From: Kutzneria buriramensis | GTDB lineage: Bacteria > Actinomycetota > Actinomycetes > Mycobacteriales > Pseudonocardiaceae | Direction of reading: 5' to 3' | Assembly (NCBI RefSeq): GCF_003387475.1 | Contig: NZ_QUNO01000003.1 | Location: 496,001-560,000, forward strand | Length of the DNA: 64,000 nucleotides | In this document: piece after piece, positions 1 through 64,000 of the stretch | How the letters are laid out: each line of letters begins with the position of its first letter | Position numbering within the stretch: the stretch's first letter is position 1 | Notes under the pieces: model-generated | Databases searched by the model: none | The model's input: the letters and a program-made list of their open reading frames with translations, nothing else | What the model was told of the DNA's origin: nothing | Position numbers and translations under genes: made by a program

Positions 1-1480
<1,480 letters not shown>

Positions 1481-1488
<8 letters not shown>

Positions 1489-4400
1489 GGGACGCCTCCA
1501 TGATCGCCTCGTCGACGTCGCGGCCCTGGGCGCGGGCCAGTCGCATCGCCTCCAACACACGCTGGTAGTCGCTCGGCATCACCTTGGTGAAGCCGGCCGA
1601 CCGCCGCGGCCAGTCGCCCAGCAGCGACGCGGCCACCGCGGAACCGGTGAGCTTGTGGTGCCGCTCCACGATCTCGCGCAGCCACCGCAGGTCGTCGGCG
1701 CTGGGCCGTTGCAGCTCGACCATGTCGGTGTTGACCAGCATCGGGTCCAGCTCCAGCACGTACGCGATGCCGCCGGACATGCCGGCCGCGAGGTTGCGGC
1801 CGGTGGGCCCGAGCACGACGGCGCGACCGCCGGTCATGTACTCGAACGCGTGGTCGCCGACGCCCTCGGACACCGCGACCATGCCGGAGTTGCGGACGCA
1901 GAACCGCTCACCGACCCGCCCACGCAGGAAGATCTCGCCGGCGGTCGCGCCGTAGCCGATCACGTTGCCGGCGATCACCTGCCGCTCGGCGGCGAACGGC
2001 GCGTCCTCGTGCGGCCGCACCACGATCCGCCCGCCGGACAGGCCCTTGCCGACGTAGTCGTTGGTGTCGCCGACCAGCTCCAGCGTCACACCACGGGGCA
2101 GGAAAGCGCCCAGCGACTGGCCGGCGGAGCCGGACAGGGTGACGTGGATGGTGTCCTCGGGCAGCCCGTCGCCGCCGTAGCGACGGGTCACCTCGGACCC
2201 GAGCAGGGTGCCCACGGTCCGATTCACGTTGCGTACGGGCAGTTCCAGCCGCACCGGGTGCGCATCCTCCAGCGCCGCCTCGGCAAGCTGGATCAGCGTC
2301 CGGTCGAGGGCGTGCTCCAGGCCGTGATCCTGGCCGCGCAACCGCCGCCGGGCCGAGCCGTAGCGGGTCGCCGTCGGCACCTCGAAGACCGGCGACAGGT
2401 CCAGGCCCTTGGCCTTCCAGTGCGCCACGGCCTCGTCGGTGTTCAACAGCTCGGCGTGCCCGATGGCCTCGTCGAGGGTGTGGAAACCCAGCTCGGCGAG
2501 GATTTCCCGGACCTCTTCGGCGACGAAGTGGAAGAACTGCTCGACGAACTCCGGCTTTCCGGTGTAACGCTGGCGCAGCACCGGGTTCTGCGTGGCGACG
2601 CCGACCGGGCAGGTGTCGAGGTGGCAGACGCGCATCATCACGCAGCCGGCGACCACCAGCGGAGCGGTGGCGAAGCCGTACTCCTCGGCCCCGAGCAGCG
2701 CGGCGATCACGACGTCGCGGCCGGTCTTCATGGCGCCGTCGACCTGCACGGTGATCCGGTCCCGCAAACCGTTGAGCATCAACGTCTGCTGGGTCTCGGC
2801 GAGGCCGACCTCCCACGGCGTTCCCGCGTGCTTCAACGAGTTCAGCGGGGAGGCGCCGGTGCCGCCGTCGTGCCCGGAGATCAGCACCACGTCGGCGTGC
2901 GCCTTGGCCACACCGGCGGCGACGGTGCCGACGCCCAGCTCCGACACCAGCTTCACGTGGATGCGGGCCTGCTCGTTGGCGTTCTTCAGGTCGTGGATCA
3001 GCTGGGCCAGATCCTCGATGGAGTAGATGTCGTGGTGCGGCGGCGGGGAGATCAGGCCGACGCCCGGCGTGGAGTGCCGGGTGCGCGCGATCCACGGGTA
3101 CACCTTGTGCGCGGGCAGCTGGCCGCCCTCGCCGGGCTTGGCGCCCTGCGCCATCTTGATCTGGATGTCGTCGGAGTGCACGAGGTACTCGCTCGTCACG
3201 CCGAACCGGCCGCTGGCGACCTGCTTGATCGCCGACCGGCGCTCGGGGTCGTAGAGGCGCTCGGGGTCCTCGCCGCCCTCGCCGGTGTTGGACCGGCCGC
3301 CGATGCGGTTCATCGCGATGGCCAGGGTTTCGTGCGCCTCGGACGAGATCGACCCGTACGACATGGCGCCGGTGTTGAACCGCTTGAGGATCGACTCGAC
3401 CGGCTCGACCTCCTCCAGCGGCACCGGGGTGCGGCCGGAGGCGAACCGGAACAGGCCGCGCAGGCCGCCGCCCTCGCGAACGAGCCGCTCGACCTCGTCG
3501 GTGTAGCGCTTGTACACCTCGCGCCGGCGCGTCTTCGTCGCGTGCTGCAACAGGAACACGGTCTCCGGCGTGAAAAGGTGCAGCTCGCCCTCGCGGCGGT
3601 ACGCGTACTCGCCGCCGACCTCCAGCCGCCGGTGCGACCGGTCGGCGGGGTTGTCGGGGTACGCGCGGTGGTGCCGGACGGCGACCTCGGCGGCCAGCTC
3701 GTCCAGGCCGACGCCGCCGAGCTTGGAGTGCGTGCCGGTGAAGTACTCGGCCAGGATCGGCTGGGCGATGCCGACGGCCTCGAACACCTGCGCCGCGGTG
3801 TACGCGCCGACGGTGCTGATGCCCATCTTGGACATGATCTTCAGCACGCCCTTGACCAGCGCCGACACGTAGCGCCGGATGGCGACCCGCGGCTCCACGC
3901 CGGTGATCGCGTTCTGGCTGATCAGGTCCTCGATCGTCTCGAAGGCCAGGTACGGGTTGACCGCGGCGGCGCCGTAACCCAGAAGCAGCGCCACGTGGTG
4001 CACCTCGCGGCAGTCGCCGGTCTCGACCACGAGCGCGACCCGCAGCCGCTCCTTGGTGCGCACGAGGTGGTGGTGCACCGCGGAAACCAGCAGCAGCGAG
4101 GGAATCGGCGCCCGACGGTGGTCGGAATCGCGGTCGGACAGCACGAGCGTCCGCGCGCCGGCGGCGATCGCCTCGGACGCCTGGCGGCGCACCCGCTCGA
4201 TCGCGGCGGCCAGCGCCTCGCCACCACCGTCCACTTCATACAGTCCGGAAAGCACGGTGCAGGCGAAGCCGGGCAGGTCGCCGTCGTCGTTGACGTGGAT
4301 GAGCTTGGCCAGCTCGTCGTTGTCGATAACGGGATAGGGCAGCCCGATGTGCCGGCAGGAGGCCGGGCCGGGGTCGAGCAGGTTCTGCTCGGGGCCCATC

Positions 4401-6037
4401 ACGCGGGACACCGACGTGACGATCTCCTCGCGGATGGCGTCCAGCGGCGGGTTGGTCACCTGCGCGAAGTTCTGCACGAAGTAGTCGTAGAGCAGCCGGG
4501 ACCGCTGCGACAGCACGGCGATCGGGGTGTCCGAGCCCATCGAGCCGATCGGCTCCGCGCCGGTGAAGGCCATCGGCGCGAGCAGGATCCGCAGCTCCTC
4601 CTCGGTGTAGCCGAAGGTGAGCTGCCGGCGCACCACGGACTCGTGGCTCTGCACCACGTGCTCGCGGTCGGGCAGGTCGGCGAGCTCCAGCAGGCCGGCG
4701 TGCAGCCACTCGTCGTACGGCAGCTGCGCGGACAGCTTGGCCTTGACCTCGTCGTCGTCGACGATCCGGCCGGCCTCGGTGTCCACCAGGAACATACGGC
4801 CGGGCTGGAGCCTCCCCTTGGCCACCACGCGGTGCGGCGGCAGGTCGAGCACGCCGGCCTCGCTGGCCAGCACCACCCGGTCGTCGTCGGTGCGCCACCA
4901 GCGCGCCGGCCGCAGGCCGTTGCGGTCCAACACCGCGCCGACGAGCGTGCCGTCGGTGAAGGTGACGCAGGCGGGCCCGTCCCACGGCTCCATCAGGCTG
5001 GCGTGGAACTGGTAGAAGGCGCGGCGCTTGGGGTCCATGGTGGCGTGGTTCTCCCACGCCTCCGGGATCATCATCAGCACCGCGTGCGGCAGCGAGCGGC
5101 CGCCCAGGTGCAGCAGCTCCAGCACCTCGTCGAGGGAGGCGGAGTCGGAGCCCTCGCCGTCGACGATCGGGAACAGCCGGGCCAGGTCGCCGGGGATGAG
5201 GTCGCTGGCCAGCAGCGACTCCCGGGCGCGCATCCGGTTCCGGTTGCCGCGAATGGTGTTGATCTCGCCGTTGTGGGCCACGTAGCGGAACGGGTGGGCC
5301 AGCGGCCAGGACGGGAACGTGTTGGTGGAGAACCGGCTGTGCACCAGGGCGATGGCGCTGGTGAGCCGGCCGTCGACCAGGTCGGGGAAGAACGCCGGCA
5401 GCTGGCCCGTGGTGAGCATTCCCTTGTACACCAGGGTTCGCGCGGACAGCGACGGGAAGTACGAGCCGACGCCCGCGGCGACGGTCTCCCGCTCGGCCCG
5501 CTTGCGCAGGCAGAAGGTGAACCGGTCGAGGTCCACATCGGACGGTCGGTTGCCCTCGCCGTCGGCGACGCCGGCGACCACCAGCATGGCGAAGTGCGGC
5601 ATCACCGAGCGGGCGGTCGGGCCCACGTCGGCGGCGTCGGGGTCGACGGCAACCTCCCGCCAGCCCAGCACCTCCAGGCTCTCCTCGACGGCGATCCGCT
5701 CGATCAGCGCCACGGCCTTGGCCCGTTCCGCGGCGTCGGCCGGCAGGAACGCGATGCCGGCGGCGTACTGGCCGGCCCGCGGCAGCGTGAACCCGCACTC
5801 GTCGCGCAGCAGCGCGTCCGGCACCTGGAGCAGGATGCCCGCGCCGTCGCCGCTGGTCGGCTCGGCGCCGGCGGCCCCGCGGTGCTCCAGGTTGGCCAGC
5901 GCGGTCAGGGCATCCACGACGATGCCGTGCGACCGCCGCCCCTTGATGTCGGCCACCATGGCCACACCGCAGGCGTCCCGTTCCGCGCTCGGGTCGTACA
6001 GCCCCTGCGGGCCGGGAAGGGCGGAGAAGATCGGCAC
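1481..6037 (-). CDS. gltB: Glutamate synthase large subunit
   Basis: Cytoplasmic amidotransferase/synthase making two glutamates from glutamine and 2-oxoglutarate. At 1518 aa it is full length for bacterial GltB. The class-II glutaminase nucleophile is Cys23 ([13 protein letters not shown]), implying removal of a 22-residue propeptide. The FMN-barrel Cys cluster ([15 protein letters not shown]) and the C-terminal GXGXG-type beta-helix domain follow. Start is GTG at 6037 with GAGGGAGG four bases upstream. It leads the gltB-gltD operon. A GlnR-like box and an inverted repeat lie in the leader, so nitrogen control is likely. Confidence 0.98.
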
Positions 6038-6064
6038 GAGACCTCCCTCATCGTCCTAACGAGG

Positions 6065-6081
6065 CCCCAATTGGCTTGGGG
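6065..6081 (-). promoter_or_regulatory. Inverted repeat in gltB leader
   Basis: CCCCAA and TTGGGG arms enclose TTGGC, 28-44 bases upstream of the gltB GTG. In the transcript this gives a short GC hairpin just before the ribosome binding site. It could be an operator or a weak leader structure; function is unknown. Confidence 0.35.
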
Positions 6082-6126
6082 AACTCCCGGTTTGCTTTCG
6101 CATCTCGGGACGACGGTGGCCCGTGG

Positions 6127-6153
6127 TTGACGAAACCTTAACAGTCACGAAAC
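6127..6153 (-). promoter_or_regulatory. Candidate GlnR box upstream of gltB
   Basis: TTGAC, TTAAC and GAAAC start at 6127, 6138 and 6149, an exact 11-bp periodicity. TTAAC-n6-GAAAC fits the actinobacterial GlnR pattern gTnAC-n6-GaAAC closely. The site is 90-116 bp upstream of the gltB start, a usual activator or repressor position. It was recognised by eye, without matrix scoring. Confidence 0.5.
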
Positions 6154-6173
6154 GTGGAGGCACCATCAAACGG

Positions 6174-6188
6174 GTGATCTACATCCAC
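6174..6188. promoter_or_regulatory. CRP-like half palindrome
   Basis: GTGATCTACATC is identical to the core of the better site at 27862-27881, but the second half reads CCAC instead of AC, so the dyad is broken by one base. Weak candidate for a CRP/FNR-family regulator acting on gltB or the importer. Confidence 0.25.
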
Positions 6189-6246
6189 GGTCCGTAACGA
6201 TCTGGGTTACCCGGACGACATTGCCGCGGACATCAACCAGAAACTT

Positions 6247-6266
6247 CGGCTTGCTAAGCATAGCCG
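6247..6266. promoter_or_regulatory. Bulged palindrome upstream of metal-chelate importer
   Basis: CGGCT-TGCT-A-AGCA-T-AGCCG is a dyad with a single bulged base, about 90 bp before the importer start. It lies where a DtxR/IdeR-type iron repressor might bind, but it matches the IdeR consensus poorly. Treat it as an unassigned operator candidate. Confidence 0.3.
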
Positions 6267-6353
6267 ACACGCGGACGACATGCGCGCCCGACGAAGCCCG
6301 CTCACGGTCGGTGATTCCGATCACAGGCCGTCGCCGCTTGATAGCGTCCGGTC

Positions 6354-7262
6354 GTGAACCGCACAATGCCCGCCCTCGTGCTGGCCGCCGCCCTGGCCCT
6401 CGCCGGCTGCGCCACGCACAGCGAGCCGCCCGCCACCGCGAGCGGCCCGTCGTTCCCGGTCACCGTCACCCCATCGGGTGGCAAGCCGGTGAGCATCGCC
6501 GCCCAGCCGCAGCACATCGTGTCGCTGAGCCCGGCCAGCACCGAGGACCTGTTCGCGATCGGCGCCGGCCCGCAGGTCACGGCCGTGGACAAGCTGTCGG
6601 ACTACCCGTCCTCCGCGCCGCGCAGCGACATCGACGCATTCAAGCCGAACGTCGAGGCCATCGCGGCGAAAAAGCCCGACCTGGTGATCGTCTACGACGA
6701 CACCAACAACGTGGTGGCGGGCCTGACCCAGCTCAAGATCCCGGTGCTGCTGCTCAAGGCCGCCTCCTCGCTGGACGACGCGTACGGGCAGATCTCGCTG
6801 CTGGGCAAGGCGACCGGGCATCAGAGCGAGGCCGATCGCCTGGTCGGCGACATGAAGGCCCAGATCACCGACGTGGTGGCCAAGACCCCGAGGAAGTCGC
6901 TGAGCTACTTCCACGAGCTGTCGGCGGACGGGTACACGGTGACGTCGAAGACGTTCGTGGGCCAGGTGTACGGCCTGTTCGGGCTGCACAACATCGCCGA
7001 CGCCGCCGGCGGAGCCGGCGACTACCCGCAGCTGTCGGCGGAGAAGGTGATCGCCGCCAACCCGAACCTGATCTTCCTGGCCGACACCGTGTGCTGCCAG
7101 CAGAACGCGTCCGCCGTCGCCGCCCGTCCGGGCTGGGGTTCGCTGCACGCCGTGCAGGCCGGCAACGTGGTCGCGCTGGACGACAGCATCGCCTCCCGCT
7201 GGGGGCCGCGCGTGGTCGACTTCGCGCGGGCCGTCGCGGCCGCCGTGCAGAAGGCCGGCTGA
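6354..7262 (+). CDS. Metal-chelate (siderophore or cobalamin) ABC transporter, substrate-binding lipoprotein
   Basis: A 302-aa extracytoplasmic receptor of the FecB/BtuF helical-backbone family, feeding the permease and ATPase immediately downstream. A short signal peptide ends in the lipobox LAGC (Cys19), so the protein should be lipid-anchored. Family blocks such as IVSLSPASTEDLFAIG and the KPDLVIVYDD strand are present. The ligand is not decidable: no cobalamin riboswitch and no siderophore synthesis genes are nearby. The GTG start follows TAGCGT by 6 nt with no Shine-Dalgarno sequence, so a leaderless mRNA is likely. Confidence 0.88.
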   Translation: MNRTMPALVLAAALALAGCATHSEPPATASGPSFPVTVTPSGGKPVSIAAQPQHIVSLSPASTEDLFAIGAGPQVTAVDKLSDYPSSAPRSDIDAFKPNVEAIAAKKPDLVIVYDDTNNVVAGLTQLKIPVLLLKAASSLDDAYGQISLLGKATGHQSEADRLVGDMKAQITDVVAKTPRKSLSYFHELSADGYTVTSKTFVGQVYGLFGLHNIADAAGGAGDYPQLSAEKVIAANPNLIFLADTVCCQQNASAVAARPGWGSLHAVQAGNVVALDDSIASRWGPRVVDFARAVAAAVQKAG

Positions 7263-7268
7263 CGGCGG

Positions 7269-8279
7269 ATGGCCAGGCCGACCCGGCTGACCTGGTGGCA
7301 TCTGCTCGTCACCGGTCTCGTGCTGGTGGTCGTCGTGGTCGGGGCGGTGCTCCTGGGCGCGATCGACCTGGGCTGGCAGCGGGTGCTCGGCGAAGTGTGG
7401 GCGCAGCTGACCGGTGGCGTGTCGCCGCTGAGCGTGCAGGAGTCGGCGATCCTGTGGCAGCTGCGGATGCCTCGGGTGGTGCTCGCCGGCCTGGTCGGCG
7501 CGGGTCTGGCCTGCTCCGGGGCGACGTTCCAGGGGGTGTTCCGCAACCCCCTGGCCGACCCCTACCTGCTCGGCGCCGCGGCCGGCGCGGGCATGGTGGT
7601 GACGATCATGGTGGTGCTGGCGCCGGGCGCGGGCATGGCGTACCTGCCGGCGGCGGCGTTCGCCGGCGCGCTCGGCGGCGTGGCCCTGACCTGGGGTCTT
7701 GGCCGGTCCGCCGGCGCCGGCACGGCCACGCTGCTGCTGGCCGGCGTTGCCGTGGCGTCGTTCCTGACGGCGGTGCAGACCTTCGTTCAGCAGCTGAACA
7801 CCCTTACGTTGCAACAGGTGTACGGCTGGATCCTGGGTGGACTGTCCACCAGTGGATGGAGCCAGGTGCTGTCGGTGCTGCCCTATCTGGCGGTTGCCCT
7901 GGTGGTGCTGTGCTCCTGCGCCGGCCTGCTGGACGTGCTGACGCTCGGTGACGAGGAGGCGGCGTCGCTGGGCGTGCGGCCGGGCGTGGTGCGGCTGGTG
8001 GTGCTCGGCGCGGCGTCGCTGGCGACGGCCGCCGCGGTATCGGCGAGCGGCTTGATCGGATTCGTGGGAATCGTTGTGCCGCACGTGATTCGGTTGCTGT
8101 TCGGGGCCAGCTACCGCGTTGTGGTGCCTTTGTCGCTGGCCGGCGGGGCCATTTTCCTCGTCCTCGCCGACATCGTCGCGCGGACGGCGCTGGCCCCCGC
8201 GGAATTGCCGATCGGCGTGGTGACCGCGTTTACCGGCGCGCCGTTCTTCGTTCTCGTGCTCCGCCGGCGGCAGTCGTGA
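7269..8279 (+). CDS. FecCD-family ABC transporter permease
   Basis: 336-aa inner-membrane permease of the FecCD/BtuC type with about nine or ten hydrophobic segments and the typical blocks RMPRVVLAGLVGAGLACSGATFQ and GLIGFVGIVVPHVIR (here shown in part: GIVVPHVIRL). The ATG start lies 6 bp after the binding-protein stop. Its end overlaps the ATPase start by 4 nt (GTGA), so the three genes form one coupled operon for import of an iron-siderophore, heme or corrinoid. Confidence 0.92.
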   Translation: MARPTRLTWWHLLVTGLVLVVVVVGAVLLGAIDLGWQRVLGEVWAQLTGGVSPLSVQESAILWQLRMPRVVLAGLVGAGLACSGATFQGVFRNPLADPYLLGAAAGAGMVVTIMVVLAPGAGMAYLPAAAFAGALGGVALTWGLGRSAGAGTATLLLAGVAVASFLTAVQTFVQQLNTLTLQQVYGWILGGLSTSGWSQVLSVLPYLAVALVVLCSCAGLLDVLTLGDEEAASLGVRPGVVRLVVLGAASLATAAAVSASGLIGFVGIVVPHVIRLLFGASYRVVVPLSLAGGAIFLVLADIVARTALAPAELPIGVVTAFTGAPFFVLVLRRRQS

Positions 8280-9049
8280 CCGCGCTGCGGCTGACCGGCG
8301 TGACCGCCGGCTATCGCGGCCGGACGGTGGTCCGGGACGTCACCGTGGACGTGCCGGCCGGCAGCTGGCTGGCGATCATCGGGCCGAACGGGGCCGGCAA
8401 GTCGACGCTGCTGAAGGCGGTCGCCGGTCTGGTGCCGGCCACCGGTGACGTGCTCGTCGGCTCGAAATCCGTTGCGGCGCTGGGGAATCGCGAGCGGGCC
8501 CGGGTGCTGGGCTACGCGCCGCAGACGCCGTCGCTGCCCGAGGGCCTCACCGTCACGGATTACGTCCTGCTGGGCCGGACCCCGCACCTCGGGCCGCTGG
8601 GCCGGGAGAGCCGGTCGGACCTCGACCTGGTCGCGGGCGCGTTGGCACGGCTGGATCTCGCCGACCTCGCCCACCGTCCACTGCGGACGCTGTCCGGCGG
8701 CGAGCGGCAGCGGGCGGTGCTGGCCCGGGTGCTGGCCCAGCAGGCCGGGGTCCTGCTGCTGGACGAGCCGACGACCGGGTTGGACATCGGCCACGCCCAG
8801 GCCCTGCTGGAACTCGTCGATCAGCTGCGCAGGGCCGACGGCACCACGGTCGTCAGCACGCTGCACGACCTCACGCTGGCCGCCCAATACCCCGACCGGG
8901 TATTGCTGCTCGACGGCGGCGACGTGGCGGCGGCCGGCACCCCCGCGCAGGTGCTGACCGCGGACCGCCTCTCGCGGCACTACGGAGCGTCGGTGACCGT
9001 GCTGACGGCCCCCGACGGCAGCCTGGTCGTCGCGCCTCGCCGGGACTGA
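8276..9049 (+). CDS. ABC transporter ATP-binding protein for the metal-chelate importer
   Basis: 257-aa nucleotide-binding subunit energising the upstream permease. Walker A GPNGAGKS, signature LSGGERQRA, Walker B VLLLDEPTTGLD and the switch His in TLHDLTLA are all intact, matching the FepC/BtuD group. The GTG start overlaps the permease stop by 4 nt. The gene is followed by two strong hairpins before the convergent symporter gene. Confidence 0.94.
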   Translation: MTALRLTGVTAGYRGRTVVRDVTVDVPAGSWLAIIGPNGAGKSTLLKAVAGLVPATGDVLVGSKSVAALGNRERARVLGYAPQTPSLPEGLTVTDYVLLGRTPHLGPLGRESRSDLDLVAGALARLDLADLAHRPLRTLSGGERQRAVLARVLAQQAGVLLLDEPTTGLDIGHAQALLELVDQLRRADGTTVVSTLHDLTLAAQYPDRVLLLDGGDVAAAGTPAQVLTADRLSRHYGASVTVLTAPDGSLVVAPRRD

Positions 9050-9093
9050 GCCCCACGCGGGGACAGGGGTCCCGTGCGGAGAACGAGAAAAGC

Positions 9094-9129
9094 CGGCGCG
9101 CCGGGAGAAGGAGGGGCACCGGCGCGCCG
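9094..9129. terminator. Intergenic hairpin, probable bidirectional terminator
   Basis: Arms CGGCGCGCCGG (9094-9104) and CCGGCGCGCCG (9119-9129) form a perfect 11-bp stem around a 14-nt loop, between convergent genes. No T tract follows, as is common in high-GC actinobacteria. Confidence 0.7.
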
Positions 9130-9140
9130 ACTCGACTGTG

Positions 9141-9178
9141 GGCGTGGGCCGCGGCCTCGGGGAGTCGCGACCCACGCC
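9141..9178. terminator. Second intergenic hairpin ahead of the symporter gene end
   Basis: GGCGTGGG (9141-9148) pairs with CCCACGCC (9171-9178) around a 22-nt GC-rich loop. It lies 5 bp beyond the stop of the minus-strand symporter and probably terminates that transcript. Confidence 0.5.
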
Positions 9179-9183
9179 GCCGC

Positions 9184-10503
9184 TCAGGAGGCCGTCACAA
9201 CCTGAGCGGCATCCTTCTCCGCATCCACCGCGGAGGGGTTGTCCAGAACTTCCCGGAGGCGGTCCCGGTCCAGCTCGCCCTGCCAGCGGGCGACGACCAG
9301 GCTGCCGACGCCGTTGCCGATCACGTTGGTGATGGCGCGGGCCTCGGACATGAACCGGTCGATGCCGACGATCAGCGCGATGCCCACGACCGGGATGACG
9401 GTGCCGAACGCCGACAGCGAGGCGGCCAGCGTGACCAGGCCGGCGCCGGTGACGCCGGCGGCGCCCTTGCTGGACAGCAGCATGAACAGCAGCAGCCCGA
9501 TCTGGGTGCCGATGCCGATCTCGTGGCCGGTGGCCTGCGCGATGAACAGCGCGCCCATCGTCAGGTAGATGCAGGTGCCGTCCAGGTTGAACGAGTAGCC
9601 GGTGGGCACGGTCAGGCCGACCACCGAGCGGCTCGCGCCGGCCGCCTCCAGCTTGGTCATCAGCCGCGGCAGCACCGTCTCGCTGGAGGAGGTGCCCAAC
9701 ACGATGAGCAGCTCGTCCTTGATGTAGCGCAGGAACTTGAACAGGTTGAAGCCCACGAACCTGGCGATCAGCCCCAGCACCACCACGATGAACAGGATGC
9801 AGGTCAGGTAGAACGCGAGCATCAGGAAGGCCAGGCTGCCCAGGATCTTACTGCCGAACGCGCCGACGGTGTACGCGATGCCGCCGAACGCGCCGATCGG
9901 GGCGATCCACATGACCGCCTTGATCACGGCGAACATGAGCGCCTGAAGCGACTCGAACGCCCGCAGGATCGGCTTGCCGCGCTCGCCCAGCGTGGACAGC
10001 CCGATCGCGACGAACACGGCGACCACCAGCACCTGGATCAGCTGGGTGCCGGTGAACGCGCCGACGAAGGAGCTCGGCACGAGGCTGAGGATGAAGTCGG
10101 TGACGCCCTCGGTGGCCTGGCCCGCCGCCTTGATCGTGGAGTCGGCCGCCTTCGGGTCGACGTGCAGGTTCAGGCCCGTGCCCGGCTGCAGCACGTTGAC
10201 CACGACCAGGCCGATGACCAGCGCGACGAGCGTCATCACGATGAAGTAGCCGATGGCCCGCAGCGCCAGGCCGCCGGCCTTGGCCAGGTTGCCCAGGCTC
10301 GCGATGCCGACCACGACCGTCAGGAAGATGACGGGAGCGGTCACCATCCTGATCAGGTTCACGAAGAGGTCGGCCAGCCACTTCGAGTTGGCGGCCGCGT
10401 GCGGGAACACGAGCCCGAACACGATGCCCAGCACGATTGCCGCGATGACCCAGAAGTACAGCTGTTGGACCCACGGCTTACGGGTGGCGGTCGCCGTCGA
10501 CAT
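9184..10503 (-). CDS. dctA: C4-dicarboxylate/glutamate:cation symporter (DAACS family)
   Basis: 439-aa membrane transporter importing succinate, fumarate, malate or acidic amino acids with H+ or Na+. The family hallmarks are present: the serine-rich SSSETVLP re-entrant loop, the GYSFNLDGTCIYLTM motif and the LLSSKGAAGV block. Eight transmembrane segments plus two hairpins are expected. Length matches DctA/GltP. Start is ATG with AAGGAG upstream. It is a monocistron, convergent with the importer. Whether dicarboxylates or glutamate are preferred cannot be read from sequence; proximity to gltBD is only suggestive. Confidence 0.88.
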   Translation of the reverse strand: MSTATATRKPWVQQLYFWVIAAIVLGIVFGLVFPHAAANSKWLADLFVNLIRMVTAPVIFLTVVVGIASLGNLAKAGGLALRAIGYFIVMTLVALVIGLVVVNVLQPGTGLNLHVDPKAADSTIKAAGQATEGVTDFILSLVPSSFVGAFTGTQLIQVLVVAVFVAIGLSTLGERGKPILRAFESLQALMFAVIKAVMWIAPIGAFGGIAYTVGAFGSKILGSLAFLMLAFYLTCILFIVVVLGLIARFVGFNLFKFLRYIKDELLIVLGTSSSETVLPRLMTKLEAAGASRSVVGLTVPTGYSFNLDGTCIYLTMGALFIAQATGHEIGIGTQIGLLLFMLLSSKGAAGVTGAGLVTLAASLSAFGTVIPVVGIALIVGIDRFMSEARAITNVIGNGVGSLVVARWQGELDRDRLREVLDNPSAVDAEKDAAQVVTAS

Positions 10504-10625
10504 GCCCTCACTCCTTATGACCCATGTGTGGGAATTGCAGTGATCCTTGGCACACGACTACCGCAGGACAAGCGCGCCCGGCGAAACTTTGGGTTCACCT
10601 GACGTTGACAGCTACCCTTCCTGCC

Positions 10626-11558
10626 ATGTCGCTGGACCGGCGATCGCTGCTGCGAGGACTGGCCGCCATGGGCGTGGGCGCCGTGGCGGCGAGTTGCAGC
10701 GGGCCACCGGCTCCGGAACTGGCCAGGCTCGTCCTGTTGACCGGTCCGTCCGGGGCGGTTTTCCGGGAGGTCGGGGCCTCGCTCGTGGCGGCTCTGAAGC
10801 CACACCTGCCGAACACGTTCATCACGGCCATGCCCACCGGGTCCTCGGTGGACAACCTGCGGCTGCTGGCCGCCGGAGCCGGGCAGCTGGGCCTGGCGTC
10901 GCTGGACGCCATCGAGAGCACCGGCAAGTCGCCGGCCGGGCTGAGCGCCATCGGCCGGCTCTACGACAGCTTCCTGCACCTCGTCGTGCCGGCGGACTCG
11001 CCGATCCAGTCCTTCTCGGACCTGACCGGCAGGAAGGTGTCGCTGGGGGCGCAGGGATCCAGCACCGGCTTCACCTCCGACCGGCTGCTGGGCATGACCG
11101 GCGTGAAACCCGTCGGCGTGCAGATGTCCCAGACGGACGGGGCGAACGCCGTGGCCGACGGCACCATCGACGCCATGCTCACGCTCACCGGCATCCCCAC
11201 GCCGGCGATCACCGACCTGGCCAGACGTAAGTCGGTCCGGCTGGTGTCGCTGGACGCCGAGGCGAAGCTGCTGGCCGGCAAGTATCCGGGGCCGTACGTG
11301 CCGGCGACGATCCCGTCGACCACGTACCACGGGGTCAAGGCGTGCCCGACCGTGGCGGTGCCGAACCTGCTGCTGAGCCGGGACGACCTGGGCGACGACG
11401 TGGCGCGGATCGTGACCGAGACGGTGTTCACCGAGGTCTCGGTGATCACCAAGGGGCATCCCGAGGCCAGCCACATCAACGTCCGCACCGGCATCGCGAC
11501 CGGCATCGTGCCGCTGCACCCGGGGGCGGCCGGCTGGTTCCGGGACGTGAAGCGCTGA
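10626..11558 (+). CDS. TAXI-family TRAP-type solute-binding protein, secreted or lipid-anchored
   Basis: About 310 aa. The N-terminus RRSLLRGLAAMGVGAVAASC combines a twin-arginine-like motif with a lipobox-like VAASC, so export with lipid anchoring is likely. The body matches TAXI proteins (LLTGPSGAVFREVG; GAGQLGLASLDA; VSLGAQGSSTGFTSDRLL). No TRAP membrane subunit is nearby, so its partner is unknown. I chose ATG 10626: the upstream in-frame extension is not signal-like, and TACCCT lies 7 nt before this ATG, suggesting a leaderless start. Confidence 0.82.
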   Translation: MSLDRRSLLRGLAAMGVGAVAASCSGPPAPELARLVLLTGPSGAVFREVGASLVAALKPHLPNTFITAMPTGSSVDNLRLLAAGAGQLGLASLDAIESTGKSPAGLSAIGRLYDSFLHLVVPADSPIQSFSDLTGRKVSLGAQGSSTGFTSDRLLGMTGVKPVGVQMSQTDGANAVADGTIDAMLTLTGIPTPAITDLARRKSVRLVSLDAEAKLLAGKYPGPYVPATIPSTTYHGVKACPTVAVPNLLLSRDDLGDDVARIVTETVFTEVSVITKGHPEASHINVRTGIATGIVPLHPGAAGWFRDVKR

Positions 11559-12062
11559 ATGCTGGTGCTGCTCAACGGGCCGCCCGGAGTCGGCAAGTCG
11601 ACGATGGCCGGTCTGTACGTGGACGATCATCCACCGGCGCTGAACCTGGACATCGACGTGCTGCGCGGCCAGATCGGCGGCTGGCAAGCGGATCCCGCCC
11701 GGGCCGGGCTGCTGGCCCGGGCCCTGGCGGTGGCGGCGGCCCGCACGCACCTGCTCGCCGGGCACGACGTTGTGGTGCCGCAGTTCCTGGGCCGACCGGA
11801 GTTCGTCCTCGAGCTCTCGGCGCTGGCCGCCGAGGTCGGCACGGAGTTCGTGGAAGTGGTTCTGTTGGACATCAAGGAAAACGTGCGGCGCCGGTTCTTC
11901 GAGCGGAACGATCCCGTGAAGCACACCGACGCCGCGACGCTGTCCACAATGTACGACCGGTTGCTGGAGTTGCTGGCCGCCCGCCCCGACGCCAGGATCG
12001 TCCACGCCGCCGGAATCCCCGAAACCTACGCCGCCCTCCGCCATGCCCTGGCACCACTGTGA
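11559..12062 (+). CDS. Small P-loop kinase-like ATPase (AAA_33 type)
   Basis: 167-aa cytoplasmic protein opening with Walker A GPPGVGKST (residues 7-15) and a following LNLDIDVLRG strand, the layout of zeta-toxin/AAA_33 nucleotide or small-molecule kinases. A lid-like RRRFFERND segment lies near residue 110. The ATG follows the preceding TGA with no gap (TGAATG), so it is coupled to the TAXI gene. The substrate is unknown; there is no antitoxin-like neighbour. Confidence 0.75.
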   Translation: MLVLLNGPPGVGKSTMAGLYVDDHPPALNLDIDVLRGQIGGWQADPARAGLLARALAVAAARTHLLAGHDVVVPQFLGRPEFVLELSALAAEVGTEFVEVVLLDIKENVRRRFFERNDPVKHTDAATLSTMYDRLLELLAARPDARIVHAAGIPETYAALRHALAPL

Positions 12063-12072
12063 GGAAAAGCGA

Positions 12073-12651
12073 TCAGTAACCGAGGCTCCACTGTTGGTTG
12101 GTGCCGCCGTCGCACGTCCACTGATCCACGTTCGCGCCGTCCTCGAGGCTGGCGTCCGCAACCTCCAGGCACTTGTGACTGTGCCGCGCCACCGCCAGGT
12201 AGCTGTTGCCACCCACGTGATAGAAGGACCACTGCTGGTTGGCGCCGCCATTGCACGTCGACTGGACCACGTTAGCGCCGTCCTCGAGGCTGGCGTCCGC
12301 AACCTCCAGGCACTTGTGACTGTGCCGCGCCACCATCAGGTACCTGTTGTTCTCCAGATACAAGAAGGACCACTGCTGGTTGAGGCTCTCATCGCACGTC
12401 CGCTGGACCACGTTCGCGCCGTTGTCGACGCTGGCGTCCGCAACCTCCAGGCACTTGACGCTGTGCCGCGCCACGATGATGAAGGTGTAGGGATGGGGCC
12501 GCTGAGCGAATGCCGTGTGGCTGGGGAGAGTGGAGAGCGCGGGACCGTTCACGCCCCGGGCGTCGGCCCGGGACGCCGCCGCCGGAAGGCTGAACGCGAC
12601 GGCAACGACCAGCACCGCGAGCAGCGCCGTCCTCGATCTCGGTTCACGCAT
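12073..12651 (-). CDS. Secreted ricin-type beta-trefoil lectin domain protein
   Basis: About 192 aa: a signal peptide (hydrophobic LLAVLVVAVAFSLPAAA) followed by one beta-trefoil made of three 47-residue repeats, each with ARHS-KCLEVADAS, a paired Cys and the QxW signature (NQQWS). It probably binds polysaccharide outside the cell; no catalytic domain is attached. ATG 12651 has GGTGG 8 nt upstream; a GTG at 12663 is the alternative. Repeats 1 and 2 share a 60-bp identical run offset by 141 bp, so recent internal duplication or conversion is likely. Confidence 0.86.
   Translation of the reverse strand: MREPRSRTALLAVLVVAVAFSLPAAASRADARGVNGPALSTLPSHTAFAQRPHPYTFIIVARHSVKCLEVADASVDNGANVVQRTCDESLNQQWSFLYLENNRYLMVARHSHKCLEVADASLEDGANVVQSTCNGGANQQWSFYHVGGNSYLAVARHSHKCLEVADASLEDGANVDQWTCDGGTNQQWSLGY
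12134..12334. repeat. Near-identical 141-bp internal duplication in the lectin gene
   Basis: The 60 bases from 12134 recur unchanged from 12275, 141 bp (47 codons) away. A third, more diverged copy follows. The identity includes silent sites, which is unusual for old ricin repeats. Confidence 0.7.
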
Positions 12652-12814
12652 GGTGCCCGCCACCTTTCACGTCGTGATTTCCTGCCGAAGCCCTGATGCG
12701 CGGCCGGATCTCCGCGCCGTCCTGACTACGGTCGACGGGGCGGCCGGTGGTGGCGCACTGCGGACATCGGCGGCGGCTGGCCGAATTCCCCCGCGTCCCG
12801 ACCGGACACTGCGC

Positions 12815-14143
12815 TCAGTCGCGACTCGCGGGGGTGATGACGACGTCCAGGCCGGGGTTCGCCTCGGCCAGGCGGAGCGTGCCGCCGGCGGCGGAGATCA
12901 GGTCGGCGCAGATGGACAGACCCAGGCCGGTGCCGCTGACGTTCTGGTGCCTGGGGGAACGCCAGAACCGGTTGAGGGCCTGCGCCCGGTCCTCTTCGGA
13001 CAACCCGGTTCCGTTGTCGGCGACGTGCAGGGAACCGTCCACGAAGAACACTCGGACGCGTGTGCCGCCGGACAGCCGGGCGGCGTTGGCCACCAGTTCG
13101 TCCAGGACACTGCCATAGGACACCGGAACCCGTTGCCCCGCCGGCACATCCGTCTCGACGGTCACGCCGAGCACCTGCCACTTGGGCAGATGGGCGGACA
13201 CCAGCAGGGCCAGCTCCACGGTCTCGGCGGCGGCGTCGAGCCGGGTGGCGGCGAGCAGCGCGTCCAGCACGTTGCCCATCTCCTGGGCCTCGTCGACGGC
13301 GATGTGGTGCGCCTCGCGCACGGGCTCGGAGTCGGGCAGGTGCGGCTTCAGGTTGTCGACGGCCAACCGCAGGCTGGCCAGCGGGTTGCGCAGCTGGTGC
13401 GAGGCGTCGGCGACGAAGTCCCGCTGCCGGCGCATCGCGGTGTTGACCACGTCGACCATGGTGTTGAAGGACGTGCTGAGCCGGCGCAGCTCGGGCGGCC
13501 CGCTGACGTCGTCCACGTGCGTGTCGACAATGCCGCCGGCGATCGCCGCGGTCGCCTCGTCCAGCCGCCGGACGGGCCGCAGGATCCAGCGCGAGATCGG
13601 CCAGGCCGCCGCTATCACCGCTAGCAGCGGCAGGATTCCTAGCGCCGCCAGCCAGCCCCACTGGGACAGGATGTCGGCGCGCAGGCGGTCGGTCGGCGAC
13701 ACCTCGACCACCGCCGCCACGACCTCGCTGTCCCGCCCCACCGGCTCGACGACGACCAGCGGCGCGGTCTCCCACGGCATCACCGCCGCCGGCGGGCTCG
13801 GCCGCGTGCCGGCGAACGCCGAGTCCATGGCGGCGACCACCGCCGGATCGGTCAGGTCGGGCCGTTGCTGCGACGCCGCCACGATGTCGCCGTCGACCGC
13901 GACCACGGCGACCGGGATGCCGTACAGCTGGCCGTAGCGGGCCACCTCGTCCTGCAACGCCTCGGTGTGGGTGGAGTTGAGCGCGCTCTCCGCCAGCGAC
14001 GCGAACCGGCCGACGTCGGTGAGCCGGTCCAGGTACGTCGCCTGCGTCTCCCGCTCGGCTACGGCGTTGGCCAGCGGGCCGCCCAGCGCCGCCGCCAGCA
14101 GCAACAGCAGCGGGAGCAGGACGAGGAGGAGGCGTCGGAGCAT
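12815..14143 (-). CDS. Two-component sensor histidine kinase
   Basis: 442-aa membrane kinase: N-terminal membrane helix (LLLVLLPLLLLLAAALGG), extracellular sensor of about 120 aa, second helix (LAALGILPLLAVIAAAW), HAMP (ISRWILRPVRRLDEAT), HisKA box DASHQLRNPLASLRLAVDNL with the phosphoacceptor His, and HATPase with N box and GTGLGLSICADLI. ATG 14143 overlaps the response-regulator stop by one base (TGATG); the 42-residue upstream extension is out-of-frame regulator sequence and was discarded. Signal unknown. Confidence 0.93.
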   Translation of the reverse strand: MLRRLLLVLLPLLLLLAAALGGPLANAVAERETQATYLDRLTDVGRFASLAESALNSTHTEALQDEVARYGQLYGIPVAVVAVDGDIVAASQQRPDLTDPAVVAAMDSAFAGTRPSPPAAVMPWETAPLVVVEPVGRDSEVVAAVVEVSPTDRLRADILSQWGWLAALGILPLLAVIAAAWPISRWILRPVRRLDEATAAIAGGIVDTHVDDVSGPPELRRLSTSFNTMVDVVNTAMRRQRDFVADASHQLRNPLASLRLAVDNLKPHLPDSEPVREAHHIAVDEAQEMGNVLDALLAATRLDAAAETVELALLVSAHLPKWQVLGVTVETDVPAGQRVPVSYGSVLDELVANAARLSGGTRVRVFFVDGSLHVADNGTGLSEEDRAQALNRFWRSPRHQNVSGTGLGLSICADLISAAGGTLRLAEANPGLDVVITPASRD

Positions 14144-14805
14144 CAGCCCACCAGGCGGTAGCCGACGCCGCGGACGGTCTCGATGCGCACCTGGCCGCCG
14201 AGCTTGCCGCGCAGCGCCGCGACGTGGGTGTCCAACGTCCGTGACGGCGCCTCCCACGACGCCTGCCACACCTGGTCCATGATCAGATCCCGGCTCACGA
14301 CCTGCCCCGGGCGCGCCGCTAGCAGCGCTAGCAGGTCGAACTCCTTACGGGTCAACGCCAGCTCGCGGTCATCCACCGAAACGGCGCGCGTGGCGGTGTC
14401 CAGCCGCAGCGGCCCGACCGCCACGATCTCGGCGTCCACGGCCTCCGCCCGCGCCCACCGGGTGCGCCGCAGCACCGCCTCGATCCGGGCCAGCAGCTCC
14501 GCCGTGCCGAACGGCTTCACCACGTAGTCGTCCGCGCCGGACCGCAGCCCGAGCACCCGGTCCCGTTCCTCACCGCGGGCCGTCACGGCGATCACCGCGG
14601 TCCCGGAGTCGCGCCGCAGCCGGCGCAACACCTCGATGCCGTCGCCATCGGGCAGCCCCATGTCGAGCAGCACCACGTCGACCGGCGGGGCGCTCACCGC
14701 GTCCGCCACCGTGCCCACCCGGTGCACTTCGTAGCCGGCGTGGCGCAGCGCCGTCACCAGGCCCCGCGCCACCCGGTCATCGTCCTCGACGACGAGGATC
14801 CGCAT
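14143..14805 (-). CDS. OmpR/PhoB-family response regulator
   Basis: 220-aa DNA-binding regulator: receiver with acidic pocket EDDD, phosphoacceptor Asp in LLDMGLPDGDG, Thr in AVTARG, Lys in VVKPF, then a winged helix (LTRKEFDLLALLAARPGQVVSR; RTLDTHVAALRGKLG). It is paired with the kinase downstream by a one-base overlap. The gene begins 21 bp after lgt on the same strand, so it may also be reached by read-through from the trp-lgt unit. Confidence 0.95.
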   Translation of the reverse strand: MRILVVEDDDRVARGLVTALRHAGYEVHRVGTVADAVSAPPVDVVLLDMGLPDGDGIEVLRRLRRDSGTAVIAVTARGEERDRVLGLRSGADDYVVKPFGTAELLARIEAVLRRTRWARAEAVDAEIVAVGPLRLDTATRAVSVDDRELALTRKEFDLLALLAARPGQVVSRDLIMDQVWQASWEAPSRTLDTHVAALRGKLGGQVRIETVRGVGYRLVG

Positions 14806-14826
14806 GGACAGCGATGGTAGGCCGAC

Positions 14827-15906
14827 TCAGCTCTTGCGCTCGGCAGCTTCCTCGACGCGAGTCTCCTCCGCGGACTTCGGCTCCTCGGACTTCTCGTCCG
14901 CCGGGGCCTCCTCCTCGGCCTTCTCCGACTCAGTGGTATCCGATTCGGCTTCCTCCGCGGCGCCCTCGGCCTTCTCGGCGTCCGCGACCTCCATGTCGAC
15001 GGCCTCGCCGGAGGCGTCCGGCAGCCCCGCCTCGTACGCCTCGCGAATGGCCACCAGGTCCTCGCGGGGGCCGCGCTTGCGCGCCACGATCAGATAGATC
15101 ACCGCGCCGATGAACACGATCGCGGCGGTGAAGACGTTGATCCGCACGCCGAAGACGTGCGTCGCCTCGTCGTTGCGCATGAGCTCGATCCAGAACCGGC
15201 CCGCGGTGTAGCCGGCGACGTACAGCGCGAACGCCCGGCCGTGGCCCAGCTTGAACCGCCGGTCGGCCCACACCACCAGGATCGCGACGCCGATGTTCCA
15301 CAGCAGCTCGTAGAGGAACGTCGGGTGCACCAGCTCGGTGGGCGGGCCCTGCGCGATGCCGTTGATCGGGTCGGCGATGCCGGTGCTCGGGTCGACCCGG
15401 TTGTAGATCTCCAGCGCCCACGGCACGTCGGTGGGACGACCGTAGAGCTCCTGGTTGAAGTAGTTGCCGATGCGGCCGATGGCCTGCGCGAGCACGATGC
15501 CGGGGGCGATCGCGTCGGCGACCGCCGGCAGCGGCACGCCCCGGCGGCGGGCGCCGATCCACGCGCCGACGCCGCCCAGCGCGATGGCGCCCCAGATGCC
15601 GAGGCCGCCGTTCCACACCTCGAGCGCCCCGATGGGGTTGCCGCCCGGGCCGAAGTAGGTCCGCCAGTCGGTGGCCAGGTGGTACAGGCGGCCGCCGACC
15701 AGGCCGAACGGCACGGCCCAGACGGCCATGTCGGTGATGAAGCCCTTCTGGCCGCCGCGCGCCTGGAACCGGCGCTCGCCCCACACGATCGCCACGATGA
15801 TGCCGGCGATGATGCACAGCGCGTAGGCGCGGATCGGGATCGGCCCGAGGTGCCACACGCCCTGTGGCGGGCTGGGGAAGCTGGCCAGGATCACATGGTT
15901 CGGCAC
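14827..15906 (-). CDS. lgt: Prolipoprotein diacylglyceryl transferase
   Basis: 359-aa membrane enzyme transferring diacylglycerol to the lipobox Cys, the first step of lipoprotein maturation. The Lgt signature GRIGNYFNQELYGRPTD is intact and about seven membrane helices are visible. The C-terminal 65 residues form a highly acidic cytoplasmic tail rich in E, S and A (for example EKAEEEAPADEKSEEPKS), seen in many actinobacterial Lgt proteins. It lies 57 bp after trpA; substrates such as the lipoproteins at 6354 and 40600 are in the window. Confidence 0.97.
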   Translation of the reverse strand: MPNHVILASFPSPPQGVWHLGPIPIRAYALCIIAGIIVAIVWGERRFQARGGQKGFITDMAVWAVPFGLVGGRLYHLATDWRTYFGPGGNPIGALEVWNGGLGIWGAIALGGVGAWIGARRRGVPLPAVADAIAPGIVLAQAIGRIGNYFNQELYGRPTDVPWALEIYNRVDPSTGIADPINGIAQGPPTELVHPTFLYELLWNIGVAILVVWADRRFKLGHGRAFALYVAGYTAGRFWIELMRNDEATHVFGVRINVFTAAIVFIGAVIYLIVARKRGPREDLVAIREAYEAGLPDASGEAVDMEVADAEKAEGAAEEAESDTTESEKAEEEAPADEKSEEPKSAEETRVEEAAERKS

Positions 15907-15963
15907 GCGCCCACGGTACTTGAGGCTGTGTGACGCCTGTGTCCGACCCGGGTTCGTATCAGG

Positions 15964-16733
15964 TCACGACGCGGTGGCCACCGGGTTGCGCACGCCCTCG
16001 GCGAGCTCCTTGGCCAGCTCAGCGACGCCGGACTCGCCGTCGGCCGACCTGGTCACGAAGGCCGAGCCGACGATGACCGCGTCCGCGAAGGCGGCCAGCT
16101 CCGCCGCCTGCGCCCCCGACTTCACGCCGAGGCCGACGCCGATCGGCAGGTCGGTGTGGGCACGCACGCGCGCCACCAGCTCCGGCGCGGCGTTGCTGAC
16201 CACGTCCCGCGCGCCGGTCACGCCCATCACGGACGTCGCGTACAGGAAGCCGCTGCTCGCCGCGGCGGTCATGGCGATGCGCTCCTCGGTCGAGGACGGC
16301 GCGACCAGGAAGATGCGGTTCAGGCCGTGCGCCTGCGACGCGGCCATCCACTCGGCGGCCTCGTCCGGCACCAGGTCCGGCGTGATGATGCCCAGGCCGC
16401 CGGCCGCGGCCAGGTCGCGCGAGAACTTGTCCACGCCGTAGTGGTAGATCGGGTTCCAGTAGCTCATCACCACGGCCTTGCCGCCGGCCGCGGACACGGC
16501 CTCGACGACCTCGAACACGTGGCGCAGCCGAAAGCCGTTCGCCAGCGCCTGGTCGGCGGCGGCCTGGATGGTCGGCCCGTCCATCACCGGGTCCGAGTAG
16601 GGCACGCCCACCTCGACCAGGTCGCAGCCGCCGTCGACCATGGCCTTGAGCAGCGATTTCGAGCCTTCGACGGTGGGGAAGCCGGCCGGCAGGTAGCCGA
16701 TCAGCGAGGACCGTCCCTCGTCGAGCAGCGGCA

Positions 16734-16734
<1 letters not shown>
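15964..16734 (-). CDS. trpA: Tryptophan synthase alpha chain
   Basis: 256 aa. Cleaves indole-3-glycerol phosphate and channels indole to TrpB. Catalytic Glu and Asp are in LVEVGVPYSDPVMDGP, and the phosphate-binding GVKSGAQA and VIVGSAFV segments are present. ATG overlaps the trpB stop by one base (TGATG). The N-terminus (MPLLDEGRSSLIGYLPAGFP) is some ten residues shorter than in many homologues, but translational coupling supports this start. Confidence 0.96.
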
Positions 16735-17945
<1,211 letters not shown>

Positions 17946-17965
17946 GTCTCCCCAGAGAGCTGTCG

Positions 17966-18775
17966 TCAACGACTGGGCCGCGGGCAGGCCGGGTGCGAGC
18001 CGGCGGTGACCAGCTGCGTCACGGCCGCCTTCGGATCCCCGCTGGTGATCAGGCTTTCCCCGACCAGCACGGAGTCCGCGCCCGCGCCGGCGTAGGTCAT
18101 CAGGTCGCCGGGGCTGCGCACGCCGGACTCGGCCACCTTGTAGGTGTCGAACGGCAGGCCGGGCGCCAGCCGGCTGAACATGTCCCGGTCCACCTCGAGC
18201 GTGTGCGGGTTGCGCGCGTTCACGTCGAGCACCTTGGCCCCGGCCTCCAGGGCCCGGTCGCACTCCTCGGCGTTGTGCACCTCGACCAGCGCGACCATGC
18301 CCAGCGACTCGATGCGGTCCAGCAGCGCCTCCAGGGCGTTCTGCTCCAGCGCGGCCACCATCAGCAGCACCATGTCGGCGCCGTGCGCGCGGGCCTCGTG
18401 CACCTGGTACGGGCTGACGACGAAGTCCTTGCACAGCACGGGAACGCTCACCGCGGCCCGGACCGCGGCCAGGTCGGCCAGCGACCCGCCGAAGTGCCGC
18501 CGCTCGGTCAGCACGCTGATCACCCGGGCCCCCGCGGCCTGGTATTCCCTTGCCAGTTCGGCGGGATCGAGCACCGGGACGAGTTCGCCGCGCGCCGGGC
18601 TGCGCCGCTTGACCTCGGCGATGACGCCGATGCCGGGCGCGTTCAGGGCGGTCATCACGTCGCGCGGCGACGCCGCCGCCAGCGAGCGTTCCTTGATGAC
18701 CTCGAATGGGATTTCGGCCTGGCGCGCGGCCAGGTCGGCGCGGACGCCGTCGATGATCGAGTCGAGCACGGTCAC
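17966..18775 (-). CDS. trpC: Indole-3-glycerol phosphate synthase
   Basis: 269-aa TIM barrel closing the indole ring. Catalytic Lys in [10 protein letters not shown], a second Lys in PVLCKDFV, and Glu in VEVHNAEE and AESGV match the family. GTG start with AAGGGGAG five bases upstream. It is separated from the upstream membrane protein by 127 bp, which may carry an internal promoter for trpCBA. No fused TrpF domain; PriA-type HisA in this window probably does that step. Confidence 0.96.
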
Positions 18776-18902
18776 GCCAACTCCCCTTCCCGCCGCGTTT
18801 GATGCTAACCCCGCGATGCATCGGGCACGTACGGCGGGTCATCGAAGGACCCCTGGTAGTCAAGGCCCTAACCGGTAACAATCACGCCGCGTGCCGCTTC
18901 CG

Positions 18903-19445
18903 TCACTGATTGGCGGTGGGGTCCGAGCCCGAGTCCAGCGCCTGCCAGAGGTCGCGGTCCGGGTCGGCCGCCTTCTTGGCCTGCGCCGGAGCCTGGTAGC
19001 GGGCGCCGAGCCGGGGCATCCGGTGCCCGGACCGGACCAACAGGACACCCGCGAGCGTCACGGCCAGCCCGGCCAGCACCGCGATCCCGTGCCCGGCCAC
19101 GATGGTCACGGTCGGGTAGCCCGCCGGGTGGGTGGCGAAGATTTCCGGGGCGTTGTCGAAGCCGACCCAGACCGTGCCCACGCCGACCAGGAACACCACC
19201 CCGCCGGCGATCCGCCGCAGCAGCCCGCCGGTCGCCACCACCGCCGCGATCAGCGCCAGCGCCAGCAGGGCCAGCGGCACCAGCGCGGTCGCCTCCTGCG
19301 AGCCGGTCAGCTTGGTGGTCACCACCCCGGCCAGCGGGTCGGTGCGCTGCGTCCACGACCACGTCATCAGCGACGACAGCCACAGCAGCAGCGAGGCCAG
19401 CGCCAGCAGGCCCACCACCGTCCAGAGTGGACGACGGTCAGACAT
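18903..19445 (-). CDS. Trp-operon-associated integral membrane protein
   Basis: 180-aa protein with four predicted membrane helices ([71 protein letters not shown]) and a polar C-terminal tail. It matches the actinobacterial family always found between trpE and trpC (TIGR02234-like, recalled). ATG overlaps the trpE stop by 8 nt, so it is coupled. Function unknown; conserved linkage suggests a role in tryptophan or precursor transport or enzyme localisation. Confidence 0.9.
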
Positions 19446-20976
19446 CGGCGGTCACCGAGTCGCGGGCCGGCCGCAGCGTCTCCGCGGTGGCGATGGCGGC
19501 CAGCACCGCGCGCGCCTTGTTCAGGCACTCGGTGTCCTCCGCCTGCGGGTTGGAGTCCGCCACGATGCCCGCGCCGGCCTGCACGTAGGCCACGCCGTCG
19601 CGGACCAGGGCGGTGCGGATGGCGATCGCGGTGTCGGCGTCGCCGGCGAAGTCCAGGTAGCCGACGATGCCGCCGTACAGGCCGCGGCGGGTCGGCTCCA
19701 GCTCCTCGATCAGCTCCATCGCGCGGGGCTTGGGCGCGCCGGACAGCGTGCCGGCCGGGAAACACGCCGCCACCGCGTCGAATGCGGTGCGGCCCTCGTC
19801 GAGTTGGCCGGTGACCGTGGACACGATGTGCATCACGTGGCTGTACCGCTCCACCTTGAAGAAGTCGACCACGTGCACCGAGCCGGGCCGGCAGACCCGC
19901 CCCAGGTCGTTGCGCCCCAGGTCGACCAGCATCAGGTGCTCGGCGCGCTCCTTGGCGTCGGACAGCAGGTCCTTCTCCAGCAGCGCGTCCTCGTCGGGGT
20001 CGGCGCCGCGCCAGCGGGTGCCGGCGATCGGGTGCGCGGTCGCCTTGCCCTCGCGCACCGTGACCAGCGCCTCCGGGCTCGCGCCGACGATGTCGAAGCC
20101 GTCCAGCCGCAGCAGGTACATGTACGGGCTGGGGTTGGTCGTGCGCAGCACCCGGTACACGTCCAGGGCGTCCGCGGTGGTGTCGACCTCGAACCGCTGG
20201 GACAGCACCACCTGGAAGGCCTCGCCGGCGCGGATGGCCTCCTTGGCCGTCTCCACCGCCGCGCCGAACTCCTCGGACGTGCGGCGGCGGCGCAGCCGCA
20301 CCTCGGCCGGCCGCAGCGTCGACACCGTCGGTGGGGCCTCGGCGGAGAGCTCCTCGGTCATCTCGTCCAGGCGGCGCACCGCGTCGTCGTAGGCCGCGTC
20401 CACCCGCTCCGGCGAGTCGTCCCAGTTGACGGCGTTGGCGATCAGCGTGATGGAGCCCGAGTGGTGGTCCAGCGCCGCCAGGTCGGTGGCCAGCAGCATC
20501 ACCATCTCCGGCAGCTTCAGGTCGTCCTCGGCCAGCTCCGGCAGGCGCTCCAGGCGGCGCACCGAGTCGTAGCCGACGAAGCCGACCATGCCGCCGGTCA
20601 ACGGGGGCAGGCCGGGCAGCGGGTCGGTGCGCAGCACCTCGATGGTCTCGCGCAGGGCCTGCATCGGGTCGCCGCCGCTGGGCAGGCCGACCGGCGGCAT
20701 GCCGGTCCAGACCGCTTCGCCGTCCCGCACGGTCAGCGCCGCCGGGCTGCGCACGCCCACGAACGACCACCGCGACCACGACCGGCCGTTCTCGGCGGAT
20801 TCCAGCAGGAAGGTGCCCGGACGGTCGGCGGCGAGCTTGCGGTACACCCCCACCGGTGTCTCGGCGTCCGCGAGCAGGCGGCGGACGACCGGGATGACCC
20901 TGCGCTGTGCCGCCAGCGCGCGGAACTCGTCGCGGCTGGGACTGACCTCCCCGAAGGCACTGACCATGGTCGCCAT
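19438..20976 (-). CDS. trpE: Anthranilate synthase component I
   Basis: About 512 aa; converts chorismate to anthranilate with a separately encoded amidotransferase that is not in this window. The feedback-inhibition motif [18 protein letters not shown] and the catalytic blocks [29 protein letters not shown] and [15 protein letters not shown] are intact. ATG 20976 ([13 protein letters not shown]) has GGGG four bases upstream; a GTG at 21006 is less likely. Transcription diverges from tetR. No leader peptide with consecutive Trp codons was found in the 70-bp upstream gap. Confidence 0.95.
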
Positions 20977-21016
20977 TGTTCCCCATCGGGTTGACGCCGT
21001 GGCCAAGCGGTCCTAG

Positions 21017-21036
21017 ATTTCAATGGTTGTTGAAAT
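21017..21036. promoter_or_regulatory. Candidate TetR operator between trpE and tetR
   Basis: ATTTCAA-TGGTTG-TTGAAAT has perfect 7-bp arms and lies between a possible -10 (TAGATT, 21014-21019) and the tetR ribosome binding site. The position fits autorepression and may also affect trpE. Confidence 0.6.
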
Positions 21037-21047
21037 AAGGAGAGCAC

Positions 21048-21644
21048 GTGACCGACCCCAAGCGGCGGGGCCGCCGACCCGCCGGCGAGGACACCAGGGC
21101 GGCCCTGTTGGCCGCCGCCCGGGAGGTCTTCACCGAACAGGGATTCGACGGCGCCACCGTACGTGCCATCGCCGCGCGGGCCGAGGTGGACCCCGCGATG
21201 GTCAACCACTGGTTCGGCGGCAAGCAGGGCCTGTTCGCCGCCGCGGTCGAACTCCCGGTCACGCCCGAGTGGATCCGGGAGACGGTGTTGAGCGGTCCCG
21301 TCGACCAGATCGCGGTCCGGGTGGTGCGGACGTTCATCACCACCTGGGACAACTCCGGCGGCGGCTCCTTCGCCACCCTCGTGCGCAGCGCCGCCACCCA
21401 GGAGTCGGCCGCCCAGATGCTCAAGCAGTTCATCTCCGTCCTGTTCGGCGGCATCATCCGCGAACTCGGCGTCGACCAGCCGGAGCTGCGCCTGGGCCTG
21501 TTCGGCTCGCAGTTGGCCGGCCTCGGGCTGGCCCGCTACGTGCTGCGGCTGGACTCCATCGTGGACGCCGACATCGACACCCTGGCCGCCACCATCGGGC
21601 CCACCCTCCAGCGCTACCTCACCGGCGACCTCAACCTGCCCTGA
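21048..21644 (+). CDS. TetR-family transcriptional regulator
   Basis: 198 aa. The N-terminal HTH is textbook (TRAALLAAAREVFTEQGFDGATVRAIAARAEVDPAMVNHWFGGKQGLF, quoted only to locate: residues about 17-60). The C-terminal ligand domain resembles the group ending LARYVLRLDSI. GTG start with AAGGAGAG three bases upstream. Divergent from trpE with a 7-6-7 palindrome between them. Target genes beyond itself are unknown. Its stop codon lies at the edge of a tandem repeat that copies the last codons. Confidence 0.92.
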   Translation: MTDPKRRGRRPAGEDTRAALLAAAREVFTEQGFDGATVRAIAARAEVDPAMVNHWFGGKQGLFAAAVELPVTPEWIRETVLSGPVDQIAVRVVRTFITTWDNSGGGSFATLVRSAATQESAAQMLKQFISVLFGGIIRELGVDQPELRLGLFGSQLAGLGLARYVLRLDSIVDADIDTLAATIGPTLQRYLTGDLNLP

Positions 21645-21735
21645 CCGCCGTCAGCCCCGGAGACCGCTCGGCCGCGCCGGCGACCTCGCCTGACTACCGT
21701 CAGCCCGAAGACCGCTCGGCCGCGCCGGCGCCTGG
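21641..21735. repeat. Tandem duplication of the tetR 3' end
   Basis: Two copies of about 46-49 bp begin CTGACCGCCGTCAGCCC (21641) and CTGACTACCGTCAGCCC (21690) and share GACCGCTCGGCCGCGCC. The first copy starts at the tetR stop. The preceding bases (GGCGACCTC) also recur before the second copy, so part of the coding end was duplicated into the spacer. Confidence 0.7.
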
Positions 21736-21742
21736 ACCGTCG

Positions 21743-21810
21743 CCGGATTTCGATCGCTCGCCACCCGACGTGCCCCACAACCCCAGCCGACGCGAGCGAT
21801 CGCAATCCGG
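21743..21810. repeat. Long inverted repeat, GGATTTCGATCG family, copy 1
   Basis: Left arm CCGGATTTCGATCGCTCGC (21743-21761) and right arm GCGAGCGATCGCAATCCGG (21792-21810) pair at 18 of 19 positions around a 30-nt loop. It lies between convergent tetR and hisI and could terminate both. A sibling with the same core sits at 29937-30003. Confidence 0.8.
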
Positions 21811-21835
21811 CTAGGGAAGGCGCCGGTCACGAGCG

Positions 21836-21980
21836 GCCGAGCCCCGCCCGGAACGGGCGGCAAAGGCTCAGCCGAGCCCCGCCCGGAACGGGCGGCAAAA
21901 GCTCAGCCGAGCCGCGACGCCGGAGGCGGCGCCACAAGCTCAGCCGAGCCCGCCCCGCCGGAGGCGGGGCCAAGAATGCT
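21836..21980. repeat. Four tandem hairpin repeats running into hisI
   Basis: Units begin GCCGAGCC at 21836, 21871, 21906 and 21943 (periods 35, 35, 37). Each holds a tight hairpin: CGCCCG-GAA-CGGGCG in units 1 and 2, CGCC-GGA-GGCG in unit 3, CCCCGCC-GGA-GGCGGGG in unit 4. Units 3 and 4 are translated as the HisI tail; unit 2 supplies the hisI stop codon. Confidence 0.85.
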
Positions 21981-22310
21981 GCCGGCGTCGAAGCAGGTGC
22001 GGTCGCCGGTGTGGCAGGCCCCGCCCTCCTGGTCCACCACCAGCAGCACGGTGTCGCCGTCGCAGTCCAGGCGCACCTCGTGCACCCGCTGGGTGTGCCC
22101 GGACGTCTCGCCCTTGATCCACTGCGCCTGCCGGCTGCGCGAGTAGTACGTCGCCTCGCGGGTGGTGAGCGTGCGGTGCAGGGCGGCGTCGTCCATCCAC
22201 GCCACCATCAGCACCTCGCCGGTGCCGCGCTGCTGCGCGACCGCGCACACCAGCCCGTCGGCGTTTCGCTTGAGCCGCTTGGCGATCTCGGGGTCGAGCG
22301 TGTCGGTCAC
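21903..22310 (-). CDS. hisI: Phosphoribosyl-AMP cyclohydrolase
   Basis: 135 aa; third step of histidine synthesis, zinc dependent. Ligand Cys and acidic residues are visible in [16 protein letters not shown] and [11 protein letters not shown]. No fused PR-ATP pyrophosphohydrolase domain. The GTG start overlaps the upstream membrane-protein stop by 4 nt (GTGA). Homology ends around DRTCFDAG; the remaining roughly 25 residues ([20 protein letters not shown] and on) are encoded by the hairpin repeats and are probably not functional. Confidence 0.94.
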
Positions 22311-22690
22311 GTGGCGCTTCCCATGTGTCGGCGGGCGGGCAGGGTGATCTGCAGGACCAGCGAGTAGACGTGCACGGCGGCCAGCACCCCGGTCAGCACC
22401 GCCAGCCAGATCTCGCTGGCCAGCAAGGCGAACGCGGCATACAGCACCGCGACGAGGATCGTCCACAGTAGAGCGGGTACGCGCACCGGCCGGGCCCCGG
22501 CCAGCAGCCCGGCGCCGAGGCCGAGGCTGATCACCGCGACCGGCGCGGGCAGGATCACCGAGCCGAGGTCGCCGGCCTGGATGCCCAGCACCAGGAACGT
22601 CAACAGGAACAGCAGCCCACCGCCGGCCAATACGAGAGATGCGAGCTTGATCTCCAGCGGGGCCGAGGAACCCGGCAGCACCTGCTTCAC
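22307..22690 (-). CDS. Conserved membrane protein inside the hisF-hisI operon
   Basis: 127 aa with four hydrophobic segments ([78 protein letters not shown]). GTG start overlaps the hisF stop by 4 nt and its stop overlaps the hisI start by 4 nt, so expression is locked to both enzymes. I do not recognise a named family. Membrane topology and tight coupling recall the Trp-operon membrane protein, but there is no sequence evidence for a shared role. Confidence 0.82.
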
Positions 22691-23460
22691 CGGATCACCG
22701 CCCCGGCGCCGCGCAGCTCGTCCTTGACCTCGCCGATGCTGAGCGTGCCGAAGTGGAACACGCTCGCCGCGAGCACCGCGTCCGCGCCGGCCGCGATGGC
22801 CGGCGGGAAGTGGTCGACCTGGCCGGCGCCGCCGCTGGCGATCAGCGGCACGGTCACCTGCGCCCGTACCAGCCGGATCAGCTCCAGGTCGAAGCCCGCC
22901 TTCGTGCCGTCGGCGTCCATCGAGTTGAGCAGGATCTCGCCGACGCCCAGCTCCTGGCCGCGCGCCGCCCACTCCACCGCGTCGATGCCCGTGCCGCGGC
23001 GTCCGCCGTGGGTCGTCACCTCGAAGCCCGACGGCGTCGGCTCGCCGCCCTCTGGCACGCGCCGCGCGTCCACCGACAGCACGATGCACTGCGCGCCGAA
23101 CCGCTGCGAGGCCTCCCGCAGCAGCTCCGGCCGGGCGATCGCGGCGGTGTTGATGCTGACCTTGTCCGCGCCCGCGCGGAGCAGCCGGTCCACGTCCTCG
23201 GGGGCGCGCACGCCGCCGCCGACCGTGAGCGGGATGAACACCTGCTCCGCCGTGCGGCGGACCACGTCGTAGGTGGTCTCGCGGTCCGAGGAGGACGCCG
23301 TCACGTCCAGGAATGTCAGCTCGTCGGCGCCGGCCGCGTCGTAGGCGGCCGCCAGCTCGACCGGGTCGCCCGCGTCCCGGAGGTCGGTGAAGTTGACGCC
23401 TTTGACGACACGGCCCCGGTCGACGTCGAGACACGGGATCACACGGACTGCGACGGGCAT
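22687..23460 (-). CDS. hisF: Imidazole glycerol phosphate synthase, cyclase subunit
   Basis: 257-aa TIM barrel using ammonia from HisH to make IGP and AICAR. Catalytic Asp residues in [17 protein letters not shown] and IVLSVDARR, and phosphate-binding GGGVR and ASGGAG loops, are present. Start is ATG. Its partner hisH lies 3.7 kb away on the same strand, separated by five genes including divergent ones, so the HisFH complex is built from two transcripts here. Confidence 0.97.
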
Positions 23461-23476
23461 ACCGCCAGCTTACGGG

Positions 23477-24214
23477 TCATGCCAGCAGGTGCCGCAGATA
23501 GCGGTCCGGTTCGGCGAGGAACTCCCGGGTCAGCCGCACCGGCAGCGCCGAGTCGAAGTCCACCCGCTCGATCGCGCCGTCCTCGCCCACCTCCAGGATC
23601 GCCGCGCCCGGCAGGGACAGCAGGATCGGCGAGTGCGTGGCCACGATCAGCTGGCAGTCCTGCTGCGCGAGATCCGCCATTCGCGCCACCAGCGCCAGGC
23701 AACCGCGCACTGACAGCGCCGCCTCCGGCTCGTCCAGGATGTACAGGCCATTAGGCCCGAAACGGTGCGTCACCAGATCCAAAAAGGACTCGCCGTGCGA
23801 GCGCTCATGCGGCGACCGGCCGCCGTAGTGCTGGATCGAGTCGTGCCCCAGCCGCTCGATCTCCGTCGCCACGTTGTAGTACGACTCCGCCCGCAGGAAG
23901 AACCCCGTGCGGGGCTTGCCGATCCCCCGGCTCAGCGTCAGGTAGTCCCCCAGCGACGACTCCGTCGCCCGCGTCGCGAACCGGAAGTCCTGGCTCCCGC
24001 CCTCCGGGTTGAACCCGGCGGCGACCGCGATCGCCTCCACCAGCGTCGACTTGCCGGCCCCGTTCTCGCCGATCAGGAAGGTGACGCCGGCCCGGAGGTC
24101 GAGCCCCTCCGACTCGGCCAGCCACCGCACCACCGGCAGCGTGAAGGGATACCGACCCGTCGACGGCTCGTCCAGCCGCACCCGCCGAATGAACGAACCA
24201 CCCACGGCTCCCAC
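23477..24214 (-). CDS. AAA/ABC-type ATPase of unknown function
   Basis: 245-aa soluble ATPase of the RecF/SMC-like AAA group: Walker A GENGAGKST (near residue 50), a Q-loop-like FRFATRATE segment, signature-like region HGESFLDLV, Walker B LYILDEPEAALS and switch His in VATHSPILLSLPG. Such short proteins are widespread in actinobacteria, with no assigned role. The GTG start is 1 bp after the Uma2 stop, so the two are probably co-transcribed; a second GTG three codons in is a possible start. Confidence 0.82.
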   Translation of the reverse strand: MGAVGGSFIRRVRLDEPSTGRYPFTLPVVRWLAESEGLDLRAGVTFLIGENGAGKSTLVEAIAVAAGFNPEGGSQDFRFATRATESSLGDYLTLSRGIGKPRTGFFLRAESYYNVATEIERLGHDSIQHYGGRSPHERSHGESFLDLVTHRFGPNGLYILDEPEAALSVRGCLALVARMADLAQQDCQLIVATHSPILLSLPGAAILEVGEDGAIERVDFDSALPVRLTREFLAEPDRYLRHLLA

Positions 24215-24215
24215 T

Positions 24216-24824
24216 CTATGGGGTCAACCTGACCAGGGCATCCAGGTCGAGCCGCACCGGGAACGGCACCGACGCGGTGAACACACCGGCGACACCGCCA
24301 TTGTCCTGATAGCCGAACTCACCGGCCAGATGGCAGTCGACCAGCGAGACGGGCTCGTCGACGTCGATGATCCAGTAATGCGGGATCCCCGCGTCGGCAT
24401 ACTCCCCGCGCTTGATGACGTTGTCCATCCGCACGGAGCCCCGCGACACGATCTCGACGATCACCAACACCTCGGAGGCACGCAACAGCGTGCCCTCGGC
24501 GTCGGATCGTTCGTAGGCCGCCGAGTCGACGATGATCAGGTCTGGCCTGCGCACATTGCCCGGCTCATCCGGCGCTGCCAGCTCAAGGTTGATGTCGATG
24601 TCCGGGATAGCGCCGAGGCCAGTGGGCAGCTGAGGCGCCAGCTGGATGATCAGCTGCGACGTCGTGACCATGTGCCGGGACTTCGGCGAAAGGCTCATCA
24701 CGAGCCAGCCCTCCTGAAGTTCCCAGCGGTGTTCGGTGTCTTCGGGCAGGCGCTCATACTCGGCAGTCGTCAGGGGATGATCGGAATTCGGCGGCAATTG
24801 CCAGCCCAGAGGCGACGCAGTCAC
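24216..24824 (-). CDS. Uma2/DUF820-family PD-(D/E)XK-like protein
   Basis: 202 aa. The order of motifs fits Uma2: N-terminal MTAEYERLP-like LTTAEYERLP, ELQEGWLVMS, RRPDLIIVD with the catalytic Asp, LVIVEIVSRGSVRMD with Glu, and KRGEYADAGIPHYWIID. It resembles restriction-like endonucleases, but its biological role in actinobacteria, where many paralogues exist, is not established. GTG start with GAGGAG five bases upstream. It forms a two-gene unit with the downstream ATPase. Confidence 0.85.
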   Translation of the reverse strand: MTASPLGWQLPPNSDHPLTTAEYERLPEDTEHRWELQEGWLVMSLSPKSRHMVTTSQLIIQLAPQLPTGLGAIPDIDINLELAAPDEPGNVRRPDLIIVDSAAYERSDAEGTLLRASEVLVIVEIVSRGSVRMDNVIKRGEYADAGIPHYWIIDVDEPVSLVDCHLAGEFGYQDNGGVAGVFTASVPFPVRLDLDALVRLTP

Positions 24825-25229
24825 AGCAACTCCTCACGTCTGTCCGAAGCCTGCCACACCATGATCGCCCACCCCCCGTCCGAGCCGGCGGTTCCCTCGC
24901 CCGGACACACTGAATACCGACTTCCGGGCCACCCTCGTCACCGAACGTGACACCGGCCGAGGTGGGCCGCCGTCGGCGGCCGGTCAGCTCTACCGGCCCC
25001 CGGCAGCACGGTCCGCCGAGACCTGCACCACACCCGGCGGGCCCGAATGCAGACTGGAAACACTCCAAATAAACCCGCCGCCGCACACATTTTCGAACTA
25101 GGTAGTTCCGGCCATACCTAGGGTTATTTCGGGATGGCCGTACCCGTAACGCGCCCAATACGCTACTCACGGTGAGACCGGCCACGGGTCCCGCCTACCC
25201 GAAAACTCCCCGTTCCCGCGGAGGCGCGC
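24825..25229. other. 405-bp divergent intergenic region
   Basis: No credible gene. It holds the Uma2 promoter (minus) and the DoxX-like promoter (plus). A hairpin GGCCGCC-GTC-GGCGGCC lies at 24966-24982, and the segment from about 25060 to 25160 is clearly richer in A/T than its surroundings, containing a perfect palindrome at 25095-25108. Confidence 0.5.
25095..25108. promoter_or_regulatory. Palindrome in AT-richer promoter segment
   Basis: GAACTA-GG-TAGTTC is a perfect dyad, followed at once by CATACCTAGGGTTATT. It lies about 120 bp upstream of the DoxX-like gene and is a candidate operator. Confidence 0.4.
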
Positions 25230-25727
25230 GTGTCCGAAGTCATGCACACGATCACAAGAGTCGAGAGCACAATACACTCCTGGCTGGGGCGAAACAGCGT
25301 GCGACTGCTCCGGATCAGCATGGGATCGATCATTCTCCTCTTCGGTTTCCTCAAGTACTTCCCGGGCGTCAGCCCGGCCGAGCACATGGTGGAGACGGTC
25401 AGCCGGATGCTGACCCTGGGCCTCATGCCGGACCGGCTGGTGATGGTCGGATTCGCCACCGTTGAATGCGTGATCGGACTGTCGGTGATCACCGGAGTGG
25501 GCCTCAGACTGGTGATATACCCGATGGCGCTATGGGCGGTCGGCATTCTGCTGCCACTGGTTCTGATGCCGGGCGAACTGTTCAGCGGCCCGGACCACAT
25601 GCCCAATCTCGAGGGTCAGTACGTGCTCAAGGACGTCATTCTGCTGACGGCGACAATGGTGATCGCGGACGCCGCGGTCCGGGCGGGACGCCCCCGCACG
25701 TACGGCGCGTCCGGCACGTGGCAGTGA
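25230..25727 (+). CDS. DoxX/YkgB-like small membrane protein
   Basis: 165 aa with four membrane helices (LLRISMGSIILLFGFLKYFP; LVMVGFATVECVIGLSVIT; LVIYPMALWAVGILLPLVL; VILLTATMVIADAAVRA). The FGFLKYFPGVSPAE and NLEGQYVLKDVILL blocks resemble the DoxX/DUF417 group, linked in some bacteria to redox or chlorine stress. GTG start is tentative. It ends right at the operator of the next gene. Function unproven. Confidence 0.75.
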   Translation: MSEVMHTITRVESTIHSWLGRNSVRLLRISMGSIILLFGFLKYFPGVSPAEHMVETVSRMLTLGLMPDRLVMVGFATVECVIGLSVITGVGLRLVIYPMALWAVGILLPLVLMPGELFSGPDHMPNLEGQYVLKDVILLTATMVIADAAVRAGRPRTYGASGTWQ

Positions 25728-25728
25728 C

Positions 25729-25774
25729 GTCAACCGAAGGTTGACAGCCGTACCAGGGTCAACCTAACGTTGAC
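25729..25774 (+). promoter_or_regulatory. Promoter with two inverted repeats ahead of HTH/Clp-N gene
   Basis: GTCAACC-GAA-GGTTGAC (25729-25745) and GTCAAC-CTAAC-GTTGAC (25758-25774) share half-sites 29 bp apart. The first carries -35 TTGACA (25741-25746) and the second -10 TAACGT (25765-25770), with an 18-bp spacer. The inferred transcript starts at the ATG (25778), so the mRNA is leaderless and a protein bound here would block polymerase. Confidence 0.7.
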
Positions 25775-25777
25775 GGC

Positions 25778-26497
25778 ATGACCACACCGATCCGACTCGA
25801 CGACATGATCAACCTGGTCGCCCATCTCCACCCGGACGGCGACCCGCTGGCCCGGCTGGCCGAGGCGGTGCAGCAGGCGGACCGCCTCGGCGAGCTGTCC
25901 GACCACCTGGTCGGACACTTCGTCGACCAGGCCCGGCGGGCCGGCGCCACCTGGACCGACATCGGCCGCAGCATGGGCGTCACCAAGCAGGCCGCGCAGA
26001 AGCGCTTCGTGCCCAAGGACGAGCCGATGGACTGGGGCCCGTTCAGCCGCTTCACCGACCGCGCCCGCCGGGTCGTGGCGCAGTCCCAGACCGAGGCCCA
26101 GACCGCCGGCCACGGCTACATCGGCACCGAGCACATCGCGCTGGCGCTGATGTCGCAGCCGGAGGGCCTGGCCGCGCAGGCCCTGGCCGCGCAGGGCGTC
26201 ACCGAGGAACAGGTCCGCGCCGCGGTGAAGGTCGCGGCGCCGGCCGGCGGTGAGGCAGTCACCGGGCACATCCCCTTCACGCCGCGAGCGCGCAAGGTGC
26301 TGGAGCTGTCCGTACGCGAAGCGCTGCGCCTGGAGCACAACTTCATCGGCACCGAGCACGTGCTGCTCGGCCTGCTGGCCGAGGGCGACGGCATCGGCGC
26401 CAAGGTGCTGACCGGTCTCGGCGTGCAGGCCGCCGAGGCCGAACGCTGGATCCTGGCGAAGTTCAGCGAGTTGCAGCGAGAGCGTCAGGGAGAGTGA
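25778..26497 (+). CDS. HTH plus double Clp-N domain protein
   Basis: 239 aa without an ATPase module. Residues about 30-75 form an HTH-like segment ([25 protein letters not shown]). The rest holds two Clp-N repeats: [33 protein letters not shown] and [33 protein letters not shown] (pieces cited to locate). This looks like the substrate- or adaptor-binding domain of ClpC placed on a DNA-binding protein. It overlaps convergent hisA by 35 bp. Autoregulation through the palindromes just upstream is likely. Role in proteostasis is inference. Confidence 0.85.
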
Positions 26498-27194
26498 AAG
26501 CGTTGGCGTAGAGGGCCTTGCCGACGATGGCACCCTCGACGCCGTCGGCGGCCAGCCCGGCCAGCGCGACCAGATCGTCCACACTGGACACTCCGCCGGA
26601 GGCGATCACCGGGGCGTCGGTGCGGTCGCAGACCGCCCGCAGCAGCTCCAGGTTGGGGCCGCGCAGCGTGCCGTCCTTGCTGACGTCGGTGACGACGTAG
26701 CGGGAGCAGCCGTCCCGGTCCAGCCGGTCCAGCACGTCCCACAGGTCGCCGCCGTCGCTGGTCCAGCCGCGGGCGGCCAGCCGGTGCCCCTGCTCGGTGA
26801 TCCGCACGTCCAGGCCCACCGCCACCTTGTCGCCGTGCTCGGCGATGGCCTTGGCGCACCACTGTGGGTTCTCCAGCGCGGCGGTGCCCAGGTTGACCCG
26901 GGTGCAGCCGGTGGACAGCGCGGCGGCCAGCGACTCGTCGTCGCGGATGCCGCCGGACAGCTCCACCTTCACGTCCAGCTTGCCGACGACGCCGGCGAGC
27001 AGCTCGCGGTTGGAACCACGGCCGAACGCGGCGTCGAGGTCGACGAGATGGATCCACTCGGCGCCGTCGTGCTGCCACGCGAGCGCGGCCTCCAGCGGGT
27101 CGCCGTACGAGGTCTCGGTGCCGGCCTCGCCCTGGACGAGGCGCACCGCCTTGCCGTCGGCGACATCAACGGCGGGGAGCAGGTAGAACGTCAC
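26463..27194 (-). CDS. priA: Phosphoribosyl isomerase, HisA/PriA type
   Basis: 243-aa TIM barrel. Catalytic Asp residues in [21 protein letters not shown] (start shown) and [15 protein letters not shown]. In actinobacteria this enzyme usually performs both the HisA and TrpF isomerisations; the Arg-rich RGSNRELL loop and the absence of trpF from the window fit that role. GTG start. It follows hisH with a 10-bp gap, and its last 35 bp overlap the end of the convergent Clp-N gene. Confidence 0.94.
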
Positions 27195-27204
27195 GAAGGG
27201 GACC

Positions 27205-27843
27205 CTATCGCGTGCTGGCGAGCCAGTTCTCCAGCAGGTGCGCGCCGGCGTCGCCGGACTTCTCCGGGTGGAACTGGGTGGCGCACAGCGCGCCGTTCTC
27301 CACCGCGGCGACGAAGTCCTCGCCGTGGTTCGCCCACGTCACCAGCGGCGCCTTGAGGGTGCTGTCCGGCACCAGCTCCCACTTGCGCACGCCGTAGGAG
27401 TGCACGAAGTAGAAGCGGGCGTCGGCGTCGAGGCCGTCGAACAGCACGGAGCCCTCGGCGGCCTGCACCGTGTTCCAGCCCATGTGCGGCAGCACGTCCG
27501 CGTGCAGGCGCTCCACGGTGCCCGGCCACTCGCCGCAGCCGGCGGACTCGATGCCGTGCTCGACGCCGCGCTCGAACAGGATCTGCATGCCGACGCAGAT
27601 GCCCAGCACGGGGCGGCCGCCGGCGAGCCGCTCGCCGATGATCCGCGCGCCGCGCACGGCGTTCAGACCCGTCATGCACGCCGCGTACGCGCCGACCCCG
27701 GGCACCACGAGGGCGTCGGCGGCCAGCGCCGCCCGATGATCGGCGGTCACCTCCACGTCGGCGCCGACGCGGCGCAGCGCGCGCTCGGCCGAGCGGAGGT
27801 TGCCTGATCCGTAATCCAGCACGACTACACGGGGCACGAGCAC
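27205..27843 (-). CDS. hisH: Imidazole glycerol phosphate synthase, glutaminase subunit
   Basis: 212-aa class-I amidotransferase supplying ammonia to HisF. The triad is visible: Cys in [13 protein letters not shown], His and Glu in TQFHPEKSG. The oxyanion PGVGAY loop is present. GTG start; a second in-frame GTG two codons later is possible. It heads the hisH-priA pair; the usual upstream partner hisB lies 9.6 kb away beyond the accessory island. Confidence 0.96.
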
Positions 27844-27861
27844 AGCTTAGAGGGCCTCGCG

Positions 27862-27881
27862 ACCGTGATCTACATCACGGT
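27862..27881. promoter_or_regulatory. CRP/FNR-like operator between hisH and acyltransferase
   Basis: ACCGTGATCTACATCACGGT is a perfect 8-4-8 palindrome and fits GTGA-N6-TCAC. It lies 19-38 bp upstream of hisH and about 120 bp upstream of the acyltransferase. Candidate cAMP-receptor-type site. Confidence 0.55.
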
Positions 27882-28000
27882 ACGGAGCGTGTTGTTGCCG
27901 GCAGACGAACCAATCGGGCATCTCGTCCATCTAAAGAGGTAAGCCCGGTGTCGTACCGTAGCCGGCTGCTGCTGTCGTCGAGACCGCCGAAGGATCCCCA

Positions 28001-29152
28001 GTGACCCAGCTGGCCACCGCTAGCCGACCCGTGATCACCGAGCCGGCCGTCGCGGCCACGCCGAGCGCGCCACGGGGGGACCGCAGACTCCCGTCCCTGA
28101 CGGGCCTGCGCTGGGCGGCCGCGTTCGTGGTCTTCGGCCTGCACATCAGCGTGTCCGGCCTGTTCACGAACGACAGCCGGGCCGAGCACGTGGCGATGGT
28201 GCTGTTCGGCAACGGCGCCAGCGGCGTCTCGTTCTTCTTCATCCTGTCCGGCTTCGTGATGATGTGGGCGTTCCGGCCGGACGACCGGCCGCTGCGCTTC
28301 TGGCGCCGCCGCGTGGCCCGCATCTACCCGGTGCACGTGATCACCGCGCTGGCCGCGATCCTGCTCGCGCTGGCGCTGAAGTCCGAGGACCTGCCCAAGC
28401 CCGGCCCCGCGCTGACCAACCTGCTGCTGATCCACGCCTGGTGGCCGGACTACGCGCACAACCAGAGCATGGACAAGGTCAGCTGGTCGCTCGCCTGCGA
28501 GGCGTTCTTCTACCTGGTGTTCCCGTTCGTCGGCCCGCTCGCGCACCGGCTCAGCGCCCGCGCCGCGACGGTCATGGCCGGCGGCAGCGCCGTGATCGCG
28601 ATGGCCATCCCCATCGCCGCGCACGCCGAGAACGTGCACTGGCCGGTCCACATCCTGCCGATCGCCCGCGTCTTCGAGTTCACGCTGGGCATCGCCCTGG
28701 CGCGGCTGGTGGTGCTCGGCCGCTGGCGCGGTCCCGGCATGGAGGTCTCGCTCGCCGTCACGCTGATCGGCTACTTCACCGCGCCCGCGCTGCCGTACGA
28801 CTACGGCTACATCGTCCCCACGCTGATCGGCTTCGCGCTGCTGATCCCGGCCGCCGCGACAGCCGACCTGCGCGGCGCGGCGTCGGTGTGGCGCAGCCCG
28901 GTGATGATCCGCCTCGGCGAGCTGTCATTCTCGTTCTACATGGTGCACCTGCTGGTGATGCACGCCGTGCGGGCGCTGTTCCCCAAGCTCAAGCACATCG
29001 AGTCGATCCCGGGCTCGCTGACCGCCGCCGGCATCTTCACCCTGGCCCTCGGCGTCACCTGGCTGACGTACCGCTACGTCGAGGTGCCGGCCAACCGCCT
29101 GATCATGGGCCGCTCGACGCTGTTCCGCCGGCGGGTCGCCGTCACGTCGTGA
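28001..29152 (+). CDS. Membrane acyltransferase 3 family protein
   Basis: 383-aa integral membrane O-acyltransferase of the OafA/ExoZ type, which modifies surface glycans, lipids or secondary metabolites. The opening LPSLTGLRWAAAFVVFGLH carries the family catalytic His; FFILSGFVMMWAF and RRRVARIYPVH follow, with about ten helices. GTG start without a clear ribosome binding site. No neighbouring glycan genes indicate its acceptor. Its end overlaps the convergent unknown gene by 11 bp. Confidence 0.9.
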   Translation: MTQLATASRPVITEPAVAATPSAPRGDRRLPSLTGLRWAAAFVVFGLHISVSGLFTNDSRAEHVAMVLFGNGASGVSFFFILSGFVMMWAFRPDDRPLRFWRRRVARIYPVHVITALAAILLALALKSEDLPKPGPALTNLLLIHAWWPDYAHNQSMDKVSWSLACEAFFYLVFPFVGPLAHRLSARAATVMAGGSAVIAMAIPIAAHAENVHWPVHILPIARVFEFTLGIALARLVVLGRWRGPGMEVSLAVTLIGYFTAPALPYDYGYIVPTLIGFALLIPAAATADLRGAASVWRSPVMIRLGELSFSFYMVHLLVMHAVRALFPKLKHIESIPGSLTAAGIFTLALGVTWLTYRYVEVPANRLIMGRSTLFRRRVAVTS

Positions 29153-29822
29153 CGGGGCCCATGCCCTGAGCCACCGGCACGACCGGCAGCACGGTGTTCA
29201 GCGGGGCCTCCCGCACCGCCTTGCGGTTGGCGTCGGCCGGCAGCTTGGCCAGCCACGAGTCGGCGTGGCCGGCGTCGACCAGCGACGTCACCTGCGCCAC
29301 GTCGTCCCGTCCGGCGGCGGTGAACAGCGCCGCCAGGGCGGTCGGGCCGCCGGTCGGCCAGTCCTGCACCCGTTCGACCATCGCCCGGTCGGCGCCGTCC
29401 AGCGTCTCGCCGAACCGGCGCGCCACCACGTCGTGCCGGCTGCGCTGGTCGCGCTTGTCGCTGTGCAGCAGGAACATGCCGCGCAGCAGGATCCGGGCCA
29501 GGCCGCCCCGCGGGTTCGTCGCCTCCAGCAGCCCGAGCACGTCGCGGTGCGCACCCCAGGCCCAGCCGTAGAGCGCCTTCTCGTAGATCGGGTGCGCGGT
29601 GACGGCGTGGTCGTCCCACCGCACGGCCAGCGCCCGCTCGCCGATACGCAGGCAGGTGCGGGCCATCGCCACCGCACGCGGGAAACGCGCCGACGGCGCG
29701 GGCAGCACCACGGTGCCGGACGCCACCGGGACCAGCACCGCAGGCCCCTCGCCCTCCTCGTGCAGCCGCATTTGCAGCTTGGCGGTCGGCACGGGGGTCC
29801 AGATGAGCGTCCTGGCTGTCAC
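29142..29822 (-). CDS. Conserved hypothetical protein
   Basis: 226-aa soluble protein of unrecognised family. It has strong actinobacterial codon bias and no signal peptide or membrane helix. Notable segments are an N-terminal beta-rich part (LIWTPVPTAKLQMRLHEEGEGPAVLVPV), a Trp-rich patch (YEKALYGWAWGAHRD) and an Arg/Asp-rich helix (LLHSDKRDQRSRHDVVARRFG). The GTG start lies 5 nt downstream of TACTGT in a repeat-derived upstream region, suggesting a leaderless mRNA. No function assigned. Confidence 0.75.
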   Translation of the reverse strand: MTARTLIWTPVPTAKLQMRLHEEGEGPAVLVPVASGTVVLPAPSARFPRAVAMARTCLRIGERALAVRWDDHAVTAHPIYEKALYGWAWGAHRDVLGLLEATNPRGGLARILLRGMFLLHSDKRDQRSRHDVVARRFGETLDGADRAMVERVQDWPTGGPTALAALFTAAGRDDVAQVTSLVDAGHADSWLAKLPADANRKAVREAPLNTVLPVVPVAQGMGPVTT

Positions 29823-29838
29823 AGCGCACAGTATCTTC

Positions 29839-29910
29839 GCCGCGCGTGCCGCGCGGGGCTCGGCCCCTCGGATCCGCTCTGCTTTTGCCGCGCGTGCCGC
29901 GCGGGGCTCG
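29839..29910. repeat. Direct repeat, GCCGCGCGTGCCGCGCGGGG family
   Basis: A 24-bp sequence starting GCCGCGCGTGCCGCGCGG is present exactly at 29839-29862 and 29887-29910 (48-bp period). A third, one-base variant is at 42151, also upstream of a minus-strand gene. The unit is self-complementary (CGCGCG...CGCGCG). Confidence 0.75.
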
Positions 29911-29936
29911 TTCCCTCGGGCCCGCTGCCTTCGCTT

Positions 29937-30003
29937 GCTGGATTTCGATCGCCCGCATCGGGGTTCAGGTGGGTGCTTCGGCGGCGGGCGATCGAAATCC
30001 AGC
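29937..30003. repeat. Long inverted repeat, GGATTTCGATCG family, copy 2
   Basis: Perfect 20-bp arms (29937-29956 and 29984-30003; left arm GCTGGATTTCGATCGCCCGC) enclose 27 nt. The core matches the element at 21743-21810. Here the flanking genes diverge, so it is not simply a terminator. Confidence 0.85.
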
Positions 30004-30158
30004 TACCGCTCCAGGCAGCGGCGGGGCCTCGCGGGTTGTCATCCATCGATCTCGTCGATCAGGCGTAAAACGGTGGTCGTTGGATACGGCCGACGCGCCG
30101 ACCGGCTGATCGGGTGACCACCATTTTGACCAGGCCACTTGCTGCTAGCGTCACTGCG

Positions 30159-32573
30159 GTGTCGTCGGCGGAGCGGGTTTGCGCGGTCTGCGGGAGGGTG
30201 CTCGCCGACCAGCAACGCCTGCGCTACTGCTCGAACGCGTGCCGCCAGCGGGCCTATCGCCGACGGGCCTCGTCGGCGGCCCGAGCGACCATTCCCGCCG
30301 CGGTGAATTCGGACATCCCGGGCGTGCTGCCGGCGCTCGTGGACAGCTTCGTCGGCCGCCGGCCGGAGATCGAGAAGCTCACCCAGCTCATCGGGCAGCG
30401 CCGGCTGGTCACCCTCGTCGGCCCCGCCGGCGTCGGCAAGACCCGGCTGGCGCTGGAGGTCGCCGGCCGGCAGCCGCAGCGGGCCGTGCTGGTGGAGCTG
30501 GACAGCCTGGACGACGGCGATCGCATCACGCAGGTGGTGGCCGGCGCGTTCGGCGTGCGCGAACTGCCGGGCCGGACCATCACCGAGGCCCTGTTCACGG
30601 TGTTGCGTGGCACGCGCACCCTGCTCGTCCTGGACAACTGCGAGCACCTCGTGGACGCAAGCGCGCGGTTCGTCGACCTGGCCCTGCGCCGCTGCCGCGG
30701 CCTGCGGGTGCTCGCGACCAGCCGGGAGGCGCTGGCCATCCCCGGCGAGCTGGTGTTCTCCCTGGACGGCCTGGCCCTGCCCAGCGGCGATTCCGACCCG
30801 ATGCGCAGCGACGCCGTGCGGCTGTTCGTGGACCGGGCCCGCGAGCGCGACCAGGAGTTCACTCTGGACGACGACACCGTCGGGCTGATCGCCGCGGTGT
30901 GCGCCGAGCTGGACGGCAGTCCGCTGGCGATCGAGCTGGCCGCACACCGGATCCCCATGCTGTCGGTGGGCGCGATCCACGCCCGGCTGGCCGGCCGGTT
31001 CGAGCTGTTGACAACGGCCCATCGGCGTGGAAAAGCACGTCAACGCAGCCTTCGGCAGGCCATCGACTGGAGCCACCAGCTCCTCGGACCCGACGAGCAG
31101 GTCGTGTTCCGCCGCCTGTCGGTGCTCAGCGGTACGTTCGATCTGGACACGGCCATCGCGGTCTGTGCCGACGACGAGTTCCGCCCGGAGCACGTGTTCG
31201 AGCTGGTCTTCCGCCTCCAGGCCGGCTCGCTCGTGACGGCGGCCGGCTCGTCGAGGCTGCGGATGCTGGAGTCCATCCGGTTGTACGCGCGCGAACGCCT
31301 GGACGCCTCCGACGACGGCGCCGCGACGCACGACCGGCTGACGAGGTGGCTGACCGAGCTGGCCCAGCCGCTGGTCCGGGAGCCCGTGTGGTTCCCGCTG
31401 GCGGCGCAACGCCGATTGGAGGGATTGATCGACAACTTGATGGTGGCGGTGCGCTGGACCGCGTCGACCGACGACGAGCGCAACGCGGTGCTCACCATGG
31501 CCACCGTCCGCTGCTGGATGCCGCGGGGCTTCCTCACCGAGGGCCGCAAGCTGCTGCGCGCCGCCCTGGACCGGGTGCACACCCGGCCCGAGCATCGCTG
31601 CCTGCTGCTCACCTATGCCGGTTACCTGGCGACCGTGCAGGGTGACACGCAGGAGGGCGTCACGTACCTCGCCGAGGCGCTCGCGCTGGCCCGGACGACC
31701 GGCGACCCGGTGCCGCTGATCAGCGCGCTCTACACCATGGGCGCGGTGTGTCAGGCCGCCGAGCGACTGGCCGACGCCAAGGAACGCTTCACCGAGGCCC
31801 TCGAGCTGGCCGAGCGGACCGGGGCCGAGACCGCCGTCGCGATGGTGCTCGAACGGTTGGCGCTCACCGCGCACTGGCTGGGCGAGTTGGACCGTGCCGA
31901 CGAGCTCATCACCGCCGCACTGCGCCGGTTCCGGGCCGGGCCCGTCTGCCACGGCATGAGCCTCGCGCTGCACACCGGCGGCACCATCGCCCTGCGTCGC
32001 GGCGAGTTGACCACCGCCGAGGAGTTCTTCGCCGACAGCCTGCGCAACGCGCCCGCGAGCTGGTTGGAGGTGCCGTTCGCCCTGGAGGGTCTCGCCATGG
32101 CCGCCGGCCGTCGCGGCGACGGTGAACGGGCGATCCGCCTCTTCTGCGCCGCGCGCTACATCCGCGGCGGCGACCGGCTGTACGCCGAGCCGGCCTGGCG
32201 ACGGCAGGTCGAGAGCAGCCTCGGCGACTGGGGTGTGCCCGACGACGACGAGATCGAACGCATCGCCGACGACGTCGGCCGGCTCAACCGTGAGCAGGTG
32301 ATGGCCTACGCCCTGCACGGTGTGTGGACCGCCCCCTCCGGTTCCACCGGCGCCGAGCTGGCCGAGGACGAACGCGAGGTCGCCGCACTGGTGGCCGCCG
32401 GCCTCACCAACCCCGAGATCGCCGCGCGCCTGGGAGTCAGTGTGCGGACCGTGGCCTACCGGCTGCACCGGATCCGCACCAAGCTGGGCCTGCGAACGCG
32501 GGCCGACGTCGTCGCGTGGGCAGACCCGGACAAGCCCCGCACACCGCCGGCGGAAAGCCCCGTCGGAAGCTGA
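30159..32573 (+). CDS. NB-ARC/TPR LuxR-type regulator with N-terminal zinc ribbon
   Basis: About 804-aa signal-transduction ATPase. Order: Cys ribbon CAVCG...YCSNACRQRAYRRR (first 40 residues); NB-ARC-like module with Walker A GPAGVGKTR (about 88-96) and Walker B LLVLDNCEHL; TPR-like helices; C-terminal LuxR HTH (LVAAGLTNPEIAARLGVSVR). Such proteins often control secondary metabolism, but the target is unknown. I prefer GTG 30159, 7 nt after TAGCGT, over GTG 30114, whose extra 15 residues lack family character. No ribosome binding site precedes either, so a leaderless mRNA is likely. Confidence 0.87.
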   Translation: MSSAERVCAVCGRVLADQQRLRYCSNACRQRAYRRRASSAARATIPAAVNSDIPGVLPALVDSFVGRRPEIEKLTQLIGQRRLVTLVGPAGVGKTRLALEVAGRQPQRAVLVELDSLDDGDRITQVVAGAFGVRELPGRTITEALFTVLRGTRTLLVLDNCEHLVDASARFVDLALRRCRGLRVLATSREALAIPGELVFSLDGLALPSGDSDPMRSDAVRLFVDRARERDQEFTLDDDTVGLIAAVCAELDGSPLAIELAAHRIPMLSVGAIHARLAGRFELLTTAHRRGKARQRSLRQAIDWSHQLLGPDEQVVFRRLSVLSGTFDLDTAIAVCADDEFRPEHVFELVFRLQAGSLVTAAGSSRLRMLESIRLYARERLDASDDGAATHDRLTRWLTELAQPLVREPVWFPLAAQRRLEGLIDNLMVAVRWTASTDDERNAVLTMATVRCWMPRGFLTEGRKLLRAALDRVHTRPEHRCLLLTYAGYLATVQGDTQEGVTYLAEALALARTTGDPVPLISALYTMGAVCQAAERLADAKERFTEALELAERTGAETAVAMVLERLALTAHWLGELDRADELITAALRRFRAGPVCHGMSLALHTGGTIALRRGELTTAEEFFADSLRNAPASWLEVPFALEGLAMAAGRRGDGERAIRLFCAARYIRGGDRLYAEPAWRRQVESSLGDWGVPDDDEIERIADDVGRLNREQVMAYALHGVWTAPSGSTGAELAEDEREVAALVAAGLTNPEIAARLGVSVRTVAYRLHRIRTKLGLRTRADVVAWADPDKPRTPPAESPVGS

Positions 32574-33080
32574 AGGCTGGAGCCGTCGGATCCGGCGCCG
32601 GTCGCGCCTCATGGACCACCCAAACCTGGAACCGATCGCGGTGTCACCCACGGGCCGCTCAGACCTGGGACCGATCGGAGTGCCACACACCAGCAGCCAT
32701 CTCGGGACTCCCACCCGATCAGCCTCCACGAACGACCCACACAGGAAAGCGCTTTCCCTCGGTCGCGGAATGATCCCGTTCAAAGGTGGGATGGCCGGGC
32801 CGCTGACCGGTGCCTGATTCCCGCGGCAGGAGTGGCAGGTGGCCGGAGCGGCCGATGACCAGTGGCAGGTGGCCGGAGCGGCCGATGACCAGTGGCCGGT
32901 GGCCGCCGGAATGGCCGAAGGCCTGCGGCTGATTGCTGTGGCCGCCGGAACGGCCGAAGGCCTGCGGCTGGTTGCCGTGGCTGGCGGAATGGCCGAAGGC
33001 CTGCTGCTGGCGGCTGGTGAAGTGCCCGCTCTGCGGCCTGGCGCCCGGTGGGCGGCGGTGCCACCGGAATGCGCTTACCG
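32574..33080. other. Convergent intergenic region with minisatellites
   Basis: 507 bp between the LuxR regulator (plus) and the NarL-type regulator (minus). The right half consists of 30-bp and 39-bp tandem repeats. An open frame on each strand crosses the repeats, but neither has a ribosome binding site or a recognisable product. No other feature is seen in 32574-32830. Confidence 0.55.
32831..33015. repeat. Tandem minisatellites with 30-bp and 39-bp units
   Basis: Two identical 30-bp units (32831-32860, 32861-32890; start AGTGGCAGGTGGCCGGAGCG) with a partial third are followed by three 39-bp units (32899, 32938, 32977; shared GGCCGAAGGCCTGC). Both periods are multiples of three, and GGCC-rich units can form hairpins. 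Confidence 0.85.
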
Positions 33081-33743
33081 TCAGGCGCTGACCAGGCGGG
33101 CGTTGTGCGCGAGGATGGCGGCCTGCACGCGGTTGTCGCAGCTCAGCTTGGTGAGCAGGCGACTCACGTGGGCCTTGACGGCGCCCTCGCTGAGGTAGAG
33201 CTTGCGGGCGATCTGGAGGTTGCCCATGCCCTGCGCGAGCAGGCCGAGCACCTCGCGCTCGCGGCCGGTGAGGTGTCCGACGAGGGTCCGGGCCCGCTCG
33301 ACGGGCTCGGGGTCGATGTCGATGATGCGGTCGAGCACCCGCCGGGTGATGGCCGGCGACAGCATGGCCTCGCCGGCGGCGACGGCGCGCACGGCGGTGA
33401 CCAGCTCACGGGGGCTGCCGTCCTTGAGCAGGAAGCCGGTGGCACCGGCCCGCAGGGCCCGCCGGATGTGACCGTCGTCGGCCATGGAGGTCAGCAGCAC
33501 GACGGCGGTGCCGGGCGAGAGGGTCCGGACCTGCTCGGTGGCGGCGAGCCCGTCCATCCCGGGCATCCGGATGTCCATCAGCAGGACCCGCGGATGGTGT
33601 TTGCGCACGAGTTCGACGGCCCCCGGCCCGCTGGCGGCCTCGGCCACGACCCGCACGTCCGGCGCCTGTTCGAGCACGCGGCGGACGCCGCCGCGCACCA
33701 GCGCCTCGGAGTCGACGACTCCCACGGTGATCGCTTGGTTCAT
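33081..33743 (-). CDS. Orphan NarL/FixJ-family response regulator
   Basis: 220 aa: receiver with Asp in VLLMDIRMPGMDG, Thr/Ser in VVLLTSMA, Lys in FLLKDGSP, and a C-terminal LuxR HTH (LTGREREVLGLLAQGMGNLQIARKLYLSEGAVKAHVSRLL, residues about 155-195). No histidine kinase is adjacent. The ATG faces the cysteine-less P450 gene, with a perfect palindrome between them, so it may regulate itself and that gene. Confidence 0.93.
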   Translation of the reverse strand: MNQAITVGVVDSEALVRGGVRRVLEQAPDVRVVAEAASGPGAVELVRKHHPRVLLMDIRMPGMDGLAATEQVRTLSPGTAVVLLTSMADDGHIRRALRAGATGFLLKDGSPRELVTAVRAVAAGEAMLSPAITRRVLDRIIDIDPEPVERARTLVGHLTGREREVLGLLAQGMGNLQIARKLYLSEGAVKAHVSRLLTKLSCDNRVQAAILAHNARLVSA

Positions 33744-33776
33744 GGCCCCGATTGTGCGGGTCGGCGGGCTGAATGA

Positions 33777-33796
33777 AAACCGTTGCGTAACGGTTT
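33777..33796. promoter_or_regulatory. Palindrome between NarL-type regulator and P450-like gene
   Basis: AAACCGTT-GCGT-AACGGTTT is a perfect 8-4-8 dyad 34-53 bp upstream of the regulator ATG. CGTAAC recurs at 33808. Good operator candidate for the orphan regulator. Confidence 0.6.
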
Positions 33797-33847
33797 GCAG
33801 GGCTGCACGTAACGCGGAACCGGGTCCGGAGCCGCCACCGACTCTAC

Positions 33848-34909
33848 GTGCCGGCCGCCCGGCCAGCCGGTGAACTGGTCGGAAGATACGTGCCCGATGC
33901 GCCCATCGTGTCCGGCCGGCGGTTGCTGCGTCCGATGGGCGTCATCAGGATGGGGCACATGGAGGCAGCTGTCGCCGGCGATCCGCTGGGTTTCCTCGGT
34001 TCGCTCGCCGACGACGGCCGCCCCGGGGTGACCCCGCTCTACATCGGCCCCCGCCTGGTGCACGCGGTGACGGCCCCGGACCTGGTGCGGGCGGTCCTGC
34101 TGGCCGACCCGAGGCGCTACGAGGCGCAGGCGAAGGTCCGGCCGCCGACGGCCGGCGAGCTGGTCGGCCACACGGTGAACGCGGCGGTCCGAGCCCGAGG
34201 GCTGACGGCGGACTGGCGGCCGGGTGTCGAGGTGGACGTGACGGCGGCGATGGACCGCTACGAGCCGGTGGACCGCGGCCCGATCGCCATCCCGTCCACG
34301 ATCACCCTCCTGATGCAGCGCTTCTTCCCGGCGACCGACCCGGGACGCGGCTGCCTGGCCGCGCTGCTGAGGGCGACGCTGGCCTGGACCTGGCACGAGC
34401 TGGCCTCGCATCCGCACGCCCAGGCCCGGTTGCACGCCGAGGTGGACACGGTGCTCGCGGGCCGTCCCGTCACCGCGTCGGACGTGCCGAACCTCCGCTA
34501 CACCCGACGCGTAGTGAGTGAGGTGTTACGCCTGCATCCGGTGTTGCTGGTGATGCGCACGGTGGTGAAACCCGTTCGGCTGGGCGGAATCCCGCTGTCG
34601 CCGGGCGCGGAGCTGCTGCTGCGCCCGCATTCGCTGCACCGCGACCCCGAGCTGTACCCGGCGCCGGCACAGTTCGATCCGGACCGATGGCGCGCGGACC
34701 GCTGCGCGCACCTGCCCCGTGGCGCCTTCGTGCCCTTCGGTTACGAGGACCGCGGCTCGTTCGTGTGGACGGAACTGACGGTCGCGGTCGCGACGATCGC
34801 CACGCGCTGGCAGCTGTTGCCCACGCTGGGCCGCCGGTTGCGGGCGCAAGTGTCGGTGGTGGAACGACCCGATCGGCTCGTCATGGTGCCACAGCAGCGA
34901 GGCGTGTGA
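33848..34909 (+). CDS. Degenerate cytochrome P450 homologue lacking the heme-ligand Cys
   Basis: 353 aa in an open frame, shorter than the usual 400-460. Retained: N-terminal DPLGFL strand region, K-helix ExxR (E225-R228 in SEVLRLHP), meander FDPDRW (276-281). Lost: the W-x-x-x-R C-helix block, the I-helix AGxxT (AALLRATLAWTWHEL remains), and the ligand: the loop FVPFGYEDRGSFVW has Ser304 where Cys is expected. It is therefore either a pseudo-enzyme, by analogy with the Cys-less P450 partners of macrolide glycosyltransferases, or a decaying gene. Start uncertain: GTG 33848, GTG 33890 or ATG 33961. Confidence 0.75.
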   Translation: MPAARPAGELVGRYVPDAPIVSGRRLLRPMGVIRMGHMEAAVAGDPLGFLGSLADDGRPGVTPLYIGPRLVHAVTAPDLVRAVLLADPRRYEAQAKVRPPTAGELVGHTVNAAVRARGLTADWRPGVEVDVTAAMDRYEPVDRGPIAIPSTITLLMQRFFPATDPGRGCLAALLRATLAWTWHELASHPHAQARLHAEVDTVLAGRPVTASDVPNLRYTRRVVSEVLRLHPVLLVMRTVVKPVRLGGIPLSPGAELLLRPHSLHRDPELYPAPAQFDPDRWRADRCAHLPRGAFVPFGYEDRGSFVWTELTVAVATIATRWQLLPTLGRRLRAQVSVVERPDRLVMVPQQRGV

Positions 34910-34915
34910 GCGTTC

Positions 34916-34925
34916 GAGTTAACTC
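34916..34925 (+). promoter_or_regulatory. Palindrome in soxR promoter
   Basis: GAGTTAACTC is a perfect dyad five bases before the candidate -10 TAGGCT (34931-34936) of soxR, where MerR-family dimers normally bind. Confidence 0.45.
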
Positions 34926-34942
34926 CAGGTTAGGCTCATCGG

Positions 34943-35407
34943 GTGGTGAAACTCCCCGACTGGCTGTCCATCGGCCAGGTCTCCGAACGCAGCGGAGTCG
35001 CGCAGACCGCGTTGCGGTTCTACGAGGAACGCGGCCTGATCACCGCCGAGCGCACGGCCGGCAACCAGCGTCGCTACCCGCGCTCGGTGCTGCGGCGCCT
35101 GGCGTTCATCCGCACGGCGCAACGGGTCGGGCTGAGCCTGGAGGACATCGGCGCGGCGCTGGCGACGCTGCCCGAGCGACGCACGCCGACCAAGGCGGAC
35201 TGGGCGCGGCTGTCGCGGCAGTGGAAGACCGAGTTGGAGGCCAGAATCGATTCCCTGCAACGACTTCGGGACAAGCTGGCCGGCTGCGTCGGCTGCGGCT
35301 GCCTGTCGCTGCGGGTGTGCACGCTGGTCAACACCGAGGACCGGATGGCCGACTACGGTCCGGGAGCGCCCCGGCTGCGCGCCGCCGCCGAGGGAGGTAT
35401 CGACTGA
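34943..35407 (+). CDS. soxR: SoxR-type redox-sensing MerR regulator
   Basis: 154 aa: MerR HTH (LSIGQVSERSGVAQTALRFYEERGLI), dimerisation helix, and the [2Fe-2S] cluster motif C-x2-C-x-C-x5-C (CVGCGCLSLRVC, about residues 114-125). In actinobacteria SoxR senses redox-active metabolites and activates a few oxidoreductase or efflux genes. The GTG is 6 nt after TAGGCT, with a palindrome just before, implying a leaderless, autoregulated transcript. The next gene, 98 bp downstream, could be a target. Confidence 0.95.
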   Translation: MVKLPDWLSIGQVSERSGVAQTALRFYEERGLITAERTAGNQRRYPRSVLRRLAFIRTAQRVGLSLEDIGAALATLPERRTPTKADWARLSRQWKTELEARIDSLQRLRDKLAGCVGCGCLSLRVCTLVNTEDRMADYGPGAPRLRAAAEGGID

Positions 35408-35505
35408 GTGCGCCGGTCGGCGCACAGTGATCACCGTTGCGCCATAAGGATGCAGCTGTCCGCGTCGCCTTGAAGGCGCTGTCCGGCAGTCGCAGACTGG
35501 AGTAT

Positions 35506-36405
35506 GTGAAGGTCATCTCGGACGGTGACGTGCGAGCCACCCTGCGGGCCGGGGCGGCCGTCCGGGTTTCCCGAGACGCCCTCGTGGACGCCTACCGCGG
35601 CACGCTGAAGGCCCCGCCCCGCACCGGGATCGACGTCGGCTCAACGGAACTCGTTTTCACCGCCGGCGGAAATGCCTCGGGCACCGCGGGTTTCCGGTGC
35701 TACGGCCTGTGGCCCGGGCACGCCGACCAGCTGGTTGCGGTGTGGGACAACAAGGGCAACCTGCGCGGCGTGGTCATCGGCACGGCACTCGGCGCGCTGC
35801 GCACCGGCGGACTCGGCGGCGCGGCGGTAGACGTGCTGGCCAAGCCCGACGCCTCGGTGTGCGCGGTCATCGGCTCCGGCACGCAGTCGTGGGCGCAACT
35901 GTGGGCCGCCTGCGCCGTGCGCACCTTCAGCGAGGTCCGGGTCAGCTCCCCCACTCCCGAGAACCGCGCCAAGTTCGCCGCGCGGGCCCGTGACGAGCTC
36001 GGCCTGAACGCCGTCGACCTGGCCGACTCCGTGGCGGCCGTGCGGGACGCCGATGTGGTGCTCGTGGCGACCAAGTCGGCCAAGCCCGTGCTGCCGGCCA
36101 CCGCGTTCGCCCCGGGCTGCCACGTGAACACGATCGGGCCGAAGCTGCGCGGCGCCAGCGAACTCCCGCCGGAGCTGGCCAGCGTGGCCGCGATCGTCGC
36201 CACCGACTCGCCCGCGCAGGCCGCCGCCTACGGCAACCCGTTCTTCACCGGACGCAAGCTGGCGCACCTCGGCGGCATCATCGCCGGCGACCTGCCCGGC
36301 CGGATCAGCGAGGGCCAGATCACCCTGTACTGCGCGACCGGCCTGGCCGGCGCCGAGGTGCTGCTCGCCGACCACGTGATCAGCGAACTGGCCCTGGCGG
36401 GCTGA
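35506..36405 (+). CDS. Ornithine cyclodeaminase/mu-crystallin family protein
   Basis: About 299 aa. The Rossmann motif VCAVIGSGTQSWAQLWA binds NAD(P); surrounding blocks (GGNASGTAGFRCYGLWPGH; GVVIGTALGALRTGGLGGAA; VATKSAKPVL) fit the family of ornithine cyclodeaminases, alanine dehydrogenases and ketimine reductases. Substrate not decidable. GTG 35506 starts the conserved region; an in-frame start at 35437 adds a non-conserved 23 residues. Possible co-regulation with soxR is inferred only from adjacency. Confidence 0.85.
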   Translation: MKVISDGDVRATLRAGAAVRVSRDALVDAYRGTLKAPPRTGIDVGSTELVFTAGGNASGTAGFRCYGLWPGHADQLVAVWDNKGNLRGVVIGTALGALRTGGLGGAAVDVLAKPDASVCAVIGSGTQSWAQLWAACAVRTFSEVRVSSPTPENRAKFAARARDELGLNAVDLADSVAAVRDADVVLVATKSAKPVLPATAFAPGCHVNTIGPKLRGASELPPELASVAAIVATDSPAQAAAYGNPFFTGRKLAHLGGIIAGDLPGRISEGQITLYCATGLAGAEVLLADHVISELALAG

Positions 36406-36773
36406 CAGCGGCGGGTGGGGAAGACGCCGGGCTTGTGGAGCGCCGATGGCGGCAGCGCTGGGGGGAGAGAGCGCGGGCGGCGGAACGTGGCGGGCGGTGG
36501 AGCGCCGGCGTGCAAAGCGGCGGGAAAGGCGGCTGGCGGAAACGGCACACGGCGGAGCGCCGGTGACAGGAGCGCCGGGGTGCAAAGCGGCCAGCGGCGG
36601 AAACAGGCGGCTGGCGGAAGCGGCCGGCGGCGGAGCGCCGGTGACAGGAGCGCCGGGGTGCAAAGCGGCCGGCGGCGGAAACGCGGTCGGCGGAACGTGG
36701 CTAGTGGGGGAAAGCGCAGGGTGGGGAAATCCCGGTGGACTTGGGTCCGGTCCTCCACCCACACTTGCGGCCC
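36406..36773. other. Intergenic region with 78-bp tandem repeats
   Basis: 368 bp between the ornithine-cyclodeaminase homologue and kptA, extremely G-rich on the plus strand. It is dominated by GGCGGA/GGAGCGCCGG motifs and the 78-bp duplication at 36528-36683. An open frame runs through it but has biased, repeat-derived composition. I see no gene. Confidence 0.55.
36528..36683. repeat. 78-bp tandem duplication
   Basis: Two copies (36528-36605, 36606-36683) start GGCGGCTGGCGGAA and share GGAGCGCCGGTGACAGGAGC followed by GCCGGGGTGCAAAGCGGCC. A partial earlier copy (GGAGCGCCGGCGTGCAAAGC) lies near 36499. The period is 26 codons. Confidence 0.75.
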
Positions 36774-37304
36774 ATGAACGAGAAGGACACCGTCCGCCTG
36801 TCCAAACGGCTGTCGCGACATCTGCGGCACGCGCCGGAGGAGATCGGCATCCAGCTGACCACCGACGGCTGGACGGACGTCGCGCCGCTGCTGGCGGCGC
36901 TGCGCATCACGCGCGACCAACTCGACCACGTGGTCGAGACGAACAACAAGCGGCGGTTCGCGTTCGACGAGACGGGCAGCCGGATCCGCGCCAACCAGGG
37001 GCACACGGTGCCGGTGGAGCTCGACCTGCCGGTCGAAACCCCGCCGGCCACGCTCTACCACGGAACGGTGGCCAAGTTCCTGGACGCCATCATGGCGGAC
37101 GGGCTGCGGCCGATGAGCCGGCACGACGTGCACCTGTCGCCGGACGTGGCGACGGCGGTGAAGGTCGGCTCGCGCCGGGGCAAGCCGGTGGTGCTGGCGG
37201 TCGACGCCGGTCGCATGCACGCCGACGGACACGTGTTCCGGTTGAGCGCCAACGGTGTCTGGTTCACGGAACACGTGCCCGCGGCGTACCTCAGTTCGAC
37301 ATGA
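36774..37304 (+). CDS. kptA: RNA 2'-phosphotransferase (Tpt1/KptA family)
   Basis: 176 aa. Transfers a 2'-phosphate from RNA to NAD+, or ADP-ribosylates phosphorylated nucleic acid ends; the bacterial role is unclear. Family signatures are seen: KRLSRHLRHAPEEIGI, RFAFDETGSRIRANQGH, LYHGTVAKFLDAI, DVHLSPDVATA and VWFTEHVP. Full length. ATG 36774 was chosen over an upstream in-frame start because homology begins at LSKRLSRHLRH. Its last 14 bp overlap the end of the small minus-strand membrane gene. Confidence 0.93.
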   Translation: MNEKDTVRLSKRLSRHLRHAPEEIGIQLTTDGWTDVAPLLAALRITRDQLDHVVETNNKRRFAFDETGSRIRANQGHTVPVELDLPVETPPATLYHGTVAKFLDAIMADGLRPMSRHDVHLSPDVATAVKVGSRRGKPVVLAVDAGRMHADGHVFRLSANGVWFTEHVPAAYLSST

Positions 37305-37455
37305 ACCAGGCGATCGCGCCGCCGGCGGCCAGCAGGGCCAGCACGCCCAGCACGGCGGCGGCGATCTTGGCCGTCTTCCACATCGTGTAGACACCGCCGA
37401 TCAGGAAGCCGGCCAGCGCCAGCAGTCCCACCGCGATCAGCTCGTGCTGCGACAT
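37291..37455 (-). CDS. Small membrane protein at the end of the hisDCB operon
   Basis: 54 aa with two hydrophobic helices (LIAVGLLALAGFLIGGVYT; IAAAVLGVLALLAAGGAIAWF) joined by MWKTAK. ATG overlaps the hisB stop by one base (TGATG), so it is coupled to hisB. No recognised family. Together with the 127-aa protein between hisF and hisI, it is the second unknown membrane protein tied to histidine genes here. Confidence 0.78.
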   Translation of the reverse strand: MSQHELIAVGLLALAGFLIGGVYTMWKTAKIAAAVLGVLALLAAGGAIAWFMSN

Positions 37456-38050
37456 CACAGCACCCCCTTGGTGGACGGCACGCCCGCCACCCGCGGGTCC
37501 GGCTCGGTGGCCGCGCGCAGCGCGCGGGCGATCGCCTTGTACTCCGCCTCGGTGATGTGGTGCGGGTCCCGCCCGTGGATGACCCGCACGTGCAGCGCGA
37601 TCTGCGCGTGGAAGGCCAGCGACTCGAACACGTGCCGGTTGAGCACGGTGGCGTAGTTGTTGCCGACGGTGAAGGACTCCATCGACTCCGGCTCGCCCAC
37701 GTGCACGCAGTACGGCCGTCCGCTCGCGTCCACGGCGGCGTGGGCCAGCGCCTCGTCCATCGGGATCCAGCAGTCGCCGAAGCGCCGGATGCCGGCCTTG
37801 TCGCCCAGCGCCTGGCGGATCGCCTGGCCCAGCACGATGGCGACGTCCTCGACGGTGTGGTGGGCGTCGATGTGGGTGTCGCCGGTGGCCCGCACCACCA
37901 GGTCGAAGCTGCCGTGCACGCCGAACGCCGTGAGCATGTGGTCGTAGAACGGCACGCCGGTGTCGATCTCCACCTTGCCGGAGCCGTCCAGGTCGATCTC
38001 GACCAGGACGGAGGATTCCTTGGTGGCGCGCTCGATCCGCCCGATCCGGG

Positions 38051-38054
<4 letters not shown>
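37455..38054 (-). CDS. hisB: Imidazoleglycerol-phosphate dehydratase
   Basis: 199-aa Mn-dependent dehydratase without the phosphatase domain found in enterics. Metal-binding His clusters are in [25 protein letters not shown] and [11 protein letters not shown], plus [17 protein letters not shown] 38054 has AGGAG five bases upstream; that Shine-Dalgarno sequence and the GTGA overlap belong to the 25-codon micro-ORF upstream. Confidence 0.97.
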
Positions 38055-39231
<1,177 letters not shown>

Positions 39232-40551
39232 TCAGGCGTCCTTGAAACGTGCGGTGACGGCTTGGCCGTGAGCGGGCAGGTCCTCGGCGTTGGCCAGCGC
39301 GACCACCTTGTCGGCGACGTCGCGCAACGCGTCCTCGGTGTAGTCGATGACGTGGATGCCGCGCAGGAAGGTCTGCACGGACAGGCCCGAGGAATGGCGG
39401 GCGCAGCCGCCGGTGGGCAGCACGTGGTTGGAGCCGGCGCAGTAGTCGCCGAGCGAGACCGGGGCGTAGGCCCCGACGAAGACGGCGCCGGCGTTGCGCA
39501 CCCGCGCGGCGACCGCGCGGGCGTCGGCTGTCTGGATCTCCAGGTGCTCCGCGGCGTACGCGTCGACGACGCGCAGGCCGTCGTCCACAGTGGACACCAG
39601 GATGCAGCCGGACTGCCGGCCCGCCAACGCCTCCGCCACGCGGGCGCTGTGCTTGGTCGCCCCGACCTGCTTGCGCAGCTCGATGTCGACAGCGTCGGCC
39701 AGCCGCTCCGAGTCGGTGACGAGCACGCTCGCCGCGAGCGTGTCGTGCTCGGCCTGGCTGATCAGGTCGGCCGCGACGTGCGCCGGGTCGGCCGTGTCGT
39801 CGGCGAGGATGGCGATCTCGGTCGGGCCCGCCTCGGCGTCGATGCCGAGCAGGCCGCGCAACAGGCGCTTGGCCGCCGTCATGTAGATGTTGCCCGGGCC
39901 GGTGACCAGGTCCACGGCCTCGAGCTCCGCGCCGTCGGTGTCCACGCCGCCGTACGCCAGCAGCGCGATCGCCTGCGCGCCGCCGACCGCCCACACCTCC
40001 TCGACGTCCAGCAGCGCGCACGCCGCCAGGATCGTCGGGTGCGGCAGGCCGCCGTGCTCGGCCTGCGGCGGCGAGCACACCACCAGCGAGCCCACGCCCG
40101 CCGTCTGCGCCGGCACCACGTTCATGACCACGCTCGACGGGTACACCGCGAGGCCGCCCGGCGCGTACAGGCCGACCCGGCCCACCGGCACCCAACGCTC
40201 CGTCACGGTGCCGCCCGGGACCACCTCGGTGGTCTTGTCGGTGCGCCGCTGGTCCGCGTGCACCTTCCGGGCCCGGGCGATCGACTCCTCCAGCGCCTCG
40301 CGCACCCTCGGGTCGAGGTCGGCCAGCGCCTGGGCCAGGCGGTCCGCCGGCACCCGCACCGACCCCGGCCGGATCCGGTCGAACTTCTCGGCGAACTCCA
40401 GCACCGCCGGCACGCCCCGGTCACGCACCGCGTCCACGATCGGCCGCACCTGATGCAGCACCGCGTCCACGTCGACCTCGGCGCGCGGCATGGTGGCGCG
40501 CAGGTGGGCCGGGGACGGGACGTGACCACGCAGGTCGGTGCGGCTGAGCAT
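39232..40551 (-). CDS. hisD: Histidinol dehydrogenase
   Basis: About 439 aa; two-step NAD-dependent oxidation of histidinol. Zinc and catalytic residues lie in [24 protein letters not shown] and [20 protein letters not shown] (located near residues 235-385). I chose ATG 40551 (MLSRTDLRG), 7 nt after TACCCT, consistent with a leaderless start; ATG 40557 is an alternative. It is first in the hisDCB operon, 49 bp after the binding-protein gene. Confidence 0.96.
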
Positions 40552-40599
40552 GGGCATCAGGGTACCGAGGCCCGCTGTCAAGCCCGGCGGCAACCGACC

Positions 40600-42132
40600 T
40601 CAGCGAATCGTCCAGGTGGCCAGGTTCCACCACGGTCCCCAGGTCAAGGGGCCATGCACGGACGGCTCGGTGATCGCAACCGACCCCGACCAGTTGTCGT
40701 GGACGGCGTACGTGTGGGTGACGAAGGCCAGCGTCACCATGCTCGGGTCGCCGATGTACGCCCGCTGGGCGGCCCGGAACGCCGTGGCGCGGGCGGCGGG
40801 GTCGGTGGCCTTGTGGGCGCTGTCCAGAGCGGCGTCGACGCCGGGGTTGCTGTAGCCGGTGGTGTTGGCCGCGCCGCCGGTGCGCAGGACCTGGCGGACG
40901 GCCAGGTCGGGGTCGAAGGGGTTGCCGCCGTCGACGATCTGGGCGGCGCCGGCCCCGGCGTCGGGAGTGGCGGTGACGTCGATGCCGACGCCCCGGAGCT
41001 GCTTGGCAAACGCTTGCGCGACGGCGCGGCGCTCCATGTCGCCGGCGGGGTAACTGACGGTGAAGGCGGCGCGGACGCCGCCGCGGGAGCGGATGCCGTC
41101 CGCGCCGGCCAGCCAGCCGGCCTGGTCCAGGATCCGGCCGGCGGCCTGCCGGTCGAGCCGGTAGGTGGCCCCCGGGTCGACGAACTCGGGCAGCGAGTCC
41201 GGCATCGGCGTGTACGCGGGCGTGCCCTTGCCGCCCAGCGCCGTCCCGATCAGGTCCTTGCGGTCCACGGCGAAGTTCATCGCCAGCCGCACGGCCCGGT
41301 CGCCGGTCACGGGATTCGACGTCGGCAGCGACACCGCCCGGTAGTCGGCGGTGTCCTCGGTGATGACCTTCACGCCGTCGTACTTCGCCACCGCGACCGC
41401 CTGCTGCGGCGGCACCTCGACGCCGTCGAAGTCGCCGTTGTGCATGCGGCTGATCCGGGTGGCGTCGTCCGGCACGAAGACGACGGTCAGCTTCACGACC
41501 TTCGGCGGCGTGCCGGCGTAGTTCTTGTTCAGGACCAGCACCAGCTGCTTGCCCTTGTCCCACCCGGTCACCGCGTACGGCCCGGTGCCGGGCGGCTGCG
41601 GGTCGGTCGCCGAGGCGGTGTGCGGGATGACGCCCAGCACCAGCCGCGTCGGGAAGGTCGGATACGGGAACGAGAGGTCGAAGCGGACGGTCAGGTCGTC
41701 CACCGCGGTGACGCCCGACAGCATGTCGAAGTCCGGTCGCAGCGGCGACTTCACGGCCGGATTCAGCACGGCGGAGTACTCGGCGACGACGTCGGCGGCG
41801 GTGAGCGGGCTGCCGTCGGAGAACTTCACGCCCGACCGCAGCTTCACCGTCCAGGACCGGCCGTCCGCGGCGGGCTGCGGCAACTCGGTGGCCAGCACGG
41901 CCCGCAGCGTCCGGTCGGCCTGGTATTCGACGAGGCCGTCGTACATCCGCGAGCCACCCTCGGGGGCGAAGCCCTGCACGGGATTCAGCGTGGCGGGCTC
42001 GGCCGTGGCGGCCAGCGTCATGGTGGTGTTGTCGTTGACCGTGCCGGGCTTGTTCGGCGCCGACTCACCCGTGCACCCGGCCAGAACCACGGCGGCGGCG
42101 AGCAGCGAGGCAGTAAGCAGAAGTCGACGCAC
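40600..42132 (-). CDS. Family-5 (oligopeptide/nickel type) solute-binding lipoprotein
   Basis: 510 aa with signal peptide ending in lipobox VLAGC (Cys20). SBP_bac_5 blocks are present: PATLNPVQGFAPEG, GRSWTVKLRSGVKFSDGSPLTAADVV, PGTGPYAV, AVRLAMNFAVDRKDLI. No permease or ATPase genes adjoin it, so it is an orphan receptor. GTG start lies 7 nt after TACTGT within a dispersed GC repeat, suggesting leaderless transcription. Ligand unknown: peptide, nickel-chelate or sugar oligomer. Confidence 0.9.
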   Translation of the reverse strand: MRRLLLTASLLAAAVVLAGCTGESAPNKPGTVNDNTTMTLAATAEPATLNPVQGFAPEGGSRMYDGLVEYQADRTLRAVLATELPQPAADGRSWTVKLRSGVKFSDGSPLTAADVVAEYSAVLNPAVKSPLRPDFDMLSGVTAVDDLTVRFDLSFPYPTFPTRLVLGVIPHTASATDPQPPGTGPYAVTGWDKGKQLVLVLNKNYAGTPPKVVKLTVVFVPDDATRISRMHNGDFDGVEVPPQQAVAVAKYDGVKVITEDTADYRAVSLPTSNPVTGDRAVRLAMNFAVDRKDLIGTALGGKGTPAYTPMPDSLPEFVDPGATYRLDRQAAGRILDQAGWLAGADGIRSRGGVRAAFTVSYPAGDMERRAVAQAFAKQLRGVGIDVTATPDAGAGAAQIVDGGNPFDPDLAVRQVLRTGGAANTTGYSNPGVDAALDSAHKATDPAARATAFRAAQRAYIGDPSMVTLAFVTHTYAVHDNWSGSVAITEPSVHGPLTWGPWWNLATWTIR

Positions 42133-42139
42133 AACCCCG

Positions 42140-42171
42140 ACAGTATCTTTGCCGCGCGTCCCGCGCGGGGC
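42140..42171 (-). repeat. Promoter-proximal dispersed repeat, second copy
   Basis: From ACAGTATCTT (42140) through GCCGCGCGTCCCGCGCGGGG (42151 onward) this 32-nt segment differs at only two positions from 29828-29859. Both copies sit right before the start codon of an otherwise unrelated minus-strand gene and supply its candidate -10 (TACTGT on the minus strand). Confidence 0.7.
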
Positions 42172-42201
42172 CAGCCTCCCCCTGGAGCGCTGGCCCCGCG
42201 C
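42163..42201. terminator. Terminator hairpin after nadC
   Basis: GCGCGGGGCCAGC (42163-42175) and GCTGGCCCCGCGC (42189-42201) form a perfect 13-bp stem with a 13-nt loop, 7 bp beyond the nadC stop. It overlaps the repeat upstream of the binding-protein gene. Confidence 0.75.
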
Positions 42202-42207
42202 GGGGCC

Positions 42208-43047
42208 TCACATGTCCAGACCGAGGTCCAGGGCGGGTGAGGAGTGGGTGAGGCCGCCGACGGACAGGTAGTCGACGCCGGTCTCGGCGTAGGCCCGCGC
42301 GACGTCGAGGGTGAGCCCGCCGGACGCCTCCAGCAGCGTGCCGGTGCCGGCGGCCTTGGTGCGGCGGAACGCCTCGGCGCAGTCCGCCACGGTGAAGTTG
42401 TCCAGCAGCACCAGCTCGGCGTCGGCGGCGAGGGCCTCGTCGAGCTGGTCGAGGGTGTCGACCTCGACCTCGCACGTCAACGCGGGCGCGTAGGCCCGCG
42501 CGGCCGCCAACGCCGCGGTGACGGAGCCGGCGGCCTGGACGTGGTTGTCCTTGATCAGGATGGCGTCGCCGAGGCCCATCCGGTGGTTGACGCCGCCGCC
42601 GCAGCGCACGGCGTACTTCTCCAGCAGCCGCAGCCCCGGCAGCGTCTTGCGGGAATCCCTGACGGCGCAACCGGTTCCGGCGATGACCTCGACCCAGGCG
42701 GCGGTGGCGGTGGCGATGCCGGACAGGTGGGTCAGCAGGTTCAGGGCCGTCCGCTCGGCGGTGACCAGGCCACGGACCGGCCCCCGCACGACCAGCGCCG
42801 CCTCGCCGGCGACGAGGCGGGTGCCGTCCTCGACCCGTGACACGACCTCGTACTCGGTGACCTCGTCCAGCACGGCCAGCGCGGCCGGCACGCCGGCGAT
42901 GACGCCGGCCTTGCGCGGCCTGAAGCTGCCGACGGCGACGGCATCGGCCGGCACGGTGGCCGCGGTGGTGACGTCCGGGCCGTAGCGGAGGTCCTCGGCC
43001 AGCGCTGCCTTGACGACTCGCTGGAGATCTTCCCTGTCAATACTCAC
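42208..43047 (-). CDS. nadC: Nicotinate-nucleotide pyrophosphorylase (carboxylating)
   Basis: 279 aa; converts quinolinate and PRPP to NaMN. Active-site blocks RDSRKTLPGLRLLEKYAVRCGGG, NHRMGLGDAILIKDNH and VEVDTLDQL are intact. GTG overlaps the nadB stop by 4 nt (GTGA). Last gene of nadA-nadB-nadC and followed by a strong hairpin. Confidence 0.97.
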   Translation of the reverse strand: MSIDREDLQRVVKAALAEDLRYGPDVTTAATVPADAVAVGSFRPRKAGVIAGVPAALAVLDEVTEYEVVSRVEDGTRLVAGEAALVVRGPVRGLVTAERTALNLLTHLSGIATATAAWVEVIAGTGCAVRDSRKTLPGLRLLEKYAVRCGGGVNHRMGLGDAILIKDNHVQAAGSVTAALAAARAYAPALTCEVEVDTLDQLDEALAADAELVLLDNFTVADCAEAFRRTKAAGTGTLLEASGGLTLDVARAYAETGVDYLSVGGLTHSSPALDLGLDM

Positions 43048-44656
43048 GCCACACCCCCGAGCACGGGCCGCTCGAACAGGAACGGACGCCCGGCGGCGTC
43101 CAGCCGGACCGGAACCGACCGCTGCCACGCGCCGTCGTTGCGGTTCGGGTAGTCGGTCCGCACGTGGCAGCCGCGCGACTCGGTGCGCTCAGCGGCCACG
43201 GTGAGCAGAATCTCGGCGGCCATGGTCAAAGCTGCGTCCTCGACCGACTCCCGCGTCCCGAGTGGACGGACGACGGTCGACTTCTCCAGTACGGAAGCGG
43301 CAGTCGCCAACCCGTCACCATTGCGGCCGATCGCCGCGTGCCGGCTCATCGTGCGCTGCAAGACATCCCGCTCCGCGACGGCGGCCGCCAGCGAGCCGAG
43401 CAGCTCCGCCTTGCGCGGATCGCCGAGCAGGCCCACCGCCCGATCGGCGGCGATGGCGCGCGCTGCCCGCGAGCCGACGACGAGGCCTTCCAGCAAGCTG
43501 TTGGACGCCAAGCGATTCGCACCGTGCAGACCGGAGCGGGCGACCTCGCCGGCGGCGTACAGTCCCGGCACCGTCGTCCGACCGTCCACGGAGGCCACAA
43601 CGCCGCCGCACGAGAAGTGTGCCGCCGGCGCGACCGGAATCGGGTCCACGGCCGGGTCGACACCGACCGCCGCACAGGCCGCGTACACGGTCGGGAACCG
43701 CTTGCGGAAGGCCGATCCCTCCAGGTGGGTGGCGTCGAGGAAGACGTGATCGTCGCCGATCTCGTTCATCCGGCGGGTGATCGCCGCCGACACGACGTCG
43801 CGAGGAGCCAAGTCCGCCAACGGATGCACGCCGACCATCACCCGCGAACCGTTGCCGTCGACGAGAACCGCGCCCTCGCCGCGAACCGCCTCCGTCACGA
43901 GCGGGCAGCGTCCCCGCGCGCCGGAACCCATGTACAGCACGGTCGGGTGGAACTGCACGAACTCCAGGTCCGCGACAACCGCGCCGGCCCGCAGCGCCAG
44001 CGCGATGCCGTCGGCGGTGGCGACCTCGGGGTTCGACGTCACCTGGTACATCTGGCCGACGCCGCCGGTCGCCAGCAGCACCGCCGGCGCGCGCAGCACG
44101 CCCGGCACGCCATCGCCGTCCAGCACGAGCAACCCGGCCACGGCGCCCGACGGCGTGCGCAGCGCCTCGACGGCAACGTGGTTGTCCAGCATGGCGATCC
44201 GGCCGTCACGGGCCTGCGCCAGCAGCGCCCGCTCGACCTCGGCGCCGGTCGCGTCCCCGCCGGCGTGCACGACACGGAACGCCGTGTGGCCGCCTTCCCT
44301 GGTACGCGCCAGCCTGCCGTCCTCGCCGCTGTCGAACACCGCCCCCCACTTGCGAAGGCGCGTCACCGCGGCCGGGCCGTCGGCGATGATCTGCGCGACG
44401 GCGATCTGGTCACATAGCCCCGCACCGGCCGTCAGGGTGTCGGTGACGTGCCGGTCGACGGTGTCGCCCTGCTCGTGCTCGCCCGGCAGCACGACGGCGA
44501 CGCCCCCCTGGGCCCACCGTGTGTTCCCGTCGCCCAGCGCGGCCTTCGTCACGACGAGAACCCGCAGGCCCAGGGCGTGCGCGTCCAGCGCCGCGGTCAA
44601 GCCGGCCACGCCGGTGCCGACGACGACAAGGTCGGCCTCGGCCTCCCAGCGGGCCC

Positions 44657-44660
<4 letters not shown>
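43044..44660 (-). CDS. nadB: L-aspartate oxidase
   Basis: 538-aa flavoenzyme making iminoaspartate for NadA. FAD fold [17 protein letters not shown], the [11 protein letters not shown] loop, [15 protein letters not shown] and [25 protein letters not shown] are present; full length. ATG overlaps the nadA stop (ATGA). The longer frame upstream is nadA read out of frame and was discarded. Confidence 0.97.
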
Positions 44661-45673
<1,013 letters not shown>

Positions 45674-45701
45674 CGTGTCCTCCTCGGTTGCGGGTCCCCC
45701 G

Positions 45702-45724
45702 GTTTTCGCCTTATAATCGAAAAC
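45702..45724. promoter_or_regulatory. NrtR operator overlapping a consensus -10
   Basis: GTTTTCG (45702-45708) and CGAAAAC (45718-45724) are perfect inverted arms around CCTTATAAT. TATAAT at 45712-45717 is a consensus -10 for nrtR, 7 nt before its GTG. The site also sits 29-51 bp upstream of nadA, so one bound dimer could control both directions. Confidence 0.8.
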
Positions 45725-46441
45725 GTGCCAGATCCTATCAGCCAACCGGGGTTAACAGGCAATGAAGTACTGGCAGCAGTCCTCCAGGTGAGGCGGGAAT
45801 CACTCCAGGTCCTGCTCTGGCGGCGCGCCCAGGAACCGCACGCTCACCGCTGGTCACTGCCCGGTGGGCGGCTGCGCGACGACGAGGACGTGGAGGCGTC
45901 GATCCGCCGCCAGCTCGCGGAGAAGGTGGACGTCAGGAAACTGGCACATGTCGAGCAGCTCGCCGTCTTCAGCGCCCCGGACCGGGTGCCGGGCGGCCGG
46001 ATCGTCGCCAGCGCCTTCCTCGGGCTGATCCCCTGCGACGTCGACCCCGAGGTGCCCGAGGACACCGCCTGGTACCCGGTGGACGACCTGCCCGACACCG
46101 CGTTCGACCACGAGGCGATCGTGCGGCGGGCGCAGGGCCGGCTGCGCGCCAAGCTCTCGTACACCAACCTCGGGTTCGCGCTCGCCCCGCCGGAGTTCAC
46201 CATCTCGGCGCTGCGCGGCCTCTACTCGGCGGCGCTGGGCTACCGGGTCGCGGCCACCAACCTCCAGCGGGTGCTGTCCCGGCGCGGTCTGCTGGAGCCG
46301 ACCGGTCACACCTCGCCGCCCGGGCCGTCGGGCGGCCGCCCAGCTGCGCTGTTCCGGTTCACCGGGCACGGCATGCTCGTGACCGATCCCTTCGCGGTGC
46401 TGCGACCACCCAGCAGGGGGTCCGGCGGCGACGTACGGTAG
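45725..46441 (+). CDS. nrtR: NrtR-family Nudix-related regulator of NAD synthesis
   Basis: 238 aa: N-terminal Nudix-like domain ([40 protein letters not shown]) with a degenerate Nudix box (RRQLAEK where REUxEE is expected), as is typical of the ADP-ribose-sensing, non-hydrolytic NrtR type, followed by a C-terminal winged helix ([27 protein letters not shown], about residues 155-185). Divergent from nadABC with a perfect palindrome between. GTG start lies 7 nt after TATAAT with no Shine-Dalgarno sequence: leaderless. Confidence 0.92.
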
Positions 46442-46445
46442 ACCC

Positions 46446-47126
46446 GTGGCCGAGACGCTCCCCATCTTTCCGCTGGGCACGGTGCTGTTGCCCGGGGCGT
46501 CGTTGCCGTTGCACATCTTCGAACCGCGCTACCGCCAGCTCACCGTCGACCTGGTGACCGGCGCGGTGACGGGGCGCAGCTTCGGCGTGGTCGCGATCAG
46601 ACAGGGCTGGTTCACCGACGTGGACGAGCTTTCGCAGCTGCACGACGTCGGCTGCTCGGCGACGCTGCGCCAGGTCAACCGGCTGCCCGACGGCCGGTTC
46701 GACATCGTGACGCGCGGCGAGCGCCGGTTTCGCCTGCTGGACATAGACTCCGGCAGCGCGCCGTACCTGCTCGGCAGCGTGGAATGGCTGCCCGACGCCG
46801 AGGTCGCCGCCGCCAGCGTGTCGGCGGCGCCGCAGCTGTCGGAGTCCGCGCGGGCCGCGCATCGCCGCTACTGCAACGCCGCCTGGCATCGTGAGGACTG
46901 GAACGAGCCTGAGGTCGGCGCGGACACCGGGACGCTGGCGCACCTGCTCGCGGCCGACTGCCTGCTGACCATCGAGGACCGTCAGGGGCTGCTGGAGGAG
47001 CGCAACCCGTTGCGGCGCCTGCGAATGGTGCGACGGGTGCTGAACCGCGAAACGGGCATCCTGCGCGAACTACGCGCCATCCCCGCCGCGCTGTCGGAGT
47101 TCAGCATCCGCCCCAGCACGAACTAG
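46446..47126 (+). CDS. LON substrate-binding domain protein
   Basis: 226 aa consisting of the N-terminal domain of Lon protease alone: LPIFPLGTVLLPGASLPLHIFEPRYRQL at the start, then the helical part. No ATPase or protease domain. GTG is 4 bp after the nrtR stop, so they are co-transcribed. Such stand-alone domains are common in actinobacteria, with no firm role. Its TAG stop overlaps that of the convergent DUF2567 gene (shared CTAG). Confidence 0.92.
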   Translation: MAETLPIFPLGTVLLPGASLPLHIFEPRYRQLTVDLVTGAVTGRSFGVVAIRQGWFTDVDELSQLHDVGCSATLRQVNRLPDGRFDIVTRGERRFRLLDIDSGSAPYLLGSVEWLPDAEVAAASVSAAPQLSESARAAHRRYCNAAWHREDWNEPEVGADTGTLAHLLAADCLLTIEDRQGLLEERNPLRRLRMVRRVLNRETGILRELRAIPAALSEFSIRPSTN

Positions 47127-47788
47127 CCGAGGCGGCGGCCGAGGTCGTCCATGCCGTTCCACGCCGTCAACGTGCCGTACGCCAGCGCGGTGGCCAGCGG
47201 CTGCGCCAGGATGACCCAGCTCGACTCCAGGATCGGGGCCTGGTCGAACACCGCGCGGTTGGCGGGCGTGCCGGGGAGCGCGTAGTGAGCGCCGGCCCAG
47301 GAGACGCCGACCTTCATCGCCAGCCACGCGCCCAGCGCGGAGCCCAGCACGGCGGCGATCATGATCACCGGGCCGCGGCGCTCCCGCAGCAGCCACACGA
47401 TGCCGCCGACGACCAGGCCCATGCCGAGACCCAGCAGCACGAACAGGATCAGGTCGTCGAACCGGTGGTAGCTCTCGTCGAGCAGCGGCAGCTGCTGGCC
47501 GTCGACCAGGATCACGCGCTGCGGCGGCGCCAGGATGGACCACAGCCAGCCGAGGAGCAGCCCGGACAGCGCCACCGTGGACAGCACGCTCACGGCCGGC
47601 AGCAGGTCGCGCTTGACCACCACGCGGGCCGGTCTGGCCTGCGGCAGCATCGCCATGATGTCCGACACCGACGGCACCGGGGCCGTCCGCACGTCCGACG
47701 AGACCGCCGACGAACCCGGCTCCGGGTCCCGCTCGGTGACCGGCGGGATGCGCATCGGCTCGGCCCGCTCGCCCGCTTGCTCCGACAT
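47123..47788 (-). CDS. DUF2567-family membrane protein
   Basis: 221 aa: a Pro/Ser-rich N-terminal cytoplasmic segment of about 60 residues, then four helices (AVSVLSTVALSGLLLGWLW; LILFVLLGLGMGLVVGGIVWLL; VIMIAAVLGSALGAWLAM; SSWVILAQPLATALAYGTL). It resembles the membrane protein next to bioB in mycobacteria. It starts 10 bp after bsaP, so belongs to the biotin unit. Function unknown. Confidence 0.85.
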   Translation of the reverse strand: MSEQAGERAEPMRIPPVTERDPEPGSSAVSSDVRTAPVPSVSDIMAMLPQARPARVVVKRDLLPAVSVLSTVALSGLLLGWLWSILAPPQRVILVDGQQLPLLDESYHRFDDLILFVLLGLGMGLVVGGIVWLLRERRGPVIMIAAVLGSALGAWLAMKVGVSWAGAHYALPGTPANRAVFDQAPILESSWVILAQPLATALAYGTLTAWNGMDDLGRRLG

Positions 47789-47798
47789 TCGAGCGACC

Positions 47799-48005
47799 CT
47801 AGCCGACCGACGGTGACGTCGACGTTCGCTCGCCGTGTCGGCTGCAATTCGCCACCCATCCGGCGGGTGTCACCTGCACGACCATGCGCCGCCCGCACTC
47901 CGCGCAGAACCGCGGCGGGTCGATCGAGGCCAGCCGGGTCCGGCAGAGCGTGTGGTCGCCCGTGGCGGCGGGCTGCCCGCACCGGGCGCAGAATTCGGCG
48001 TTCAC
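47799..48005 (-). CDS. bsaP: Biotin synthase auxiliary protein
   Basis: 68-aa protein with Cys pairs in [26 protein letters not shown] and a final NCSRHG. The GTG overlaps the bioB stop by 4 nt. Size, Cys pattern and position after bioB match BsaP, which in mycobacteria is needed for BioB to convert dethiobiotin to biotin (recalled; proposed to support the BioB Fe-S cluster). Easy to miss because of its length and overlap. Confidence 0.85.
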
Positions 48006-49012
48006 AGGCTCTGGTTCAGCGCCTTGACCGGCATGCTGAGCTCGTCGAGCATCTCCAGGTCCTGGGCGGCCGGGCGGCCCAGGTTGGTGAGGTAGTTGCC
48101 GACGATGATGGCGTTGATGCCGCCGAGCATGCCCTGCTTGGTGCCGAGGTCGCCGAACGTCAGCTCGCGGCCGCCGGAGAAGCGCAGCAGCGGGCGGGGC
48201 ATGGCCAGCCGGAACGCGGCCACCGTGCGCAGCGCGTCGCGGCCCTCGACGATCTCGTACTGCTCGTACGGGGTGCCGGGCTGCGGGATGAGGAAGTTCA
48301 TCGTGCACTCGTCCGGGCCGAGCTCGGCCAGCTGCGCGGCGAACTCGGCGCGCTGCTCGACGCTCTCGCCCATGCCGATGATGCCGCCGCAGCACACCTC
48401 CATGCCGGCCTCGCGGATCATGCGCAGGGTCTCCCAGCGCTCCTCCCACGTGTGCGTGGTGACCACGTTCGGGAAGTGCGAGCGAGCCGTCTCGAGATTG
48501 TGGTTGTAGCGGTGCACGCCCATCGCCACCAGCTCGTCGACCTGCTCCTGCGTGAGCATGCCCAGCGAGCAGGCGATCTGGATGTCGTTGCCGTCCTCGC
48601 GGATGGCCTTGATGCCCTCGCGGACCTGCGACATCAGCCGGGCGTCCGGCCCGCGCACGGCCGCCACGATGCAGAACTCGGTGGCGCCGGTCGCGCGCGT
48701 CTCCCGGGCGCTGCGCACCAGGCCGGGGATGTCCAGCCAGGCCGAGCGGACCGGCGACGGGAAGCGGCCGGACTGGGAGCAGAAGTGGCAGTCCTCGGGG
48801 CAGCCGCCGGTCTTGACGCTGACGATGCCCTCGACCTCGACCTCCGGGCCGCACCAGCGCATCCGCACCTGGTGGGCCAGCTCCAGCAGCTCCTCCAGCC
48901 GGTCGTCGCCGAGACGGAGCACCTGCACCAGCTGCTCCTGCGACAGTCCCTCGCCGCGCTCCAGCACCTGGTCACGGGCGACGGCGATGATGTCGGTGTC
49001 CACGGCGGTCAC
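48002..49012 (-). CDS. bioB: Biotin synthase
   Basis: 336-aa radical-SAM enzyme inserting sulphur into dethiobiotin. CxxxCxxC motif in [14 protein letters not shown]; further Fe-S cluster ligands in EFCIVAA, ACSLG and [14 protein letters not shown] start; its Shine-Dalgarno sequence (GAGGAAGG) lies inside the preceding micro-ORF, whose stop overlaps this GTG (GTGA). Followed by bsaP. Confidence 0.97.
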
Positions 49013-49095
49013 GGACCTTCCTCGCTAACGCTCGGAACACGAAGGTCCGCGACCAAGGTCGCAGTGTTGGATGGTTCCCTCGCAAGCTCGGTCAC
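49009..49095 (-). CDS. 28-residue micro-ORF coupled to bioB (MIRU-like element)
   Basis: Starts [20 protein letters not shown] and ends PSVSEEGP. Its GTG overlaps the stop of the preceding micro-ORF, and its TGA overlaps the bioB start (both GTGA). Two hairpins are encoded: GCGACC-TT-GGTCGC, and GGACCTTC pairing with GAAGGTCC across 20 nt, the latter sequestering the bioB ribosome binding site. Head sequence shared with the hisC-hisB micro-ORF. Confidence 0.65.
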
Positions 49096-49175
49096 AGACT
49101 GCTCTCCTCACTCCGGGTGACGCTGGGATGCAGTCTGCCCCACGCGACCTCGTCGGATCGTGTTACGAGACTCAC
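49092..49175 (-). CDS. 27-residue micro-ORF between bioD and bioB
   Basis: Peptide VSLVTRSDEVAWGRLHPSVT then RSEESSL. Its own Shine-Dalgarno sequence AAGGAGG lies 5 bases before the GTG. The stop overlaps the next micro-ORF start (GTGA), and its 3' part carries GAGGAGA, the Shine-Dalgarno sequence for that ORF. No known family; high serine and charge. Probably part of a composite interspersed element. Confidence 0.55.
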   Translation of the reverse strand: MSLVTRSDEVAWGRLHPSVTRSEESSL

Positions 49176-49201
49176 GCCGCCTCCTTCGTCGGCAGCGTGA
49201 G

Positions 49202-49240
49202 TCAAGCTGCGTCGAATGGTTCGCTCGCAGGCTCGCTCAC
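49202..49240 (-). CDS. 12-residue micro-ORF overlapping the bioD stop
   Basis: VSEPASEPFDAA, starting at the GTGA that contains the bioD stop. Its DNA head GTGAGCGAGCCTGCGAGCGA followed by ACCATTCGAC is the clearest form of the element also seen at the bioA-bioD junction. Too short for a functional protein; its value is as a coupling spacer. Confidence 0.4.
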   Translation of the reverse strand: MSEPASEPFDAA

Positions 49241-49953
49241 GCGGTGAACTGCTCCGCGAACACGTCCGGGTCGAACGTGCCGCCGAGCCACGGTGACATG
49301 GCGGCCCGAGCGACCTCAAGAAAGTCTGAGGGGTCCAACAGTCCCGAGCCCTCGGGCAGCGCGCCGAGCAGCGGACCGCCGGCCGCCTCTGGTAGGTCGA
49401 CGAGGTTGCAGCGCGACGCCAGGTCGGGCTCGGCCGGCCAGCTGCCGATGACCACGCCCGCGCACTCGATGCCCCGCTTGAGCAGCACCTCGGCGGTCAG
49501 CGCGGTGAGGTTGAGGGTGCCGAGGCCGGCCTCGGCGACGATCAGCACGAGCGCGTTGAGCGCCCAGGCGACGTCGGCCAGGGTCGCGCCCTCGTCGTCG
49601 AACCGCACCAGCAGCCCGCCCGCGCCCTCGACCAGCACCAGGTCGTGGTCGGCGGCCAGCTCGGCCACCGCGGACGCGATCTCGCCGGGGTGCACCTGCG
49701 GCATGCCGGCGCGGGTGGCGGCGGTGTCCGGGGCCAGCGGCTCCGGGTAGCGGCGCAGCTCCCTGGTCGTGATCTTGCCGGCGAACCGGGCCACCTCGTC
49801 CAGGTCGCCGGGCTCCTGCGGGCCGACCCCGGTCTGCGCCGGCTTGACCACCGCGACCCGCTGGCCGCCGTCCACCGCCAGGGCCGCACAGGCCGCGGTG
49901 ACCATGGTCTTGCCGACACCGGTCCCGGTGCCGGTGATCACGAGGATGTTCAC
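49237..49953 (-). CDS. bioD: Dethiobiotin synthetase
   Basis: 238-aa ATP-dependent carboxylase closing the ureido ring. P-loop ITGTGTGVGKTMV, the KPAQTGVG substrate loop and VEGAGGLLVRFD are present. GTG start, 36 bp after bioA. No bioF is seen in the window, so DAPA must come from enzymes encoded elsewhere. Confidence 0.95.
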   Translation of the reverse strand: MNILVITGTGTGVGKTMVTAACAALAVDGGQRVAVVKPAQTGVGPQEPGDLDEVARFAGKITTRELRRYPEPLAPDTAATRAGMPQVHPGEIASAVAELAADHDLVLVEGAGGLLVRFDDEGATLADVAWALNALVLIVAEAGLGTLNLTALTAEVLLKRGIECAGVVIGSWPAEPDLASRCNLVDLPEAAGGPLLGALPEGSGLLDPSDFLEVARAAMSPWLGGTFDPDVFAEQFTA

Positions 49954-49955
49954 GA

Positions 49956-49991
49956 CCCATCAGGTTAGTGGTTCGCCTCGTCGCAGGCTCA
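49956..49991 (-). repeat. Degenerate interspersed element at the bioA-bioD junction
   Basis: Read on the minus strand from the bioA stop: TGAGCCTGCGACGAGGCGAA then CCACTAACC. Compare TGAGCGAGCCTGCGAGCGAA then CCATTCGAC at 49240. Same element head, here with the reading frame closed early. Confidence 0.55.
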
Positions 49992-51254
49992 GGGGACCGC
50001 CGCGGCCGCAATGATGGCGTTGCAGACCTGAGACAAGTCGTCGTCGGAAATCACGTACGGCGGCATCGTGTAGATCAGGTCGTTGAACGGCCGCAGCCAC
50101 ACCCCGTGCTCGACGGCCGCGCGCTGGGCGGCGGCCATGTCGACGGGGTGGTCGAGCTGCACGGCCCCGATCGCGCCGAGCACCCGGACGTCCTTGACGC
50201 CGGGCACGGCCCGCGCCGCCTCCAGGGCCCGCAGGCCGGTCTCGATGCGTTTGATCTCGCCCCGCCAGTCCTGCCCGAGCAGCAGGTCGATGGACGCGTT
50301 GGCCACCGCCGAGGACAGCGGGTTGCCCATGAAAGTAGGCCCGTGGGCCAGCACCGGCACCTCGCCGCGGGAGATGCCGTCGGCGACCCGCGAGGTGCAC
50401 AGCGCCGCCGACATCGTCATGTAACCGCCGGTCAGGGCCTTGCCGACGCACATCACGTCGGGGCTGATGCCGGCGTGGTCGGCGGCGAAAAGCTCGCCGG
50501 TGCGCCCGAACCCGGTGGCGATCTCGTCGAACACCAGCAGCACGTCGTTGGCGAGCGTCACCTCCCGCAGCACGTGCAGGTAGCGCGGGTCGTGGAACCG
50601 CATGCCGCCGGCGTTCTGCACGACCGGCTCGACCACCACCGCCGCCAGCTCGTCGGCGTGCCGCTCGACCAGATCGACGAGGTGCTGCACGTAGTCGTGC
50701 TCGAACTCGGCCGGCGGCGGATCGGCGAACACCTGCTGCGGCAGCACGCCCGTCCACAGCGAGTGCATGCCGCCGTCGGGGTCGCAGACGCTCATCGGGT
50801 GGAACGTGTCGCCGTGGTACCCGCGCCGCCAGGTCAGCAGCCGGCGCTTGTCGGGCCGGCCCAGCGACCGCCAGTGCTGGAGGCACATCTTGATCGCCAC
50901 CTCGACCGACACCGACCCCGAGTCGGCCAGGAACACGTGCCGCAACGGCTCCGGGGTGATCTCCACCAGCCTCGCCGCCAGCCGCACCGCCGGCTCGTGG
51001 GTGAGACCGCCGAACATCACGTGGCTCATCCGGCCGAGCTGGTCCCGCACGGCCGCGTCCAGCACCGGGTGCCGGTAGCCGTGGATGGCCGACCACCAGG
51101 AGGCCATGCCGTCGACCAGTTCCCGCCCGTCGGCCAGCCGCAGCCGCACGCCCTCGGCGTCGGTGACGACCAGCGGGTCGATCCGTCCCGGCATCGGCCC
51201 GTACGGATGCCAGACGTGGGCGCGGTCCAGCGCGAGCAGCTCGTCGGGTGTCAC
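49989..51254 (-). CDS. bioA: Adenosylmethionine-8-amino-7-oxononanoate aminotransferase
   Basis: 421-aa PLP enzyme using SAM as amino donor to form DAPA. Signature residues: HVWHPYGPM, the [12 protein letters not shown] Trp pair, [21 protein letters not shown] and Lys in [11 protein letters not shown] chose GTG 51254, 7 nt after TAGGGT (a probable leaderless start); the earlier start at 51287 adds non-conserved residues. First gene of bioA-bioD-bioB-bsaP. Confidence 0.96.
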
Positions 51255-51289
51255 GCCGTGGACCCTAACTGAGAAGCCGTTAAGCACGG

Positions 51290-51719
51290 CACCTCGTCGA
51301 CCACAGCCGTCAGGATCCCTGGTCGCAGGCCAATCCCCGGGAGCTGATGGTCAGCCTGTCCTACCCGGCCTTCCCCGGCACGGGCCCGACCGCGCCGTAC
51401 GCGACCGTCGCCGAGACCACGGCTTCGTTGCAGGCACAGGGATTGCCGGTGTCCGACGCTCTGGGACGAGGTGTGGCCGCAACTCGGAGGCTGGAAGCGC
51501 TGGCTCACCGTCAGCGGCGCCTCGCACCTCTCGTTCACCGACTCGCCGACCCTGCTGGCCCAGCTCGGCCTGCAGCAGTCGGGACTGCCGGCGGATCGAG
51601 CCGTCGCCGTCACCCGCGGCTACGTGACGGCGTTCTTCGACCAGACCCTCCGGCACATCCCGCAGGCCGTCCTCAACGGGCCGACCCCGCAGAACCCGGA
51701 GGTGCACTTCAACCCGTAA
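51290..51719 (+). pseudogene. Alpha/beta-hydrolase fossil (PAF-acetylhydrolase-like)
   Basis: Two frames carry the two ends of one protein. From 51290: [20 protein letters not shown] followed by [10 protein letters not shown], the usual N-terminal region. From about 51460 in another frame: LWDEVWPQLGGWKRWLTVSG, ASHLSFTDSP (catalytic His region) and the C-terminal NGPTPQNPEVHF. The centre, with the GxSxG nucleophile and Asp (roughly 150-200 codons), is deleted and the join is frameshifted. The fossil ends 11 bp inside the convergent sedolisin gene. Confidence 0.75.
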
Positions 51720-53232
51720 GTCGCTGCCGTAGCACGGAAAGCAGGGCGTTGCCGTCCGGCGAGCCGAGACCGGTGCACGGATCCCAGCCGGGCGAGGCCG
51801 GATACCCCTGGTTGTCGCCGGCGGTGACGTCACGGAAGCCGGCGGCCAGCTTCCCGGGCTCAGCATCCTTGTACAGCAACGGTTGCAGCAGCCCCAACGG
51901 TCGGCCCAGCTGCTGCACGAGCCGGGCCACCAGCGCCGACCAGAGCGGGGCGACGGCGCTGGTGCCGCCGGCCGGGTACGACTTTCCGTGCACCAGCACC
52001 GAATACCCGGTCTTGGGATCGGCGACGCCCGCGACGTCCGGCACGCCGCGACCGGATTCCGGTGCGCCGCAAGCGGATTGGTAGTCGGGACGGGCGAAGA
52101 ACACGCTGACCCCGCCGCCGGTGGCGTTCGTGCCGGCGCCGTTGTTCCACACCGTCTCGCTGCTGATCACGCCACTGGAGACGTCGGCGATCAAACTGGT
52201 TCCCCCACAGGCCAGCACATACGGGCTGGACGCCGGGAAGTCCGTGTGGTTCTTGCCGTCGGTCTGCTGGTCGCTGGCGCCCCAGTCGCCGCTCGAGACG
52301 ACAACCGTCACGCCGAGCGCGGCGGCGTCGGCGAAGGCGTCGTTCAACGCGGTTCGGGTCTGCTCGGTCCACAGGTCCTCGGCCCCGCCCCAGCTGATGC
52401 TGACGGCCGCCGGCGTCGGCGCGGCGTGCACGGCGGTGCTGATGGCGTCGACGAAACCCTGATCGGTGTTGGGTGCGAAGTAGACGGCCTGCGTCACCTC
52501 GGGGGCGAGCCCGCCGATCACCTCGATGTCGAGCATGACCTCGTTGTCGCCGGGGGTGTTCGGCGAGTTCGCGCCGCCGTCCACGCTCACCGCCCGCACC
52601 GACACCGGGCCGACCCCGACCTGCTGGAAGTACGTCGCCAGCTCGGCATCGGTGTAGCCGCCGGCCAGCTCGATGACTGCGATCGTCGACGCGGCCCCGG
52701 GCACGGCCGCCGGGAAGCCGTAGATCTTGCCCAGCTGCGGCGGCGTGTACGAGACGCCGACAGCGGCGTCGACCGCCTGCCTCCGTGCCTGGGGACGGTC
52801 GTCCAGCCCCAACACGGCCTGCACGACACCGTCCAGTTCGGCCGGCACCTCCAGCGCGCCCACCCGGTGCCGATGCCGGACGTCCCCGGCCGACACCAGC
52901 TCCAGCGACACGCCGAACGCCCGGTTCATCGCCGCCAGATCGCCCCGTACGGACAGCCGTCGCGACGCGAGGTCCTCAGCCACCACGTCCACGCCGAGTC
53001 CACCGAGGACGGTGCGGACCCGTTGCGCGTCGGCGGGATCGGCCCCGTACCGGTCGGCGAACTCCTGCCGGCCGACCACCGCCGGCCCGGACACGAGACC
53101 GGCCGGCAGCTCGGCCCGCCGCCGCAGCACCACCGTCGCGGTGAGCACGGTCGCCGGATCGAGCGTGCCGGCCGGCACGACGCCCCGGGCAGCCGGTCGA
53201 GTGCTTCCTGCAAGGACAACTCGTGCTGGCAT
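51709..53232 (-). CDS. Sedolisin (S53) serine-carboxyl peptidase
   Basis: 507-aa acid-type protease with an N-terminal pro-kumamolisin domain (about residues 1-160) and catalytic domain. Catalytic Glu/Asp pair in GDNEVMLDIEV, oxyanion Asp in SSGDWGASD, nucleophile Ser in YPAGGTSAVAP, and the C-terminal calcium site FRDVTAGDNQGYPASPGWDP. No clear signal peptide, as in kumamolisin. ATG start. Stands alone between the hydrolase fossil and the P450 gene. Confidence 0.93.
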   Translation of the reverse strand: MPARVVLAGSTRPAARGVVPAGTLDPATVLTATVVLRRRAELPAGLVSGPAVVGRQEFADRYGADPADAQRVRTVLGGLGVDVVAEDLASRRLSVRGDLAAMNRAFGVSLELVSAGDVRHRHRVGALEVPAELDGVVQAVLGLDDRPQARRQAVDAAVGVSYTPPQLGKIYGFPAAVPGAASTIAVIELAGGYTDAELATYFQQVGVGPVSVRAVSVDGGANSPNTPGDNEVMLDIEVIGGLAPEVTQAVYFAPNTDQGFVDAISTAVHAAPTPAAVSISWGGAEDLWTEQTRTALNDAFADAAALGVTVVVSSGDWGASDQQTDGKNHTDFPASSPYVLACGGTSLIADVSSGVISSETVWNNGAGTNATGGGVSVFFARPDYQSACGAPESGRGVPDVAGVADPKTGYSVLVHGKSYPAGGTSAVAPLWSALVARLVQQLGRPLGLLQPLLYKDAEPGKLAAGFRDVTAGDNQGYPASPGWDPCTGLGSPDGNALLSVLRQRLTG

Positions 53233-53242
53233 GCCCCGATGG

Positions 53243-54457
<1,215 letters not shown>

Positions 54458-54488
54458 CGGGCTCTCCCCTCCGCCACGTAATAGGGGC

Positions 54489-54503
54489 AACCAACGATTG
54501 GTT
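54489..54503 (-). promoter_or_regulatory. Operator-like palindrome upstream of P450
   Basis: AACCAA-CGA-TTGGTT is perfect, 32-46 bp upstream of the P450 ATG, overlapping the expected promoter. TetR-like geometry, but no regulator gene adjoins. Confidence 0.5.
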
Positions 54504-54535
54504 AACCCTGTTTACGCCAGTGTGCCCACATGGTC

Positions 54536-54572
54536 CCCCGGGCGCATCCATTATCGGTGAATGTGCCCGGGG
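54536..54572 (-). terminator. Hairpin after dnaE1
   Basis: CCCCGGGC (54536-54543) pairs with GCCCGGGG (54565-54572) around a 21-nt loop, 11 bp beyond the dnaE1 stop. Confidence 0.5.
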
Positions 54573-54583
54573 TCACAGGCGTC

Positions 54584-57500
54584 TCAGCCCAAGCAACCCG
54601 GTCCCAACAGGGCCTTGAGGTCGCCCATCAGTGACGGTGACGGGTCCACCCGCAGCCCGTCGTCCAGTCGCAGCATGGTGCCGCGCCGGCCGTTCATCAG
54701 GTTCAGGTGCACCTCGGTGGAGCCCGGGTGCGACTTGAGGACCTCCTTGAGCTGGCCCACCAGCGGCCGGGTGCACTTGGCCGCGTGCATGGTCAGCTTC
54801 ACCGGCATGCCGCTGGCCGCCATCTCCAGGTCCGGCAGCGCCAGGTCGTTGGCGATCAGCGAGATCCGGTCGTCGCGCTTGGCGATGCGGGCCTTGACCA
54901 GCACGATCGCGTCCTCGGCGACGCTCATCCCGACCACCGAGTAGGTCTTCGGGAAGAACAGCACCTCGATGCCGCCGGCCAGGTCCTCCAGCTGCGCGGA
55001 CGCCCACGACTCGCCGGACTTGTTGATGCGCCGGGTCACCGAGGCCAGGATGCCGCCGACCGTCACCTGCGCGCCGTCGGGGAGGTTGCCTTCGAGGATG
55101 GTGGCGATCGCCGTGTCGGACTGGGCCTCCAGCACCCGCTCCACGCCGTTGAGCGGGTGGCCGGACACGTACAGGCCGAGCATCTCCCGCTCCAGCGTCA
55201 GCTGGTGCTTGGAGTCCCACTGCTCGTCGGGCACCTTCACGTCGAACACGCCGCCGGCGTTGTCCTCGCCGTCGTCCCCGCCGCCGAACAGGTCGAACTG
55301 GCCGACCGCCTCGGCCTTCTTGGTGTCCATGATCGCGTCGACGGCCTCGATGTGCACCATGTGCAGGCCCTTGCGCGGGTGGCCCAGCGAGTCGAAGGCG
55401 CCGGCCTTGATCAGCGACTCGATGACCTTCTTGTTGCAGGCGTTGGCGTCGACCTTGCGCAGGTAGTCGGAGAAGTCGACGAACGCGCCCTTCTGGGTGC
55501 GGGCCGCCACGATCGAGTCGACCACGTTCGCGCCGACGTTGCGGATCGCGCCCAGGCCGAACCGGATGCTGTCGCCGACCGGCGCGAACTCGCGCATCGA
55601 GTCGTTGACGTCCGGCGGCAGCACGGTGATGCCCATCTTGCGGCACTCGGCCAGGTAGATCGCGGCCTTGTCCTTGTCGTCGCCGACCGAGGTGAGCAGG
55701 CCGGCCATGTACTCGGCCGGGTAGTTCGCCTTCAGGTAGGCGGTCCAGTACGAGACCAGGCCGTACGCGGCCGAGTGCGCCTTGTTGAAGGCGTAGTCGG
55801 CGAAGGGGACCAGGATCTCCCAGAGGGTCTTGACGGCGTCCTGCGGATAGCCGTTGTCCAGCATGCCCTTCTCGAAGCCGGCGTACTCCTTGTCCAGGAT
55901 CTCCTTCTTCTTCTTGCCCATCGCGCGGCGCAGCAGGTCGGCCTGTCCCAGCGTGTAGCCGGCCAGCTTCTGCGCGATGGCCATGACCTGCTCCTGGTAC
56001 ACGATCAGGCCGTAGGTGGTGCCGAGGATGTCCTTGAGCGGCTCCTCCAGCGCCGGGTGGATCGGGGTGATCTCCTGCTGCTTGTTCTTGCGCAGCGCGT
56101 AGTTCGTGTGCGACTTGGCGCCCATCGGGCCCGGCCGGTAGAGCGCGCCGACCGCGGAGATGTCCTCGAAGTTGTCCGGGCGCATCAGCCGCAGCAGGTC
56201 GCGCATGGGCCCGCCGTCCAGCTGGAACACGCCCAGCGTGTCGCCCCGGCCCAGCAGCTCGTAGGTCTTCTTGTCGTCCAGCGCCAGGCTGTCCAGGTCC
56301 GGCGGGGTCTTGCCGTTGAGCTTGATGTTCTTCATCGTGTCGTCGATGACCGTGAGGTTGCGCAGCCCCAGGAAGTCCATCTTCAGCAGGCCGAGCGTCT
56401 CGCAGGTCGGGTAGTCGAACTGCGTGATGATCGAGCCGTCCTGCGGCCGCTTCCACACCGGGATGTGGTCGGTCAGCGTCTCCGCGGACATGATCACCGC
56501 GCAGGCGTGCACGCCGGCGTTGCGGATCAGGCCCTCCAGGCCGCGGCCGGTGTCGATGATCTCCTTGACCTGCGGGTCCTGCTCGTAGAGGGCGCGGATC
56601 TCGGTGGCCTCGGCGTAGCGCTTGTGCTGCGGGTCGAACAGGCCGTTGAGCGGGATGTCCTTGGCCATCACGGCCGGCGGGTAGGCCTTGGAGATCCGGT
56701 CGGCGACCGCGTAGCCGGGCTGGCCGTAGAGCACGCGGGCGGAGTCCTTGATCGCCGCCTTCGCCTTGATGGTGCCGAAGGTGATCACCTGGGCGACCTT
56801 GTCCTCGCCCCACTTCTCGGTGACGTAGCGGATGACGTCGCCGCGCCGGCGCTCGTCGAAGTCGATGTCGATGTCGGGGGGGCTGACGCGGTCGGGGTTG
56901 AGGAACCGCTCGAAGATCAGGCCGTGGGCCAACGGGTCCAGGTCGGTGATGCCCATCGCGTACGCGATCAGCGCCCCCGCGGCGGAGCCACGGCCCGGGC
57001 CGACCCGGATGCCGTTGTTCTTGGCCCAGTTGATGAAGTCGGCGACCACGAGGAAGTAGGCCGGGAAGCCCATCTGCAGGATGACGCCGATCTCGAACTC
57101 CACCTGCTTGCGGTGTTCCTCGTCGATGCCGTCGGGGAACCGGCGGTGCATGCCGGCCCACACCTGCTCCTTGAAGTACTCGTCCTCGGTCATGCCCTCG
57201 GGGATCGGGAACCGCGGCATCAGGTTGTGGAACTTGAACATGTCGGTGGTGTCGACCTTCTCGGCCACCAACAGCGTGTTGCGGCACCCCTCCTGCCAGG
57301 GGTCCGAGGAGTCGATCGCGCGCATCTCGTCCGGCGACTTCAGGTAGTAGCCCGTGCCGTCGAACTTGAAGCGGGTCGGGTCCTGGAGCGTCTTGCCGGT
57401 CTGCACGCACAGCAGCACGCCGTGCGCGTCCCGGTCCGACTCGTAGGTGTAGTGCGAGTCGTTCGTCACCACGAACGGCAGGTTGAGCTGCTTGGCCACG

Positions 57501-58120
57501 TTGACCAGGCCGTCGCGGACCCGGCTCTCGATCTCGATGCCGTGGTCCATCAGCTCCACGAAGAAGTTGCCGTCCCCGTAGATGTCCTTCCAGTCCGAGG
57601 CCGCCTGCAGGGCCTCCTTCTCCTGGCCGAGCCGCAGCCGGGTCTGCACCTCGCCCGACGGGCAGCCGGTGGTGGCGATCAGGCCCTTGGAGTTCTCCGC
57701 CAGGAGCTCCCGGTCCATCCGCGGCCACTTGCCCAGCTGGCCGTCGATGCTCGCGTAGCTGGAGGCCCGCATCAGGTTGTGCAGGCCCTCGTTGCTGGCC
57801 GCCCAGATCGTCTGGTGGGTGTAGGCGCCGCTGGCCGACACGTCGTCGTTCTTCTGGTGCGGCTCGCCCCAGGTGATGCGCCGCTTGTCGTGACGGGAGC
57901 CCGGCGCCATGTACGCCTCGATGCCGATGATCGGCTTCACCCCGGCGGCGGTGGCCTGCTTGAAGAAGTCGTAGGCCCCGTACATGTTGCCGTGGTCGGT
58001 GATCGCGGCCGCCGGCATGCCCAGCCGGTTGCACTCGGCGAACATGTCCTTGAGCTTGGCGGCCCCGTCGAGCATCGAGTACTCGGTGTGCACGTGCAGG
58101 TGCACGAACGAGTCGGACAT
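54584..58120 (-). CDS. dnaE1: DNA polymerase III alpha subunit
   Basis: 1178-aa replicative polymerase. Order: PHP domain ([19 protein letters not shown]), palm with [11 protein letters not shown] and the catalytic PDIDIDFDE, fingers, HhH, OB fold ([20 protein letters not shown]) and C-terminal domain. Full length for DnaE1. ATG 58120 begins the PHP motif, with GGGAGG nine bases upstream; the 26-residue upstream extension is non-conserved. Essential housekeeping gene. Confidence 0.97.
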
Positions 58121-58345
58121 TGTAGGCGGCCTCCCCTGGGCTGAACGACTAGCGCCCCTATCTTGCCTCCTCTCCCCGGCGGAGCCGGCACCAGCCACGC
58201 GGACTACTTTCCGCTACTTCCGGGTAGCAGAAAGCCGCAGGTCAGGGCGGGGCATTCGCGACTGTCGGCGAACGGGCGGATTTCCCGGGCGATCTGGGTG
58301 CGGACTCCCTTCCGACCGGGAAGCGTCCCCGGCGAGGCTGCGCCC

Positions 58346-58564
58346 ATGGACGACCTGATCTGGATCTTGGAAGAGAAGAGCAACCACAACGAGCTCGACC
58401 TAGAAGACCTCTGGGCGATGACCGAGCCCCACAACCACAACGAGGTGTCGATCGAGGACCTGCTCTGGCCGATGCAGGACCCATCGACCAACCACAACGA
58501 GCTCGAGGACCTGATCTGGCCGCTGACCGAGCCCAACAACCACAGTGAGTGCGAGTCCCTTTGA
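58346..58564 (+). CDS. 72-residue acidic NHNE/Trp-repeat peptide
   Basis: Four imperfect repeats of about 16-19 residues: NHNE at 13-16, 30-33, 49-52 and NHSE at 65-68, each preceded by an acidic-leucine-tryptophan block (DDLIWIL, EDLWAM, EDLLWPM, EDLIWPL; Trp6, 23, 41, 58). Strongly acidic, one Cys (69), no signal peptide or membrane helix. ATG has GAGG eight bases upstream. Its end overlaps the TPR gene by 16 nt (GTG 58549) or 4 nt (TTG 58561). I recognise no family. It may be a multicore RiPP precursor or a multivalent ligand of the TPR protein; both are inference. Confidence 0.72.
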   Translation: MDDLIWILEEKSNHNELDLEDLWAMTEPHNHNEVSIEDLLWPMQDPSTNHNELEDLIWPLTEPNNHSECESL

Positions 58565-59421
58565 CCACGGCCGACCTGCTCCGCGCCGCCCGCCGCCTCT
58601 TCGACGAGGGGCGGCCGGCGGAGGCCCTCCGGCCCGCGTCGGCGGCGCTCGCCACGGTCGACGGCGACTCGCCCCGAGCGGCGATCATCCATGTGGCGCT
58701 GAGCGAGATCCACGAGCGCCTCTCCCGATACGACGACGCGGAGCGCCACGCCCGGGAGGCGGTCCGCCTGGCGACGGGCCGGTCGCGGATCCACGCGCTG
58801 GCGGCGCTGGCGGTGGTGGAGCGGGTCCGTGGCCACTACGACCGCGCGGAGGAGCGCTATCGCGAGGCCCTGGGCCTGGCGACCGACGAGAAGGCGGCGC
58901 TGCTGTGCGGGCTGGGCGTCGTCTACAAGGACGCTCGCCGCCACGACGACGCCGAGACCGCCTACCGACAGGCCCTCGACCTGATCGGCCCGGACGAGCC
59001 GGCGGCGGCGAGCGTCTGGCACAACCTGGGCGGCCTCGACCACGCGCGCGGTCGATACGCGGAGGGCGAGCCGCACGCGCGTCGCTCGGTGGCCCTCCGT
59101 GAACGGGCGCTCGGCCCGGATCACCCGACGGTGGCGGCCGATCGGGCGGCGCTGGCGTCGCTGCTCGCCGGCCAGCGACGGTTCGACGAGGCGACGACGT
59201 TGTACGAACAGGCGCTGGACGTCTTCGAACGGGTCTACCCGCCCGACCACTACGACTTCGCGGTGACGTACAACGACCTCGGCGTCGTCCTGGCGGCGCA
59301 GGGCCGGACCGCCCGGGCGAGGGACCTGTACGAGAAGGCGCTCGCGATCAAGCGCCGCCTCCTCGGCCCCGACCACCCGGACACGGCCCGCACCGTACGG
59401 AACCTGGCCGCCCTACGGTGA
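58549..59421 (+). CDS. Kinesin-light-chain-like TPR protein
   Basis: 290 aa, almost entirely TPR helices. The C-terminal half has the 42-residue TPR_12 repeats with LGPDHP-T and LYEQALDVFERVYPPDHYDFA/LYEKALAIKRRLLGPDHPDTA patterns. No catalytic or DNA-binding domain. GTG 58549 or TTG 58561 both overlap the repeat peptide gene, so the two are translationally coupled. Kinesin-light-chain TPRs are known to bind tryptophan-acidic peptides, which the upstream repeats resemble; a direct complex is my inference. Confidence 0.85.
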   Translation: MRVPLTTADLLRAARRLFDEGRPAEALRPASAALATVDGDSPRAAIIHVALSEIHERLSRYDDAERHAREAVRLATGRSRIHALAALAVVERVRGHYDRAEERYREALGLATDEKAALLCGLGVVYKDARRHDDAETAYRQALDLIGPDEPAAASVWHNLGGLDHARGRYAEGEPHARRSVALRERALGPDHPTVAADRAALASLLAGQRRFDEATTLYEQALDVFERVYPPDHYDFAVTYNDLGVVLAAQGRTARARDLYEKALAIKRRLLGPDHPDTARTVRNLAALR

Positions 59422-61050
59422 CTTGAGCTGCACCAGCACCGGCCCGGTGCGCTGACATGCCTGCCCGCACTGGGTTTCCAGCGTGCAGCACAGCGAACAG
59501 ACGGCCCCGCCGTGGTGCACGCAGTCGACGATGTCGGGCAGCTCGTACGGGTCGTCGCACACCTGGCACTCGAGCGCGGCGGTGAGGTCGGTGGCCTCGG
59601 AATCGGGGCCTGACACCAGGTTCGGCCGCGCGAGGTAGTACTTGCCGCCGGTCAGCCGTGCGGTCACCGGCACGGCGATCATGGCGACGAGCAGCGCGAT
59701 GAACGGGCTCCAGGCGGCGGCGACCTCGCCGAACGCGCCGAAGTACGCCACCACCGACACGACCGATGCCAGCACCATGGAGCCGAATCCGACGGGGTTC
59801 ACCGCGTACAGGTAGGCCCGCTTGAACTCGACGTACGGCGGGCTCCAGCCGAGCGGCTTGCAGATCACCAGGTCGGCGACGACGGCCCCGATCCACGCGA
59901 TGGCGACGTTGGAGTAGAAGCCGAGGATGTTGTTCAGGAACGCGAACGCGCCGAACTCCATGAGCGCCAACGCGATGCCGCAGTTGACGAGCACGTACCA
60001 GGCGCGGCCGGGGTGCCGGTGCAGGACGCGGGAGAAGAAGTTGGCGAACGACAGCGACCCGGAGTAGGCGTTGGTGGTGTTGATCTTGATCTGGGAGACC
60101 ACCACGAACAGCGCCGCGAGCGGCAGCGTGACGGCGCCGAGCGCGGGCCGCACGGCCTCCACGTAGGGGGCGATCGGCTCCAGGACGGCGGACTGTCCGA
60201 TCGCCCCCAACGCACAGAACGCCAGGAACGCTCCACCCAACTGCTTGAGCGCCCCCAGCACCACCCAGCCGGGCCCGGCGGCGATCACGGCCGCCCACCA
60301 GGCCCGCCGGTTGGCCTCGGTCTTCGCCGGCATGAACCGCAGGTAGTCGGCCTGCTCGCCGATCTGCCCGATCAGCGACAGCGCGACGCCCGCGCCGAGC
60401 CCGACCCCGGTCAGCGACAGGCCGCCGCCGAACGACGTGAACTGGCCGAACCGCTCCGGGTGCACCACCAGCACGACCACGAACGGCAGCACCAGACCGA
60501 GCAGCCAGATCGGCTGCGTCCACACCTGCATCCGGGCCAGCGCGCGCATCCCGAACAGCACGAACGGCAGCACGATCAGCGTGGTCAGCAGGTAGCCCAG
60601 CGCCAGCGGTAAGCCGAAGGCCAGCTGGAACGCCTGGGCCATGATCGACCCCTCCAGCGAGAAGAAGATCACCGTGAAGCTGGCGTAGATCAGCGACGTC
60701 AGCGTGGACCCGAAGTAGCCGAAGCCGGCGCCCCGCGTGAGCAGGTCCATGTCGACGCCGTAGCGGGCGCAGGCGGTGGCGATCGGAATTCCGGTCAGGA
60801 AGATGACCACCGCGGCGATGCCGATGGCCAGCGCCGCCGACTGGAAGCCGTGCAGCATCACGATGCTCGCGCCGATGGCGAAGTCGGCCAGGTAGGCGAT
60901 GCCGCCCAGCGCGGTGCTGGCCACCGCGAACGGCGACCAGCGGCGGAACGAGTTCGCCGCGTAGCGCAGGGAGAAGTCCTCGCTGTCCTCGTTGGCCGCC
61001 AGCCACGCGTAGCGGCGCTTGGGGCCCGTCTTCACGTCGGTGACCGTCAT
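59413..61050 (-). CDS. NCS1-type purine/cytosine permease with Cys-rich C-terminal domain
   Basis: 545 aa: a twelve-helix NCS1 transporter (opening SFRRWSPFAVASTALGGIAY; SQIKINTTNAYSGSLSFANF midway) followed by a cytoplasmic tail of about 70 residues with nine Cys: CQVCDDPYELPDIVDC, then CSLCCTLETQCGQAC. The tail looks like a metal-binding zinc ribbon and is known in some actinobacterial NCS1 proteins. ATG 61050 is used because the upstream frame is only antisense to the next gene. Substrate probably a nucleobase or related compound. Its end overlaps the TPR gene by 9 bp. Confidence 0.88.
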   Translation of the reverse strand: MTVTDVKTGPKRRYAWLAANEDSEDFSLRYAANSFRRWSPFAVASTALGGIAYLADFAIGASIVMLHGFQSAALAIGIAAVVIFLTGIPIATACARYGVDMDLLTRGAGFGYFGSTLTSLIYASFTVIFFSLEGSIMAQAFQLAFGLPLALGYLLTTLIVLPFVLFGMRALARMQVWTQPIWLLGLVLPFVVVLVVHPERFGQFTSFGGGLSLTGVGLGAGVALSLIGQIGEQADYLRFMPAKTEANRRAWWAAVIAAGPGWVVLGALKQLGGAFLAFCALGAIGQSAVLEPIAPYVEAVRPALGAVTLPLAALFVVVSQIKINTTNAYSGSLSFANFFSRVLHRHPGRAWYVLVNCGIALALMEFGAFAFLNNILGFYSNVAIAWIGAVVADLVICKPLGWSPPYVEFKRAYLYAVNPVGFGSMVLASVVSVVAYFGAFGEVAAAWSPFIALLVAMIAVPVTARLTGGKYYLARPNLVSGPDSEATDLTAALECQVCDDPYELPDIVDCVHHGGAVCSLCCTLETQCGQACQRTGPVLVQLKSP

Positions 61051-61180
61051 GGCTTCCGACCGTAGGAAGCGTCTTTTACGGCCAGGTTCCAACGCTGTAA
61101 CCCCACCTGGGCAGGTGATCTTCCCCGTCGCGGCGCACCGGGACGGACGGTGCGGAAGGCGACCGGGTAGCGTGCCAGGC

Positions 61181-62104
61181 GTGGCCGTGCCGGATCCTGT
61201 CGACTTCCGTCTGCTCACGCTGCTCGCCGAGATGGGGCGGGCCGCGGTGCACGACGTGGCCGCGCGTCTGGGCATGGACCCGCGGGAGGCCGCCGCGCGG
61301 CTGGTGGCGCTGTCCGCGTCCGGCATGCCGCTGCTGGTCGGCGTCGAGTGCGACCCGAACGGGATCAGGGCGGCGATCGCCGCCGCGAGCCGGCAGCAGC
61401 AACAGCAGCAGTGGCAGGGATATCCGCCGCAGTACGGCGCTCCCCAGCAGCAGATGCCGCCGCAGTACCAGCAGCAGCACCCCCAGCCGCAGTACGCGCC
61501 GCCGCAGCCCCAGTACGCGCAGTCGCCGCAGAGCGTGCCGTTCCCCGCGCAGCAGCCGCCGGCCGCTCCGCCGCAACAGCAGCCCGCGGCACAGCCTCCG
61601 GCCGGTGGCACCTGGGGACCGCCGCAGACGTCCGCGTGGGCGCGGGGCGACCAGCAGACGGTCAAGGCCGAGCCCGTGCCGCCGCAGAAGTTCACCGTCG
61701 GCAGCACGCAGCAGACGGTCGGCCTGGAGGGCGAGCAGCTGTCCATCCAGCTCGTCGAGGTCGTCGACCCGGCCGACTTCCTGTTCACCGCCGCCGGCTA
61801 CCGGCTCCAGGAAGGTGAGCGGGCGGTCGTCGTGCACACCGAGCTCACCAACCGCGGCAGCGTGCCGTTCTCCTCGCTGCCCGACCTGTACCTGCTGCTG
61901 GTCGCCGCCGACGGGCAGACGGTGTCCAAGGCGCCGGTGTCGCTGTCGTCCCGGCCGCCGCACCGCATCGGCGTGCAGCCCGGCGAAACCGCCGGCGGCC
62001 ACACCGTCTACGTGCTGCCGGACGCCACGGAGATCACCTCCGTGCGCTGGAGCCCCCGCCCCGACGACCCCGCCCACTCCCTCACCTGGGAGATCGAGAA
62101 CTAA
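61181..62104 (+). CDS. wHTH protein with Q/P-rich linker and DUF4352-like beta domain
   Basis: 307 aa. N-terminal 60 residues form an AsnC/Lrp-like winged helix (LLTLLAEMGRAAVHDVAARL). A low-complexity linker (about 70-165) follows, with a polyQ run and repeated PQ/QPQYAP motifs. The C-terminal 130 residues are beta-rich (LSIQLVEVVDPADFLFTAAG; VVHTELTNRG), resembling extracellular-type DUF4352 domains. GTG 61181 is 7 nt after TAGCGT, a probable leaderless start. Function unknown; a DNA-binding head with a long flexible linker is unusual. Confidence 0.8.
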   Translation: MAVPDPVDFRLLTLLAEMGRAAVHDVAARLGMDPREAAARLVALSASGMPLLVGVECDPNGIRAAIAAASRQQQQQQWQGYPPQYGAPQQQMPPQYQQQHPQPQYAPPQPQYAQSPQSVPFPAQQPPAAPPQQQPAAQPPAGGTWGPPQTSAWARGDQQTVKAEPVPPQKFTVGSTQQTVGLEGEQLSIQLVEVVDPADFLFTAAGYRLQEGERAVVVHTELTNRGSVPFSSLPDLYLLLVAADGQTVSKAPVSLSSRPPHRIGVQPGETAGGHTVYVLPDATEITSVRWSPRPDDPAHSLTWEIEN

Positions 62105-62120
62105 CCCCCCGCCATTCCAA

Positions 62121-62183
62121 TTTTCGCCACATGCGCTTCCTATGTGTCACCAGGTGCCAAATAGGAAGCGCATGTGGCGAAAA
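62121..62183. repeat. 63-nt near-perfect palindrome
   Basis: Symmetric about 62152 with 31-bp arms and only two mismatched pairs (62144/62160, 62147/62157). The outer 23 bp of each arm are perfect (begin TTTTCGCCACATGCGCTTCC). It lies between convergent genes and can act as a bidirectional terminator with A/T tails, but length and symmetry suggest a dispersed palindromic element. Confidence 0.9.
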
Positions 62184-62191
62184 AGAGGGGG

Positions 62192-63121
62192 TCAGCCCTC
62201 GGTGCGGAGCTGCTCCAGGGCAGTGGCCAGGTCGTCCGGGTACTGGCTCTCGAACGTCACCCACTCGCCGTCGGCGGGGTGGTGGAACGACAGCGTCTTC
62301 GCCTGGAGCCACTGCCGGGTGAGCCCCAGCCGCTTGGCCAGCACCGGATCCGCCCCGTACGTCAGGTCGCCGACGCACGGGTGCCGCAGCGCCGAGAAGT
62401 GCACGCGGATCTGGTGCGTGCGCCCCGTCTCCAGGTGCACGTCCAGCAGCGACGCCGCCCGGAACGCCTCGATCATCTCGTAGTGGGTGACGCTGGGGCG
62501 GCCGCTGGCCACCACCGCCCACTTGTAGTCGTGCTTGGGGTGCCGGTCGATCGGCGCGTCGATGGTGCCCCGCGTCGGATCGGGATGCCCCTGCACGAGC
62601 GCGTGGTAGACCTTGTCCACGGTGCGCTCCTTGAACGCCCGCTTCAGCACGGTGTACGCGTGCTCGCTCTTGGCCACGACCATCACGCCGGTGGTGCCGG
62701 CGTCCAGGCGGTGCACGACGCCCTGCCGCTCGGCCGCGCCGGAGGTGGAGATCCGGATGCCGGCGGCGGCCAGGCCGCCGACCACGGTCGGCCCGGTCCA
62801 GCCGGGGCTGGGGTGCACGGCGACCCCGACCGGCTTGTCGACCACCACCACGTCGTCGTCCTCGTACAGCACGACGAGGCCCTCGACCGGGATGGCCTGC
62901 ACGGTGACGGGCTGCGCCGGCGGCGGCAGCGTCACCTCCAGCCAGGAACCGGCGACGAGCCGGTCGGATTTGCCGACGGCGCGGCCGTCGACCACCACGT
63001 CGCCGGAGTCGGCCAGCGTGGCGACGGCCGTCCGGGACAGGCCGAGCAGCTTGGACAGGCCGGCGTCGACGCGCATGCCGTCGAGGCCGTCGGGCACGGG
63101 CAGCTCACGCAGGTCACTCAC
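62192..63121 (-). CDS. RluA/RluD-family pseudouridine synthase
   Basis: 309 aa: N-terminal S4-like RNA-binding domain ([22 protein letters not shown]) and catalytic domain with the Asp in [28 protein letters not shown] and [10 protein letters not shown] follow. Modifies uridines in rRNA; sites not predictable. GTG overlaps the lspA end by 8 nt. The lspA-rluA order is widely conserved in bacteria. Confidence 0.95.
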
Positions 63122-63686
63122 CGGACTTGGCCTCCCGCGTGGAGCGGCCGTCGTAGTCGCGGCCGAGGATCGCCATCAGCACGATGAGCGCGCCGCCGAC
63201 GCAGATCGCCGAGTCGGCGAAGTTGAACACCGGGAAGTACTCGGCGTTCGGCCCGAACACCGAGATGAAGTCGACCACGTGGCCCTGGAGCGCGCCGGGG
63301 GCGCGGAAGATCCGGTCCAGCAGGTTGCCGAGCGCGCCGCCGAACACGAAGCCCAGGCCGACGGCCCAGCCGCGGGAGCGCAGCCGCGGCGCCACCCAGA
63401 TGATCGCGGCCAGCACGCCGACGCAGATCACGCTGAACACCCACGTCATGCCGGTGACGCCGAGCGAGAACGCGGCGTACGGATTGCGGATCACGTCCAG
63501 GTAGACCAGGCCGCCGGCCAGCTGGAGCGGCGGCTTGCCCTCCAGGTTGGCCACGACCAGGTACTTGGTGACGATGTCCAGCGCCAGCGCGACGACGCCG
63601 GCCGTCACCAGCAGGCCGATCCGGCGAGGCAGCTGCCGCTGCGCCGCGACCGATTCGGTGTTGGGCTCGGTGCTCACACCGCCCAT
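63114..63686 (-). CDS. lspA: Signal peptidase II (prolipoprotein signal peptidase)
   Basis: 190-aa four-helix aspartyl protease cutting before the lipobox Cys after Lgt action. Catalytic Asp residues in GNLLDRIFR and [12 protein letters not shown]; the [10 protein letters not shown] block is present. ATG 63686 has GAGGG close upstream; a GTG three codons in (STEPN) is the alternative. Works with lgt at 14827. Confidence 0.95.
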
Positions 63687-63692
63687 TGTCCC

Positions 63693-64000
63693 TCAGGCGG
63701 CGACGAAGGGCGGCAGCGGCCGGTTGTCGTCGGCGGGCACCCACCGGCCGTCTTCCTGGACGTATGTCCACTTCGGCCCGTTGGTGACGAGTTCGCGCAG
63801 GGCCCCGACCAGGCGGTCCACGTGCTCGACCGTGCTGCCCAGGCCCAGGCTGGCCCGCAGGGCGCGCTGCTCGGTGGCGTCGACGCGGTCGAGCAGCCGC
63901 CGGGTCGCCACGTGTGCGCAGAATGCGCCGTCGCGGACGCCGATGCCGTACTCGGCTGACAAAGCCGCGGCGATCAGGCCGGCCTCGTGGCCGTGAATGG
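63693..64000 (-). CDS. Aminotransferase class V-fold protein, C-terminal part
   Basis: About 102 residues of the C-terminal small domain of a cysteine-desulfurase-like PLP enzyme (IHGHEAGLIAAALSAEYGIG; VRDGAFCAHVATRRLLDRV; ALRASLGLGSTVEHVDRLV). The PLP-Lys and N-terminal domain lie beyond the window edge. Ends DNRPLPPFVAA. It precedes lspA on the same strand with a 6-bp gap. Identity as desulfurase or another class-V enzyme cannot be decided. Confidence 0.8.
   Translation of the reverse strand, partial: IHGHEAGLIAAALSAEYGIGVRDGAFCAHVATRRLLDRVDATEQRALRASLGLGSTVEHVDRLVGALRELVTNGPKWTYVQEDGRWVPADDNRPLPPFVAA

What the first reader, a model, noticed from the sequence alone, without database searches (positions are those of the whole stretch)
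58346..59421. NHNE/Trp-acidic repeat peptide coupled to a kinesin-light-chain-like TPR protein
Seen: 72-aa acidic peptide with four repeats pairing an (E/D)(E/D)L-x-W block with NHNE, overlapping a TPR-only gene. Known: kinesin light-chain TPRs bind short Trp-acidic peptides; multicore RiPP precursors (for example graspetides) also show acidic repeats. Inference: either a self-contained multivalent peptide-TPR pair or a RiPP-like precursor whose TPR partner scaffolds an enzyme encoded elsewhere. I know of no described family with these repeats.
Basis: partly seen in the sequence, partly recalled or inferred. Interest (0 to 1): 0.8.

Follow-up and report, generated by a model that had tools for sequence, protein, structure and literature searches.

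The report
Repeat peptide paired with TPR protein
Next to its DNA polymerase gene this large-genome actinomycete carries a tiny repeat peptide read together with a helical peptide-binding-type protein, an apparently undescribed gene pair that recurs in several actinomycete families and looks like a peptide signal with its receptor, though what it does has not been tested.

Summary
In detail: 58346-58564 encodes a 72-aa peptide with four repeats, overlapping (TTGA) a 286-aa TPR-only gene. It is coding (GC3 0.92) and has a two-repeat orthologue at the same place in a congener. Searching by the TPR protein uncovered an apparently undescribed family in five actinomycete families and on two named Streptomyces plasmids. 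The constant element is not Trp-acidic but N-H-[NSAC]-[EQ], mostly followed by hydrophobic residues, in 1 to 7 copies. TPR loci keeping at least 4 of 5 signature residues (H154, G158, H161, R163, D194) have the peptide upstream in 22 of 27 cases, the others in 1 of 11; without the loci that defined the signature, 4 of 6 against 1 of 11. Export routes linked to the pair vary: MFS transporter (10 of 27, once fused to the TPR), C39-peptidase ABC transporter (3), Sec-like signal on the peptide (3). None is linked in the window. Best reading: an NHxE peptide bound by a cognate TPR receptor, working like Bacillota Rap-Phr but with a kinesin-light-chain-type TPR. Main rival: multicore natural-product precursor with a TPR adaptor. 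Trp-acidic binding is not supported. Binding and function are inferred, not shown.

The parts
58346..58564 (+). 72-aa repeat peptide (P0001), four repeats, ATG start, stop included
   Evidence: orthologue in G004
58334..58337 (+). GAGG, Shine-Dalgarno-like, 8 nt before the ATG
   Evidence: read; GAGG 9 nt before the ATG in G004
58382..58393 (+). NHxE motif 1 (NHNE)
58433..58444 (+). NHxE motif 2 (NHNE)
58490..58501 (+). NHxE motif 3 (NHNE)
58538..58549 (+). NHxE motif 4 (NHSE)
58561..59421 (+). TPR-only protein (P0002, 286 aa, fifteen helices in the model; TTG start overlapping the peptide stop, alternative GTG at 58549)
   Evidence: AlphaFold2 model mean pLDDT 97.3, helices only; family signature 5 of 5
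54584..58198 (-). neighbour, not a part: DNA polymerase III alpha subunit
   Evidence: same neighbour in G004 and G003 by eye
59413..61788 (-). neighbour, not a part: open frame holding a multi-helix permease, NCS1-like by eye only
   Evidence: no Pfam hit at 1e-6 for 59416-61050; same neighbour in G004 and G003 by eye

Best explanation
It is a peptide ligand and its cognate TPR protein. SHOWN by sequence: the peptide carries copies of an NHxE epitope, its gene overlaps the TPR gene, and both belong to a family in which this epitope and a set of TPR residues tend to occur together. INFERRED: (1) the TPR superhelix around helices A4-A6 (K123, H154, N155, G158, H161, R163, D194) holds the NHxE stretch; (2) the peptide is normally secreted, by an MFS exporter, a C39-peptidase ABC exporter or its own Sec signal depending on the lineage, trimmed to short NHxE peptides, taken up again and bound by the cytosolic TPR protein, which then acts on an unlinked target, as Rap/Phr and other RRNPP systems of Bacillota do; (3) several epitopes per chain give several signal units or avidity. 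In the window only the ligand-TPR pair is present; export would need an unlinked transporter, or the pair works inside the cell.
For: Peptide and TPR are the only constant partners. TPR loci with at least 4 of 5 signature residues: NHxE ORF within about 2.6 kb upstream on the same strand in 22 of 27; other TPR loci 1 of 11 (p = 6e-5; the seven g27 paralogues first had only about 1.5 kb upstream and were checked again with 2.6 kb, 0 of 7). The signature was defined on 21 of these loci; on the 17 others it is 4 of 6 against 1 of 11 (p = 0.03). A count that does not use the signature: 16 of 25 TPR loci against 1 of 96 background stretches, and two or more motifs in one ORF 12 of 25 against 0 of 96. 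Of the 14 loci brought in only by the TPR profile A3, 10 have the peptide; of the 11 among them with the signature, 10. G910, G889 and G891 were found after NHCE had been seen in G618: 3 of 3. The seven g27 paralogues differ at G158, H161, R163 and D194. In G618, G889, G891 the peptide has a basic start, a hydrophobic stretch and [TA]EA before a short (G)IRIANHCEP tail, and its frame overlaps the TPR frame, the layout of an RRNPP propeptide. In L097-L099 the TPR gene adjoins a C39-peptidase ABC transporter and most peptide repeats carry [IV]xAG. RRNPP criteria: PMC10075063 (passages); tandem pheromones: PMC11343458 (abstract, outline, passages).
Against: No binding, secretion or regulation was tested; no complex was modelled. 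The window peptide has no secretion signal by hydropathy (SignalP not available) and no exporter among its neighbours. No HTH or other output domain, and no constant target gene. The 18 family-specific TPR residues are not significantly enriched in the A helices (9 of 18 against 90 of 226 tested, p = 0.45). In g27 whole repeats, spacers included, are under purifying selection (45 codons, dN/dS 0.087), which also suits a payload in the spacers. Elsewhere selection is weak: window-G004 0.51 over 33 codons, L091-L125 0.56, L091-L124 0.84, L125-L126 1.2. Five signature TPRs fail the upstream test: G538b (two-copy NHAE peptide on the other strand), G096 (NQHSE peptide only), G132a (remnant downstream), G003 (none), G806 (NHAE frame 6 kb away, downstream). 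Many loci are close kin, so the p values are only indicative.
Confidence: 0.46

Rival explanations
1. Multicore peptide natural product (RiPP-like). NHxE is a recognition tag repeated beside each variable core; the TPR protein docks the precursor to an exporter or to maturation enzymes, some encoded elsewhere.
For: Spacers alike within a lineage and different between lineages; MFS transporter in 10 of 27 signature loci, fused to the TPR in G538b; nitroreductase/SagB-type dehydrogenase after the TPR gene in L091 and L124; three P450 genes around the L093 peptide and MFS-TPR gene; C39 ABC transporters in three g27 loci; hairpin-like inverted repeats between peptide and TPR gene, seen by eye only, in L143, L091, L124.
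Against: No maturation enzyme is constant; one peptide is only 18 aa (L143); Sec-like peptides with NHCE in the short tail; no RiPP-precursor family among Pfam or NCBIfam hits, where the only peptide hits were sub-cutoff (DUF5908, AvrD, DUF3248, Phage_lysis, PRK06687).
Confidence: 0.33
2. Intracellular pair: the peptide is a built-in regulator, scaffold or inhibitor of the TPR protein and never leaves the cell.
For: In the window, G004, G312, G885a, G878, G883, G910, G132a and G409 I saw no exporter or secretion signal beside the pair, by eye in the gene lists; the two frames overlap in window and G004.
Against: 16 of 27 signature loci have a linked export route of one of three kinds; G806 has an MFS gene too, without a nearby peptide.
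Confidence: 0.15
3. Kinesin-light-chain-like Trp-acidic recognition.
For: The 14 best solved-structure sequence matches of the TPR are kinesin light chains (E 1e-29 to 4e-22); Trp in each of the four window repeats.
Against: No [LM][ED]W[ED] core in the three peptides tested; Trp absent from 16 of 20 peptides, NHxE shared instead. The motif is recalled.
Confidence: 0.03
4. Chance open frame or non-coding repeat.
For: None beyond small size.
Confidence: 0.02

Closest known systems
RRNPP/RRNPPA peptide quorum sensing (Rap-Phr, NprR-NprX, PlcR-PapR, AimR-AimP) of Bacillota
   Same: Small propeptide gene directly beside a 250-500 aa TPR receptor; three relatives here have a Sec-like signal; tandem pheromone copies are known in Phr (PMC11343458).
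   Different: Actinomycetota; the TPR resembles kinesin light chain; no HTH; NHxE epitope; MFS or C39 ABC genes in many relatives; window peptide has no signal. Homology to RRNPP receptors beyond TPRs was not tested.
FxSxx-COOH system of actinomycetes (TPR protein FxsT; passages of PMC7159879)
   Same: Short variable peptide plus a TPR protein; P0002, P0005 and P0008 hit NF040586 FxSxx_TPR weakly (68, 84, 96 bits against a cut-off of 300).
   Different: No FxSxx C-terminus in P0001; no radical SAM gene noticed among its neighbours; score far below cut-off.
Multicore RiPPs with SagB-type dehydrogenase, P450 or C39 exporter
   Same: Repeated small precursor, transporter and occasional maturase-like neighbours.
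   Different: No constant maturase, no known precursor family, none beside the window pair.
Kinesin light chain TPR with Trp-acidic cargo peptides
   Same: TPR sequence type.
   Different: Ligand motif not met.

Membership tests
RRNPP peptide quorum sensing (criteria as in PMC10075063) | propeptide of 10-100 aa | tested here: met
   72 aa in the window; of the 20 peptides, 18 entries are 18-92 aa (G132 entered only in part), two are longer (117, 141)
RRNPP peptide quorum sensing (criteria as in PMC10075063) | propeptide secreted by Sec (PptAB for some) | tested here: not met
   window peptide: best 12-residue hydropathy -0.09 in the first 42 aa, no K/R in the first 9; only G618, G889, G891 look Sec-like. 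SignalP not available
RRNPP peptide quorum sensing (criteria as in PMC10075063) | receptor of 250-500 aa with TPRs | tested here: met
   286 aa, TPRs only
RRNPP peptide quorum sensing (criteria as in PMC10075063) | genes directly adjacent | tested here: met
   TTGA overlap
RRNPP peptide quorum sensing (criteria as in PMC10075063) | mature peptide binds the TPR protein and changes its activity | not testable with these tools
   needs binding and reporter assays
FxSxx-COOH system | C-terminal FxSxx in the peptide and TPR score above the NF040586 cut-off | tested here: not met
   peptide ends NNHSECESL; 68 bits against 300
Kinesin light chain Trp-acidic pair | [LM][ED]W[ED] core (recalled) | tested here: not met
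   0 hits in window, G004 and G132 peptides
RiPP | precursor beside a modifying enzyme | tested here: inconclusive
   direct neighbours are dnaE and a permease; a P450 (53243-54490, Pfam) lies beyond dnaE and a like frame is kept in G003, which lacks the peptide (by eye); unlinked enzymes cannot be excluded
RiPP | modified peptide product | not testable with these tools
   needs mass spectrometry

The most novel reading that the evidence does not exclude
This is a peptide-code communication family of Actinomycetota: NHxE pheromones, carried as one to seven copies, read by a dedicated kinesin-light-chain-type TPR receptor, with three different export solutions (MFS, once even fused to the receptor; C39 ABC; Sec). 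It would be an RRNPP analogue in a phylum whose signals, according to PMC10075063, are typically small molecules.
Probability: 0.37. Interest if true: 0.87.

Novelty: new variant of a known kind. Interest (0 to 1): 0.73.

Why it matters
If true, it gives a testable peptide ligand, a receptor and candidate contact residues in antibiotic-producing actinomycetes, where my searches of the held papers found no peptide-TPR signalling described. Even if it proves to be a multicore natural product, the NHxE-TPR signature makes these small genes findable in any genome.

Tried and rejected
Peptide searches alone reach only close kin: 2 of 7 genus genomes; 16 of 297 family genomes at E up to 1, of which G000, G004 and G132 stand above noise; 4 of 297 with the g27 peptide at E up to 0.01, three of them g27. 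In plasmids: one weak Rhizobium hit, none, and for the seven-repeat peptide only its own record plus five weak hits. The TPR scan of named genome contigs gave 36 generic TPR loci. Plasmid hits H9, H32, H34, H36 (H32 has no annotation there) hold no NHxE ORF. Nine large TPR hits L065-L073 were sequence controls (at most 6 of 18 signature residues) but were not checked for peptides. G396, G642 and G096 C26 matched A3 but lack signature and upstream peptide. PADLOC: TPR-protein models for the two TPRs tested, nothing for the three peptides and the MFS. Literature searches found no description of this family in what was listed; PMC7794033 (decRiPPter) has no tetratricopeptide, TPR, MFS or SagB in its main text (term search). 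PMC9765709: one passage. Sub-cutoff DUF5908 scores of the g27 peptides were taken as chance. Groove enrichment failed. Organism names of G handles are not known, and guesses are left out.

Full report
WHAT IS THERE. The window peptide (58346-58564, 72 aa) and the TPR gene (58561-59421) share the four bases TTGA, TPR start and peptide stop. The peptide has four units of 16-19 residues, each an acidic Leu/Trp block followed by NHNE, NHNE, NHNE, NHSE. Its codon-position GC (0.58, 0.26, 0.92) is that of a gene in this frame. The pair is on the + strand between dnaE and a permease-like frame, both on the - strand.

ORTHOLOGUES. In the genus, 2 of 7 genomes have the peptide and 3 of 7 the TPR gene. 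G004 has the same gene order with a 40-aa peptide of two units and a TPR 68% identical. G003 has the TPR at the same place without the peptide and with a stop inside the aligned stretch.

THE FAMILY. Searching by the TPR (P0002, then profile A3 of eight TPRs) found relatives in families f1, f19, f20, f21 and f22. Hits above threshold, and how many of these genomes hold a family TPR (signature): class 10 of 394 genomes, of which 8 family, G396 and G642 generic (an earlier class search with P0002 gave 6 of 394); g71 3 of 199, all three; f20 3 of 35, of which one genome, G538, with three loci; g69 5 of 15, all; f19 4 of 53, all. In f1, one search gave 20 of 297 at 1e-20, generic TPRs and signature-less g27 paralogues included. 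Only 5 to 11 candidates per genome were scored in the searches of 199 genomes or more, so absence there is weak. Named records: Streptomyces sp. NBC_01334 plasmid NZ_CP130719.1 with two cassettes and Streptomyces sp. 3211 plasmid NZ_CP020040.1 with seven repeats. In the (incomplete) PLSDB gene table one of the three peptides is listed, as a hypothetical protein.

THE MOTIF. In 20 peptides (51 motif sites; the NQHSE-only peptide gives none; near-identical L096 left out) the letters are N, H, then N 30, S 18, A 3, then E 38, Q 11, D 2; the next three positions are V, I or L in most sites. N, H and the choice at the next two places were the search criterion, so only the proportions and the hydrophobic run are findings. 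Trp is in 4 of the 20. Peptides with NHCE (G618, G889, G891) and a three-repeat one (G910) came later. Repeat number changes by whole units: 4 and 2 in the window's genus; 5 and 3 in g27; in g69 3 and 3 (L091, L124, like surroundings) and 2 and 1 (L125, L126, like surroundings).

ASSOCIATION; an NHxE ORF (up to 300 aa, NH[NSA][EQD]) within about 2.6 kb upstream on the same strand in 16 of 25 TPR loci against 1 of 96 background stretches, taken from the same loci and the window., 38 TPR loci, motif widened to NH[NSAC][EQD] after G618: 22 of 27 with at least 4 of the 5 signature residues, 1 of 11 without; with the narrower motif three of the 22 are lost. The signature was chosen on 21 of the 27; on the 17 loci not used for it the figures are 4 of 6 and 1 of 11 (p = 0.03). 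The seven g27 paralogues were rechecked with full upstream DNA: 0 of 7. Exceptions with signature and no upstream peptide: G538b (divergent two-copy NHAEVVL peptide), G096 (NQHSE peptide), G132a (remnant downstream), G003, G806 (NHAEVVLV frame 6 kb away). Loci are related, so p is indicative.

TPR PROTEIN. Pfam TPR repeats; AlphaFold2 gives an all-helical model at pLDDT 97.3; nearest solved sequences are kinesin light chains. Eighteen residues separate 21 family rows from 16 generic TPR rows; H154, G158, H161 and D194 are in all 21 (R163 in 20). Four of the five signature residues lie on helices A5-A6, but the 18 as a set are not enriched in A helices (p = 0.45). In the seven g27 paralogues four of the five are changed.

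SURROUNDINGS OF RELATIVES. MFS transporter in L092, L093 (fused to the TPR), L094, L095, L096, L121, L127 by Pfam, in three plasmid cassettes by annotation, and after the TPR in L120, which lacks a nearby peptide. C39-peptidase ABC transporter adjoining the TPR gene in L097, L098, L099, and after it in L092, where it may belong to a neighbouring graspetide-like cluster. Sec-like peptides in three f19 loci, without SignalP. Nitroreductase/SagB-type dehydrogenase in L091 and L124; three P450 genes in L093. Other neighbours were judged by eye.

SELECTION (NG86). g27 repeats 0.087 over 45 codons; g27 short peptides L098-L099 0.15 over 32; window-G004 0.51 over 33; L091-L125 0.56 over 57; L091-L124 0.84 over 81; L125-L126 1.2 over 33; L104a-L096 and L097-L098 short peptides had no synonymous change, only 5 and 4 amino-acid-changing ones.

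MECHANISM. A recurring ligand motif with recurring TPR residues, interchangeable export routes and no constant enzyme points to a ligand-receptor pair rather more than to a biosynthetic pathway. RRNPP systems supply the model (criteria and mechanism in passages of PMC10075063; tandem pheromones in abstract, outline and passages of PMC11343458; PMC9765709 listing and one passage). Binding, export of the window peptide and any output are inference. I do not file it as an RRNPP member: the secretion criterion was tested and not met for the window.

NOVELTY. No Pfam or NCBIfam family reached its cut-off for the peptides tested, no PADLOC family matched three of them, and the paper searches named in Tried and rejected listed no description; most subscription papers and bioRxiv are outside that library.

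Noticed in passing
L092 4340-8088: C39 ABC transporter, then a small peptide ending its leader-like part in GISGG with two Cys behind it, then an ATP-grasp ribosomal peptide maturase (best NCBIfam TIGR04187, below cut-off): a probable graspetide-type cluster beside the NHxE cassette.
   Followed up: partly
L100 7043-9403 and L058-L064: In genus g27 a TPR gene, an NHNQ peptide start fused to a TPR C-terminal piece, and a second TPR gene lie in tandem (G132); the other g27 loci seem to keep only the C-terminal piece and the second, signature-less TPR.
   Followed up: partly
L105 3493-4053: The annotated hypothetical protein WP_079408346 lies antisense over the seven-repeat NHSE frame; the annotation may be on the wrong strand.
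   Followed up: partly
window 53243-54490: Cytochrome P450 next to dnaE, with a like frame at the same place in G003 and G004; no sign that it belongs to the peptide pair.
   Followed up: partly
L104 10051-10581: 176-aa protein overlapping the end of the TPR gene of one Streptomyces cassette, without a Pfam match at 1e-4.
   Followed up: no
L102 8462-9427: G003 TPR begins MDDLL, as the window peptide begins MDDLI, as if a deletion had joined peptide start and TPR start; not tested.
   Followed up: no
window 24001-26000: Lowest GC of the 2-kb steps (0.659 against about 0.71).
   Followed up: no
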